Assembly: GCA_030593565.1 (NCBI GenBank)
Contig: JAUVGW010000006.1
Coordinates: 1-38,460, forward strand
DNA from: Phycisphaerae bacterium
Lineage (GTDB): Bacteria > Planctomycetota > Phycisphaerae > UBA1845 > UTPLA1
Length of the DNA: 38,460 nucleotides
Direction: 5' to 3'
The notes beneath the pieces are model-generated. The model was given only the letters and a program-made list of their open reading frames with translations. It searched no databases and was not told the origin of the DNA. Each line of letters opens with the position of its first letter. The first letter of the stretch is position 1. Position numbers and translations under genes: made by a program. This document shows positions 1 to 38,460 of the stretch, piece by piece.

Positions 1-27
1 GTGCCAATCCCACAGTGGCTTTCTTTC

Positions 28-189
28 CTATCCCCACCGCGATGGTGGTGTATCGCAGAATGTGGCGTATTTCTCTCCGAACTCGCCGCGTTTTCTTGCA
101 CACGCCTTGCACGCCGAATCCCGGATATGCTGCCGATACGCCCTTAGGATGACCCATACCGCATTCTCTCGATTCCGCAGAATAGCCAT
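28..189 (-). CDS. Small Cys-containing protein, 53 aa, unknown
   Basis: This open frame on the minus strand starts at ATG 189 and ends at TAG 28-30. The product is basic with a CKAC motif near its middle and a well-mixed composition (for example EFGEKYATFCDT). I see no convincing Shine-Dalgarno site before the ATG, and the start lies on the -35 box of the + strand promoter, so it would be leaderless or start nearby. If the window is circular it is the first gene of the minus-strand operon, followed after a short gap by the immunity-like gene that crosses the window edge. No family recognised; it may not be expressed. Confidence 0.35.
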   Translation of the reverse strand: MAILRNRENAVWVILRAYRQHIRDSACKACARKRGEFGEKYATFCDTPPSRWG

Positions 190-217
190 TGACGCAGCTA
201 TGGTGTTTTGGTATACT
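189..217 (+). promoter_or_regulatory. Sigma70-type promoter for the early operon
   Basis: TTGACG (189-194) is followed after exactly 17 bases by TATACT (212-217). Five of six bases match the consensus in each box, with optimal spacing. It points at the HTH gene at 273 and would give a leader of about 50 bases. It is the best promoter seen in the window and probably drives the first rightward genes. Confidence 0.75.
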
Positions 218-237
218 GGTCAATCACCTGACTGACC
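218..237. promoter_or_regulatory. Inverted repeat at the early start site, probable operator
   Basis: GGTCA (218-222) and TGACC (233-237) form an inverted repeat with a 10-base spacer, directly downstream of the -10 box and over the expected transcription start. A dimeric HTH repressor bound here would block the promoter. The likely ligands are the two small HTH proteins at 273-461 (+) and 37987-38238 (-). This is inference from position and symmetry only. Confidence 0.45.
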
Positions 238-272
238 GGGTGGCTAAGCATACTTGAATTGCGAGGAGAGCG

Positions 273-461
273 ATGGCTGATTGGGCTGAAAGACTGCACG
301 CGGCGAAGGATAGGCGGGGGCATAACCAGCTTCAGGCCGCGAACGCGATGGGCGTTTCCCCGAACACCGCCTACAGGTGGTTCCGGGGGGAATGCGATCC
401 AGACGAGCGACATCAAAAGAAGGCGAAGAGATACTGTTCTATTCTTGAGGAGGGCGAGTGA
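273..461 (+). CDS. Small HTH regulator, Cro-like, 62 aa
   Basis: A single helix-turn-helix fills residues about 17-42 (NQLQAANAMGVSPNTAYRW), the shape of Cro/CI-type or YdaS-like phage regulators, with a short basic C-terminal tail. It is too short to carry a dimerisation or cleavage domain, so a Cro-like early regulator is more likely than a LexA-type repressor. The start follows GAGGAG at 261-266. It is the first gene after the promoter and operator and overlaps the next gene by one base (TGATG). Family assignment is from the HTH pattern only. Confidence 0.8.
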   Translation: MADWAERLHAAKDRRGHNQLQAANAMGVSPNTAYRWFRGECDPDERHQKKAKRYCSILEEGE

Positions 462-616
462 TGTGGGAAACAATAGCGCTTGTGTTCGGGACCGTAGTTC
501 TTGTGGCGGTCGTGGCGTGGGTTATACTCGGGCTTCTTATCATACGCACTGCCAACCGCGCCGGCAAGGACATGCAGGACCGATTCGACAACTTCAATGG
601 GTTCGGGAGTAAGTAG
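461..616 (+). CDS. Single-pass membrane protein, 51 aa
   Basis: Residues about 4-29 form one strong hydrophobic helix (ALVFGTVVLVAVVAWVILG), followed by a basic and polar cytoplasmic-type tail rich in Asn, Asp and Phe. The start overlaps the HTH gene stop by one base and is preceded by a GAGGAGGG ribosome site six bases upstream, so the two are translationally coupled. The function is unknown; small membrane proteins in phage early operons are often superinfection-exclusion or host-takeover factors, but nothing here proves that. Confidence 0.7.
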   Translation: MWETIALVFGTVVLVAVVAWVILGLLIIRTANRAGKDMQDRFDNFNGFGSK

Positions 617-617
617 C

Positions 618-974
618 ATGCCATACTGCACGCAAGCAGACATCGAGGACCGGATCGGCGCCGAACTGCTGCAAGGGCTGTGCGTCACCGAGCCAACCAC
701 GCTTCTGTTCTCAAACAAGGACGAGATCATTTCCAGGACTGTTGCCCGCGCTATTTCCGACGCGTGCGCATTCATGGACCGCTTCTTGGCCGTGCGCTAC
801 GCTGTGCCGATCCTGCCGCCGATCCCGTACAGCATCAAGGAGCACGCGATCTGCATCTCGATCTACTTCCTGCACATGGGTGCGGACTCAGTGACGGCGC
901 TGATTCGCGCGCAGCACCGGGACGATATAGCGTGGCTGATGACGGTCGCCGACGGGACGATTGAACTGGACTGA
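618..974 (+). CDS. Mu gp36-like head-completion protein (DUF1320)
   Basis: The 118-residue product has the pattern of phage Mu gp36/DUF1320: an N-terminal 'YCTQADIEDRIG' motif, a central 'AISDACAFMDRFLAVRY' helix with the small-residue and Asp pattern of the family, a Pro-rich turn (LPPIPYS), a hydrophobic helix, and a C-terminal 'DDIAWLMTVADGTIEL' helix. Its length is normal for the family, which helps build the head-tail neck. GGGAG at 605-609 sets the start at 618. It is oddly placed: relatives sit beside the capsid gene, but here it lies in the early region about 17 kb before the capsid. Family call fairly firm; its role at this place is unclear. Confidence 0.7.
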   Translation: MPYCTQADIEDRIGAELLQGLCVTEPTTLLFSNKDEIISRTVARAISDACAFMDRFLAVRYAVPILPPIPYSIKEHAICISIYFLHMGADSVTALIRAQHRDDIAWLMTVADGTIELD

Positions 975-1002
975 TACCGATTACACTTTGGAGGGATTGA
1001 CG

Positions 1003-1695
1003 ATGAGGGTTAGATACCGTCTGATGGGCAACACATGGAGCTTCTGCGAATCGCTCGAACAGGCAGGGCAGACAACGTGGGTGGCGGGGGCATGGGGACT
1101 GCTCATGGATCACCCGAATGCGTTTAGCCGCGTCGCCTGCACGTCTTCGCATGGCACATGGGAGGCCGAGCGCCTGCCCGACGAGCCTGCTTCCTCGTCC
1201 ACAGCACACGAGCGTGGGACTGCCGCTACCGCTCGGATTAGGAACGCGGCGCTAGCAGATTGCGTCACAGCCATCGAGGACCGGCTCCGCATCGGGCCTG
1301 CGGATGGTACTGTGGATCGTCCGGTTTTCGCAGTCAACCCCGTCGGTGCCTTGATGGCTCATCACCGGATGACGACCATGCGGGACATCTTGTCCTTCAT
1401 GGCATCGACGTTCGCCACGCCAAAACCGAAAACGCCGACCGCCGCTGCTGCGTCCGACTCCCGCCCCGACTGGATGACCGACGAGATCTCAGCGCTGCCC
1501 GAGGACGCGCAGGAAGGAATCAGGATTGCGCGGGAGTCGGCGATGTTCTCGGGCTTTCACATGTACGTTGTGCAGTGGCGCGGCGAGCATATGCGAATCC
1601 ACACAACCTTCAGTGGCGGTGACGAGTGCGCGCTCATTGCATCATGCTACGTAAACGGCACAATCACCCTGGGCACCGCAGTGAAGAAAGGATAG
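1003..1695 (+). CDS. Unknown protein, 230 aa
   Basis: The start at 1003 is chosen for the GGAGGG site at 990-995; an in-frame ATG at 961 lies inside the preceding gene and lacks a comparable site. The N-terminal half has mixed alpha/beta character with several Trp, the middle (about residues 130-150) is an Ala, Thr and Pro-rich linker, and the C-terminal part is beta-rich with His residues. No catalytic motif or membrane segment was recognised. It lies between the gp36-like gene and a small membrane protein in the same operon. Confidence 0.7.
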   Translation: MRVRYRLMGNTWSFCESLEQAGQTTWVAGAWGLLMDHPNAFSRVACTSSHGTWEAERLPDEPASSSTAHERGTAATARIRNAALADCVTAIEDRLRIGPADGTVDRPVFAVNPVGALMAHHRMTTMRDILSFMASTFATPKPKTPTAAAASDSRPDWMTDEISALPEDAQEGIRIARESAMFSGFHMYVVQWRGEHMRIHTTFSGGDECALIASCYVNGTITLGTAVKKG

Positions 1696-1697
1696 CC

Positions 1698-2051
1698 ATG
1701 CCCAGCATCGACCAGATACACAACCAGTTCGCCGTCGCGCTACTGGTTGCCGCCACGGCTGACTTGTTCGGGAATACCGCCGAGGCTGAAACGATCCGTG
1801 CTGATGCTGAGGAGGATTACCAGTCCGCAATCGGCAAAGTCCGAATGGGCGTCCTGTCCCGCCATCGCGCCGAATGCCATCACGCCCAAGCCGCCGGCGA
1901 CCCGATCATCAAGGGCGGCCAGGGCCGGTCGGATGCCGAGGCGCTGGACCATGCCGGTTCACTGTGGATCGTCGGCGCTACCATCGTTGTGGCCTGCCTC
2001 GTTGCCGGCGGCATCTACGCTCTGGCGTCCTTCTTGCGGAATGGAGGCTGA
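1698..2051 (+). CDS. Tail-anchored membrane protein, 117 aa
   Basis: The N-terminal 85 residues are soluble and helical (VALLVAATADLF, then a charged stretch with HRAECHHA). The C-terminus has one membrane helix (IVGATIVVACLVAGGIYALA) followed by a short FLRNGG tail. The last codons, AAT GGA GGC TGA, also supply the GGAGG ribosome site of the methyltransferase that follows, so the two genes are coupled. No family recognised. The ATG at 1698 follows a GAAAGGA site. Confidence 0.7.
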   Translation: MPSIDQIHNQFAVALLVAATADLFGNTAEAETIRADAEEDYQSAIGKVRMGVLSRHRAECHHAQAAGDPIIKGGQGRSDAEALDHAGSLWIVGATIVVACLVAGGIYALASFLRNGG

Positions 2052-2055
2052 CATT

Positions 2056-3294
2056 GTGGATATACGTTCCGAAGACTTCCGGATACTCTCTCTCTGCACA
2101 GGTGGAGGCGGTCTTGACCTCGGCGTCGAGCTGGCTCTGCCGGGCGCTCGCACAGTCTGTCGTGTGGAAAGGGAAGCATTCGCTGCCGAGGCTGTGGGCG
2201 CAGCGGTTGCGGAAGGATGCATGGATGAAGCGCCTTTGTGGTCGGATGTGCTCACCTTCGACGGCAAGCCGTGGCGTCGACGAGTTCATTGCATCACTGC
2301 CGGTTATCCCTGCCAACCCTTCAGTGTCGCCGGCAAGCGGCTCGGCAAATCCGACCCCCGACATCTCTGGCCCGAAGTCAGGCGGATCATTAGCGAAGTG
2401 GAACCGCCATTCGTGTTCTTGGAAAACGTTCCAGGCCACATTGTTCTCGGACTCGATGAAGTCATTGGAGCGCTTTCCGAAATCGGGTATGACGCGGCGT
2501 GGCTTCCTGTTTCCGCTTCCGAAGTCGGCGCCTCGCAGCGTCGGACGCGGCTCTTCATATTGGCCCATCGCCGCAGCGACGGATGGCGGAGCGCGGCGCG
2601 AGGGCAACGGCGGGAACAGGCTCAAGACGACCGCCGAGCACTGGACGACGCCCAGGGCGACCCCAGGCATGGCAACGTCACCGAGTCGGAAAGAGGTGGC
2701 GTTGGGCAATCCGAGGTGCAGAATAGAGGCGAGTGCGGCGATGTGGCACACGTCGATCGTCTCGCGTGGAGCACAGACGGCAGAGAATCCGACGCCTCGG
2801 CAGTTGGGCGGCACGAATCTGCGCGGACAGGCGAGGCGATGGGCGACGCCGACGGTGCGAGACAGCAGAGGTGCGAACAGTGCGGAGCATGTGAGTGCGC
2901 CGAGCAATCCCCACATGGACCAGCTGCCGAACCAGGCTTGCCACTATTCCCACCCGGCCCTAATGATGTTTCTGGATGGTCGCGTGCTCTCGGACTTGAC
3001 CCCATGCTCATCCCCGCCGACGGCAATCTCTGGCTCTGGACCGTTGCACGCAGAAATCTCGGTCTACCGCCGGTGGGCGATGCGGTCCGCCGGCGGAACG
3101 GTCGCCGGGGCGGGATGGCGCGGGGTTTGGATCAGGAAGCCGTCAGTGCGGTTAAATCCGAAGTTCGTAGGCTGGCTGATGGGCTGGCCAACCGGGCTGA
3201 CCAGCTTCGATTGCTCGGCAACGGGGTGGTCTCACTTCAAGCTGCGTATGCGCTGCGAACTCTCGCGGCTGCTGCCGGATGGAGGCTGACATGA
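2056..3294 (+). CDS. DNA (cytosine-5) methyltransferase
   Basis: The product transfers methyl groups from S-adenosylmethionine to cytosine C5, probably to protect phage DNA from restriction. Motif I is SLCTGGGGLDLG (about 12-23), motif IV GYPCQPFSVAG with catalytic Cys86, motif VI ENVPG (123-127), motif VIII QRRTR (161-165), and the C-terminal motif LLGNGVV (386-392). GTG 2056 is preferred because GGAGG at 2043-2047 sits eight bases before it; ATG 2041 is the alternative. The target-recognition region, about residues 175-330, is poor in hydrophobic residues and rich in Asp, Gly, Arg, His and Glu. It overlaps a second long frame (2225-3289) that looks conserved exactly there. The core motifs are intact; specificity is unknown. 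Confidence 0.9.
   Translation: MDIRSEDFRILSLCTGGGGLDLGVELALPGARTVCRVEREAFAAEAVGAAVAEGCMDEAPLWSDVLTFDGKPWRRRVHCITAGYPCQPFSVAGKRLGKSDPRHLWPEVRRIISEVEPPFVFLENVPGHIVLGLDEVIGALSEIGYDAAWLPVSASEVGASQRRTRLFILAHRRSDGWRSAARGQRREQAQDDRRALDDAQGDPRHGNVTESERGGVGQSEVQNRGECGDVAHVDRLAWSTDGRESDASAVGRHESARTGEAMGDADGARQQRCEQCGACECAEQSPHGPAAEPGLPLFPPGPNDVSGWSRALGLDPMLIPADGNLWLWTVARRNLGLPPVGDAVRRRNGRRGGMARGLDQEAVSAVKSEVRRLADGLANRADQLRLLGNGVVSLQAAYALRTLAAAAGWRLT
2225..3289 (+). CDS. Overprinted WPTPT-type protein within the methyltransferase gene
   Basis: A 354-residue frame lies inside the methyltransferase gene, shifted by one base and open throughout. It has the layout of a phage protein type I recall as overlapping such methyltransferases: an 'ASLPVIPANPSVSPASG' opening, 'SGPKSGGSLAKW', 'SCSWKTFQATL', 'RFPKSGMTRRG', then repeated W-x-T-P motifs (HWTTPRAT, RWATPTVRDSRG), and a C-terminal 'LNPKFVGWLMGWPTGLTSF' block followed by SATGW. 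Its stop (DGG then TGA) uses the same stop-plus-ribosome-site arrangement as other genes here and couples to RusA. Start uncertain (ATG 2225 or 2246; no clear ribosome site). No biochemical function known to me. It may be a real overprinted gene or a conserved non-coding shadow. Confidence 0.5.
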   Translation: MKRLCGRMCSPSTASRGVDEFIASLPVIPANPSVSPASGSANPTPDISGPKSGGSLAKWNRHSCSWKTFQATLFSDSMKSLERFPKSGMTRRGFLFPLPKSAPRSVGRGSSYWPIAAATDGGARREGNGGNRLKTTAEHWTTPRATPGMATSPSRKEVALGNPRCRIEASAAMWHTSIVSRGAQTAENPTPRQLGGTNLRGQARRWATPTVRDSRGANSAEHVSAPSNPHMDQLPNQACHYSHPALMMFLDGRVLSDLTPCSSPPTAISGSGPLHAEISVYRRWAMRSAGGTVAGAGWRGVWIRKPSVRLNPKFVGWLMGWPTGLTSFDCSATGWSHFKLRMRCELSRLLPDGG

Positions 3295-3749
3295 CCCAGC
3301 GCCGAATCAAGCTCATCCTGCCCTACCCGCCGACGATCAACCACTACTACGGGCGTGATCGCCGCACCGGGCATCAGTTCATACTGCCGCGTGGAAGGGC
3401 ATACCGGGAATCCGTGGTGACGATGCTGCGGCAAGCTGGCGTCCCGGAAATGACAGGGCCGCTGGCGATCCGCGTTGACGTCTGGTTCCCCGACCGGCGC
3501 AAGCGGGACAAGGACAATCTGAAAAAGGCCCTTTACGATGCGATTCAGCACTCCGGGGTATGCAAGGATGATAATCAGTTCAAGGTTGAGCATACAGCCC
3601 CGCGCGGGTTCGACCGGGCGAACAGGGGCCGCGTCGAAGTCTACATTGATGAACTTCCAGCAGACCCGCTGGATGACGATACACTCTGGACCTGGATCGC
3701 GGGCATCGGCCTGTGCGTGGGGCAGAGTGGGATACTTACGGGAGATTGA
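3291..3749 (+). CDS. rusA: RusA-family Holliday junction resolvase
   Basis: RusA enzymes are dimeric Mg-dependent nucleases that cut Holliday junctions formed during phage recombination. The 152-residue product has the opening 'LILPYPPTINHYYGRD', the acidic core VDVWFPDRRKRDKDNLKKAL and 'GVCKDDNQF', matching the conserved Asp residues of the family (metal ligands in the middle and the DD near residue 90). GGAGG at 3281-3285 supports ATG 3291 over the in-frame ATG 3279. The C-terminus is about 30 residues longer than in E. coli RusA. It works with the RecT, exonuclease and ATPase genes downstream. Confidence 0.88.
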   Translation: MTQRRIKLILPYPPTINHYYGRDRRTGHQFILPRGRAYRESVVTMLRQAGVPEMTGPLAIRVDVWFPDRRKRDKDNLKKALYDAIQHSGVCKDDNQFKVEHTAPRGFDRANRGRVEVYIDELPADPLDDDTLWTWIAGIGLCVGQSGILTGD

Positions 3750-3751
3750 TG

Positions 3752-4066
3752 ATGGAAGCTATTGTAAGCAGGGTTGCGGCGTTTGCACGCAGGCTCAAGG
3801 ACGCCAGAGAGGAGATGGATACTACGCGGGCGGCTGCGCGGGGCGCCAGGGGAAGACGGCCAGTGGGGGGAAAACTAAAGGTCGCTGCCGGACGCTACGC
3901 GAGCGGCAACACGATCTTTGCGGAGCTGTTCGCGACAGGAACAGAAATGCAGCTTGTCCTTGTCCCGCTTTTCGAGCGACGCGCGCTTGAAGCTGAGGAG
4001 GCGTATCGGGAGTTGGAGCAACAGGCTGTCTCGCTTCTTGGCCCCGATCCTGAAACCGACGACTAG
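3752..4066 (+). CDS. Helical basic protein, 104 aa, unknown
   Basis: The product is strongly helical: a basic N-terminal half (VAAFARRLKDAREEMDTTRA) followed by a Gly/Arg linker and a C-terminal amphipathic helix ending in acidic residues. ATG 3752 is seven bases after the GGAG at 3741-3744; ATG 3749, which overlaps the RusA stop, is also possible. The sequence just before it (ACTTACGGGAGATTGA, 3734-3749) recurs before the next gene at 4105-4120. No family recognised. Confidence 0.7.
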   Translation: MEAIVSRVAAFARRLKDAREEMDTTRAAARGARGRRPVGGKLKVAAGRYASGNTIFAELFATGTEMQLVLVPLFERRALEAEEAYRELEQQAVSLLGPDPETDD

Positions 4067-4121
4067 CGCACCCTAACGCGGGCCAGTCCCGCAGCCGCAC
4101 TCACACTTACGGGAGATTGAC

Positions 4122-4811
4122 ATGACTGACGAAGCGAAGCAGGGCACGGTAGACGGTGAGCAGGACATGACAGCGGATGAAGTCGCGGACAAGATAGAAG
4201 CCGACGCGGCAGAGCTTGAGGTGTATGATGCCCACAAATGCCCGCGTATCCGCGACCCAAAAGCGCGCAAGCTCTTCGAGGACGCCTACGCCTACGGCGA
4301 GATGACCGCCACGCCGGGCTGGCAGAGGCTCTACCTGAAAATGAAGGAATGCCTGCGCGGACTGGACGCCGAATACCGTGACGTCGATAAGCCACGCGCC
4401 CTGGCTCTGATTCAGGGCAGCGAGAAGGCCCTGCGCGATCTCATCCTGCTCATCAAGGGCACCGCCAACGAGATCGAGCACATGCGCACGCCGGGCAAGA
4501 TGTTCGGCGGCCAGCGGCTGCCGGAGATGACCTGGGATGACGAATCTGGCGTGCTAGCAATCGGCGCCATGCCGGAGCCGGTTGCCGACAACGCCGACGC
4601 CGACATTCCGCGGTCGGTGTGCTACGAGTGCCTGCGCTCGTTCCCAGAGACCGAGCTCGATGAACACGACAGGTGCGAAGAGTGCGCGACATCCGGGGAC
4701 GAAGAGCATGTGTGCATCCAGTGCAATAAGGCATCGTCCGAGCTTCTGGATGGTCGCTGCCCCGCGTGCATCTCCGCGAACGAAACGGGAAGCGAGGACG
4801 GAAATGAGTGA
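4122..4811 (+). CDS. Protein with C-terminal double zinc ribbon, 229 aa
   Basis: An acidic N-terminus (about 1-40) leads into a helical middle domain (LYLKMKECLRGLDAEYRDVD, then ALRDLILLIKGTANEI). The C-terminus carries CYEC, CEEC, CIQC and CPAC pairs at about residues 165-220, consistent with two zinc-binding knuckles. It overlaps the next gene by eight bases, and that gene is also zinc-ribbon bearing. It sits upstream of the recombination cassette, so a nucleic-acid or protein-bridging role is plausible but not shown. Confidence 0.75.
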   Translation: MTDEAKQGTVDGEQDMTADEVADKIEADAAELEVYDAHKCPRIRDPKARKLFEDAYAYGEMTATPGWQRLYLKMKECLRGLDAEYRDVDKPRALALIQGSEKALRDLILLIKGTANEIEHMRTPGKMFGGQRLPEMTWDDESGVLAIGAMPEPVADNADADIPRSVCYECLRSFPETELDEHDRCEECATSGDEEHVCIQCNKASSELLDGRCPACISANETGSEDGNE

Positions 4812-5652
4812 GCAAGTAAAATGTCCTAGTTGCGGGCGCGATGATGACATGGTGGACGCCTTCTTGAATGATGGCACCAAGGTCCAGGGGGTCACGCGGT
4901 GCGCATCGTGTAAATACGTGTGGCGAACCGGCCCTGACATTGGCCCCGCCGTGACGGATGCCGAACCATTCGATACCGTCGAAGGGTTCGGTGTCGGCGG
5001 CTACCCGGTTCCGCGCGGGTATATCGCCGTCAATGACTTGGGATATATCAGTGTGTCTGCCGCGAATGAGATCAAGTTCTACGGGTGGGCCGCAGACAAG
5101 TCGCGCCTCATGGTGAGCGTAACCCATGACGATATCGGGTGGGACATCCCGACCGACGCCGACCCCGGCTGCCCCATCGCCCTTGCCAAGCTCGGCGCGG
5201 AGATTGCGCGGGCGCAGGGGCCGGTGCTGGCCCCCGGCTGGCTCCCCGTATCCATTGAAAAGCTCATGTCCGGCCAGTCCTCGATCATGGCATCGCTGCC
5301 CAAGATGACCGAACGCATCGAAGGTCGTCTGCGCGAGGTGTTCAATGTGTCGGGTGAGGTTGCGGCTTTGGCGCGCAGAGTCAAAGCGACATGCTCGTAT
5401 TGCAACACCCCGCTGCATGAAGTTGGCGATACCGGGACTCCTGCCGACCACGCATCTGTCATGGGCCACGTCCAGTCATGCCCAGAGAATCCCCTTGTGC
5501 AGCAGCTTTCCACCAAGGACGCCGAGCTTGCCGCGCTGCGGGAGAGATACGCGACTGTTGAAGCCTTGGTGCTCGCGCGGGCTGCACGTGCGGATGAGTG
5601 GGATTTCACCAAATGGAAGCAGGATGTTGTCTGTGCAGTGGAAAACATCTAG
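4804..5652 (+). CDS. Two-zinc-finger protein with C-terminal coil, 282 aa
   Basis: The N-terminus is a zinc ribbon (CPSCGRD at 7-13, CASCKYVW near 34-41). A middle region of about 140 residues is beta-rich with no recognised motif. A second metal site follows (CSYCN, then a His/Cys pair in HASVMGHVQSC), and then a coiled coil (TKDAELAALRERYATVEALV). The paired fingers around an unknown core suggest a nucleic-acid-binding or scaffold role. It lies directly before the ATPase gene in the operon. No family named. Confidence 0.75.
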   Translation: MSEQVKCPSCGRDDDMVDAFLNDGTKVQGVTRCASCKYVWRTGPDIGPAVTDAEPFDTVEGFGVGGYPVPRGYIAVNDLGYISVSAANEIKFYGWAADKSRLMVSVTHDDIGWDIPTDADPGCPIALAKLGAEIARAQGPVLAPGWLPVSIEKLMSGQSSIMASLPKMTERIEGRLREVFNVSGEVAALARRVKATCSYCNTPLHEVGDTGTPADHASVMGHVQSCPENPLVQQLSTKDAELAALRERYATVEALVLARAARADEWDFTKWKQDVVCAVENI

Positions 5653-5677
5653 CACCAACTCAAACGGGAGAAGCAAA

Positions 5678-7042
5678 ATGACTGACAAGGCAGGCGTTGC
5701 AGCACTTAGACTCACCGTAAACAATGTCCTCGGCATCGAAACCGCCGACATCAAGTTCGGCCCCGCCGGCGAAGTGACCATCTTCGGCGGCGACAACGGG
5801 GAGGGCAAGACATCCCTCTTCGACGCGTTCCGGGCCGCCATCGCTGGCATGTCTGGCATGTCGGACATGGCGAAGAAGCCGATCCGCGACGGCGCTGAAT
5901 CCGGCTCTGTCGAAGTCACGCTTGACGGCGACACGCTGGCGTCTGGACCGTGGATTGTCCGGCGCACATTCACAAAGGGCGGCGCGTCGCGCGTCACGAT
6001 CACGAACAGCGACGGGGCGAAGTATCCGAGCGCGCAGGCGATGCTCAACAGGTTCATCGGCTCGCTGACGCTGGACCCGCTCGCGTTCATGCGGCTGACG
6101 GGGAAGGCCCAGATTGACGCGCTGCTCGATGTGGTGGACGTTGGCATTGACCTGGACGAGAACGCCGATGCCCGCGCGTTGGCGTCCCATAACCGGACGC
6201 TGGTTAACCGTGACGTGAAGGCGTTGAATGCGCAGCTTGACGGGATGCCGAATCCGGGCGACGATGTGCCTGATGAAGAGGTAGATATCGGGGGGCTTCT
6301 GCTTGACATTGACTCCGCCTCGAGGCACAACAGCGAGAATGATGAATGCCGTCGCGATTACCGGAACGCCGCTTGTGTTGTAGACGTCGGCGCGAAGGAG
6401 TGCGTTGCCGCTGAATCTGCTGTTGCTGACGCAGAGCGTGCGCTTGCCGCCGCGAAACAGATACTTTCCGACGCCAATGGCTTCGCGGCTACAGATCGCC
6501 GCGCTCTGACCGGCGCTAAAGCCGCCGCCGACAAATGCGTGGACATCGACACCGCTGCGCTCACGGCCCGCGTCACGGAAGCCGGGCAGGTCAACGTCAA
6601 GGTGCGGCAGAATCAGGCGCTGGCAGAGAAACGGCGCGAGGCCATTGCTGCGGCGGGCGAGTCTGACGCTCTGACCAGCGAGATCACGATGCTCGATTCC
6701 GAGAAGCGCGCCGCCCTGGCCGCAACCGACTTCCCCGTCCCCGGCATGGGCCTGGACGATAACGGTATCACGTTCGGCGGTATTCCGCTCTCGCTACGAT
6801 CCAGCGCCGAGCGGCTCAAGATATCGCTCGCACTGGCGATTGCACAGAGTCCCGAGCTGCGCGTGGTGTTGATCCGCGACGGGAGCCTGCTGGACAAGAA
6901 AAGCATGGCGACGGTCGCTGCAATGGCCGAGGAGCACGGGATCGGAATCTGGGTCGAGCGCGTTGGCGATGCTGATGAGGGTGCGGTCATCATGGCAGCC
7001 GGGCGGGTTCGCGGAGCGGAGGAGGCTACCGATGCAGACTGA
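5678..7042 (+). CDS. RecF/Rad50-like AAA ATPase of the recombination module
   Basis: The 454-residue protein has a Walker A motif GGDNGEGKTS (37-46), a central helical segment (about 175-330) rich in Ala, Glu and Lys that could form a short coiled coil, an ABC-type signature (LRSSAERLKISLALAIA, about 373-389) and a late 'VVLIRDGSLLD' strand in place of a canonical Walker B. SMC/RecF-like ATPases of this compact form often accompany phage exonuclease and RecT genes and are thought to help load or regulate the nuclease. Its stop overlaps the start of the RecE-like gene by 11 bases, consistent with coupled synthesis. Confidence 0.85.
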   Translation: MTDKAGVAALRLTVNNVLGIETADIKFGPAGEVTIFGGDNGEGKTSLFDAFRAAIAGMSGMSDMAKKPIRDGAESGSVEVTLDGDTLASGPWIVRRTFTKGGASRVTITNSDGAKYPSAQAMLNRFIGSLTLDPLAFMRLTGKAQIDALLDVVDVGIDLDENADARALASHNRTLVNRDVKALNAQLDGMPNPGDDVPDEEVDIGGLLLDIDSASRHNSENDECRRDYRNAACVVDVGAKECVAAESAVADAERALAAAKQILSDANGFAATDRRALTGAKAAADKCVDIDTAALTARVTEAGQVNVKVRQNQALAEKRREAIAAAGESDALTSEITMLDSEKRAALAATDFPVPGMGLDDNGITFGGIPLSLRSSAERLKISLALAIAQSPELRVVLIRDGSLLDKKSMATVAAMAEEHGIGIWVERVGDADEGAVIMAAGRVRGAEEATDAD

Positions 7043-7877
7043 CCTCACGAAGCATGAACCCATGACCTACGCCGCATACCACAACATGCCCGGCGTGCGC
7101 AGTTCGCTGCTCGCGCAGATGCTGGACTCGCCCGCGATGTATCGGCACGTCAAGAGCAACCCAATTGAACCGAAGCCGGCCATGTTGCTCGGCACGGCGA
7201 TCCACACCGCCGTACTGCAGCCAGATCTGTTTGAGTCGGAGATCGTCGTCTGGACTGGCGGCGCGCGGAGGTCCGATGCGAAGAAGGCAGAGTATGCCGA
7301 GTTCGCGCGTGACGCCATCGACAACCACAAAACCGTCGTGGACGCCGGGCAGAGGGTGAAGGCGAAGCGCATTGCCGGAGCTGTCATGGCGGACCCGGAA
7401 TCCGCCGACATCATCAACTCAAGCGAAAAGGAAGTCGTCTACACGTGGACCGACCCGTGGACCGGGATCGACTGCAAGGCGCGCATTGACCTGGTCCGCG
7501 ACGATGGCGCGGTCTTCGACCTAAAGAGCACACGAACCGCAGACCCGTTTCTGTTCGCCCGGCAGTCGCAGGACTTGGACTACTGGATGAGGCTGGCGAT
7601 GTACCGAGTCGGTGCCGCGCTCGTCAGTCCCGTGCCCGAAGTCGGGATCATCGCCGCGTGGACCGGCCTTCCATACTTCGGCTATGTTCACGCCTACGAG
7701 CTTCAGGAAACGCACCTTGCCTACGGCGAGGACGAGTACTTTGGCTGCCTGAAGCGGCTGAAGGAGTGTTTGGATACGGACGTGTGGCCCGGCCCAGCGT
7801 TCCCCCCGTATCTGGACCGTCCTGCCTACAGTATGCCAAAGAAGGACGCAGGCCCGCTGGACTTCGACGGAATCTAA
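7032..7877 (+). CDS. RecE-like PD-(D/E)XK exonuclease
   Basis: RecE-type exonucleases resect double-stranded ends to give 3' single strands for annealing. The 281-residue product has the GTAIH motif (54-58), a central 'WTGIDCKARIDLV' strand with Asp153, and VFDLKST with Asp163 and Lys165, which together form the metal-binding nuclease core. The 'LDYWMRLAMYR' helix matches the conserved Q/Y helix of the fold. Length fits a stand-alone nuclease domain rather than the long E. coli RecE. It sits between the ATPase and RecT, the usual recombinase cassette order. Confidence 0.87.
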   Translation: MQTDLTKHEPMTYAAYHNMPGVRSSLLAQMLDSPAMYRHVKSNPIEPKPAMLLGTAIHTAVLQPDLFESEIVVWTGGARRSDAKKAEYAEFARDAIDNHKTVVDAGQRVKAKRIAGAVMADPESADIINSSEKEVVYTWTDPWTGIDCKARIDLVRDDGAVFDLKSTRTADPFLFARQSQDLDYWMRLAMYRVGAALVSPVPEVGIIAAWTGLPYFGYVHAYELQETHLAYGEDEYFGCLKRLKECLDTDVWPGPAFPPYLDRPAYSMPKKDAGPLDFDGI

Positions 7878-7889
7878 CAAGGAGAAGCA

Positions 7890-8816
7890 ATGACTGACAA
7901 CACCCCCGCACGCCGCGAAAGCTCCGTCGCCACACTGGCAAAGCAGAAGCGCGCCAAGCTCAAGGCGATGCTCTCAATGGAAAGCGTACAGGCCGGCCTC
8001 ATCGAGGTTGCCCGCGAAGAGATAGACCCGCAGCGCATGATGCGCATGGTCATGGTCGCCGCGATAAAGAACCCGGAGATCCTGGAATGCACAGCCGAGA
8101 GCGTTCTGCGCGTCCTAATGGAGTGCGCCGAGCTTGGCCTTGAGCCGTCCAGTATTCGCCAAGAGGCCCACATAATCCCGTACAAGAGCAGCAGTAGGGC
8201 AGGCATTACAGAGGCGACGTTACAGATCGGCTACAAGGGCGTTGAGAAGCTCGTGCGCCGGTCGGGGTTTGTGGATGTGATCAACGCTGTGTGTGTCCAC
8301 GATGGCGACTTGTTCGAGGTGGAGCTTGGCCTGAACCCAACACTCAAGCACCTGATGGGCACAGGCCCGCGCCAGGATTCGACGATCACGCACGTCTATG
8401 CTTACGCCAAACTATCGAATGGCGCCAAGAAGTTCGAAGTGCTCGACCGTGGCGAGATCAACAAGATACGTGGTTGCGCGTATGAGCGCAGCAAGCCCTG
8501 GGAGCAGTGGTATGGCGAGATGGCGAAGAAGTCCGCCATAAAGCGGCTTGCCAAGCACCTTCCCATGGACGATCAAGGGAGCGCCGCTATAGCCCTTTCA
8601 GAGCGCCGAGAGATTGGCGACAACACACCGCTTGTGGATTCCGACGTGCTGGCCGACCGGATATCGGCGCAGATGCCGGCTTCCGCTGAGCAAGAACCGC
8701 CACCGCCCGAGCCGGTAGACTGCGAAGTCGAAGCCCCGCCCGCCGAAGAGTGGCGGCGTGATGGCGAAGAGCCGTTCGATATTTCCGATGATGACATTCC
8801 AATGGATGAGGAGTAG
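7890..8816 (+). CDS. recT: RecT-family single-strand annealing protein
   Basis: RecT binds single-stranded DNA left by the exonuclease and anneals homologous strands. The 308-residue product shows the family core: 'ESVLRVLMECAELGLEPS' (about 70-87), 'QEAHIIPYKS', 'EATLQIGYKGVEKLVRRSG' and a later 'YERSKPWEQW...MAKKSAIKRLAKHLP' region. The last 65 residues are Pro-rich and acidic and end in SDDDIPMDEE, which resembles the acidic tip of single-strand binding proteins and could recruit host partners. An AAGGAG site precedes the ATG. Confidence 0.9.
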   Translation: MTDNTPARRESSVATLAKQKRAKLKAMLSMESVQAGLIEVAREEIDPQRMMRMVMVAAIKNPEILECTAESVLRVLMECAELGLEPSSIRQEAHIIPYKSSSRAGITEATLQIGYKGVEKLVRRSGFVDVINAVCVHDGDLFEVELGLNPTLKHLMGTGPRQDSTITHVYAYAKLSNGAKKFEVLDRGEINKIRGCAYERSKPWEQWYGEMAKKSAIKRLAKHLPMDDQGSAAIALSERREIGDNTPLVDSDVLADRISAQMPASAEQEPPPPEPVDCEVEAPPAEEWRRDGEEPFDISDDDIPMDEE

Positions 8817-8819
8817 CGC

Positions 8820-8897
8820 ATGGACGCGACAACGATGAATTCGCTGGCAATAATCATACTGGCCGTGGCATTCAGCATACACTGCCTCGGGCACTAG
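8820..8897 (+). CDS. Very small membrane peptide, 25 aa
   Basis: The frame from ATG 8820 encodes a 25-residue peptide that is mostly one hydrophobic helix (SLAIIILAVAFSIHCLGH). It has a GAGGAG ribosome site inside the end of recT, six bases upstream, so it is coupled to recT. Phages commonly encode such tiny membrane peptides. No function can be given. Confidence 0.45.
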   Translation: MDATTMNSLAIIILAVAFSIHCLGH

Positions 8898-9022
8898 CCG
8901 CACCCGTCACTACCCTCCGCCAACGGGTGGCTGGCCGCTCAAACACAACTCCGATGCGGCATAGCAGCGAACGGGCCTGCATGGCTGTGCCCGGCGGATG
9001 ACGGGCTTGGATAGAGGCAGAA

Positions 9023-9085
9023 ATGATCCGCAAGCGATTCCAGTTCGGGCTTACCGAATACCTGATAATGGAGGCTGTGGGATGA
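9023..9085 (+). CDS. Possible leader-like peptide, 20 aa
   Basis: A 20-codon frame (starting MIRKRFQFGLTEYL) begins after GAGG at 9014-9017 and ends with TGA overlapping the start of the next gene. Its last codons carry the ATGGAGGCTG segment seen at other junctions here, which supplies the ribosome site of the 9082 gene. It could be a true microprotein or serve only to couple translation. The 125 bases before it (8898-9022) hold nothing else I can name. Confidence 0.3.
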   Translation: MIRKRFQFGLTEYLIMEAVG

Positions 9086-9240
9086 CTAGCCAAGGCCATC
9101 AAAGAGGATGCCTGTACCCTAGCGACCCCTGCGAATGCACGGAGGCTTGCACCCGGTGTCGTTCTATTGTGAATCGTCGCCACTTAGTAGGCGGCGTCTG
9201 CACCTACTGCCGCGAAAAGAATAGGGAGAATACACAATGA
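9082..9240 (+). CDS. Cys-rich zinc-finger protein, 52 aa
   Basis: The product carries clustered cysteines (CLYPSDPCECTEACTRC and later CTYC) that could bind one or two zinc ions, between basic stretches. GGAGG at 9070-9074 precedes ATG 9082. The stop overlaps the next start by four bases (ATGA). Small Cys-rich proteins of this size in phage early regions are often DNA- or RNA-polymerase-binding, but the function here is unknown. Confidence 0.6.
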   Translation: MTSQGHQRGCLYPSDPCECTEACTRCRSIVNRRHLVGGVCTYCREKNRENTQ

Positions 9241-9593
9241 GCAGCTCGATATGTCAGCCGACGCGAAAGAATAGCTTGACAATAGCCCGCGAGCAGGAGC
9301 GACGGGATAACTGGGATGCGCTGGTCCCTGATGTGCCTGCCGGGTTCATCCCATGTGAGATAGAGCGCCGCGCCCAGGGATGCGGTGATAGAATGGCCCC
9401 TTTTTTTCTGCGCGTGTCGGCGATTGATTTCTTCGAGAAGGGGAAGAAACCGGGCGAGTGGCGGATATGGGCCGGTCAGCAGTACGTGAGATTCGTGGGC
9501 GATCTGATGGCTGCGATGGGCGGAGGGGCCACAGCAGGCACCGAGGCCGCAGCGTTTGAGTCCGCGATGGCGGGAGAGGAGGTTGAACTGTGA
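9237..9593 (+). CDS. Unknown protein, 118 aa
   Basis: The frame is coupled at both ends: ATGA overlap with the zinc-finger gene before it and GTGA overlap with the gene after. The product has a charged helical N-terminus, a middle segment with FFLRVSAIDFFEKGKKPGEW that alternates hydrophobic and basic residues, and an Ala/Gly/Glu-rich C-terminus. No motif or family is recognised. Confidence 0.65.
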   Translation: MSSSICQPTRKNSLTIAREQERRDNWDALVPDVPAGFIPCEIERRAQGCGDRMAPFFLRVSAIDFFEKGKKPGEWRIWAGQQYVRFVGDLMAAMGGGATAGTEAAAFESAMAGEEVEL

Positions 9594-9763
9594 GCAAGAA
9601 TCGATACGGGGTGAGAGATACCTTTGCCAGAGCCACACTCGGCCTCGACGCCGTCTTTATGTTGATGAAGGACGGGGCAGACTGGGGCGTCACAGGCTCG
9701 CGCCACAAGCTGCGCAAGATCGCGGCTGCGCTGAACAAGGAAGAGGAGGCTGGTAATGGGTGA
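9590..9763 (+). CDS. Small basic protein, 57 aa, GTG start
   Basis: The frame begins with GTG 9590 overlapping the previous stop and ends at TGA 9761-9763, inside the next gene. The product is basic, with a central hydrophobic helix (LGLDAVFMLMKDG) and a second helix near the C-terminus (HKLRKIAAALNKEEE). Tight coupling on both sides is the main evidence that it is real. Function unknown. Confidence 0.55.
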   Translation: MSKNRYGVRDTFARATLGLDAVFMLMKDGADWGVTGSRHKLRKIAAALNKEEEAGNG

Positions 9764-10160
9764 GCATGAGCAAGCGCGAACCGTAGAGACGTGGGAGTGG
9801 CTGAGATATGACGAAAGACCCGTCGCATCGAGTGAGTGCCACGACAACTACCCATCAGTGTTAGTGTCTGACACTGGGAGGGATGTTATCTACCTGCATG
9901 ACGACTGCTTTGTGTTCGACACACTGGACGACGCTGAGCTAATCCGCCGCGCCCCCGAGATGGCCGCCCGCATCGCCGAGCTTGAGGCTCGGGCGTCTGC
10001 CACGCTGGCGATCAATAAAAGGCTGCTTGCGGCCGCAACGGATGTCGCGGACAGGTGGGATGCTTGTTCTTGGGACCACAACGAGTACGGTCCTGCCATC
10101 ATGCGGCTATATGACGCCATCAATGACTGCAAGCTCGAACGGGAGGCGGGTGCTTCCTAA
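9756..10160 (+). CDS. Ea22-like mosaic protein with short coiled coil, 134 aa
   Basis: The N-terminus is beta-rich with many Asp and Tyr residues, followed by a helix with 'MAARIAELEARAS' and a C-terminal stretch 'DHNEYGPAIMRLYDAIND'. The ARIAELEA coil is shared with the gene at 11577, the sort of exchange seen in Ead/Ea22-like phage proteins built from swapped segments. Start ATG 9756 follows GAGGAGG. Function unknown. Confidence 0.6.
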   Translation: MGEHEQARTVETWEWLRYDERPVASSECHDNYPSVLVSDTGRDVIYLHDDCFVFDTLDDAELIRRAPEMAARIAELEARASATLAINKRLLAAATDVADRWDACSWDHNEYGPAIMRLYDAINDCKLEREAGAS

Positions 10161-10621
10161 TGACCGAAGCCCGCGACAAGGGATGGTGGAAGTGCTGGCG
10201 GTGCATCGAGGATTCCCCAATCTTCGAGGACCCGATCAAGCTCAAGCTCTGGATCATGTGTCTCAACCGGGCGCGGTGGCAGGACAACGCACGGCTTTAC
10301 GCTGTCGGGAATGCTACTGTTGAGATTGTGCAGGGCTCGTTTGTAACTGGCAGGAAGGCGCTCTACACGGCGTGGTGCAGGACTGCATCTGGAGCCAGTA
10401 ACACGAACCCCGCAAATCGTGTTACCGCCAAAACGCTGTGGAATAAGCTCCATTCCATGCAAAAGCTCGGTTGCCTTACCATATCGTCTTCCAGCCGGTA
10501 TTCTGTCATAAGTGTGGTCAACTGGCGGGTTTACCAAGGCGACGGCGAGGATGTGTTTCCCGATGCGCTTCCAGCAGCTTTCCAGCAGCTTTCCAGCAGC
10601 TTTCCACAAAGAAGACGTTAA
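10160..10621 (+). CDS. Replication initiator, N-terminal winged-helix part
   Basis: The product matches the N-terminal domain of phage replisome organiser proteins: 'GWWKCWRCIEDSPIFEDP', a KLWIMCLNRARW helix, 'GSFVTGRKAL', a recognition-type helix, and 'SVISVVNWRVYQ' closing the wing. Such proteins bind the origin and, through a C-terminal DnaD-like domain, load the host helicase. Here the frame stops at 10621 just after an 11-base tandem repeat (10571-10603), with the C-terminal part in another frame. One more or two fewer repeat copies would fuse the two parts. It is therefore either a split initiator or one gene broken or phase-varied at the repeat. Confidence 0.75.
   Translation: MTEARDKGWWKCWRCIEDSPIFEDPIKLKLWIMCLNRARWQDNARLYAVGNATVEIVQGSFVTGRKALYTAWCRTASGASNTNPANRVTAKTLWNKLHSMQKLGCLTISSSSRYSVISVVNWRVYQGDGEDVFPDALPAAFQQLSSSFPQRRR
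10571..10603 (+). repeat. 11-base tandem repeat, 3 copies, frame-setting
   Basis: Three perfect copies of CCAGCAGCTTT lie end to end (10571-10581, 10582-10592, 10593-10603), followed by a partial CCA. Because 11 is not a multiple of three, copy number sets the frame: three copies end the initiator at 10621, while four (or one) would continue it into the downstream frame ending at 11387. Confidence 0.9.
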
Positions 10622-10775
10622 AGAAGTAGTACAACTTAAAGAAACAGCAGCGTCGTTAAGGGAAACCAAACATCGAGAGCCTGCCGCCGCTGCTGTCAAC
10701 GGCAACGGCGCTGCTGATTTTTTAAGAGATGATGAGACTACAGCAACGGAACCGGCAACAGCAACGGAGGACGAC

Positions 10776-11387
10776 ATGGACGGCAAGCAAGGTACGCTCA
10801 AGGGCATGGAGGACATCAGATTCAGTCGGCCAATCGAGCAGGCGGCTCTGGACCTGTTCAACCCACTGCCGAGCAACTGGCAGGAATGGCTCAACAATCA
10901 GCGCATGGACGGGCATCACGACGCCGATATCATCAAGGCACTGAATGCGGCCAGGGACACGTCGCGCAAAACGGGGCAGAATGTGCGGACGCTCGAGTAC
11001 GTGAGCCGGATTCTTGCCGCCAGGAAGGGGCAGGGAGATCCAAAGCCTGAGCCATTACCGGCAGCACCACCGACGACCGCAGGGATACTCGCCAGCGAGA
11101 TATTGGATGCTGTGCGCGACATCGAGGGCCGCTGGAAGCGAGCCTTCGGCCAGTATCCATTCCCAAAAAAGAAGCCCGGCAAGGAAACGCCGAGAATGTA
11201 CCGTGACTGCTCAGGCGCGCCGAGCTATCACGATCTCATGGATGCTTGGCGCGCATTCAGCAAGCAGGAGCACCACAACCCGCCTACGTGGTCGAAGTTC
11301 GCCACCGTCATCAAAACACAGCTGGGCTGGGAGCCGCTTGATCCACCGAATCCCGAGCCTGTGGTCGGGGAGGTGGGCGAATGGTGA
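10776..11387 (+). CDS. Replication initiator, C-terminal DnaD-like part
   Basis: In this frame, ATG 10776 has a GGAGG site five bases upstream, giving a 203-residue product; the frame itself is open back into the repeat. It has a helical region (DIIKALNAARDTSRKTGQN, then RTLEYVSRILAARKG) like the helix-loader-binding end of phage DnaD-type initiators, a Pro-rich linker and a C-terminal helical domain (YHDLMDAWRAFSKQEH). Independent translation from 10776 could keep the two domains working as separate chains. DnaD assignment is by overall pattern. Confidence 0.65.
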   Translation: MDGKQGTLKGMEDIRFSRPIEQAALDLFNPLPSNWQEWLNNQRMDGHHDADIIKALNAARDTSRKTGQNVRTLEYVSRILAARKGQGDPKPEPLPAAPPTTAGILASEILDAVRDIEGRWKRAFGQYPFPKKKPGKETPRMYRDCSGAPSYHDLMDAWRAFSKQEHHNPPTWSKFATVIKTQLGWEPLDPPNPEPVVGEVGEW

Positions 11388-11587
11388 CTGAAACACGAAC
11401 AGCCCCGCTTGTGCTTCCTGGGCATTACGATACGCGGAAGTTCGCCGACGCACTGGGGCGCGCAAGAGAGACGATTCTGCGCTTCACCACCACCGCCGAG
11501 GCGCTAAGGGCACGGACAATACTGGTGCAACCCCGGATTCAGCCACGCCTTTGGATCAAGCACAGGAGGAGAAGTGATGCCAGATAA
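11381..11587 (+). CDS. Small basic protein, possible excisionase-like HTH, 68 aa
   Basis: The middle (YDTRKFADALGRARETILRF) has the helix spacing of MerR/excisionase-type HTH proteins, followed by a segment ending in LWIKHRR that could be the wing. The start ATG 11381 overlaps the initiator stop. The arginine-rich C-terminus overlaps the next gene by eleven bases. The HTH reading is tentative; it could equally be a small nucleic-acid-binding protein. Confidence 0.5.
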   Translation: MVTETRTAPLVLPGHYDTRKFADALGRARETILRFTTTAEALRARTILVQPRIQPRLWIKHRRRSDAR

Positions 11588-12038
11588 GCAACCCGCACAG
11601 ATGTGGAACGTCGACGGTGGCGAGACTGTGGTGATCTACAACGTGGTCACCAAGATACCGATTATCTCCTGCACAGAAGGGGAATACGCTGCCAGGATCG
11701 TGAACGCGCACAATGAGGTAGTCGCGGGCGTGTCCGCCCGCATAGCCGAGCTGGAGGCGGAGATTGAAAAGCCGGCTGTCAAGATAACGTTCGACACAAA
11801 AGCTGGAGTGTGCATCTGGTGCGGCTACGCTACGACCAGCATTAAGCGAGCGCGCGCCCATGACTGTGAGTGCATGGCACACCCGCAGCGCCAAGTCGGC
11901 GTGGCGTTCGCCCGTGCGCTGAAACTAATCGCGGATGATGAGCCTTACGATGATACGCCAGCCGACATTGCGCGTGCTGCGCTTGGATTGGGTGGCGATA
12001 ATGAACCCGAACAGGAGGCCGACCCGTGCGAAATATGA
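11577..12038 (+). CDS. Zinc-knuckle and coiled-coil protein, 153 aa
   Basis: A beta-rich N-terminus (MWNVDGGETVVIYNVVTK) is followed by an ARIAELEA coil shared with the gene at 9756, a zinc knuckle (CIWCGYATT, then HDCEC) and an acidic C-terminus. AGGAGG at 11564-11569 is seven bases before ATG 11577. The modular build suggests an Ea22-like mosaic protein. Function unknown. Confidence 0.6.
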   Translation: MPDKQPAQMWNVDGGETVVIYNVVTKIPIISCTEGEYAARIVNAHNEVVAGVSARIAELEAEIEKPAVKITFDTKAGVCIWCGYATTSIKRARAHDCECMAHPQRQVGVAFARALKLIADDEPYDDTPADIARAALGLGGDNEPEQEADPCEI

Positions 12039-12298
12039 GCGACGCGGTAAAGATGTCCAGGGCGTTTGCCGCAATCGAATCAGCAGTGGCTCACGCCGAG
12101 GCCAAACACCCGATCTGGCCCGATGGCATATTCCCCCCGCTGTCCCTGCTCGGTGAGGAATGCGGCGAAGTGTGTAAGGCCGCGAACGATCACGAGTTCT
12201 TCAACGGCCCTGTTTCCGATATCCGCAAGGAGTTGCTTCACGCGGCTGCTGTGATTGTGCGGATGATCAAGAGCTTGGAGGATGATCATGCCGAATGA
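12026..12298 (+). CDS. MazG-like nucleotide pyrophosphohydrolase
   Basis: All-alpha NTP pyrophosphohydrolases of the MazG type hydrolyse noncanonical or alarmone nucleotides with Mg ions held by an EExxE helix. The 90-residue product has 'LSLLGEECGEVCKAAND' and later 'DIRKELLHAAAVIVRMI', whose Glu residues fit the metal-binding helices. GTG 12026 is used because GGAGG (12014-12018) is seven bases upstream. Length matches small phage MazG-like enzymes. Substrate unknown. Confidence 0.75.
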   Translation: MRNMSDAVKMSRAFAAIESAVAHAEAKHPIWPDGIFPPLSLLGEECGEVCKAANDHEFFNGPVSDIRKELLHAAAVIVRMIKSLEDDHAE

Positions 12299-12647
12299 AG
12301 AGCTACAGGGCGTTCGAGATGCGCTTGCGGAATGCCGGAACGATGTCGCTAGGGCAGAAGATGATATTTTTGTTCTCGAATGCGATGTGGAGGCGTTGCG
12401 CGAAAAAGGGCTCGCTGCCGATGACGAGTTCGACAGGGGCTACGCCGCCGCGCTGGCCATACCGCTGGCGCTGCGCCCGGACTGGCGGAAGGCGAGCGAT
12501 GAGATGCCGCCGGCTGGTAAGAGGGTGTCTGTGCGTCGGAAGTGCGTACGTGATCTGTATTTTATGGCAATCCGCTGTCATACCGCCGACCCTGTATGGC
12601 GGCACTTGAACGCACCGACTGAAACCGGTGTCCAACGCACCGACTGA
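12288..12647 (+). CDS. DUF551-like protein, C-terminus cut by a 25-base duplication
   Basis: An N-terminal coiled coil (RDALAECRNDVARAEDDIF) leads to a region like DUF551 (DWRKASDEMPPAGKRVSVRR, then a Trp). The frame now stops at 12645-12647 inside the second copy of a 25-base direct repeat. With one copy removed, translation would continue as VQPTDEWLPIDPTEDEN and end at 12708, overlapping the next start as TGATG, the normal spacing in this operon. I read it as a recent tandem duplication that truncated the protein by about a dozen residues. GGAGG at 12277-12281 supports ATG 12288. Confidence 0.65.
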   Translation: MPNEELQGVRDALAECRNDVARAEDDIFVLECDVEALREKGLAADDEFDRGYAAALAIPLALRPDWRKASDEMPPAGKRVSVRRKCVRDLYFMAIRCHTADPVWRHLNAPTETGVQRTD

Positions 12648-12658
12648 AACCGGTGTCC
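12609..12658 (+). repeat. 25-base tandem duplication
   Basis: Two perfect copies of a 25-base unit beginning AACGCACCGACTG fill 12609-12633 and 12634-12658, and a third begins (AACCCACCGACG). The unit length is not a multiple of three, so the duplication shifts the frame of the DUF551-like gene. Confidence 0.9.
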
Positions 12659-12707
12659 AACCCACCGACGAATGGCTCCCCATCGACCCGACTGAGGATG
12701 AGAACTG

Positions 12708-12911
12708 ATGCCAACATGCCCTAACTGCCACAGAGACCGCCCCGTCCACAAGCATGACGGGCGACCGAGGCCAACCCGCGTCTGGTCCAGCGAGCGAACC
12801 AGGGCGGCCGTGGAATCTGTAGGTCGAATCGCCACGCTCCACGTCTGCGCTGACTGCAGGCAGATGATAATCCCGGCGCATGGCGAAGTGATTGAAGTTA
12901 TTCCTGATTAG
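12708..12911 (+). CDS. Zinc-ribbon protein, 67 aa
   Basis: The product has CPNCH near the N-terminus (4-8) and CADC near residues 47-50, a typical four-Cys zinc ribbon, with a basic linker rich in Arg between. ATG 12708 lies one base after the stop that the upstream gene would have without its duplication. Function unknown; small zinc ribbons recur throughout this genome. Confidence 0.65.
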   Translation: MPTCPNCHRDRPVHKHDGRPRPTRVWSSERTRAAVESVGRIATLHVCADCRQMIIPAHGEVIEVIPD

Positions 12912-12922
12912 GAGAGTGTCCG

Positions 12923-13294
12923 ATGTCTGACAAGCCGATAATCTACGTCGCGCATCCGTACAGGGCGGATACACGTAGTGGCGTCACAAGGAACATCTCG
13001 GCGGCTCGCGGCCATGCAATCCAAGTCTGGAGGCTCGGCGGGGTCGCCCTTTCGCCATGTAACAACTCGGCGCATATGGAGGATGCGGTCATTCCTGACG
13101 AAGTGCTCCTGTCTGGCGATCTGCAACTGCTTGCGAAGTGCGACGCCATACTCATGACCGGATTCTGGGAATGTAGCAAAGGGTGCCTCGCCGAACGCGG
13201 CAGGGCAAGCGACCTGGGCATTCCTGTGCTGTACACAATGGCGCATCTCACGCGCTTCATCGCCGCCTGGAACGCGCGCAAGGAGGCATCATAA
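12923..13294 (+). CDS. DUF4406-like protein of the nucleoside deoxyribosyltransferase fold
   Basis: The 123-residue product opens with 'IIYVAHPYRAD', continues with a helix ending 'HAIQVWRLGG' and a 'VALSPCNNSAHM' loop, and has 'LLSGDLQLLAKCDAILMTG' followed by a small GIPV strand. This is the pattern of DUF4406 and related proteins with the nucleoside 2-deoxyribosyltransferase fold, which may cleave N-glycosidic bonds of nucleotides. Whether it is active is not visible. It fits with the MazG-like gene as nucleotide metabolism. GGAGAG precedes ATG 12923. Confidence 0.75.
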   Translation: MSDKPIIYVAHPYRADTRSGVTRNISAARGHAIQVWRLGGVALSPCNNSAHMEDAVIPDEVLLSGDLQLLAKCDAILMTGFWECSKGCLAERGRASDLGIPVLYTMAHLTRFIAAWNARKEAS

Positions 13295-13489
13295 ATGTGG
13301 CGGCCATTCAAGAAACGGAAGCCCGGCAGAATCATCGTGGTAGCCGAAACCGCAGAGCAGGCTCGGGGCAGAGAGGAGCGGCGCGTCCATTCCGAAGCTG
13401 TCTATGAGCGAATATGGCAGGTGTTTGACCGGATAAACCGCGCCGTCGCCCTGCATAAGGAGCATTCCGATGCAGAAGCAGTCCGATAG
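13295..13489 (+). CDS. Small basic helical protein, 64 aa
   Basis: The product begins MWRPFKKRKPGR, then has one long amphipathic helix region (TAEQARGREERRVHSEAVYE and on to NRAVALHKEH). The start immediately follows the DUF4406-like stop and the end overlaps the methyltransferase remnant by 20 bases. No family recognised. Confidence 0.55.
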   Translation: MWRPFKKRKPGRIIVVAETAEQARGREERRVHSEAVYERIWQVFDRINRAVALHKEHSDAEAVR

Positions 13490-13667
13490 CCTGCCGACTG
13501 GCCCATTCGCAACCATCTACGCGGATCCGCCGTGGCGGTTCGACAACAGGACAGGCCGCGCCGCACCTGAGTGCCCCAGGCTGTGGCGCTATCCCACTAT
13601 GCCGATCGTCTTTCTAGAGAGGGCCAGACATGGCTCGCCTATCCGAGGGCTGAATGGCAAAAGCTAA
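13470..13667 (+). pseudogene. MT-A70-type adenine methyltransferase, N-terminal remnant
   Basis: Residues 13-44 match the start of MT-A70-like N6-adenine methyltransferases: FATIYADPPWRFDNRTG with the catalytic DPPW (19-22), then RLWRYPTM. The family continues for another 130 or more residues after this block, but here the match ends abruptly and the frame runs through 20 unrelated residues to a stop just past the terminase start. The cut lies about 50 bases before the terminase ATG and has the look of a recombination or deletion scar. No activity is expected. Confidence 0.75.
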
Positions 13668-15729
13668 CCCAAAGGCGACCGCGTACGAGAAGCACAAGGG
13701 CCGCACCGCCGCGCTTCAGCGGAAGAAGTCTGCCGCCGGGCGCGATATCGGCTCGATACCGGATATCGTGGACATCGCGCGGCGTGAGGCGTGCCGTTTC
13801 TGCTTCAGAACGTATCTCGAAACGTATCACGCGCACCTATTCTTCCGCCCGTTCTCAAAGCTGCATTACGACCTGATCGGGGCGATTCAATACGCGATTC
13901 TCGTTGGGCGCATGAAGGCGCTGGCGGTGTTCCGCAGCTTCGGCAAGTCAACAATCATGGAGTTCGGCACGCTGTGGGCAACGAAGTACGGGCACTGGCG
14001 GTATGCGCTACTGATCGCAGCGACGGCCGATATCGCAGTGCAGAACTTGGACAACATTCTGATGCCACTGCTGCACAACGACCTGCTCCTCGAAGACTTC
14101 CCGGAGATATGCTTCCCGCTCCGGGCGCTTGAAGGGACTCCGCAGAAGGCGGCGGGACAGTTGTGCGAGGGCAAACAGACGCATGTGAAAGTCAAGAAGG
14201 ATAGCATCCGGTTCCCCTGGCTACCTGACCTCGACGTGCCCAGCAATGGTGGCTACATCCACACAATCGGCGTGGGCGGCGCAATGCGCGGCATGAACAT
14301 AACTCTGCCCAGTGGCGAGCGTGTGAGGCCAGACGGGGCGTTGTGCGACGACGTGCAGACGCGCGAGTCGGCCATGAGTGCGCGCAAGTCCGATGTTGTT
14401 GAGATGACGCTGGACCGCGACATGGCATATCTGTGTGACGCCGCCGAGTCGCTATCGGCCTTGCTGGCCTGCACCATAGTCGCGCAGGGAGATGTTGCCG
14501 ACCGGGTTACAGACCGAACGAAGCACCCTGAATGGGCTGGCGAGCGCCACAAGATGCTGATAACGCTCCCCGAAAACGAAGCGCTCTGGGAGCAGTACAG
14601 TGACATGTGGCGTGCGGAGCTGGCCGACTCGGCATCGCATGACGTGTCCATGGCGCTCTACGTCGAGAATCGTGTCGCCATGGACCTGGGCGGAGAGGCA
14701 AGTTGGAAGGAGCTGTTCAACAGGAAGGATGAGATATCCGCCATTCAACACGGCATGAACCTGAAGGCCAAGAACGAGGGCGCGTTCTGGTCAGAGGCGC
14801 AGAACATGCCGCCGAGCGACGAGGGGGTATCGACCGGGCTGCTCACCGCCGACGAGATTGCTGGCCAACTATCCATGCACAAGCGCGGGCTGATTCCGGC
14901 AGAGACGACGCACATCACGGGCTATATCGACGTTCACGACGACCTGCTGTACTGGGTTGTATGCGCGTGGCAGGATGATTTTACCGGGTTCGTTGTAGAT
15001 TACGGGACATTGCCAAAGCAGAAGGGTAGGCACTTTGTGAAGCGAACCGCGCGCACGACGATGAAGACGGAGTACAGTGGCGGCGAGGAAGCGCAAGTTA
15101 GGCAGGGACTCAACGCCGCCGCTGATCTGCTTCTTGGCCGCGAGTGGGCGGGACATGGCGACACCGCGTATCTGATCGACCTCTGCATTGTAGACGGCGG
15201 GTGGCGCGCAGACCTTGTAAGAGAGTTCTGCCGGTCTAGCGAATACGGCACTAAGTTGATGGTGAGTTTTGGCAAAGGAATCGGCGCCGGCAAAAAGCCG
15301 TTCGATGAGTATGTGAAAAAGAAGGGTGTAAAGACCGGCTTGCATTGGCGTCAGCCGAAGCCGCAACCAGGGCACAGACGGCACACAACCATAGATACGA
15401 ACTACTGGAAGACGTTCGTCCACATGAGGTTTGCGACTACGCCGGGAACGACCGGGAGCCTGACGCTCTACGGGAAGCGTGCCGACATGCACGCGCAGTT
15501 CTCCGATCACATGGTGGCAGAATACCGCGTGCAGACAGAGGGGCGCGACCGGCGCGTTGACGAATGGTTCCCGCGCGCCGACCACAGAGACAACCACTGG
15601 TTCGACTGCATCGTCGGCTGCGCGGTCGGTGCGAGCATCCTGGGCGTCCACTTGGCCGGGACATCGAAAGCCTCGAAGCCGGGGAAGCGGAAGCGGATTC
15701 GATACAGCGACGCGAAGAGGAATCGTTGA
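13654..15729 (+). CDS. Terminase large subunit
   Basis: The protein packages phage DNA: an N-terminal ATPase motor and a C-terminal RNase H-like nuclease. A Walker A-like FRSFGKST (93-100) and a Walker B-like DGALCDDVQT (residues 227-236, with the DD at 232-233) mark the motor. The nuclease half has YIDVHDD (Asp426) and a late DNHWFDCIVGCAVGAS helix with the terminal acidic residue. At 691 residues it resembles GpA-like large terminases. No small subunit was recognised nearby; the gene follows the methyltransferase remnant, so one may have been lost there or may be among the unknown small genes. GAGGG precedes ATG 13654. Confidence 0.85.
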   Translation: MAKANPKATAYEKHKGRTAALQRKKSAAGRDIGSIPDIVDIARREACRFCFRTYLETYHAHLFFRPFSKLHYDLIGAIQYAILVGRMKALAVFRSFGKSTIMEFGTLWATKYGHWRYALLIAATADIAVQNLDNILMPLLHNDLLLEDFPEICFPLRALEGTPQKAAGQLCEGKQTHVKVKKDSIRFPWLPDLDVPSNGGYIHTIGVGGAMRGMNITLPSGERVRPDGALCDDVQTRESAMSARKSDVVEMTLDRDMAYLCDAAESLSALLACTIVAQGDVADRVTDRTKHPEWAGERHKMLITLPENEALWEQYSDMWRAELADSASHDVSMALYVENRVAMDLGGEASWKELFNRKDEISAIQHGMNLKAKNEGAFWSEAQNMPPSDEGVSTGLLTADEIAGQLSMHKRGLIPAETTHITGYIDVHDDLLYWVVCAWQDDFTGFVVDYGTLPKQKGRHFVKRTARTTMKTEYSGGEEAQVRQGLNAAADLLLGREWAGHGDTAYLIDLCIVDGGWRADLVREFCRSSEYGTKLMVSFGKGIGAGKKPFDEYVKKKGVKTGLHWRQPKPQPGHRRHTTIDTNYWKTFVHMRFATTPGTTGSLTLYGKRADMHAQFSDHMVAEYRVQTEGRDRRVDEWFPRADHRDNHWFDCIVGCAVGASILGVHLAGTSKASKPGKRKRIRYSDAKRNR

Positions 15730-15749
15730 CACTTTGAAAGGAGCACGGG

Positions 15750-16436
15750 ATGCAGTTGGACACACAAGGCTTGCCAGAGCGCATTGAACGATGTTGCGCG
15801 GAGCCGAAAATCGGTGTAGTGCGCTGGCCACGCAATGAGATGCCGTGCGCAACGTGCGGCCATTTCGCGCGCGGACTAACGTGGAATGAAACGATGGTCG
15901 CGTGGAATAAAGCCGTTGAAGGCCACCGCAGAAACGCAGAAGAGGCGCGTGAGGCGCTGGACTATATCACCGCGCATCTTCGGACCACGCGGAAAGGAGC
16001 CTCCGATGAGGCCCGATACTTCACTCCCTCGTTCCCGCCAGTTCCACCTGTTCCGCCAGAGCCGGCCGTCGTGCGCGAAGGCACTGTCCCGAAGCCGCCC
16101 GAGTGCCCGCCGCCCCGCTCTGTGCGTGAAGGAGCGAGCCATGGAAAGGAGCCGCCGATGAAGAGTGAACGCTTCAACACACTCCCGCCGGGCACACTCC
16201 CGCCGGGCACACTCACGATGTTGAAGCCGAAGAACGTGCGCAAGGGCTGGCGAGATTGGGAGATCACGTACAGATTCCAGTTCAGCCCAGAAGGCAAGCC
16301 GTTGCCAGAGCCGCCACGCAGGCCCGACTTTCCGCCGAATAGGCTTGTAAGGGAACCTACACGCCTTGGCGGATGCGTGCCCCCGCTGCTTGTGATAGCG
16401 GCTCTAACGGTCGCGCTCCTGATGCTTTTACGGTGA
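15750..16436 (+). CDS. Proline-rich protein with zinc knuckle and C-terminal membrane helix, 228 aa
   Basis: The N-terminus has 'MPCATCGHFARGLTWNETMVAWNKA', a knuckle like those of Lar-type restriction-alleviation proteins. A long Pro-rich segment follows (SFPPVPPVPPEPAV and the duplicated PPGTLPPGTL at 16181-16210), and the end is one membrane helix (VPPLLVIAALTVALLMLLR). An internal ATG at 16158 also has a GGAG site, and a second frame (16006-16161) with its own ribosome site overlaps it as ATGA, so this stretch could be two or three genes. AAAGGAG at 15737-15743 sets the first start. Confidence 0.6.
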   Translation: MQLDTQGLPERIERCCAEPKIGVVRWPRNEMPCATCGHFARGLTWNETMVAWNKAVEGHRRNAEEAREALDYITAHLRTTRKGASDEARYFTPSFPPVPPVPPEPAVVREGTVPKPPECPPPRSVREGASHGKEPPMKSERFNTLPPGTLPPGTLTMLKPKNVRKGWRDWEITYRFQFSPEGKPLPEPPRRPDFPPNRLVREPTRLGGCVPPLLVIAALTVALLMLLR

Positions 16437-16440
16437 CATC

Positions 16441-16656
16441 ATGGCGAAAACAGACCGAAAGCGCGCGCCGAAGCTGGACATCAAGACCAGTCCGGCGAAC
16501 AGGGACGAGAAGGGGCTGCGGTGCCGGGTCTGCCACTGCCGCGACCTCCGCGTGATCCGCACAGAGAAGGTTAGCGGTGATCGTGTCCGGCGAACAAGGC
16601 AGTGCCGCCACTGCGGGCGTAGATTCAGGACTACTGAAGGATACCTGAGCGGATGA
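16441..16656 (+). CDS. NrdR-like zinc ribbon protein, 71 aa
   Basis: After a basic N-terminus, residues 27-67 form a zinc ribbon: CRVCHCRDLRVIRTE, then RRTRQCRHCGRRFRTTE. This closely follows the zinc ribbon of the regulator NrdR, but the ATP-cone domain is absent, as in many phage copies. It may bind DNA to tune ribonucleotide-reductase or phage genes; this is inference. Frame start ATG 16441 is four bases after the previous stop. Confidence 0.7.
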   Translation: MAKTDRKRAPKLDIKTSPANRDEKGLRCRVCHCRDLRVIRTEKVSGDRVRRTRQCRHCGRRFRTTEGYLSG

Positions 16657-16679
16657 TAGCAGATCAACAAGGAGGTGTG

Positions 16680-16880
16680 ATGAGTGGATTTGTACGTGAT
16701 TTCGCAACACTGTGGTGCGTGAAGGCTGCGATACTTGCCGTTCTGGCGGCCCCTGTCGCTGGGATGGTATGGGGTGCGAGCATGTGGGGCGACGCCGTTG
16801 GAGTGGCCGTGGCGCTGCTGGTCTTTTTCCACACTGTGATACTCGCAGTAGTCATCATGAGCCGCAAGAGGTGTCTCTGA
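16680..16880 (+). CDS. Two-helix membrane protein, 66 aa
   Basis: ATG 16680 is preceded by an excellent AAGGAGGTG site. The product has two hydrophobic helices (AAILAVLAAPVAGMVWG and GVAVALLVFFHTVILAVVIM) with a short loop and ends in basic residues. It sits beside a second membrane gene; a holin-like or host-takeover role is possible but the lysis cassette appears to lie elsewhere (35974-36690). Confidence 0.65.
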   Translation: MSGFVRDFATLWCVKAAILAVLAAPVAGMVWGASMWGDAVGVAVALLVFFHTVILAVVIMSRKRCL

Positions 16881-16914
16881 GCGGATGACGCTCTTACTTT
16901 GAGAAGGATGCGTG

Positions 16915-17109
16915 ATGGGTTTCTGGAAGACATTTGCTTTGTTCACGGGCGCTATGGCAGCCCTCGTTGCCCCGTGCATCGGCGCAGCGCACGCCACAGT
17001 GTGGGCGGCAAGGGAGTTCGGCGACACAGGGATGTACGCCAGCGTTGCCATTTGCGTACTGATTCTATGCGTGGCCGGATCGTTACTGCTCACGCGCATA
17101 ACCCGGTAG
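16915..17109 (+). CDS. Two-helix membrane protein, 64 aa
   Basis: The product has an N-terminal helix (FALFTGAMAALVAPCIGAA) and a C-terminal helix (ASVAICVLILCVAGSLLL) ending in TRITR. A GAGAAGGAT ribosome site precedes ATG 16915. It has the same size and two-helix shape as its neighbour at 16680, so the two could be paired in one function. No family known to me. Confidence 0.6.
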   Translation: MGFWKTFALFTGAMAALVAPCIGAAHATVWAAREFGDTGMYASVAICVLILCVAGSLLLTRITR

Positions 17110-17133
17110 AACCTCAAGAAGGATACGTGAACG

Positions 17134-17628
17134 ATGACTGATGAGAAGCAAGATGCGTGCAAGCGCGGGTGCGAACTATTCGCCGACATGATCCTACTCG
17201 GCGGCGAAGCGGCGCTGGTGTGTGATTGCGCGCCGGGCATAACGCGCGTGATTCGCGTGCCGGAGCAGACGGCTCCGTCCGAAATGGATCGCGCCGAGGG
17301 GCGCATGAGCAGTGCGGCGGAGCACATTGAGGAGGCGCAGGAGCACATTCTCAAAGCTGCGCGCGGTGAGGCCGAAGTGATTGATCCGGTGTCGGTGATG
17401 TGCGCAGCCGCGTTCACCAAGGAGGAGGTGGAGCGCATCGTGGGGCCACCTCGCCCCTTTCCCGTCAGTCGGCTCGCCAAGCTCGAATCCTCATTGTCCG
17501 GCATCACCGCCCGGCTGGACCATGCGGCCAAGGAGCAGCGCCGGTCAGCAATTGCGATAGAGGCGAATGCGACGTCGATTGCGAATCTGCTGATTGAGAC
17601 GCGGACGGCGGAGCGCGGCGATGATTGA
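17134..17628 (+). CDS. Helical protein with Cys pair near N-terminus, 164 aa
   Basis: The N-terminus has a short CKRGC motif and a second Cys pair (CDCAPG), followed by a long helical region rich in Ala and Glu (RMSSAAEHIEEAQEHILKAA) and a C-terminal helix (SAIAIEANATSIANLLIETR). No enzyme motif is visible. The end overlaps the next zinc-ribbon gene by eight bases. Function unknown. Confidence 0.65.
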   Translation: MTDEKQDACKRGCELFADMILLGGEAALVCDCAPGITRVIRVPEQTAPSEMDRAEGRMSSAAEHIEEAQEHILKAARGEAEVIDPVSVMCAAAFTKEEVERIVGPPRPFPVSRLAKLESSLSGITARLDHAAKEQRRSAIAIEANATSIANLLIETRTAERGDD

Positions 17629-17917
17629 ATGGGATTCGGGCCACACGCCGACTTGCGGCTGCGGTAATGCGTGTACGTGCGCTGCGGACTACACCCCGCA
17701 CGAAGAACCGCCACAGTGCCCGATCTGCGGAGCCTTCGACGAGCGCAATGGGCTTCGCAGCCGGCATCTCTGTGTCAAATGCCACACGCTCCGGCACGGG
17801 AAGCCGCTCCTGAAACAGAGGCCAGCACGTAGGAATATGCTACATGTAGCGCCTATCTGCCGAAACCGCACCATATACCGAAGTTCTTCCTTGCGCAGAG
17901 GCATGGACACCGTGTAG
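17621..17917 (+). CDS. Cys-rich zinc-ribbon protein, 98 aa
   Basis: Clustered cysteines (CGCGNACTC, CPICGAF and CVKCHTLRHGK) could hold two zinc ions. The last motif superficially resembles the zinc-knuckle part of HNH nucleases, but no HNH catalytic triad is seen. It is the last gene before the structured region at 17957-18022. Its C-terminus (after about residue 68) is basic and may be partly unstructured. Confidence 0.55.
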   Translation: MIEWDSGHTPTCGCGNACTCAADYTPHEEPPQCPICGAFDERNGLRSRHLCVKCHTLRHGKPLLKQRPARRNMLHVAPICRNRTIYRSSSLRRGMDTV

Positions 17918-17980
17918 GATAGCATTCAACAAACCGGCGGCGGCGCGGCTGATCCCCGTTTCGCCGAAACGAACGTAACA

Positions 17981-18022
17981 GGAACGCTGCTTGGAGCCAA
18001 GTCTCTGAGCAGCGTTCCTTTT
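17981..18022 (+). terminator. Hairpin plus T-run before the portal operon
   Basis: GGAACGCTGCT (17981-17991) pairs perfectly with AGCAGCGTTCC (18008-18018), an 11-base stem with a 16-base loop, followed by TTTT. A second hairpin lies just upstream (CGTTTC-GCC-GAAACG, 17957-17971). A weak promoter-like pair, TTGCGC (17891) and TAGGAT (17915) with an 18-base gap, lies before both. I see no promoter between the hairpin and ATG 18057, so the portal genes must be reached by read-through or antitermination. Confidence 0.7.
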
Positions 18023-18056
18023 CGTTCCCGGATCCGAGTGCTACCCGGAGGCGCAC

Positions 18057-18254
18057 ATGACCGACCTGACCGATACCATCGCCGAGAACGCAGCCGGGCC
18101 GCGCAAAATGGAAGCTGACGGCATGGTTGCCGAGCAGCACAGCCTCCCTGACCAGATCGCGGCGGATAAGTACGCCAAGGGGCAGGCTGCGGCTGCGTCA
18201 GGAGGCATCGGAGTTCGCTTTCTCCGCATCAAGGCTCCGGGGGCTGGCGGATAG
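18057..18254 (+). CDS. Small conserved head protein before portal, 65 aa
   Basis: The product (TDTIAENAAGPRKMEADGM at the N-terminus, 'SLPDQIAADKYAKG' in the middle and 'GIGVRFLRIKAPG' at the end) is a type I recognise beside lambda-family portal genes. The position suggests a head-assembly or connector role, similar in place to lambda gpW, though sequence does not prove it. GGAGG lies nine bases before the ATG. Its stop overlaps the portal start by one base. Confidence 0.7.
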   Translation: MTDLTDTIAENAAGPRKMEADGMVAEQHSLPDQIAADKYAKGQAAAASGGIGVRFLRIKAPGAGG

Positions 18255-19651
18255 TGGCGAAGCAGCGCAACAGAATCAGCTACCACGACGAGATGGCGCA
18301 TGCGCTTGCGGCCAGTTTTGACCTTGCGCGTGTATCAGGCGTCAACGAGAACCACTGGGCGAATGCAGATGGCCTGAGCGCCGACGCAGCGATGTCCCCG
18401 AGCGTGCGGCGGATAGTGCGCAACAAGTGCATCCATGAGGTCGCAAACAACTCATGGTTGCGCGGGATCGTTGAAACGCTGGCCAACGATGTCATTGGTA
18501 CCGGCCCGCGCCTGCAATCGCTTCTCGACAGCCGCGATGAGAACAGGCGTATTGAGACGTTGTTCCATAGGTGGACGATGGCCACACGGCTCGCCAAGAA
18601 GTTGCGCGTGGGCTATAAGGGCAAGCTCCAGTGCGGCGAGGCTATCGGCGTTCAGTTCACGAACCCAGTGTTACGCACGCCCATCAAGCTGGATGTGTGC
18701 ATGGTTGAGTCCGCGCGGTTGGCGACGCCTGACCTGCTTCTGCCGCGCGCGAACGAGGTTGACGGGATCAAGTTTGACGCATATGGCAATCCAAAGTCCT
18801 ATAGCATTCTGGACGCCCACCCTGGTTCGCTACAGCCGACAATGAGCATGTCCGCCACGGACTATCCGGCATCGTCGGTAATGCACTGGTTCCGCGAAGA
18901 TCGTGCGGGCCAGCATCGAGGGCTCCCCGAAGTCATGGCCGCGCTTGAGCTTCTTGCTGTCTTGCGCCGATACACGTTTGCGACTGTGACGGCGGCCGAG
19001 ACAGCCGCGAACCTAGCCGGGATTCTCAAGACTGATACCGCGCCGGAAGAGAGCGGGGACATGGCGACCCCGTACGAAGAGATTGATATTGTCGCCAACA
19101 CGCTGACGGTAATGCCCGACGGCTATAGTATGCAGCAGTTCAAGGCCGAACAGCCGACAGCCACTTACGTTGAAGCCCGAAACGCTGTGCTACTCGAAGC
19201 CGTGCGTTGCATCCTGATCCCGTGGAACATCGCCGCTGGGGACAGCTCCAACTACAACTTCGCGTCTGGCCGGCTTGACCATAAGACATATTGGGGAATG
19301 ATCGGTGTCGTGCGTAGCGACTGCGAGCTGGAAATGGTCGAGCCGGTGTTCGAGTCGTGGAATCAGGAAGCTGCGTTGCTCGGACTTGCCCCAGACGACC
19401 TGCCGCACAAGTGGATGTGGCCGGGCATGATACCAGGCGACGAGAAGAAGGCGGCTGAAGCGCAAGAGGTTCGGCTGCGGGTTCACACGACGACCTACTC
19501 TGACGAATACGGCAAGATGGGCTTGGACTGGGAGGAGCAGTTCCGCCAGATAGCCGACGAGAAGAGGCTGATGAATGAGCTTGGCCTGACAGTCGAGGAC
19601 GTAGCGCCGGCCGAAGTGCCCGACCACGAACATGAGGACGACGATGAGTAA
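18254..19651 (+). CDS. Portal protein, lambda family
   Basis: The portal is the dodecameric ring through which DNA enters the head and to which the tail joins. The 465-residue product has family features: RIVRNKCIHEVANNSWLRGI, 'ANDVIGTGPRLQS', 'VMHWFREDRAGQHRGLPEV' and a membrane-adjacent region with 'CILIPWNIAAGDSSNYNFAS'. GTG 18254 is the start, overlapping the previous stop. The end overlaps the capsid gene by eight bases. The C-terminus is acidic, as is common in portals. Confidence 0.9.
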   Translation: MAKQRNRISYHDEMAHALAASFDLARVSGVNENHWANADGLSADAAMSPSVRRIVRNKCIHEVANNSWLRGIVETLANDVIGTGPRLQSLLDSRDENRRIETLFHRWTMATRLAKKLRVGYKGKLQCGEAIGVQFTNPVLRTPIKLDVCMVESARLATPDLLLPRANEVDGIKFDAYGNPKSYSILDAHPGSLQPTMSMSATDYPASSVMHWFREDRAGQHRGLPEVMAALELLAVLRRYTFATVTAAETAANLAGILKTDTAPEESGDMATPYEEIDIVANTLTVMPDGYSMQQFKAEQPTATYVEARNAVLLEAVRCILIPWNIAAGDSSNYNFASGRLDHKTYWGMIGVVRSDCELEMVEPVFESWNQEAALLGLAPDDLPHKWMWPGMIPGDEKKAAEAQEVRLRVHTTTYSDEYGKMGLDWEEQFRQIADEKRLMNELGLTVEDVAPAEVPDHEHEDDDE

Positions 19652-21716
19652 ACGCAAGCTGCACAAAGTCCCGTCAGAGTTCAAGCTGACCGCTGCGGCG
19701 GTGATGACATTCGCGGACGATGACGAGAAGAGCCTGCCGACGTTCACGCTCAACGCCTACAACGGCGGCCCGATGCGGTTCTGGCAGTTCTATCACCCCG
19801 TCGTCATTGATCTGAGAGGGCTGAAGGTCGGTGCGAAAAAGCGCCCTGCGCTGTATTCACACGACCGACTCAAGCCAGTTGGGCATACAGTGGGGGCCTC
19901 AAAAGGCGTGTCCAGCCTGGCGCTTGAAGGTGTCATGTCTGTGGACACGGAAGACTCGCGCATGATCGTTTCTGCCGCTCAGAATGGGTTCCAGTGGCAG
20001 GTAAGCGTTGGCGTCAAAGTCACGAAGATAGTGCTTGTCGCAGAAGGTAAGACAGTAAAAGTCAACGGGGAGCTCATGGAGGGGCCGCTTTACGTGGCCA
20101 AGAAGTCAGAGCTGCAAGAGGTAAGTTTTGTAACACTCGGAGCGGATGACACTACATCCGCCAAAATCGCGGCCATGCAGGCCGACTTTACCCAGGAGGG
20201 CAGTAACATGAAGTATGAGGAATGGCTGGCCGCAAAAGGCTTCGACGGCGATCTGACCGAGGAGCAGGAAGTGTCACTCAAGGCGATGTACAAGGCCGAG
20301 ATGGCTGACCTCAAGGCCAAGGCTGACGCCAACAAGGGGCTTGGCAAGGTGCCGGTCAATCTCGATGCTGCCGAAACGCCCGCGCCGGTCGCCACGGCTG
20401 CTGACGCCGTTGCAGAGGTTCGCGCCGCCGCAGCCGACGAGAAGCTGCGAATCATCGACATCAATACCCTCGAAGCCGACTTTGACGGGGCCGACAAAAT
20501 CAAGGCCGAGGCGATCAAAGGCGGCGTGACTGTCATTGAGGCCGAGCTGAACCTACTCCGTGCTGGCCGGCCCAAACCCCCCGCGATTCATCAGCACGCG
20601 CCGACCGCTACCCCCGACGTGCTCGAAGCGGCAGTGTGCCTGGCGACGAGCCTGCCCGCCATTGAGGACCATTTCCCCGAGCAGACGCTGGACGCCGCGC
20701 ACACGCAGTTCCGCAACCAAGTCGGGCTTCAGGAGATCCTCCTGGCTGCGGCTTTCCAAGGAGGCTACTCCGGGCGGCATCGGATCAGCACGGGCAATCT
20801 CCCAGACGTTCTGCAAGCTGCCTTCAGCACATCCGACATTTCCGGCATTCTCGGCAATGCTGCAAACAAGCATTCGCTCGCAGCGTTCATGCACACCGAC
20901 CAGGCATGGCGTGCGATCGTCGCAACCAAGAATGTCGCGGACTTCAAGGTGAACACGAGCTACCGCTTAGGTGCAGACGCAAAGTTCAAGAAGGTTGGAG
21001 CTGGCGGAGAACTGTCACATGGTACGCTCAGTGAGGAATCGTTCACAAACCAGGCAGAGACCTTTGGGCGCATGTTTGCGATCACCCGGCAGGATATTAT
21101 CAACGACGATCTCGGTGCATTGACGCAGGGGCCGAAGTTGCTCGGGCATGGCGCCGGCATTTCACTGAACGAACTGATCTGGAAGCTGTTCATGGACAAC
21201 CTCGCGTTCTTTACGTCTGCGCGAAACAACTACGCGGAGGGCGCTGACACCGCGCTGTCCCTTGCCGGGCTAAAAACTGCCGATACGCTTCTGCGTAAGC
21301 AGAAGGACGCCGAGGGAAACCCGCTTGGCCTCAAGCCTGCAATTCTCTTGGTTCCGACCGGACTCCGAACAGATGCGCTCGGATGGGCACATGATACCGA
21401 AGTCAACGAGACCACGACTGCGAATAAGGCCAAGCCGAAAAAGAACCCGTTCAGCGGCGCCTTCAAGCCCGTTGACACGCCGTATCTCAGCGATACGGAC
21501 TTTACGGGCAACAGTGTGTTGAAGTGGTACCTGCTGGCCGATCCACGGGTCATACCGGTCATTGAGGTGGCGTTCCTGAACGGGGTCCAGGCTCCGACAA
21601 TCGAACACGCAAGCGCCGATTTCAAAACGCTCGGCATTCAGATGCGCGGCTATCATGACGTAGGCGTTGCGATGCAGGACTATCGCGGCGGCGTCGCCAT
21701 GAAGGGCGAAGCGTAA
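19644..21716 (+). CDS. Prohead protease-scaffold-major capsid fusion
   Basis: The 690-residue protein joins three functions. Residues about 1-185 are protease-like, with 'ALYSHDRLKPVGH' (His73), 'WQVSVGV' (Ser121) and 'ELQEVSFVTLG', the layout of serine prohead proteases. Residues 189 to about 330 are charged and helical, like a scaffold (delta) region. Residues about 340-690 carry the capsid fold (RMFAITRQDIINDDLGAL and later 'LLADPRVIPVIEVAFL'), near Mu gpT-like capsid proteins. A strong internal start at 20208 would give scaffold-capsid without protease. ATG 19644 is preferred over ATG 19632. Confidence 0.85.
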   Translation: MSKRKLHKVPSEFKLTAAAVMTFADDDEKSLPTFTLNAYNGGPMRFWQFYHPVVIDLRGLKVGAKKRPALYSHDRLKPVGHTVGASKGVSSLALEGVMSVDTEDSRMIVSAAQNGFQWQVSVGVKVTKIVLVAEGKTVKVNGELMEGPLYVAKKSELQEVSFVTLGADDTTSAKIAAMQADFTQEGSNMKYEEWLAAKGFDGDLTEEQEVSLKAMYKAEMADLKAKADANKGLGKVPVNLDAAETPAPVATAADAVAEVRAAAADEKLRIIDINTLEADFDGADKIKAEAIKGGVTVIEAELNLLRAGRPKPPAIHQHAPTATPDVLEAAVCLATSLPAIEDHFPEQTLDAAHTQFRNQVGLQEILLAAAFQGGYSGRHRISTGNLPDVLQAAFSTSDISGILGNAANKHSLAAFMHTDQAWRAIVATKNVADFKVNTSYRLGADAKFKKVGAGGELSHGTLSEESFTNQAETFGRMFAITRQDIINDDLGALTQGPKLLGHGAGISLNELIWKLFMDNLAFFTSARNNYAEGADTALSLAGLKTADTLLRKQKDAEGNPLGLKPAILLVPTGLRTDALGWAHDTEVNETTTANKAKPKKNPFSGAFKPVDTPYLSDTDFTGNSVLKWYLLADPRVIPVIEVAFLNGVQAPTIEHASADFKTLGIQMRGYHDVGVAMQDYRGGVAMKGEA
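20193..20210 (+). promoter_or_regulatory. Internal ribosome site and start in the capsid fusion gene
   Basis: AGGAGGG at 20193-20199 followed eight bases later by ATG 20208 is in frame with the protease-capsid gene at the border between protease and scaffold. Starting here would give a 502-residue scaffold-capsid protein. It resembles in logic the internal start that yields scaffold Nu3 within lambda gene C. Confidence 0.55.
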
Positions 21717-21730
21717 CCATCCCGCCCGTG

Positions 21731-21753
21731 GCCGGGCCTGCACTAGGCCCGGC
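21731..21753 (+). terminator. Stable GC hairpin after the capsid gene
   Basis: GCCGGGCC (21731-21738), a 7-base loop and GGCCCGGC (21746-21753) form a perfect 8-base stem just after the capsid stop. There is no run of T after it, so it is more likely an attenuator or an RNA-stability element that favours high capsid output than a full terminator. Confidence 0.5.
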
Positions 21754-21788
21754 TCGGCGTTCATTCACTTTCAGATGAGGACAGAATC

Positions 21789-22535
21789 ATGACCGCAGTT
21801 ACAGCGTTTGACATCATAGGCGACTCTATCCCTTACACGCCGGCCAGCGACGTAGTTGTCGGCGTTCCCCAGCAGGTAGCCGGGCGTATCGGCATCCCGC
21901 ATACGAATCTCAGTGCGGACACGCTCGGTTCGCTCCAAGTCAAGGGCATCTTCCGGGCAGATATAGCGGCCGTTACCGTCGTAGCCGAGGATGTCATCGG
22001 CTGGGACGCCGACGGCGACCCGTACGGCGGCACCGCCGGAAGCGGATGCTACACGAACGCGCCCGCCGACTGGGATTTCAAGGTCGGGGTTGCCAGCGAA
22101 GCCGCCACAGCAACATCGGGCGAAGTCAAAGTTGTGCTCAACGTCTTCCCGTCCGTCGCGCTGCCGAGCACCATCACACAGACGGTCGCCTTCGGCGACT
22201 TTACGGACGGCGGCGGCACAAGCGGCTACGCGGACGTAACTATCCCGATCCCCATTGGCGGCCTGCCTATCGGGTGGACGGCAGATGTCACGACGGCGTT
22301 TGCGGGTACAGCGGGCATCGGGATGGAGGTAGGCATCGCAGGAGATACGGACAAGTACTCCGGTTCGAGCGAAGGCGTGGATTCCGCAGTGCTGGTCGGG
22401 TCTCTCGTCAGCCTTGACGGATGGGATACGATCAGCACCGCACGAACCATCCGAATCACGCTGACGGACACCACGGACTTCGGCGCAATCACAGCCGGAG
22501 AGATGGACTTTACGTTCTACTACAACGCCGCGTAG
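21789..22535 (+). CDS. DUF2190-type capsid decoration protein with extra C-terminal domain
   Basis: The first 110 residues follow DUF2190-type decoration proteins that sit on the outside of capsids: a small beta-rich fold with 'IGIPHTNLSADTLGSLQVKG' and 'EDVIGWDADGDPYGG'. The remaining 140 residues are a Gly/Thr-rich beta domain not usual in the family; it could be displayed on the capsid surface and bind host or environment. Position directly after the capsid gene supports the call. Confidence 0.65.
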   Translation: MTAVTAFDIIGDSIPYTPASDVVVGVPQQVAGRIGIPHTNLSADTLGSLQVKGIFRADIAAVTVVAEDVIGWDADGDPYGGTAGSGCYTNAPADWDFKVGVASEAATATSGEVKVVLNVFPSVALPSTITQTVAFGDFTDGGGTSGYADVTIPIPIGGLPIGWTADVTTAFAGTAGIGMEVGIAGDTDKYSGSSEGVDSAVLVGSLVSLDGWDTISTARTIRITLTDTTDFGAITAGEMDFTFYYNAA

Positions 22536-22557
22536 GAATCGGGAGAGACCCAGAGCA

Positions 22558-22944
22558 ATGACTAACATGCTCAAAACAGGAGTGACCAGGCTGGCTGCGG
22601 TGATGAAGAGTCACGGCTCCAGCCTGGTCACCGCCTCCCGCCATGGCGAGGACGATCTCGTTGACGTTTCAGCGACGGTCGGGTCAAGCCCGTTTCTGAT
22701 TGCAGACAGCTACGGATTTGAAACGCATGTCTGTATGCGCGACTACCTGATTACTGCCGCAGACTTCCAATTCGGCGGCGTGGTAGTCGAGCCACAGGCT
22801 GGCGACAAAATCATAGAAGTTGACGGTGACGTGACGCGGACGTTCGAGGCCATGTCGCCGGGTAGCGACGAACCGGCATGGCGCTACTCCGACCCGCACC
22901 GAGTCATGCTCCGCATTCACACGAAACTTGTTGAGACGACATGA
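22558..22944 (+). CDS. Head-tail connector-like protein, 128 aa
   Basis: The product is a compact beta-rich protein with 'VVEPQAGDKIIEVDGDVTRT' and a C-terminal 'HRVMLRIHTKLVETT'. Size, place after the decoration gene and strand pattern fit a lambda FII-like head-tail joining protein, but the assignment rests mainly on context. Its stop overlaps the start of a membrane protein by four bases. Confidence 0.6.
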   Translation: MTNMLKTGVTRLAAVMKSHGSSLVTASRHGEDDLVDVSATVGSSPFLIADSYGFETHVCMRDYLITAADFQFGGVVVEPQAGDKIIEVDGDVTRTFEAMSPGSDEPAWRYSDPHRVMLRIHTKLVETT

Positions 22945-23186
22945 ACGAACTGATTGTCGCGCCCATCGTGCAATATGGCTTTGCAGGATTCTGCGCAGTC
23001 CAGCTTGGCGTCATCGTCTGGATGGTCAGCCGCTTCATGGGCGAACTGGCCCGGACGCGCGAAGTCGTCCAGGAGAACACCGCCGCCGTCCGCGAAGTCA
23101 CGAAGCTGTGTGCCGACGTGATGGCGCTCAATCGCGACGTTCACGATAAGCTGATCGCCCGGCCCTGCATAGCGAAAGGTGAATAG
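22941..23186 (+). CDS. Membrane helix plus coiled-coil protein, 81 aa
   Basis: An N-terminal hydrophobic helix (YGFAGFCAVQLGVIVWMVSRF) is followed by a charged coiled coil (RTREVVQENTAAVREVTKLC). The shape resembles small BhlA/holin-type proteins. Its place among head-completion genes is unusual, since lysis genes here appear after the tail genes. No function can be fixed. Confidence 0.6.
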   Translation: MNELIVAPIVQYGFAGFCAVQLGVIVWMVSRFMGELARTREVVQENTAAVREVTKLCADVMALNRDVHDKLIARPCIAKGE

Positions 23187-23189
23187 CTC

Positions 23190-23624
23190 ATGCCCGCTAC
23201 CATCATCCTGATCGCCGACGCCGTTGTAGCCGCGCTGAACGAGCACAGCTTTTCTCTTGAGTTCACGGCGGCGCGGCGATACGTGGCGCTGGCGGATCTG
23301 CCCGCATTGGCCGAACTGACTGTGACGGTCATGACCCGAATCCTTGCACGTGAGGTCGAATCGCGCGGGTCTGATGCAAAAACATGGTCGGTTGACATCG
23401 GCATCCAGAAGCGGGCAACTGGATCGGAATCTGACAAGATAGCCGAATATGACACCCTCATGGCGCTGGTCGAGGAAATCGTGGACTTCATGGCTCGCAA
23501 GGAGTTCACATTCCCCAATGTGATCGTGGACACCATCGAGAACGATCCGGTCTACGACTTCGTAGGCATGAAAGAGCGCAGCCTTTTCACGTCTGTCATC
23601 ACAGTAAACTTCGAGAACGGATAG
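23190..23624 (+). CDS. Tail-terminator or neck-like protein, 144 aa
   Basis: The product has mixed alpha/beta strands: 'IILIADAVVAALNEHSFSLE' at the start, 'AELTVTVMTRILAREVESRG' in the middle and 'SLFTSVITVNFENG' at the end. This is the usual size and layout of neck or tail-terminator proteins (lambda gpU-like), and the position between the connector and tail-tube genes fits. Sequence alone does not name the family. Confidence 0.6.
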   Translation: MPATIILIADAVVAALNEHSFSLEFTAARRYVALADLPALAELTVTVMTRILAREVESRGSDAKTWSVDIGIQKRATGSESDKIAEYDTLMALVEEIVDFMARKEFTFPNVIVDTIENDPVYDFVGMKERSLFTSVITVNFENG

Positions 23625-23626
23625 CC

Positions 23627-24244
23627 ATGCAGTCAATGGGCCTTGGCATGGGCGCGCGATTCATTCCGCGAATGCCCCGCGTTCCGATGGGGCGGGTGCG
23701 GATGCCGAGCCTGCCGAAAGTGCCGAGAGCCGAGTTGCCGCGCGATGGCCGGGGCTGGTTCAGCATCGGCTTCCGCAATGCAGGCACGTTCTTTGACACT
23801 GCCGCCGTCACCACGATGCTGGATCACACGACGTGGCAGGTCTACAACCGGTTCGGCGCAGTCGTCCGGGTGACCGCCAAGCGTAGCATGAGGAAGAAGG
23901 CTGGCCCGTCCACGCCAGGCAGACCCCCGCACGCTCACGGCAACCCGCTGATAAAGCGGCGGATGCGCTACGGGTTCGACATGGTGGTGCATTCGGTTGT
24001 CATCGGGCCGGGGCTGAATAACGCCCGATCTGGCGGGCAACTTGACAAGCTCGAAGATGGCGGATTCATAACCGTCACGGAAATGGTCTGGCGCAGAAGC
24101 AAACCGACGGACGGCGGGATGCGCAGGAACTACCGCCGCAGGGAAACCAGACGAATCTACACCTTACCGCGCCCGTTCATGGGACCGGCTTTCAAGAAGA
24201 CTTTGCCGAATCTACCCAGTTATTGGGCGCAATACTCCAAGTAG
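23627..24244 (+). CDS. HK97 gp10-like neck or tail-completion protein, 205 aa
   Basis: A basic, Pro/Met-rich N-terminus (about 1-45) precedes a domain ending in 'LPRPFMGPAFKKTLPNLPSYW', the characteristic C-terminal block of HK97 gp10-like morphogenesis proteins. The middle has 'VVRVTAKRSMRKKAG' and 'GRPPHAHG', also typical of this family. It is longer than usual because of the N-terminal extension. Confidence 0.65.
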   Translation: MQSMGLGMGARFIPRMPRVPMGRVRMPSLPKVPRAELPRDGRGWFSIGFRNAGTFFDTAAVTTMLDHTTWQVYNRFGAVVRVTAKRSMRKKAGPSTPGRPPHAHGNPLIKRRMRYGFDMVVHSVVIGPGLNNARSGGQLDKLEDGGFITVTEMVWRRSKPTDGGMRRNYRRRETRRIYTLPRPFMGPAFKKTLPNLPSYWAQYSK

Positions 24245-24256
24245 AAGGGACGGATC

Positions 24257-24703
24257 ATGTCCAGGATTTTTAGCCGGAACTGTAAGATGTATCACGCGGC
24301 GGCGCTCAGCAGCACGGACTACGCAGGCGCAACGTGGGTAGAGATGCCGATGGTCCAGACGGCCTCGACGGCGAATGCGGCGGACGAACTCGAATGGACC
24401 TCGCGCGGCGGGAATGGCTATGGCCAGTTTGACGCGGGAGTCAAAGACGGCACTGTCACGTTCACAATCATCGAAGACCCCGCCGCCGAGGGCTACGACG
24501 AGCTTCTCGCCGCCTACAATGACGCCTCGCCTATCGCACTGGCCGAGATGAATGGCGACGAGAGCACTGTCGGCACCGTTGGAATCGCCGGCAATTTCGT
24601 CATCACGAACTTCGGCAACCAACGCGAGGTCAGGGGCCACAGCGTCATTGACGTTACGGCGAAGCCGAACGAGTATATCGGCGAATACGAAGTCACTGTG
24701 TAA
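24257..24703 (+). CDS. Major tail tube protein (probable)
   Basis: The product is beta-rich with 'GQFDAGVKDGTVTFTIIEDP' and 'IALAEMNGDESTVGTVGIAG', the alternating pattern typical of tail tube subunits, and ends with EYIGEYEVTV. Its place before the tail assembly chaperone and tape measure is the standard order. GAAGGGACGG precedes ATG 24257. Confidence 0.7.
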   Translation: MSRIFSRNCKMYHAAALSSTDYAGATWVEMPMVQTASTANAADELEWTSRGGNGYGQFDAGVKDGTVTFTIIEDPAAEGYDELLAAYNDASPIALAEMNGDESTVGTVGIAGNFVITNFGNQREVRGHSVIDVTAKPNEYIGEYEVTV

Positions 24704-24725
24704 CGCCATTCAACGGGAGAATGCC

Positions 24726-25217
24726 ATGCAGGTTTTTGAAGATGGTGCAGGTCGCAAGTGGGAAGTCGTTGTCAATATCGCCACGGCCAAGCGGGTGCTT
24801 GACGTGTGCGGAATCGATCTTGTCGGCGCAGAGGCCGGTGCTCTGGTTCAAGAGCTTTACGTCACCCCAATCAAGGTGGCCGGCGCTGTCTACGCAATCA
24901 TCAAGCCGCAGCTCGACGAGCAGGGCGTCGCGGAGGAAGCGTTCTGTGAGAGCCTTGCTGGCGATGCGGTTGACGAGATGACGAAGGCGTTGCTCGCGGA
25001 GCTGGTGGCTTTTTTCCCAGGCCGCCGAGGGCGGCTGCTGAAGAAGGCGCTGGACAAGGTGGGCGTGGTGATGGAGAAGGGGCTGAACGTGGCCGAGACG
25101 GAGATCGACAACGTGGACGTAGACAAGGTGATCAGGGATGCGGTGGCGAAGACCAGGACATCTGGAAACTCATCTGGCAAGTCGCCGGACGAATCGGAAT
25201 CGACCCCCGGCCCCTGA
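24726..25217 (+). CDS. Tail assembly chaperone, upstream part (G-like)
   Basis: The 163-residue product (VEDGAG-type start, 'KVAGAVYAIIKPQLDEQGVA', then a basic C-terminal helix) fits the place and shape of the first tail chaperone that binds tape measure protein during tail assembly. The sequence just after residue 95 is the T TTT TTC slip site. In the last 60 bases the frame becomes Ser/Pro-rich while the -1 frame gains strong protein-like content. GGGAG at 24714-24718 sets ATG 24726. Confidence 0.7.
   Translation: MQVFEDGAGRKWEVVVNIATAKRVLDVCGIDLVGAEAGALVQELYVTPIKVAGAVYAIIKPQLDEQGVAEEAFCESLAGDAVDEMTKALLAELVAFFPGRRGRLLKKALDKVGVVMEKGLNVAETEIDNVDVDKVIRDAVAKTRTSGNSSGKSPDESESTPGP
25010..25016 (+). 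promoter_or_regulatory. Probable -1 ribosomal frameshift site, T TTT TTC
   Basis: The sequence T TTT TTC is in the correct phase (zero frame ends TTT TTC at 25011-25016) for a canonical X XXY YYZ -1 slip. A slip gives a 245-residue G-T-like fusion ending at 25462. It is the only canonical heptamer found in this gene, though it lies about 140 bases before the conserved part of the second frame. Confidence 0.55.
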
Positions 25218-25462
25218 CGCTCCGCGAGCTGTGGTGGATGGCCGAAGGTCGCGACCGTGACATGCTGTGGCAGCTCGGCACGATCATGGCGCAGCAGGCG
25301 AACATCTACCGCGACCCTGAGGAGTGTCCCGACCTCATCACGCCCGAGGATATTTTCCCGGTGCTGGCCGACGACATACCCGCTGTTGAAACCGAAGAGT
25401 CGGACAAGCCCGTATCGTCATTCAGAATGCTCTTGAGAGGACAACAGCATGGCCGGGAGTAA
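25016..25462 (+). CDS. Tail assembly chaperone, -1 frame extension (T-like)
   Basis: In the -1 frame, residues around 'EDQDIWKLIWQVAGRIGI' and 'DPRPLTLRELWWMAEGRD' (coded near 25155-25250) are clearly protein-like and match the second half of lambda G/GT-type chaperones. No ATG, GTG or TTG start exists upstream in this frame near the block, and starting at ATG 25238 would drop it, so synthesis by -1 frameshift is most likely. A Gly/Arg-rich stretch joins it to the G part. The end overlaps the tape measure gene by 14 bases. Confidence 0.6.
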   Translation, partial: PRPPRAAAEEGAGQGGRGDGEGAERGRDGDRQRGRRQGDQGCGGEDQDIWKLIWQVAGRIGIDPRPLTLRELWWMAEGRDRDMLWQLGTIMAQQANIYRDPEECPDLITPEDIFPVLADDIPAVETEESDKPVSSFRMLLRGQQHGRE

Positions 25463-28007
25463 AGGAATACGAGCGGGAAAGGCGTTCGTTGAACTTTACG
25501 TTACGGACAACAAGTTCACGCGGGGTCTGCGCAAGGCACAGCGTCGGCTTGCGGGCTTCGGAGCTGGCGTCGGTGCAATGGGCCGGAAGCTGGCGATGTT
25601 CGGCGGCATTGGCGTGGCCGCGTTTGGCGCGACGGCCAAGGCGTTCGGGAACTTCGAGGAGCAGATGGCGCGGGTGTCCACGATGCTGCGCGAGCCTGAG
25701 AAGTGGATGAAGAGCTACACGAAGGCTGTCCGCGACATGTCTATTGAGTTCGGGCAGTCTACGGAGGTCGTCGCCGACGGGCTTCGCAAGATTCTGTCAG
25801 CACAGATCGCGCCAGAGGGGGCGCTTGGCTTCCTGCGTGCCGCGAGCGAGGCTGCGATTGCCGGAAGCACCGACGTGTCGAACTCCGTTGACGCGCTGCT
25901 GAACATTATCAACGCGTACGGACTAGAGGCCAAAGACGCCACCGACATCTCAAACCTGCTGTTTCGGGTCATCTTCAAGGGCAGGATCACGTACGAGGAG
26001 CTTGCAGACTCGCTTGGGCACGTCGCTACGATGGCCAGCGCGGCAGGCATCACGCTGGAAGAGACTGGCGCGACGATAGCGACACTGACCAGGAACGGGT
26101 TGCAGTCGCGTCGGGCAATGACCGCGTTCAAGTCTGCGCTGATCGCTATCGTCAAAGGCGAGTCACTGACAGGGGCCAAGGGGCCGACTGCGCAAATGAG
26201 GGAACTCGGCATGGTCCTGTCCGAGGACACGCTGAAGGCGAAGGGGTTCGCAGGCATGATGCGGGAGCTTGGCGACGTCAACTTCGGCACCCTTGTGAAG
26301 TTCTTCCCAAAACGGTCGGCGCTCGGCATCGTGACGATCTCCAAGCATCTTGAGGGGTTTCAAGAGGATTTGGACGATATGGCAGACCGGGCAGATGCCA
26401 CGAATAGGAAGTTTGCCGAGATGGCGGCTGTTGTAAACCATGCGTGGCGCCAAGTCAAGCAGGCTGCGATGGCTGCCGCGGTCGCGCTCGGCAAGGCTCT
26501 CGGCCCGACGCTCAAGAAGGTCGCCAAGAACGTGAGGGAGGCGCTTGCTGAGGTTACGGCGTGGATCGAGGCGAACCAGGAGCTTGTGCTCACGGTATTC
26601 TCCGCCACAGTGGCGGTAACGGGTCTGGGCGTCGCGCTGATGGCGGTGGCCGTCCCGTTCACGATGGCGGCAATGGCGCTGGGCGGGCTGGCCACGACGG
26701 TTGGGCTACTCATAACGCTTCTGGGCTTCCTGAAGGCGGCGCTCATCGGGACGGTCAGCGTGCTGGGCGCGGTCAAGCTGGCGGTGATCCTGCTGAAAGC
26801 GGCGTTTGTGGTATTGAAGGTGGTCGTAGCCGCGACAATCATAACACTGGGCGTGCTCAAGGCGGGCGTGGTCATATTGAGCGCAGTCGTCAGCGCGTCG
26901 ATTGTGGCGCTGGCGCTATTCAAGGCGACGTTCCTGACAACGAGCGTTTCGGTCTGGCTCCTGACCGGCACGCTTGCTGTCTTGAAGGTCGGGCTGCTTG
27001 TGCTGACGGGCGTGCTCGGCATCCTGAAGGTTGCGCTTGCGGCAACGTGGGTAGTGGCGCTCGGGCCTATCGGTCTGGTGCTGGCCGGATTCGCGGCAGT
27101 GCTGGCGGCTGTAGTGCTCCTGTCCGGCGCTGTCAAGGGACTGCTCGGGATATTCGACAACGTGGGCGACACGTTCAGCGAGTTCGGCGAGCAGGCCATG
27201 GCGGCGTTCGAGATCATCAAGACCGCGCTGAAGTCTGGCGATTACAAGACCGCGGCAAAGGCCATGTGGGCGGGTATCAAGATGGCGTGGGCTACAGGAA
27301 TCGCGGCGTTGGAGAAGATGTGGGCGAACTTCAAGATGGGGTTCGTAGAGTCAGGGTCGGAGATGCGGTATGCGATAAAAGACATCCTGGCGCGCGCGCG
27401 GACTGGCGCACGCCGCGTGGTTCCGTTCGTGGACGCCGATCCGGGAAGGCGAGACAGGGAGATCGCCGCAGCGGCCAAGGAGCATACCGATACGACTGAA
27501 GAGCGGCGCGCAGCGATGTACAAGGCGATCGACGACGAACTTGCCGAGCGCATGGCTGAATATGCCGACGAACTGACAGAGATCACGAACGCGATGAACG
27601 CGGACAAGATGCACGACGCGATGGAGTCGCTGGTCGGCAAGATCGGCGACCTGGCGGACGAGTATGGCGTGACGGCGCAGCACGTCAAGTCGGCCGGCTC
27701 GGGAATAGCTGGAATGCTTGGCCTAGTCGCCGGCCCGGCTGGCTACGGCCTACTGGGCGGTCTCGCCGGTCTTGGCGAGCTGGGCGCGGACGCGCTGGCG
27801 TTCATGGCAAGCAAAGCCGCCGCCGCCGCGCCCTCTGCCGCGCCCGCCATGGGCGCACTCGGCGGCGCGACTACGGGCATGTTCAACGTGCAGGCCGCGT
27901 TCGGGCTTGGCACGACTGGCCAGAAGCGGGATGAGTTGCTGGCGCTGATTGCGCGAAACACACAGGACACAGTAGACAACACAGAAGATATGGGGGTGTT
28001 TGAATGA
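25449..28007 (+). CDS. Tail tape measure protein, 852 aa
   Basis: The tape measure sets tail length; at about 1.5 angstrom per residue 852 residues predict a tail near 130 nm. The N-terminus fits TP901-type tape measures (GKAFVELYVTDNKFTRGLRK, then FEEQMARVSTML and 'AMTAFKSALIAI'). Residues about 380-560 form an exceptionally long hydrophobic series of helix-like segments spaced by single Lys. The C-terminus is helical and Ala-rich. It follows the chaperone pair in standard order. Confidence 0.87.
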   Translation: MAGSKGIRAGKAFVELYVTDNKFTRGLRKAQRRLAGFGAGVGAMGRKLAMFGGIGVAAFGATAKAFGNFEEQMARVSTMLREPEKWMKSYTKAVRDMSIEFGQSTEVVADGLRKILSAQIAPEGALGFLRAASEAAIAGSTDVSNSVDALLNIINAYGLEAKDATDISNLLFRVIFKGRITYEELADSLGHVATMASAAGITLEETGATIATLTRNGLQSRRAMTAFKSALIAIVKGESLTGAKGPTAQMRELGMVLSEDTLKAKGFAGMMRELGDVNFGTLVKFFPKRSALGIVTISKHLEGFQEDLDDMADRADATNRKFAEMAAVVNHAWRQVKQAAMAAAVALGKALGPTLKKVAKNVREALAEVTAWIEANQELVLTVFSATVAVTGLGVALMAVAVPFTMAAMALGGLATTVGLLITLLGFLKAALIGTVSVLGAVKLAVILLKAAFVVLKVVVAATIITLGVLKAGVVILSAVVSASIVALALFKATFLTTSVSVWLLTGTLAVLKVGLLVLTGVLGILKVALAATWVVALGPIGLVLAGFAAVLAAVVLLSGAVKGLLGIFDNVGDTFSEFGEQAMAAFEIIKTALKSGDYKTAAKAMWAGIKMAWATGIAALEKMWANFKMGFVESGSEMRYAIKDILARARTGARRVVPFVDADPGRRDREIAAAAKEHTDTTEERRAAMYKAIDDELAERMAEYADELTEITNAMNADKMHDAMESLVGKIGDLADEYGVTAQHVKSAGSGIAGMLGLVAGPAGYGLLGGLAGLGELGADALAFMASKAAAAAPSAAPAMGALGGATTGMFNVQAAFGLGTTGQKRDELLALIARNTQDTVDNTEDMGVFE

Positions 28008-28867
28008 CGCCAACAGTTACGATCACCGAGAACATAAAGAGCCGATCCGGCAGCGACGGCAAGAGCGGGAAGCGCTTACGCCTGTATACGTGCAAGGGAT
28101 CGTCATCGCTGAGCACCATCCTGGAAGCGCTGAATGACTTCGTGCCAGACACCGCAGGCGGGCTGGAGTTGCTATACTGCCGCGCGAATCCGCGCTTTGT
28201 CGATATCAACAATCTGCCCCGGTGCAATTGGGATGGCGAGGCGCACTACGGCTACCCGGAAAAGAAGCGACCTACGACTGGCGAATCGATCAGGACGTTT
28301 TCAAGCGGTGGCGGCACGACGCATATCACACAACGCATCGAGGCGCTTCCGGCGCAGAGCTACAAGGCGGACGGAATCACCGGCGAAATACCGGACTTCA
28401 AGGGCGGCATCGGCGTCACGATCAAAGGCAGAGAAAGTGTTGTCGCGGGCGTCGATATCTATACGCCGGCTTGGACGTTCGAGGAAACGCATTATTTCTC
28501 CAACGAAACCATGACGGCTGAATATCAAGACGACATAGAGTTCTGCCATGGCAAGATCAACATTGACGAGTTCCGTGGGCGCGCGGCTGGCGAGGTGTTG
28601 TTCATTGGCGCGACAGGCCGGCAGCGCGGCGGTGAGGATTGGGAGGTGACATTCAGGTTCGCTGTGAGCAAGAACAAGAGCAACTTCCGAATAGGCGATA
28701 TCACCATTGCGGGGGGGGAGGGCGAAGAGAAGCTTGGGTGGGATTATCTATGGCTCCTCTATGAGGACTTCCAAGACGAAGCCGCCGGCAAGATCGTAAA
28801 GCGCGCCGCCTACGCGTACGTGGACCCAGTGTACTATTCAACCCTCTTCAGCGCACTGGGGATATGA
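28004..28867 (+). CDS. Tail structural protein after tape measure, 287 aa
   Basis: A beta-rich protein with several aromatic and Cys residues (LLYCRANPRFVDINNLPRC) and a C-terminal 'AYAYVDPVYYSTLFSALGI'. I recognise its general type as the gene that follows the tape measure in similar phages, likely a distal tail or hub component. No catalytic motif is visible. The start overlaps the tape measure stop by four bases. Confidence 0.6.
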   Translation: MTPTVTITENIKSRSGSDGKSGKRLRLYTCKGSSSLSTILEALNDFVPDTAGGLELLYCRANPRFVDINNLPRCNWDGEAHYGYPEKKRPTTGESIRTFSSGGGTTHITQRIEALPAQSYKADGITGEIPDFKGGIGVTIKGRESVVAGVDIYTPAWTFEETHYFSNETMTAEYQDDIEFCHGKINIDEFRGRAAGEVLFIGATGRQRGGEDWEVTFRFAVSKNKSNFRIGDITIAGGEGEEKLGWDYLWLLYEDFQDEAAGKIVKRAAYAYVDPVYYSTLFSALGI

Positions 28868-28868
28868 C

Positions 28869-29654
28869 ATGGCCGAAGTCCAACACGTCAGGGGCAACCA
28901 GACGAAGATACCCGTGCGCGAATGGAATATGGTAGCCGATGCAACGAACCACTATCAGCGGCTCATCGAGAGCACCGGCACCGGCACCGCTGACGCTGGC
29001 CTGCCAACTGGCGTTGTCCTCGCAGCAAACGACAGCGGGGAAGCGTGTCCATGGCGCGGCGTGGTCGCCATCAAGACCGGAACGGGCGTGTGCAAGGTGC
29101 GATTCGGCAAGCCGTCCAGCACGGAGGAGTCTGGCGTATATGGGATCGCGCTTGAACCGATAGCGAACGGCAAGCTCGGGCGAGTCGCTCTTGCATCCGG
29201 GCCGTGGGAGCTTGACGTGCCGGATTCGACCGTTGCGCCCGGAGCGCATTACTCGGCAAGCAGGGACGCCGCAAGCTGGCAGGTTGAGGCCGTAGACTCG
29301 GGCGGCGACTTCGTGGTTGTCAGCAACTCCACCGCCACCTCCACCACTCCCGCGCAGGTGATCTTTCCCGGTGGAGGGGAAATAGATATCGCCGCCCCGC
29401 TCGACCCGGCGCTTATCGGCAACACGACGAACACGGACACCGCGCAGACAGACACATTCGACCCCGAGAACCCGCCAGAGGGCAAGGACGGCGTAAGCCT
29501 CATTGTGATGGTCAAGATGATATACAATAAGGACGGGGACCAGGTTGTGCGCGACGAATACCGCACGCTTACGTGGCCGCTTGCAACCGCCCCGGCGATA
29601 TCGGCAGGCACGCAGATTGAAGTGAACACCCCGGTCGAGGGGGTAGAGGCATAA
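28869..29654 (+). CDS. Tail tip or fibre protein, 261 aa
   Basis: The product begins 'MAEVQHVRGNQTKIPVREW' and continues with Gly, Thr and Val-rich beta segments, ending acidic. The composition and place suggest a structural tail-tip protein. The stop is directly followed by the next gene (overlap of one base). No family named. Confidence 0.6.
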   Translation: MAEVQHVRGNQTKIPVREWNMVADATNHYQRLIESTGTGTADAGLPTGVVLAANDSGEACPWRGVVAIKTGTGVCKVRFGKPSSTEESGVYGIALEPIANGKLGRVALASGPWELDVPDSTVAPGAHYSASRDAASWQVEAVDSGGDFVVVSNSTATSTTPAQVIFPGGGEIDIAAPLDPALIGNTTNTDTAQTDTFDPENPPEGKDGVSLIVMVKMIYNKDGDQVVRDEYRTLTWPLATAPAISAGTQIEVNTPVEGVEA

Positions 29655-30154
29655 TGGCATACGATCTTCTGAAATCTGCGTCCGGCGACCTTCTGTTCGG
29701 ACCTACTGCGGGCGACTTGTTGAAGGCGATAGGCATAGGCTGTAATAGTTGCAGCCCGCCGTTGGATGACATCTACGAAGTGATGTTCACCGGATGCACG
29801 GGACGACACGCCGCGTGGAACGGAATCTGGATTCCGCTTTACTGGGTATCGGGATGCTTGTGGCGGGGCGCCGGGAGTGGCCCTTGTGACTACAGCGCCA
29901 TTCGTATGCGTTTTTTCACTGGGCATAGGTGGGTAGTTGATGTTGGGCGGGTGTATGCGCTATATTGTATGGCGCAATACACCAGCGGAGGCTTGTGCGA
30001 GGGCGGACCATATTGTGATTGCTTGCCGCTCATCGCGCTGAACAACCGCTTGATGAGCGGAAACACTGTATCTTGCAGTGTCCCTGCGTGCCGCGATGCC
30101 GGTATGAATATGAAGGACAAGGCCACCCTCTACATACGGGAGTATACGCCATGA
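29654..30154 (+). CDS. Cys-rich tail-region protein, 166 aa
   Basis: A short repeat-like start (LLKSASGDLLFGPTAGDLLK) precedes about 15 cysteines (for example GCNSCSPP and CEGGPYCDC) and many aromatic residues. Such a pattern suggests a disulphide-stabilised surface or fibre protein, or a metal-binding one. It overlaps the next gene by four bases (ATGA). Confidence 0.55.
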   Translation: MAYDLLKSASGDLLFGPTAGDLLKAIGIGCNSCSPPLDDIYEVMFTGCTGRHAAWNGIWIPLYWVSGCLWRGAGSGPCDYSAIRMRFFTGHRWVVDVGRVYALYCMAQYTSGGLCEGGPYCDCLPLIALNNRLMSGNTVSCSVPACRDAGMNMKDKATLYIREYTP

Positions 30155-30510
30155 GTTTATTCCGAACTGAAATCTGCGAAGCACGCTGCAAAGGCTGGCG
30201 GTATCCGCGCCAATGCCGGGGATCAAAAGCGTGGCGGAACGGGATGCGGAAGTATGACGACGTGGACGATATCAACTTCGACTGCCCGCACGAACTGCCG
30301 ATCAAGCATGACGCAACGCATCGCGTCATGCTTCCAGAGGACATGCCCGCACCGAAGCCGCCAGACGTGTCACATTGCCAGCACGCGAAGGTGACGCACG
30401 CCTGCTATAACTGCGTCATATGCTGGAGGCCCGAGCCGCACGAGATGAAAGTTCCGGTTGAAGATTGCACCCCGCAGTGCCCTCACGTTACGCCAAGGGA
30501 GGGGACGTAA
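30151..30510 (+). CDS. Cys/His-rich protein, 119 aa
   Basis: The product is rich in Cys and His in pairs (EARCKGW, 'HCQHAKVTHACYNCVICW', CTPQCPH), consistent with zinc binding or disulphides. It lies between the Cys-rich tail gene and the long fibre-like gene and is coupled to its upstream neighbour by ATGA. Function unknown; it may assemble with the 29654 product. Confidence 0.55.
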   Translation: MSLFRTEICEARCKGWRYPRQCRGSKAWRNGMRKYDDVDDINFDCPHELPIKHDATHRVMLPEDMPAPKPPDVSHCQHAKVTHACYNCVICWRPEPHEMKVPVEDCTPQCPHVTPREGT

Positions 30511-32607
30511 ATGGCTACCAGAGACCTGACCACGGCCACAAAGATCGACCCGAACGGGCGCTTCAACCCCATCACGGCAGATCAAATAACGATCACCGGG
30601 CTTACGCGGAATGAATCCGCTTACATGTATTGGGATGATGGCGTAGACAACTACGGGTATACGTTTACGCACTCTGGGAAGTTCAACGTGTCGTCGGCTT
30701 CGGACACGTCCGGCGCTTGGGAAACGTGGTCGGTGAGTAATGTCATCGCCGATTCCGACTATTGGCTTGACAACAGCAGCGAAGCGATATCCCTGTCCAT
30801 CTACAGGTTGGCGGGCAGCGACCTTCGGGTTGGCCTACGCGAGTGGTCAACTGACACTTACGACCTTTACATACTCCTGGCGTATGATACTGACTACTGG
30901 TATATCGTGAAGCGGACAAGCAGCACCGCTATCGAGGCGTATGTCTATTCTGACGCGACATTTGACACGGAAGTTTGCACCCTCAGCATAACGATACCCG
31001 CGCATAAATATCGTTACATGTTCCCGATCAACTCTTTCAACACAGGCAACAGCGCCGACATTTCAGGCACTTGCGGCGCGGTCGATCTGGCGCATCCGAC
31101 ATACACGGTAAGTGTTGAGGGCAGTTCCATCGGCACCGACAACTACACCGCCGCCATGGAAGTAGCCGCAGAGGCAACTGCAATCGGTAGCGACGCTTTC
31201 CGCGCCGGTACCTATCTGGTCGACATATCCGACACGTCTGCCGGTTCCGACGACAACACCGTCGCACTCACCGTGAGCATGGCTGACACGTCTGCCGGCT
31301 CCGATGGCAACACCGTCACTCTTTCCGTTGCCATATCCGACACGTCTGCCGGTTCCGACGACAACACCGTCGCACTCACCGCAGACGTGGCCGAATCAAC
31401 AGAGGGGCAAGACGGCAACACCGTCGCTCTCACCGTGAGCATGGCTGACACGATAGAAGGAAGCGATGAATACAGGGCGCTGTTGCGGCTAGTTCTGGAC
31501 TGCGCGAAAGTGGTAGCCGCGTCCCGGATATTGACTTTCCCGTCCGGTGGCGAAGAGGCGTGGCTGCTTGCCGACGCGGAACTCGTGCTTGCAACTGTGG
31601 ACGAGACGGCTACAGTCGATGCATATCTGCTTGCCCGGCGCGATCTGTCCGCGATCGTACCCGTCGGCGCCCTGACCATCGCCGACGTTCAAGAGATGTG
31701 GCCGGATGCGCTGGCGCTGAATCACGCGGAGCTTGTCTGGGATGAAGTGACTACCACGTCGCGGATCCTCCTGCGCAAGGATGGGGCTGGGAGCTTTGTG
31801 GAGATTGCGCAGCCCAGCTACTACGATCTGAGCTACACCGACGGCCCGCTTGCGGACAATGACTACGACTGGCGGCTTGACACCTACGACGACGCGGGCA
31901 ATGTCGGCGAATCCAACGTGTTCGAGGCCACGGTCGCAGTCGGCCCAGCGCCGCCCACCGCACTGTCTCTATCGCACAATGACGGCTCCGGGCTGACAGC
32001 GCTCTCGTGGACGGCCAGCGCGGACGCGACAGGCTACAATCTGTACACCAGCCCCGTCGACGGCCCGGTCAGGCTCACCGGCACGCCGACCGATCTGGGC
32101 AACGTCGTCACCACGGGCATCGACAACTCGGCTACCACCGGCGAGATGACCTATCTCGTTCGCGCATACAATGCGGCCGGAGTCGAAGAAGCGAGCATTT
32201 CGCAGATGGTGAAGATCGACCTGTCCGGCGGCGTGCAGATTCTCACGCCGAACTCGCCGAGCATCATTTCTGGCACGGCCATTGCAGGCGGCCAGGTGCG
32301 CGTTGTAGCGTCATACGTCGGCGAAGGCGCAGATGGCGTCGCGGCTACAATGCGCGTCTACAGCAACGACGGGGCGGGCGGGGCGGTGTCCTACGTCACG
32401 CCTGTAGCAACCGGCGCGCTTCGGGCCACCGCGGCTTACCAGTCCGCCACGCTGGATACCGCCGGGCTGGACGGCCAGAAGACGTACATACTCGTCGCCA
32501 GGGCCCGTACTGCAGTCGGCGTCGAGGATACGAACACGGTAGAGATTGAAGTTCTGACTGACAGCGTTTCGCCAACAGCCGTCACATTGACGGGCACACT
32601 TCAGTAG
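30511..32607 (+). CDS. Long tail fibre-like protein with 18-residue repeats and Fn3-like domains
   Basis: The 698-residue protein starts with a beta-sandwich-like N-terminus (about 1-190). It then carries several copies of an 18-residue repeat around residues 200-325 (for example DTSAGSDDNTVALTVSMA). Next come Fn3-like domains near residues 405-570 (RILLRKDGAGSFVEIA and 'ALSWTASADATGYNLYTSP') and a further beta domain. Such modular proteins protrude from the tail and bind host surfaces. Trp and Tyr are frequent in the N-terminal part. Confidence 0.65.
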   Translation: MATRDLTTATKIDPNGRFNPITADQITITGLTRNESAYMYWDDGVDNYGYTFTHSGKFNVSSASDTSGAWETWSVSNVIADSDYWLDNSSEAISLSIYRLAGSDLRVGLREWSTDTYDLYILLAYDTDYWYIVKRTSSTAIEAYVYSDATFDTEVCTLSITIPAHKYRYMFPINSFNTGNSADISGTCGAVDLAHPTYTVSVEGSSIGTDNYTAAMEVAAEATAIGSDAFRAGTYLVDISDTSAGSDDNTVALTVSMADTSAGSDGNTVTLSVAISDTSAGSDDNTVALTADVAESTEGQDGNTVALTVSMADTIEGSDEYRALLRLVLDCAKVVAASRILTFPSGGEEAWLLADAELVLATVDETATVDAYLLARRDLSAIVPVGALTIADVQEMWPDALALNHAELVWDEVTTTSRILLRKDGAGSFVEIAQPSYYDLSYTDGPLADNDYDWRLDTYDDAGNVGESNVFEATVAVGPAPPTALSLSHNDGSGLTALSWTASADATGYNLYTSPVDGPVRLTGTPTDLGNVVTTGIDNSATTGEMTYLVRAYNAAGVEEASISQMVKIDLSGGVQILTPNSPSIISGTAIAGGQVRVVASYVGEGADGVAATMRVYSNDGAGGAVSYVTPVATGALRATAAYQSATLDTAGLDGQKTYILVARARTAVGVEDTNTVEIEVLTDSVSPTAVTLTGTLQ
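31231..31446 (+). repeat. 54-base tandem repeat in the fibre-like gene
   Basis: Four in-frame units of 54 bases start at 31231, 31285, 31339 and 31393, with degenerate units on both sides. Each encodes 18 residues with an acidic S-D-x-N-T-V core. Copy changes keep the frame, so length variation of the fibre is possible. Confidence 0.85.
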
Positions 32608-32618
32608 AGGAGAAGCAC

Positions 32619-33173
32619 ATGAGAAGCAACAGCATTCAGGATTTCGCAAGCAGTCGTCCGCAAGGCATCAAGCTCGGGGCCGGTATGCCGTTCATCCTCT
32701 ACAGTTGGGTACACCGCGACGTAGACAGGCGGGTTCTGGATCAAGGGCATAACATCCACAATATGTTCCTTGATGAGGGTGCGAAGTTCATGGTAATGGC
32801 GTGCTTCGAGGGTGAGGCGTTGCCGACCGACCTGCACCTGCTCTTGGACAACCGTGTTACAATCGCGCGGGCCGATACGCTTGCCAGCCTGAGCGGCGAG
32901 CCGTCCACGTTTGGCTATGCCCGCGAACCGCTGACCATCGGCGCTACAGACTGGACGGCATCTCTCGTCACCAACTGGCAAGCATTGAGCGTGTCCGCCA
33001 CGTTCGGGCCGGTGGGCGGTGACTGGGCACAGGTCCAAAACCTCGGATTGTGCGTTCCCCTGACAGGCACGGCGGGCTATTACATCTCAGCGGCCAACAT
33101 CGGCGCCAAGGTGATGACCGACGGGCAAACGTTAGACGCTACCGCGAAGATCATCCTTACAAGCGGAACGTAA
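32619..33173 (+). CDS. Tail-region structural protein, 184 aa
   Basis: The product is beta-rich with 'FILYSWVHRDVDRRVLDQGH' near the start and a Ser/Thr/Gly-rich C-terminal half. It sits between two large fibre or spike proteins and is likely a structural or chaperone partner. GGAGAAG precedes ATG 32619. No family named. Confidence 0.55.
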   Translation: MRSNSIQDFASSRPQGIKLGAGMPFILYSWVHRDVDRRVLDQGHNIHNMFLDEGAKFMVMACFEGEALPTDLHLLLDNRVTIARADTLASLSGEPSTFGYAREPLTIGATDWTASLVTNWQALSVSATFGPVGGDWAQVQNLGLCVPLTGTAGYYISAANIGAKVMTDGQTLDATAKIILTSGT

Positions 33174-33176
33174 ACA

Positions 33177-34376
33177 ATGACAACCCACTTCGTTGATAAC
33201 ACTTCACCAAACCCGCCGGGGGACGGCTCCGCGCAGTTCCCGTGGGCGGATATCCGCTCCGCGATGACTTATAACGGATTCTCCCCTGGTGATGAGACAT
33301 GGTGCCGTGGGGATCAATCCCATCTCATCGACGCAGACGTGAACTTTACGGATGACGGTTCTTTTGGTCTGCCGCTTCGACTCATAGGGGACGACGGCAC
33401 ATACTGGCCAACGCCGACGAATCGCACGATCATAGAGTTCGCCAACAACAACGTTGAACTGCGGCTCTCCGGCGATGATTACTGGTCGTTTGACCGGCTC
33501 CATTTTCGCAACGGGGAGGGCCGCGTCATTGACGCCATGTCCTCGACGGACTTGACTCTCTCGAACTGCCTCTGGACTTCACCCACGTCAACGCCTCAAA
33601 CGTCCGTCAGATGTCTTGAGGGCACCCTGAGGGTGTTCAACTGCGAGTTCTACGCCGCTGCTGGAAGCGCGATTCAGCATCAGGCCGATGCCGACATCAT
33701 TGACACAATCATTTCAGGGGCGGGCATCGGCCTGAATGTTTCAAAGGGCACTACCCGGATGCGGAATGTGGCGTTCAACTGCACCACAGACATTCAGATT
33801 GCAGAGGGCAATGTGCGTCGGGGGTGGAACGTGTCGCTAAATGGCGCAACCCCGGTGAAAATAACCACTGGACGGAGGGCGCACTGTATCTTGCAGACCC
33901 TCAACGGTGTTCCCGGCACATGGACCCGTTGGAACCGCACGGGAAAACTTCAGTGGATGCTTGCCTCAGCGACTCCCGCCGGACAGCGTAGCGGTGGCGG
34001 GGAATACGTTACTGAGATGATCGCGGACTCAGATGTTAGCGCGTGGGCACCACTCGTTCTTGAGCACCAAGTGCGTGTGTCGGCAGCCACATGGAACGTA
34101 GACGTATGGCTACAGCCGAGCGGGGGCACGCCGCCGATAATAGACGGGGCCAACGCCGAAGTGTGGGCGACTACAACAGTGCTGGACGAGGCCACATCGC
34201 AACTCGTAGACATCGACTCACGCGACACATCGCAAGGCGTTCTGGTCAACGACACCTGGGGCAGGGTTAGCCTTGTCGTTCCCGCCACCGTGAAGGACAT
34301 GATTGAAGTGACGATCCACCAGACAGTCGAAGGCACGATCTACGCCGATTCGACCATTCCCGTAGTCGCGGAGTAG
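33177..34376 (+). CDS. Right-handed beta-helix tail spike-like protein, 399 aa
   Basis: After an N-terminal 'HFVDNTSPNPPGDGSAQFPW', residues about 70-240 show the short regular strands of a right-handed parallel beta-helix (LRLSGDDYWSFDRLHFRNGE and 'LEGTLRVFNCEFYAAAGS'). Such folds are common in tail spikes that bind or cut surface sugars. The catalytic site, if any, is not visible. The C-terminus is beta-rich and could be a trimerisation or Fn3-like part. Confidence 0.65.
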   Translation: MTTHFVDNTSPNPPGDGSAQFPWADIRSAMTYNGFSPGDETWCRGDQSHLIDADVNFTDDGSFGLPLRLIGDDGTYWPTPTNRTIIEFANNNVELRLSGDDYWSFDRLHFRNGEGRVIDAMSSTDLTLSNCLWTSPTSTPQTSVRCLEGTLRVFNCEFYAAAGSAIQHQADADIIDTIISGAGIGLNVSKGTTRMRNVAFNCTTDIQIAEGNVRRGWNVSLNGATPVKITTGRRAHCILQTLNGVPGTWTRWNRTGKLQWMLASATPAGQRSGGGEYVTEMIADSDVSAWAPLVLEHQVRVSAATWNVDVWLQPSGGTPPIIDGANAEVWATTTVLDEATSQLVDIDSRDTSQGVLVNDTWGRVSLVVPATVKDMIEVTIHQTVEGTIYADSTIPVVAE

Positions 34377-34378
34377 TC

Positions 34379-35653
34379 ATGCCTGAACTATTCCCGATAT
34401 TTGACCTGTTCGTTGAGTTGGTGGAGGAGGGGCACCCTGCTACGGGCACATTCCCCGGCGGCAACACTACGGCGTCTTCGGCAATCAACCCGCGCCGGAA
34501 GCTGGAGATCAGAGGGCCGGGCGATCGTGGCTACACGCAGTGGCTCTACTTCAGCGTGGGGCTATGGACGCCGGGCACCACGTTCGCAATCATCACCGAC
34601 AAGGCGCTGTATGGCAAGGTGAACACTGGAGAGATGCAGTTTCCCGTTCCTAAGAACATCAGGCGGGATGCGGTCTGTGGCGCGCTGACGCCCAGTAACA
34701 CTATCTCCGATCTAATCGTGGCCTGCACGTCACCGCTGGACATCGTGCATCTGACGGCGGATCCGATCCCAGGCATATCTAAGTATACGATCTCGCGCAA
34801 GGTCGCGGGTGGCGAGTACGCGGTGCTCATCAGCGCAGACCAGGTGGACTTCTGCAACGGCCCCCTGCATGACGGCGATTATGTCTACAAGGCTACCGCA
34901 TACGACCAGTGGGGGAACGGCACTGACAGCAATGAGGAACCCGTTACGATAACGACTGTGCCGGAGCCTGTGACCGATCTCGCATTCTCGTACGAGGTGC
35001 TGGCCGGGCCCATCTACAATCTGACCGTGACGTGGACGGCATCGGCCAGCGCCGACGTCGATCACTATGCCATTTATCTGAGCGGGGACGATGGCGTACT
35101 CGAGTTCGACGGGGACATCACAGATACGGCGACCGGCACGAGTTGGGAATACGAATTCTCGGCGGGGATCACCGGGACGTTTGGCGTGATGGTGCGCGCC
35201 GTGGATTCCGCCGGCAATATGGAGCGCGGCATTTTCAACGTGGAATACTTCTCACTGCTGGATTCAGTTCTCACTTGCCTGCCCAACGTTCCTACCGCTA
35301 TCTCTGCCGGCCAATCGGTGCATGAGGGGAAGGCGCAGGTCACTTTCACCTACGACACCCGCGACGAGATAGGGCTGGCGGTCGAGGCCCGGTTCTTCGC
35401 CAATAGCACACCCGGCGGCCCCATAAACTGGCTTACGCCCGTCGATACAATGCCCATCGCGTGGCGAAATGAACCCACAGCGTATCAGTGGATTTCCGAT
35501 GCCCTTGCACCTGGCGATCACGTCTTCGGCGTCAGAATGGGCACGGGCGTCTACCCGGACGGCTTCGAGACGCTCAACACAGACGAATACTCCGTTACGA
35601 TTTCTGCGCCGCCATCAACGCCGCCTGGCCTGGGCGCGGATGTGGGGCCGTGA
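34379..35653 (+). CDS. Tail fibre-like protein with Fn3-like domain, 424 aa
   Basis: The middle contains an Fn3-like domain (near 200-280, LTVTWTASASADVDHYAIYL and 'GTFGVMVRAVDSAGN'), with beta-rich segments before and after and a Pro/Gly end (PPSTPPGLGADVGP). This layout resembles the 30511 gene and fits an adhesion protein at the tail tip. It is the last tail gene before the inverted-repeat element. Confidence 0.6.
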   Translation: MPELFPIFDLFVELVEEGHPATGTFPGGNTTASSAINPRRKLEIRGPGDRGYTQWLYFSVGLWTPGTTFAIITDKALYGKVNTGEMQFPVPKNIRRDAVCGALTPSNTISDLIVACTSPLDIVHLTADPIPGISKYTISRKVAGGEYAVLISADQVDFCNGPLHDGDYVYKATAYDQWGNGTDSNEEPVTITTVPEPVTDLAFSYEVLAGPIYNLTVTWTASASADVDHYAIYLSGDDGVLEFDGDITDTATGTSWEYEFSAGITGTFGVMVRAVDSAGNMERGIFNVEYFSLLDSVLTCLPNVPTAISAGQSVHEGKAQVTFTYDTRDEIGLAVEARFFANSTPGGPINWLTPVDTMPIAWRNEPTAYQWISDALAPGDHVFGVRMGTGVYPDGFETLNTDEYSVTISAPPSTPPGLGADVGP

Positions 35654-35756
35654 CCAGGCTTCCTGAACCTGACAGGTAAAGCCTTCCGCACTTGTCCGAA
35701 AGGAGAGATGATTCCGCCATTGGTAACATTTATACTGTTCGTCATCCTAGACGGCA

Positions 35757-35929
35757 ACGACAGAAGACAACTTTCCACGGAAAACACGGAAAGCACGGAA
35801 GAGGCGAAAAGCACGACATGCGGCTTAACGCCATCGTATTACGCCATTGGCAGCCATGTTACATGGCGCATTGCCGTTGCCGTATTTCCGTGTATTCCGT
35901 GTTTTCCGTGGAAGAACGCCTTCTGTCGT
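35757..35929. mobile_element. Inverted-repeat (MITE-like) element between tail and lysis genes
   Basis: About 45 bases at each end are imperfect inverted copies: 35757-35800 (ACGACAGAAG, then CTTTCCACGGAAAACACGG) and 35885-35929 (ending CCTTCTGTCGT). The centre holds a perfect palindrome, GCCATGT-T-ACATGGC (35853-35867). There is no gene inside; small frames here only reflect the repeat. This CACGGAAnACACGG motif is of a kind I have seen dispersed in other genomes. The rest of the 320-base gap (35654-35756 and 35930-35973) holds nothing I can name. Confidence 0.65.
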
Positions 35930-35973
35930 ATCCGTCATCCTACTGCTGTCCCTTTTCACGATTGGAGAAGATC

Positions 35974-36156
35974 ATGCCTGACGCTGTGAAGGACGCCGTA
36001 ACGAGCTGGAAGAGTACGATCGCCGGGCTTGCCTGCATCGCGGGCGGCGTGGCGCTGCTGCTTGTGCCGGCCGAGCCCATGACCGCCGCCGCGCTGTCGC
36101 TGTTCACCGTCGGGGCTGCTTGCCTTGGGTACCCATTCGGGAGGGACGTAGGATGA
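35974..36156 (+). CDS. Holin-like membrane protein, 60 aa
   Basis: One or two hydrophobic helices (AGLACIAGGVALLLVPAEPM, then 'AAALSLFTVGAACLGYPFG') with a charged N-terminus fit a small holin. It starts the cassette that follows the tail genes and overlaps the lipoprotein start by four bases (ATGA), a typical lysis-gene layout. A separate endolysin is not identified in the window. GGAGAAG precedes ATG 35974. Confidence 0.6.
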   Translation: MPDAVKDAVTSWKSTIAGLACIAGGVALLLVPAEPMTAAALSLFTVGAACLGYPFGRDVG

Positions 36157-36467
36157 AGCGAACAATCGCAGTCCTGTCAGTCCTGCTTGGCATGGTGGTC
36201 ATCGCCGGATGCGCCAGCCTCTCGCAGGAATACGCCGCCATCGGCATCGGCTTCAACGCCACCGTGTCGGCACTCAACACCGCCCGCGCCGCCGGGCACA
36301 TTTCCGACGACGACTGGAAGCCCATCGTCGCCTACATCGTCGCCGGTGACGCTGCGCTTGATGAGATGCGCAAGGCTGTTGACGCTGGGGATGACGCCAC
36401 GTTCCGAGTTCACCTGAAGGTTTTCGAGACGCTACTGCTTGCGCTTGAAGCCGAGAATGGAGGCTGA
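36153..36467 (+). CDS. Lipoprotein, possible spanin-like, 104 aa
   Basis: A signal sequence (KRTIAVLSVLLGMVVIAGC) ends in an AGC lipobox with Cys20. The mature part is helical (FNATVSALNTARAAGHISDD, then 'VHLKVFETLLLALEAE'). Outer-membrane lipoproteins in phage lysis cassettes are often spanins; its length and helices allow this but do not prove it. The last codons supply the GGAGG site for the next gene. Confidence 0.65.
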   Translation: MKRTIAVLSVLLGMVVIAGCASLSQEYAAIGIGFNATVSALNTARAAGHISDDDWKPIVAYIVAGDAALDEMRKAVDAGDDATFRVHLKVFETLLLALEAENGG

Positions 36468-36468
36468 T

Positions 36469-36690
36469 ATGTCCGAAGCACTCGCACTGATAGCCCTGCT
36501 CAAGGCCGTCGCCGACATGGTTGAAGCCGCCGGCCAGATCATCAAGCTGCCCGATACCGTGCCCGCCGAACAGCTCGACCAGATCGACGCCGAGCGGGAG
36601 CGGCTCGTTGCGCAGGCCCAGGCGTTGGACGGCTCTTCGCCATCCCCGCCACCTGCGCCGGCCCCATCGCATTACCATGTCGACGCGTGA
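36469..36690 (+). CDS. Small helical protein with Pro-rich tail, 73 aa
   Basis: An amphipathic helix (SEALALIALLKAVADMVEAA) precedes a charged region (QLDQIDAERERLVAQAQAL) and a Pro-rich tail (SPPPAPAP) that ends HYHVDA. It is the last gene of the rightward operon and is coupled to the lipoprotein through the shared GGAGGC segment. A role in lysis is likely by place only. Confidence 0.55.
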   Translation: MSEALALIALLKAVADMVEAAGQIIKLPDTVPAEQLDQIDAERERLVAQAQALDGSSPSPPPAPAPSHYHVDA

Positions 36691-36724
36691 CCGCTGCGGG
36701 TGTGTCCCGTGCCCGGAGCAAAAA

Positions 36725-36765
36725 GAAAGCCCCGTCCAGCATTACACTGGGCGGGGCTTCTTTTG
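36725..36765. terminator. Bidirectional rho-independent terminator
   Basis: AAGCCCCGTCCAG pairs with CTGGGCGGGGCTT over a short loop, a long stable stem. On the + strand it is followed by CTTTTGTTT and on the - strand by TTTCTTTTTG, so it can stop both the rightward virion operon and the leftward operon. The 255 bases from 36766 to 37020 hold no gene I can support. Confidence 0.85.
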
Positions 36766-37020
36766 TTTGGAGCAGGGCGGCTGGGTTTAAAATGTATCGT
36801 GACCAGCAAGGTCGAAATCGGACTCATGCGGGAGTCGTCGCCCCGATCCTACTGCACCGCATCTGGCAGCGGCACGCCCTGCATCGTATTGGACGAAGGG
36901 CTGGACTTGCACCAGCGGCTTGTAACCAGCAGGGGGCGACCCAACTGGGCGGCTTGCGCCGCGCCGATCCGATCTCGCGCATGATATCCCACGCGGCCGG
37001 CACCTCCGAGTGATGTCAAA

Positions 37021-37095
37021 TGGCTGCCAAGCGAGGACTCGAACCTCGAACAATCCGATTAACGGTCGGGTGCTCTACCATTGAGCTACTCGGCA
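37021..37095 (-). tRNA. tRNA-Asn(GTT), unusual C33
   Basis: The minus strand folds as a tRNA: acceptor TGCCGAG/CTTGGCA, D arm GCTC-AATGGTA-GAGC, anticodon loop CCGTTAA and T arm CGAGG-TTCGAGT-CCTCG, with an encoded CCA end. The anticodon GTT reads Asn codons. Base 33 is C where U is almost universal, and the first pair of the anticodon stem (27-43) is C-A. It may still be functional. It lies at the end of the leftward operon before the terminator. Confidence 0.85.
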
Positions 37096-37102
37096 ACGGA
37101 CG

Positions 37103-37169
37103 TGAGGCGGGCGGACTCGAACCACCATCTCGGGCGCGACCCGAATGTTGCCAGTTACACTACGCCTCA
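37103..37169 (-). tRNA. Degenerate tRNA-like gene with short anticodon arm
   Basis: The acceptor TGAGGCG/CGCCTCA, D arm and T arm (GGTGG-TTCGAGT-CCGCC) are intact and resemble tRNA-Gln, but the anticodon arm is only 13 bases (CGGG-TCGCG-CCCG) instead of 17. No normal seven-base anticodon loop can be made without breaking the layout. There is no encoded CCA. It is either a decayed tRNA or a tRNA-shaped RNA with another role. Confidence 0.5.
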
Positions 37170-37210
37170 GCTCGAGCATCATACACCACCGCCACCGTCC
37201 GTGTCAGGGA

Positions 37211-37525
37211 TTATCCAGCCGGTGGGTGGCGCGGGATGGAAGCCAGGCACGTTGACGAGTCGTACTCCGACACGAAGAACACGTTACGATCCGACCACGC
37301 GTACAGCTTGTAGCAGCCAACGCCGCAGTACCCTGTATCGGTTGACCACCCCCGCATGTACGGCTCCGCCTCAGCTATAGGCATCACTCGATCACGCGCC
37401 TCCACCGGGACGTGTCCTGGGTCGGCGGCGCCGGAGCACGAGCCGTAATCGTGATCGCCAAATATGATGCACTCCAGTGTTTCGCCATCTTCAAGCATCT
37501 CGTGCAACTCATCCCATGCGTCCAT
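37211..37525 (-). CDS. Acidic protein with Cys residues, 104 aa
   Basis: Acidic N-terminus (DAWDELHEMLEDGETLE), then 'CIIFGDHDYGSCSG' and a Tyr/Cys-rich region (GYCGVGCYKLYAW), ending in SIPRHPP. GGAG lies eight bases before the ATG. No family known. It is the last protein gene of the leftward operon. Confidence 0.6.
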   Translation of the reverse strand: MDAWDELHEMLEDGETLECIIFGDHDYGSCSGAADPGHVPVEARDRVMPIAEAEPYMRGWSTDTGYCGVGCYKLYAWSDRNVFFVSEYDSSTCLASIPRHPPAG

Positions 37526-37535
37526 CGTAACGCTC

Positions 37536-37598
37536 CTATTTGTTCGTGAAAGGCCATTGTTCGGCCAAAATGTGCGCAAGCCGGGCTGTAACCGCCAT
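37536..37598 (-). CDS. Possible microprotein, 20 aa
   Basis: ATG 37598 overlaps the stop of the upstream gene as TGATG and opens a 20-codon frame (AVTARLAHILAEQWPFTNK). Coupling by overlap is the only evidence. It may serve merely to carry ribosomes toward the 37525 start. Confidence 0.3.
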   Translation of the reverse strand: MAVTARLAHILAEQWPFTNK

Positions 37599-37990
37599 CA
37601 TTCGGGCGTGTCACCGCCATTGCGAATCTTCACGGTGGTGATGCGGAGTCGCGGCTTCGGCAGTCCTAGGTGAACTGTCACGCATTCCCTCAGCCCCGCC
37701 TCTGCCACGAGTCGGCGCACGCACCCGAGACATCGCGTGTCTTTGTTCATCGTGACTACTTGGATGTGGATATCATCATCGCGGACAAGCATTGCCCTAC
37801 GATCAAGCCATGCCCGGATGTGCTCAGCACAGGCGGTGCACTTGGACGCGAGGCGTTTCGGCCCCGCTCTACGCTCTCCGCGATCCTGGGCAAGCATGGG
37901 GAGCGTGCGCCTGAACCGGCGCCAATCGTCCTTGTCGGGGAACTTGTCGAAGAACGCGGCGTCGAACTTGGGCGGGCTGATCTTGCTCAT
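37598..37990 (-). CDS. Basic protein with two Cys pairs, 130 aa
   Basis: The N-terminal 50 residues are charged and helical (FFDKFPDKDDWRRFRRTL). The middle has CTACAEH and CLGCVRRL, which could form a split zinc site, and the C-terminus is beta-rich (VTVHLGLPKPRLRITTVK). AGGAGG before ATG 37990 sets the start and the gene overlaps the HTH gene by four bases. Function unknown. Confidence 0.65.
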   Translation of the reverse strand: MSKISPPKFDAAFFDKFPDKDDWRRFRRTLPMLAQDRGERRAGPKRLASKCTACAEHIRAWLDRRAMLVRDDDIHIQVVTMNKDTRCLGCVRRLVAEAGLRECVTVHLGLPKPRLRITTVKIRNGGDTPE

Positions 37991-38238
37991 TCCACCACCT
38001 CCTCACCGCCATTGAGCACCGTATCGCACTCGTGCAGCGCCCGGTCGCGGTCACGCTCGATCCCGCTGCCGACGTAGGTCATCACCCCAGCCGCGTGCTC
38101 CCAACTCGGGAGCCATCGGCCATGCAGCCAGTTCTCGAATGTGTGCTTGGACTTGACGCCGATCTCGTCGCAGGCCTGGCGGTGCGTGTGGCCCCGGCGA
38201 TCCAGCGCGGCTTGTAACTGCTTGGGTAGGTCATTCAT
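37987..38238 (-). CDS. HTH regulator of the leftward operon, 83 aa
   Basis: Residues about 5-45 form a helix-turn-helix (KQLQAALDRRGHTHRQACDE, then 'IGVKSKHTFENWLHGR'), followed by a helical and acidic tail. It shares the RRGH phrase with the HTH gene at 273. It is a candidate repressor or antirepressor acting on the divergent control region at 180-240. GGAGGAAGG lies upstream of ATG 38238. Confidence 0.75.
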   Translation of the reverse strand: MNDLPKQLQAALDRRGHTHRQACDEIGVKSKHTFENWLHGRWLPSWEHAAGVMTYVGSGIERDRDRALHECDTVLNGGEEVVE

Positions 38239-38460
38239 TCTGATCACCCCCTTCCTCCAAGGTCGGCGGGGTCGGGAAATGCTCGCGGATCTTACTGCGA
38301 ATAGCGGCCCTCGCGGCGGCACTCGCGGCACTCGCGGCGTCACTCGCGGCGTCAGGTCTTATCTCACCGCGCGAACACGCCACAGCAGCTCCGAGAGCAA
38401 GCCGCGGACGGTCCTCTCCTTGCGGCACATGCACAAGCAAGGGCCGCACGCAGTCGCAGA
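38231..38460 (-). CDS. Putative immunity-like protein, cut by the window edge
   Basis: The frame ends at 38231 and is open to the edge. Read across to base 1 it continues without a stop, with a GTG start at complement 13-11 after an AGGAAAG site, giving an 80-residue protein beginning GLALCDCVRPLLVHVPQGED. This 'ACDC...RPR.AL' pattern and the DAAS-type alanine repeats (DAASDAASAASAAARAA) resemble the 'putative immunity protein' group found in many bacteria and phages. A longer ATG start at complement 157-155 is also possible. Function in phage unknown. Confidence 0.6.
   Translation of the reverse strand, partial: CDCVRPLLVHVPQGEDRPRLALGAAVACSRGEIRPDAASDAASAASAAARAAIRSKIREHFPTPPTLEEGGDQNE

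Follow-up and report, generated by a model that had tools for sequence, protein, structure and literature searches.

In this study, we analysed a 38,460-nt stretch of DNA (hereafter the window), and our results indicate that one of its loci very probably encodes a single C5-cytosine DNA methyltransferase (MTase) as two polypeptides produced from overlapping reading frames of the same DNA. The alpha polypeptide (frame 1, f1) would consist of the AdoMet-binding and catalytic motifs I–VIII, an unconstrained linker and then motif X, and the beta polypeptide (frame 2, f2) of a short conserved N-terminus, a W-x-T-P recognition region and motif IX. Alpha and beta probably begin almost together behind one GGAGG, and f1 would run on to motif X through the recognition region, which it reads as an open linker. 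Beta would supply the DNA-recognising small domain on the catalytic domain of alpha, and the assembled enzyme would methylate phage DNA as a measure against host restriction. We infer the alpha–beta complex, its methylation activity and its methylation target from the evidence set out below.

A scan of the reading frames of the window revealed that f1 is open from 1747 to 3294 and that f2, the +1 frame whose codons begin at the second base of f1 codons, is open from 1874 to 3289. The span that is open in both frames represents nearly the entire methyltransferase gene (2054–3289). An earlier note on this DNA had reported two frames open together for more than 1,000 bases at 2225–3289, which is confirmed, although the extent is wider. 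Alpha was assigned to 2041–3294 of the forward strand, with ATG 2041 or GTG 2056 as its start, based on PF00145, AlphaFold2 (AF2) and Foldseek, and beta to 2054–3289 of the same strand based on phrog matches, codon-position and stop-avoidance tests, and its conserved N-terminus. The gene that follows encodes RusA (PF05866, 1.4e-14), whose ATG at 3291 is overlapped by the f1 stop (3292–3294). The f2 stop, TGA 3287–3289, falls within GGAGGctgACATG and, as had been noted earlier, belongs to the same stop-plus-GGAGG arrangement that starts RusA (GGAGG, f2 stop and RusA ATG at 3281–3293, forward strand). The leader TGGAGGCTGACAT is identical at 2042–2054, before the methyltransferase, and at 3280–3292, before RusA; both copies overlap the stop of the preceding gene and thus form a repeated coupled-start cassette. 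By its gene content the window (1–38460) resembles a tailed-phage genome or provirus, as it has a DUF3799 nuclease (6963–7877), RecT (7890–8816), a terminase (13654–15729), a portal (18254–19651), a head protease/major head protein (19632–21716) and a minor tail protein (25449–28007). No close relative of the window was found among 392 genomes of its phylum.

The f1 product matched PF00145 (6.2e-29, residues 13–208) and carries PCQ (motif IV), ENV (VI), QRRTR (VIII) and LLGN, all in one chain, with motifs I–VIII at about 2083–2566 and motif X (LLGNGVVSLQA) at 3208–3243. Having motifs I, IV, VI and VIII in one chain identifies it as a C5-cytosine DNA methyltransferase. In a usual monomeric enzyme the recognition region and motif IX are in the same chain as motifs I–VIII; here both are in f2. 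The f1 family profile aligned to residues 11–174 of M.HhaI (motifs I–VIII) and no further. In the AF2 model of f1, pLDDT was mostly >90 for residues 11–180, mostly <50 for residues 182–296, and 85–95 around residues 391–411, which form the motif X helix. Foldseek comparison of that model matched M.HhaI and M.HaeIII over 171–184 columns only. By these results, f1 as modelled is a catalytic domain plus motif X without a recognisable small domain. A second conserved stretch, LxPPGPxDxxxW, is present family-wide between the linker and motif X (residues 298–320 in the window); its W313 is invariant, and it is coded by f1 and not by f2.

The earlier note had placed PCQ, ENV, QRRTR and LLGN in f1 and the W-x-T-P motifs and LNPKFVGWLMGWPTG in f2, and all were found in those frames. 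The f2 W-x-T-P modules are W-T-T-P at 2642 and W-A-T-P at 2840, with degenerate copies at about 2561 and 2743. They are part of a putative target-recognition region at 2567–3148 of the forward strand that, based on f1 p3/p1 (the ratio of change at third to first codon positions), is an open unconstrained linker in f1. The motif IX block, LNPKFVGWLMGWPTG, is at 3152–3196 (forward strand, f2) and was conserved in all 22 of the f2 rows compared, with the L, M and G invariant. Searches with f2 identified phrog_1008, which is labelled DNA methyltransferase (1e-24), and phrog_27243, which is labelled unknown function (1.5e-16). Our comparisons indicate that f2 carries motif IX (LNPKFVGWLMGWP) and the W-x-T-P target-recognition region of the same enzyme, both of which are absent from f1, because single-ORF enzymes align both frames in order. 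The idea that f2 encodes a separate phage protein beside the methyltransferase is therefore replaced by one in which f2 would be the enzyme’s own recognition region and motif IX. Pfam and NCBIfam searches of f2 had no meaningful match, nor did a profile search of solved structures, and AF2 of f2 alone produced a poor fold (mean pLDDT 58.5) with no structural match to the model. The assignment of beta as the small domain is thus a prediction from sequence position and motif IX/X homology. As for the two phrog entries, phrog_27243 is the C-terminal part of beta (1e-145 to the f2 of locus L022) and phrog_1008 is the beta family, with members that have and members that do not have motif X; both entries could be renamed.

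The recognition region is hypervariable, which makes the identities of window f1 and f2 within it uninformative by themselves. The W-x-T-P modules, which are ~35–40 residues long, look shuffled among the Salmonella, Pseudomonas and E. coli prophage copies (L095, L097, L261, L262, L263, L264), and locus L072 has about seven of them. Possibly, the modules are exchangeable specificity units, an idea that comes from comparing the SEN5, Haboob and E. coli copies.

Evidence on the order of the parts was obtained from actinophages. Six actinophage-type loci (L084, L085, L089, L092, L093, L099) have an f1 that ends soon after motif VIII; there the L-P-T-P modules, the x-P-x-F-x-E-W-M-M-G block and motif X are all carried by f2 alone. 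The C-terminal part of phrog_116 was matched by the f2 proteins of L084, L085 and L089, and its upstream part by f1 proteins. In the single-ORF enzyme of Gordonia phage Leonard (L094), L092 f1 aligned to residues 2–187 and L092 f2 to residues 352–513 (3e-32). In the single-ORF L005, window f1 aligned to residues 2–155 and 329–352, and motif IX of window f2 aligned, weakly (E=0.005), between them at residues 278–298, a position between motifs VIII and X of L005. The single-ORF actinophage enzymes hold all the parts in the predicted order. At the level of sequence, these computations show that the actinophage f2 part is homologous to the C-terminal half of single-ORF MTases, and they weakly suggest homology of window f2 to the single-ORF enzymes. 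Two of the loci are mosaics. L005 (1935–3068; Gordonia phage Baddon) has P-T-P modules in f2 and motifs IX and X in f1, and L094 (397–1956) retains P-T-P modules in f2 though f1 has its own set. From these mosaics it appears that the frame assignment of the recognition region has changed in evolution.

To follow coding constraint along the gene, a codon alignment of 70 loci was made, of which pairs at 70–97% identity were used (64 loci, with ~55% nucleotide identity to the window). As f1 position 1 is f2 position 3, a p3/p1 <1 in f1 means that f2 is the coding frame. In the 64 loci, f1 p3/p1 was 3–6 in codons 41–140 (motifs I–VI), 0.07–0.49 in codons 181–300 (recognition region), 0.21 at motif IX and 1.77 at motif X; most of the sampled relatives are Rhodobacterales, and the pair sets are not fully independent. 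A second set of 2,787 pairs had values of 2.86 for motifs I–VI, 0.44 for the recognition region, 0.24 for motif IX and 0.89 for the part after motif IX. A strict non-redundant set lessens shared ancestry, of which some remains. The ratio of f1 synonymous change to that expected was 0.9–1.2 in codons 49–144, 0.46–0.64 in codons 145–168 of L022 and mostly 0.03–0.4 after codon 177, with values of 0.73–1.04 in codons 313–328, the site of the conserved f1 PPGPxD segment. Coding constraint therefore passes from f1 (motifs I–VIII) to f2 (recognition region and motif IX) and back towards f1 (motif X). This handing over of constraint between frames, which the earlier note had proposed, is borne out by both p3/p1 and synonymous change in the related loci. 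Likewise, the middle of f1, described there as hydrophilic and poorly structured, is not a conserved domain, given its low p3/p1 in those loci. The reduction in f1 synonymous change anticipated by that note was found to set in ~30 codons short of where motif VIII ends and to last through the rest of the gene, but was absent from most of motifs I–VI. Stop avoidance and f1 synonymous change together define a dual-coded zone at 2420–2566 (forward strand), in which f1 motifs VI–VIII lie over a conserved f2 segment, S-W-K-T-F-Q...SGMTRRG.

Further evidence for translation of both frames was obtained from stop codons in 99 dissimilar lineages, in which synonymous f2 codons were shuffled across the recognition region. 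A strong internal control exists within the family, as motif X is in f1 in some lineages and in f2 in others. In the 88 lineages with motif X in f1, five f1 stops were present versus 272 expected, and 86 of the 88 had none, whereas the five actinophage lineages with motif X in f2 had 14 f1 stops versus 13.5 expected. The third-frame control had 397 stops versus 381 expected. Across the recognition region f1 is kept open, its amino acids otherwise free, evidently because motif X lies beyond. In the last 50 codons of motifs I–VIII there were no f2 stops versus 32 expected (43 lineages), and f2 is therefore translated from well upstream of the junction. On this evolutionary evidence, the computations show that both frames are translated in the family, and presumably also in the window. 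Together, the shuffles, codon-position and stop tests support the earlier suggestion that one stretch serves two proteins.

The start of beta was considered next to that of alpha. In the window, a putative ribosome-binding site, GGAGG (2043–2047, forward strand), is located 6 nt upstream of TTG 2054, which is followed by W-I-Y-V-P (2057–2071, forward strand), a match to the family pattern W-x-[YFHV]-[VILK]-P. TTG 2054 is probably the beta start, with ATG 2456 as an alternative. The same GGAGG lies 8 nt before GTG 2056, a possible alpha start that appears better placed to the ribosome site than ATG 2041. In many lineages the open f2 frame reaches back as far as the methyltransferase start, its first residues being M-(x)-W-x-[YFH]-[VIL]-P; a typical f2 start site is (A/G)TGAATGTGG, in which the alpha start codon and the beta ATG nearly coincide. 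The W-x-[YFHV]-[VILK]-P motif was identified in the f2 of 142 of 196 loci, with one match in the other two frames. Most of its variation is at f2 third positions, and its distance to motif I differs between loci. As it is specific to f2, varies at third positions and is at a variable distance from motif I, the motif appears to be conserved as part of the f2 protein. Mycobacteriophages have a conserved f2 GTG behind GAGAGG inside the alpha gene, and it is so annotated in L092. In the window, a twin start would be the route of expression.

Well over 100 further loci in phages and bacteria share the double-frame arrangement. These were gathered with the f2 protein, the f1 protein and the f2 profile in viral and genome collections, and from annotated phage records. 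They range from 44 to 71% GC and include Paenibacillus, Lactobacillus, Synechococcus, Acidovorax, Salmonella and Pseudomonas phages, as well as many alphaproteobacterial genomes. The LNPxxVxWLMG block was found in 243 places, in 234 of which it is in the +1 frame of a C5 MTase motif I–VIII block. Three others have it in the same frame as the MTase, three in the other frame, with an apparent extra indel, and three are without an MTase match, with truncation of the contig in at least one case. In a first-pass classification, f1 continued open beyond the block in 186 places and was closed in 16. No convincing stand-alone f2 gene was found, the candidates being L067, which is a truncated contig, and L079, which has no upstream MTase match. 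The f2 homologue outside methyltransferase overlaps that the earlier note sought thus did not emerge, as 237 of the 243 places are in the +1 or same frame with a C5 MTase. In that note’s own terms this confinement counts against its reading, and it is expected here because an enzyme subunit predicts it. Annotation of the loci varies between f1, f2 or both; Paenibacillus phage Bloom has both as overlapping CDS, and in some E. coli prophages with the arrangement RefSeq annotates f1 only.

The overlap at the window locus is genuine and not due to chance. Shuffling of synonymous f1 codons in the window produced a mean of 4.5 f2 stops versus the one observed, which is the natural terminal stop, and an f2 run of 398 codons had p=0.003. 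Shuffling of f2 codons led to an expectation of ~3 f1 stops versus none observed (p=0.017–0.028). These shuffles in both directions contradict the view that f2 arises mechanically from GC-rich codon bias and a conserved methyltransferase sequence, to which we assign a negligible probability, even though long alternative frames are common at 60–66% GC and conserved f1 motifs dictate f2 pieces such as SGMTRRG. In addition, f2 shows its own codon-position pattern, and unrelated C5 MTases in two fetched loci, examined as controls, have 11–17 f2 stops. AT-richer cases exist as well, in Paenibacillus and Lactobacillus phages (44–46% GC) and in E. coli prophages with f2 runs of 269–311 codons (p <= 0.0005). 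On all these grounds a by-product of GC bias was rejected for the family as a whole.

Two other explanations accept that both frames are coding. A +1 ribosomal frameshift near the end of motif VIII could produce a fused protein, instead of or besides two polypeptides. The f1/f2 junction sits where a fusion yields the normal MTase order, and fused forms exist, such as the single ORFs of L094 and L174. We nevertheless consider a frameshift unlikely, as one at the junction would not need f2 stop avoidance over the 50 preceding codons (0 versus 32 expected) and the fusion in the window would be without motif X. The conserved f2 start motif at the 5' end, and the mycobacteriophage f2 GTG with its GAGAGG site inside the alpha gene, also argue against it, although a frameshift might still operate in some lineages. 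It is highly improbable that f2 is an independent overprinted gene, e.g. an anti-restriction or regulatory one, which shares its DNA with a complete methyltransferase, because neither a constrained recognition region nor motif IX is present in f1 and f2 occurs essentially only with C5 MTases. Moreover, in actinophages f1 closes after motif VIII, and the enzyme is completed by an f2-type sequence that carries motifs IX and X. In favor of an independent gene, f2 begins at the 5' end of the MTase and possesses a conserved N-terminal motif of its own, and databases give f2 families the label ‘unknown function’ (phrog_27243) in addition to ‘DNA methyltransferase’.

The closest precedent for a methyltransferase of two polypeptides from overlapping frames is M.EcoHK31I (YGGCCR), whose beta is read in an alternative frame within the alpha gene and to which the window is likened by motif layout, not by sequence. 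In that two-polypeptide C5 MTase the larger polypeptide has motifs I–VIII and X and the smaller has motif IX (PMC3404938), with the recognition domain placed in alpha by prediction. The window similarly has a large polypeptide with motifs I–VIII and X, and its motif IX would be on a second polypeptide in the other frame of the same DNA. It differs in that constraint puts its recognition region in beta, and in that it has W-x-T-P modules, a twin start and a beta frame that covers almost all of the alpha gene. M.AquI (CYCGRG) is a split C5 MTase in which alpha has motifs I–VIII and beta the distal variable region and motifs IX and X (PMC3404938). Catalytic motifs I–VIII in alpha, and the recognition region and motif IX in beta, are shared with the window, whereas motif X of the window is in f1/alpha and not in the second polypeptide. 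The six actinophage-type loci are of the M.AquI type. Paired actinophage genes annotated as ‘DNA methyltransferase’ (Noelle 77/76, Iracema64 79/78 and KHumphrey 42/43) also have their halves in +1 overlapping ORFs, but with a short overlap, motif X in f2 and f1 closed after motif VIII. The ShiLan element (PMC11855218), an HNH endonuclease, is likewise a hidden protein encoded out of frame within a phage methylase gene. It is, however, an insertion, namely a homing endonuclease that has an HNH domain, whereas window f2 would be the enzyme’s own recognition region and is family-wide. Such an HNH element was rejected as the identity of f2, which had no HNH family match.

Novel features of these loci are the scale of the phenomenon, the placing of the recognition region in frame 2, the linker that is read through and the conserved twin start. 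To our knowledge, same-strand overlapping genes of ~1.2 kb that are conserved across phage groups are rare. No paper on the phage-wide pattern was found in the literature searched, which was mostly without subscription journals or REBASE. For us it is an evenly balanced question whether the loci represent a large class of methyltransferases of phages and prophages that has gone unrecognised, in which the recognition subunit is permanently printed over the catalytic one with a common start, so that catalysis and specificity come from one short gene. The W-x-T-P modules would then be specificity cassettes whose exchange leaves the catalytic frame unaffected, provided that the other frame stays open. 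The reason for the overlap would be readable from the sequence, with one frame kept open solely to let the ribosome reach motif X. Public annotation, which has either frame alone, f2 as ‘hypothetical’ or f2 as a methyltransferase without its partner, would be corrected. Potentially, the E. coli prophages are a common and laboratory-accessible system for measuring evolution under two simultaneous reading frames. A prediction is that frame 1 cloned alone would yield an inactive enzyme.

Several individual loci depart from the general layout. Locus L174 (3–1271) has motifs I–VIII and the f2 part in one ORF, either because the two fused naturally or because of an indel in the assembly. In L156, motifs IX and X share a frame; this locus is from the same genome as L179, which is of the +1 type. 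Lastly, L228 (151–1952) has a second f2-type protein (912–1952) directly behind a complete alpha/beta pair.
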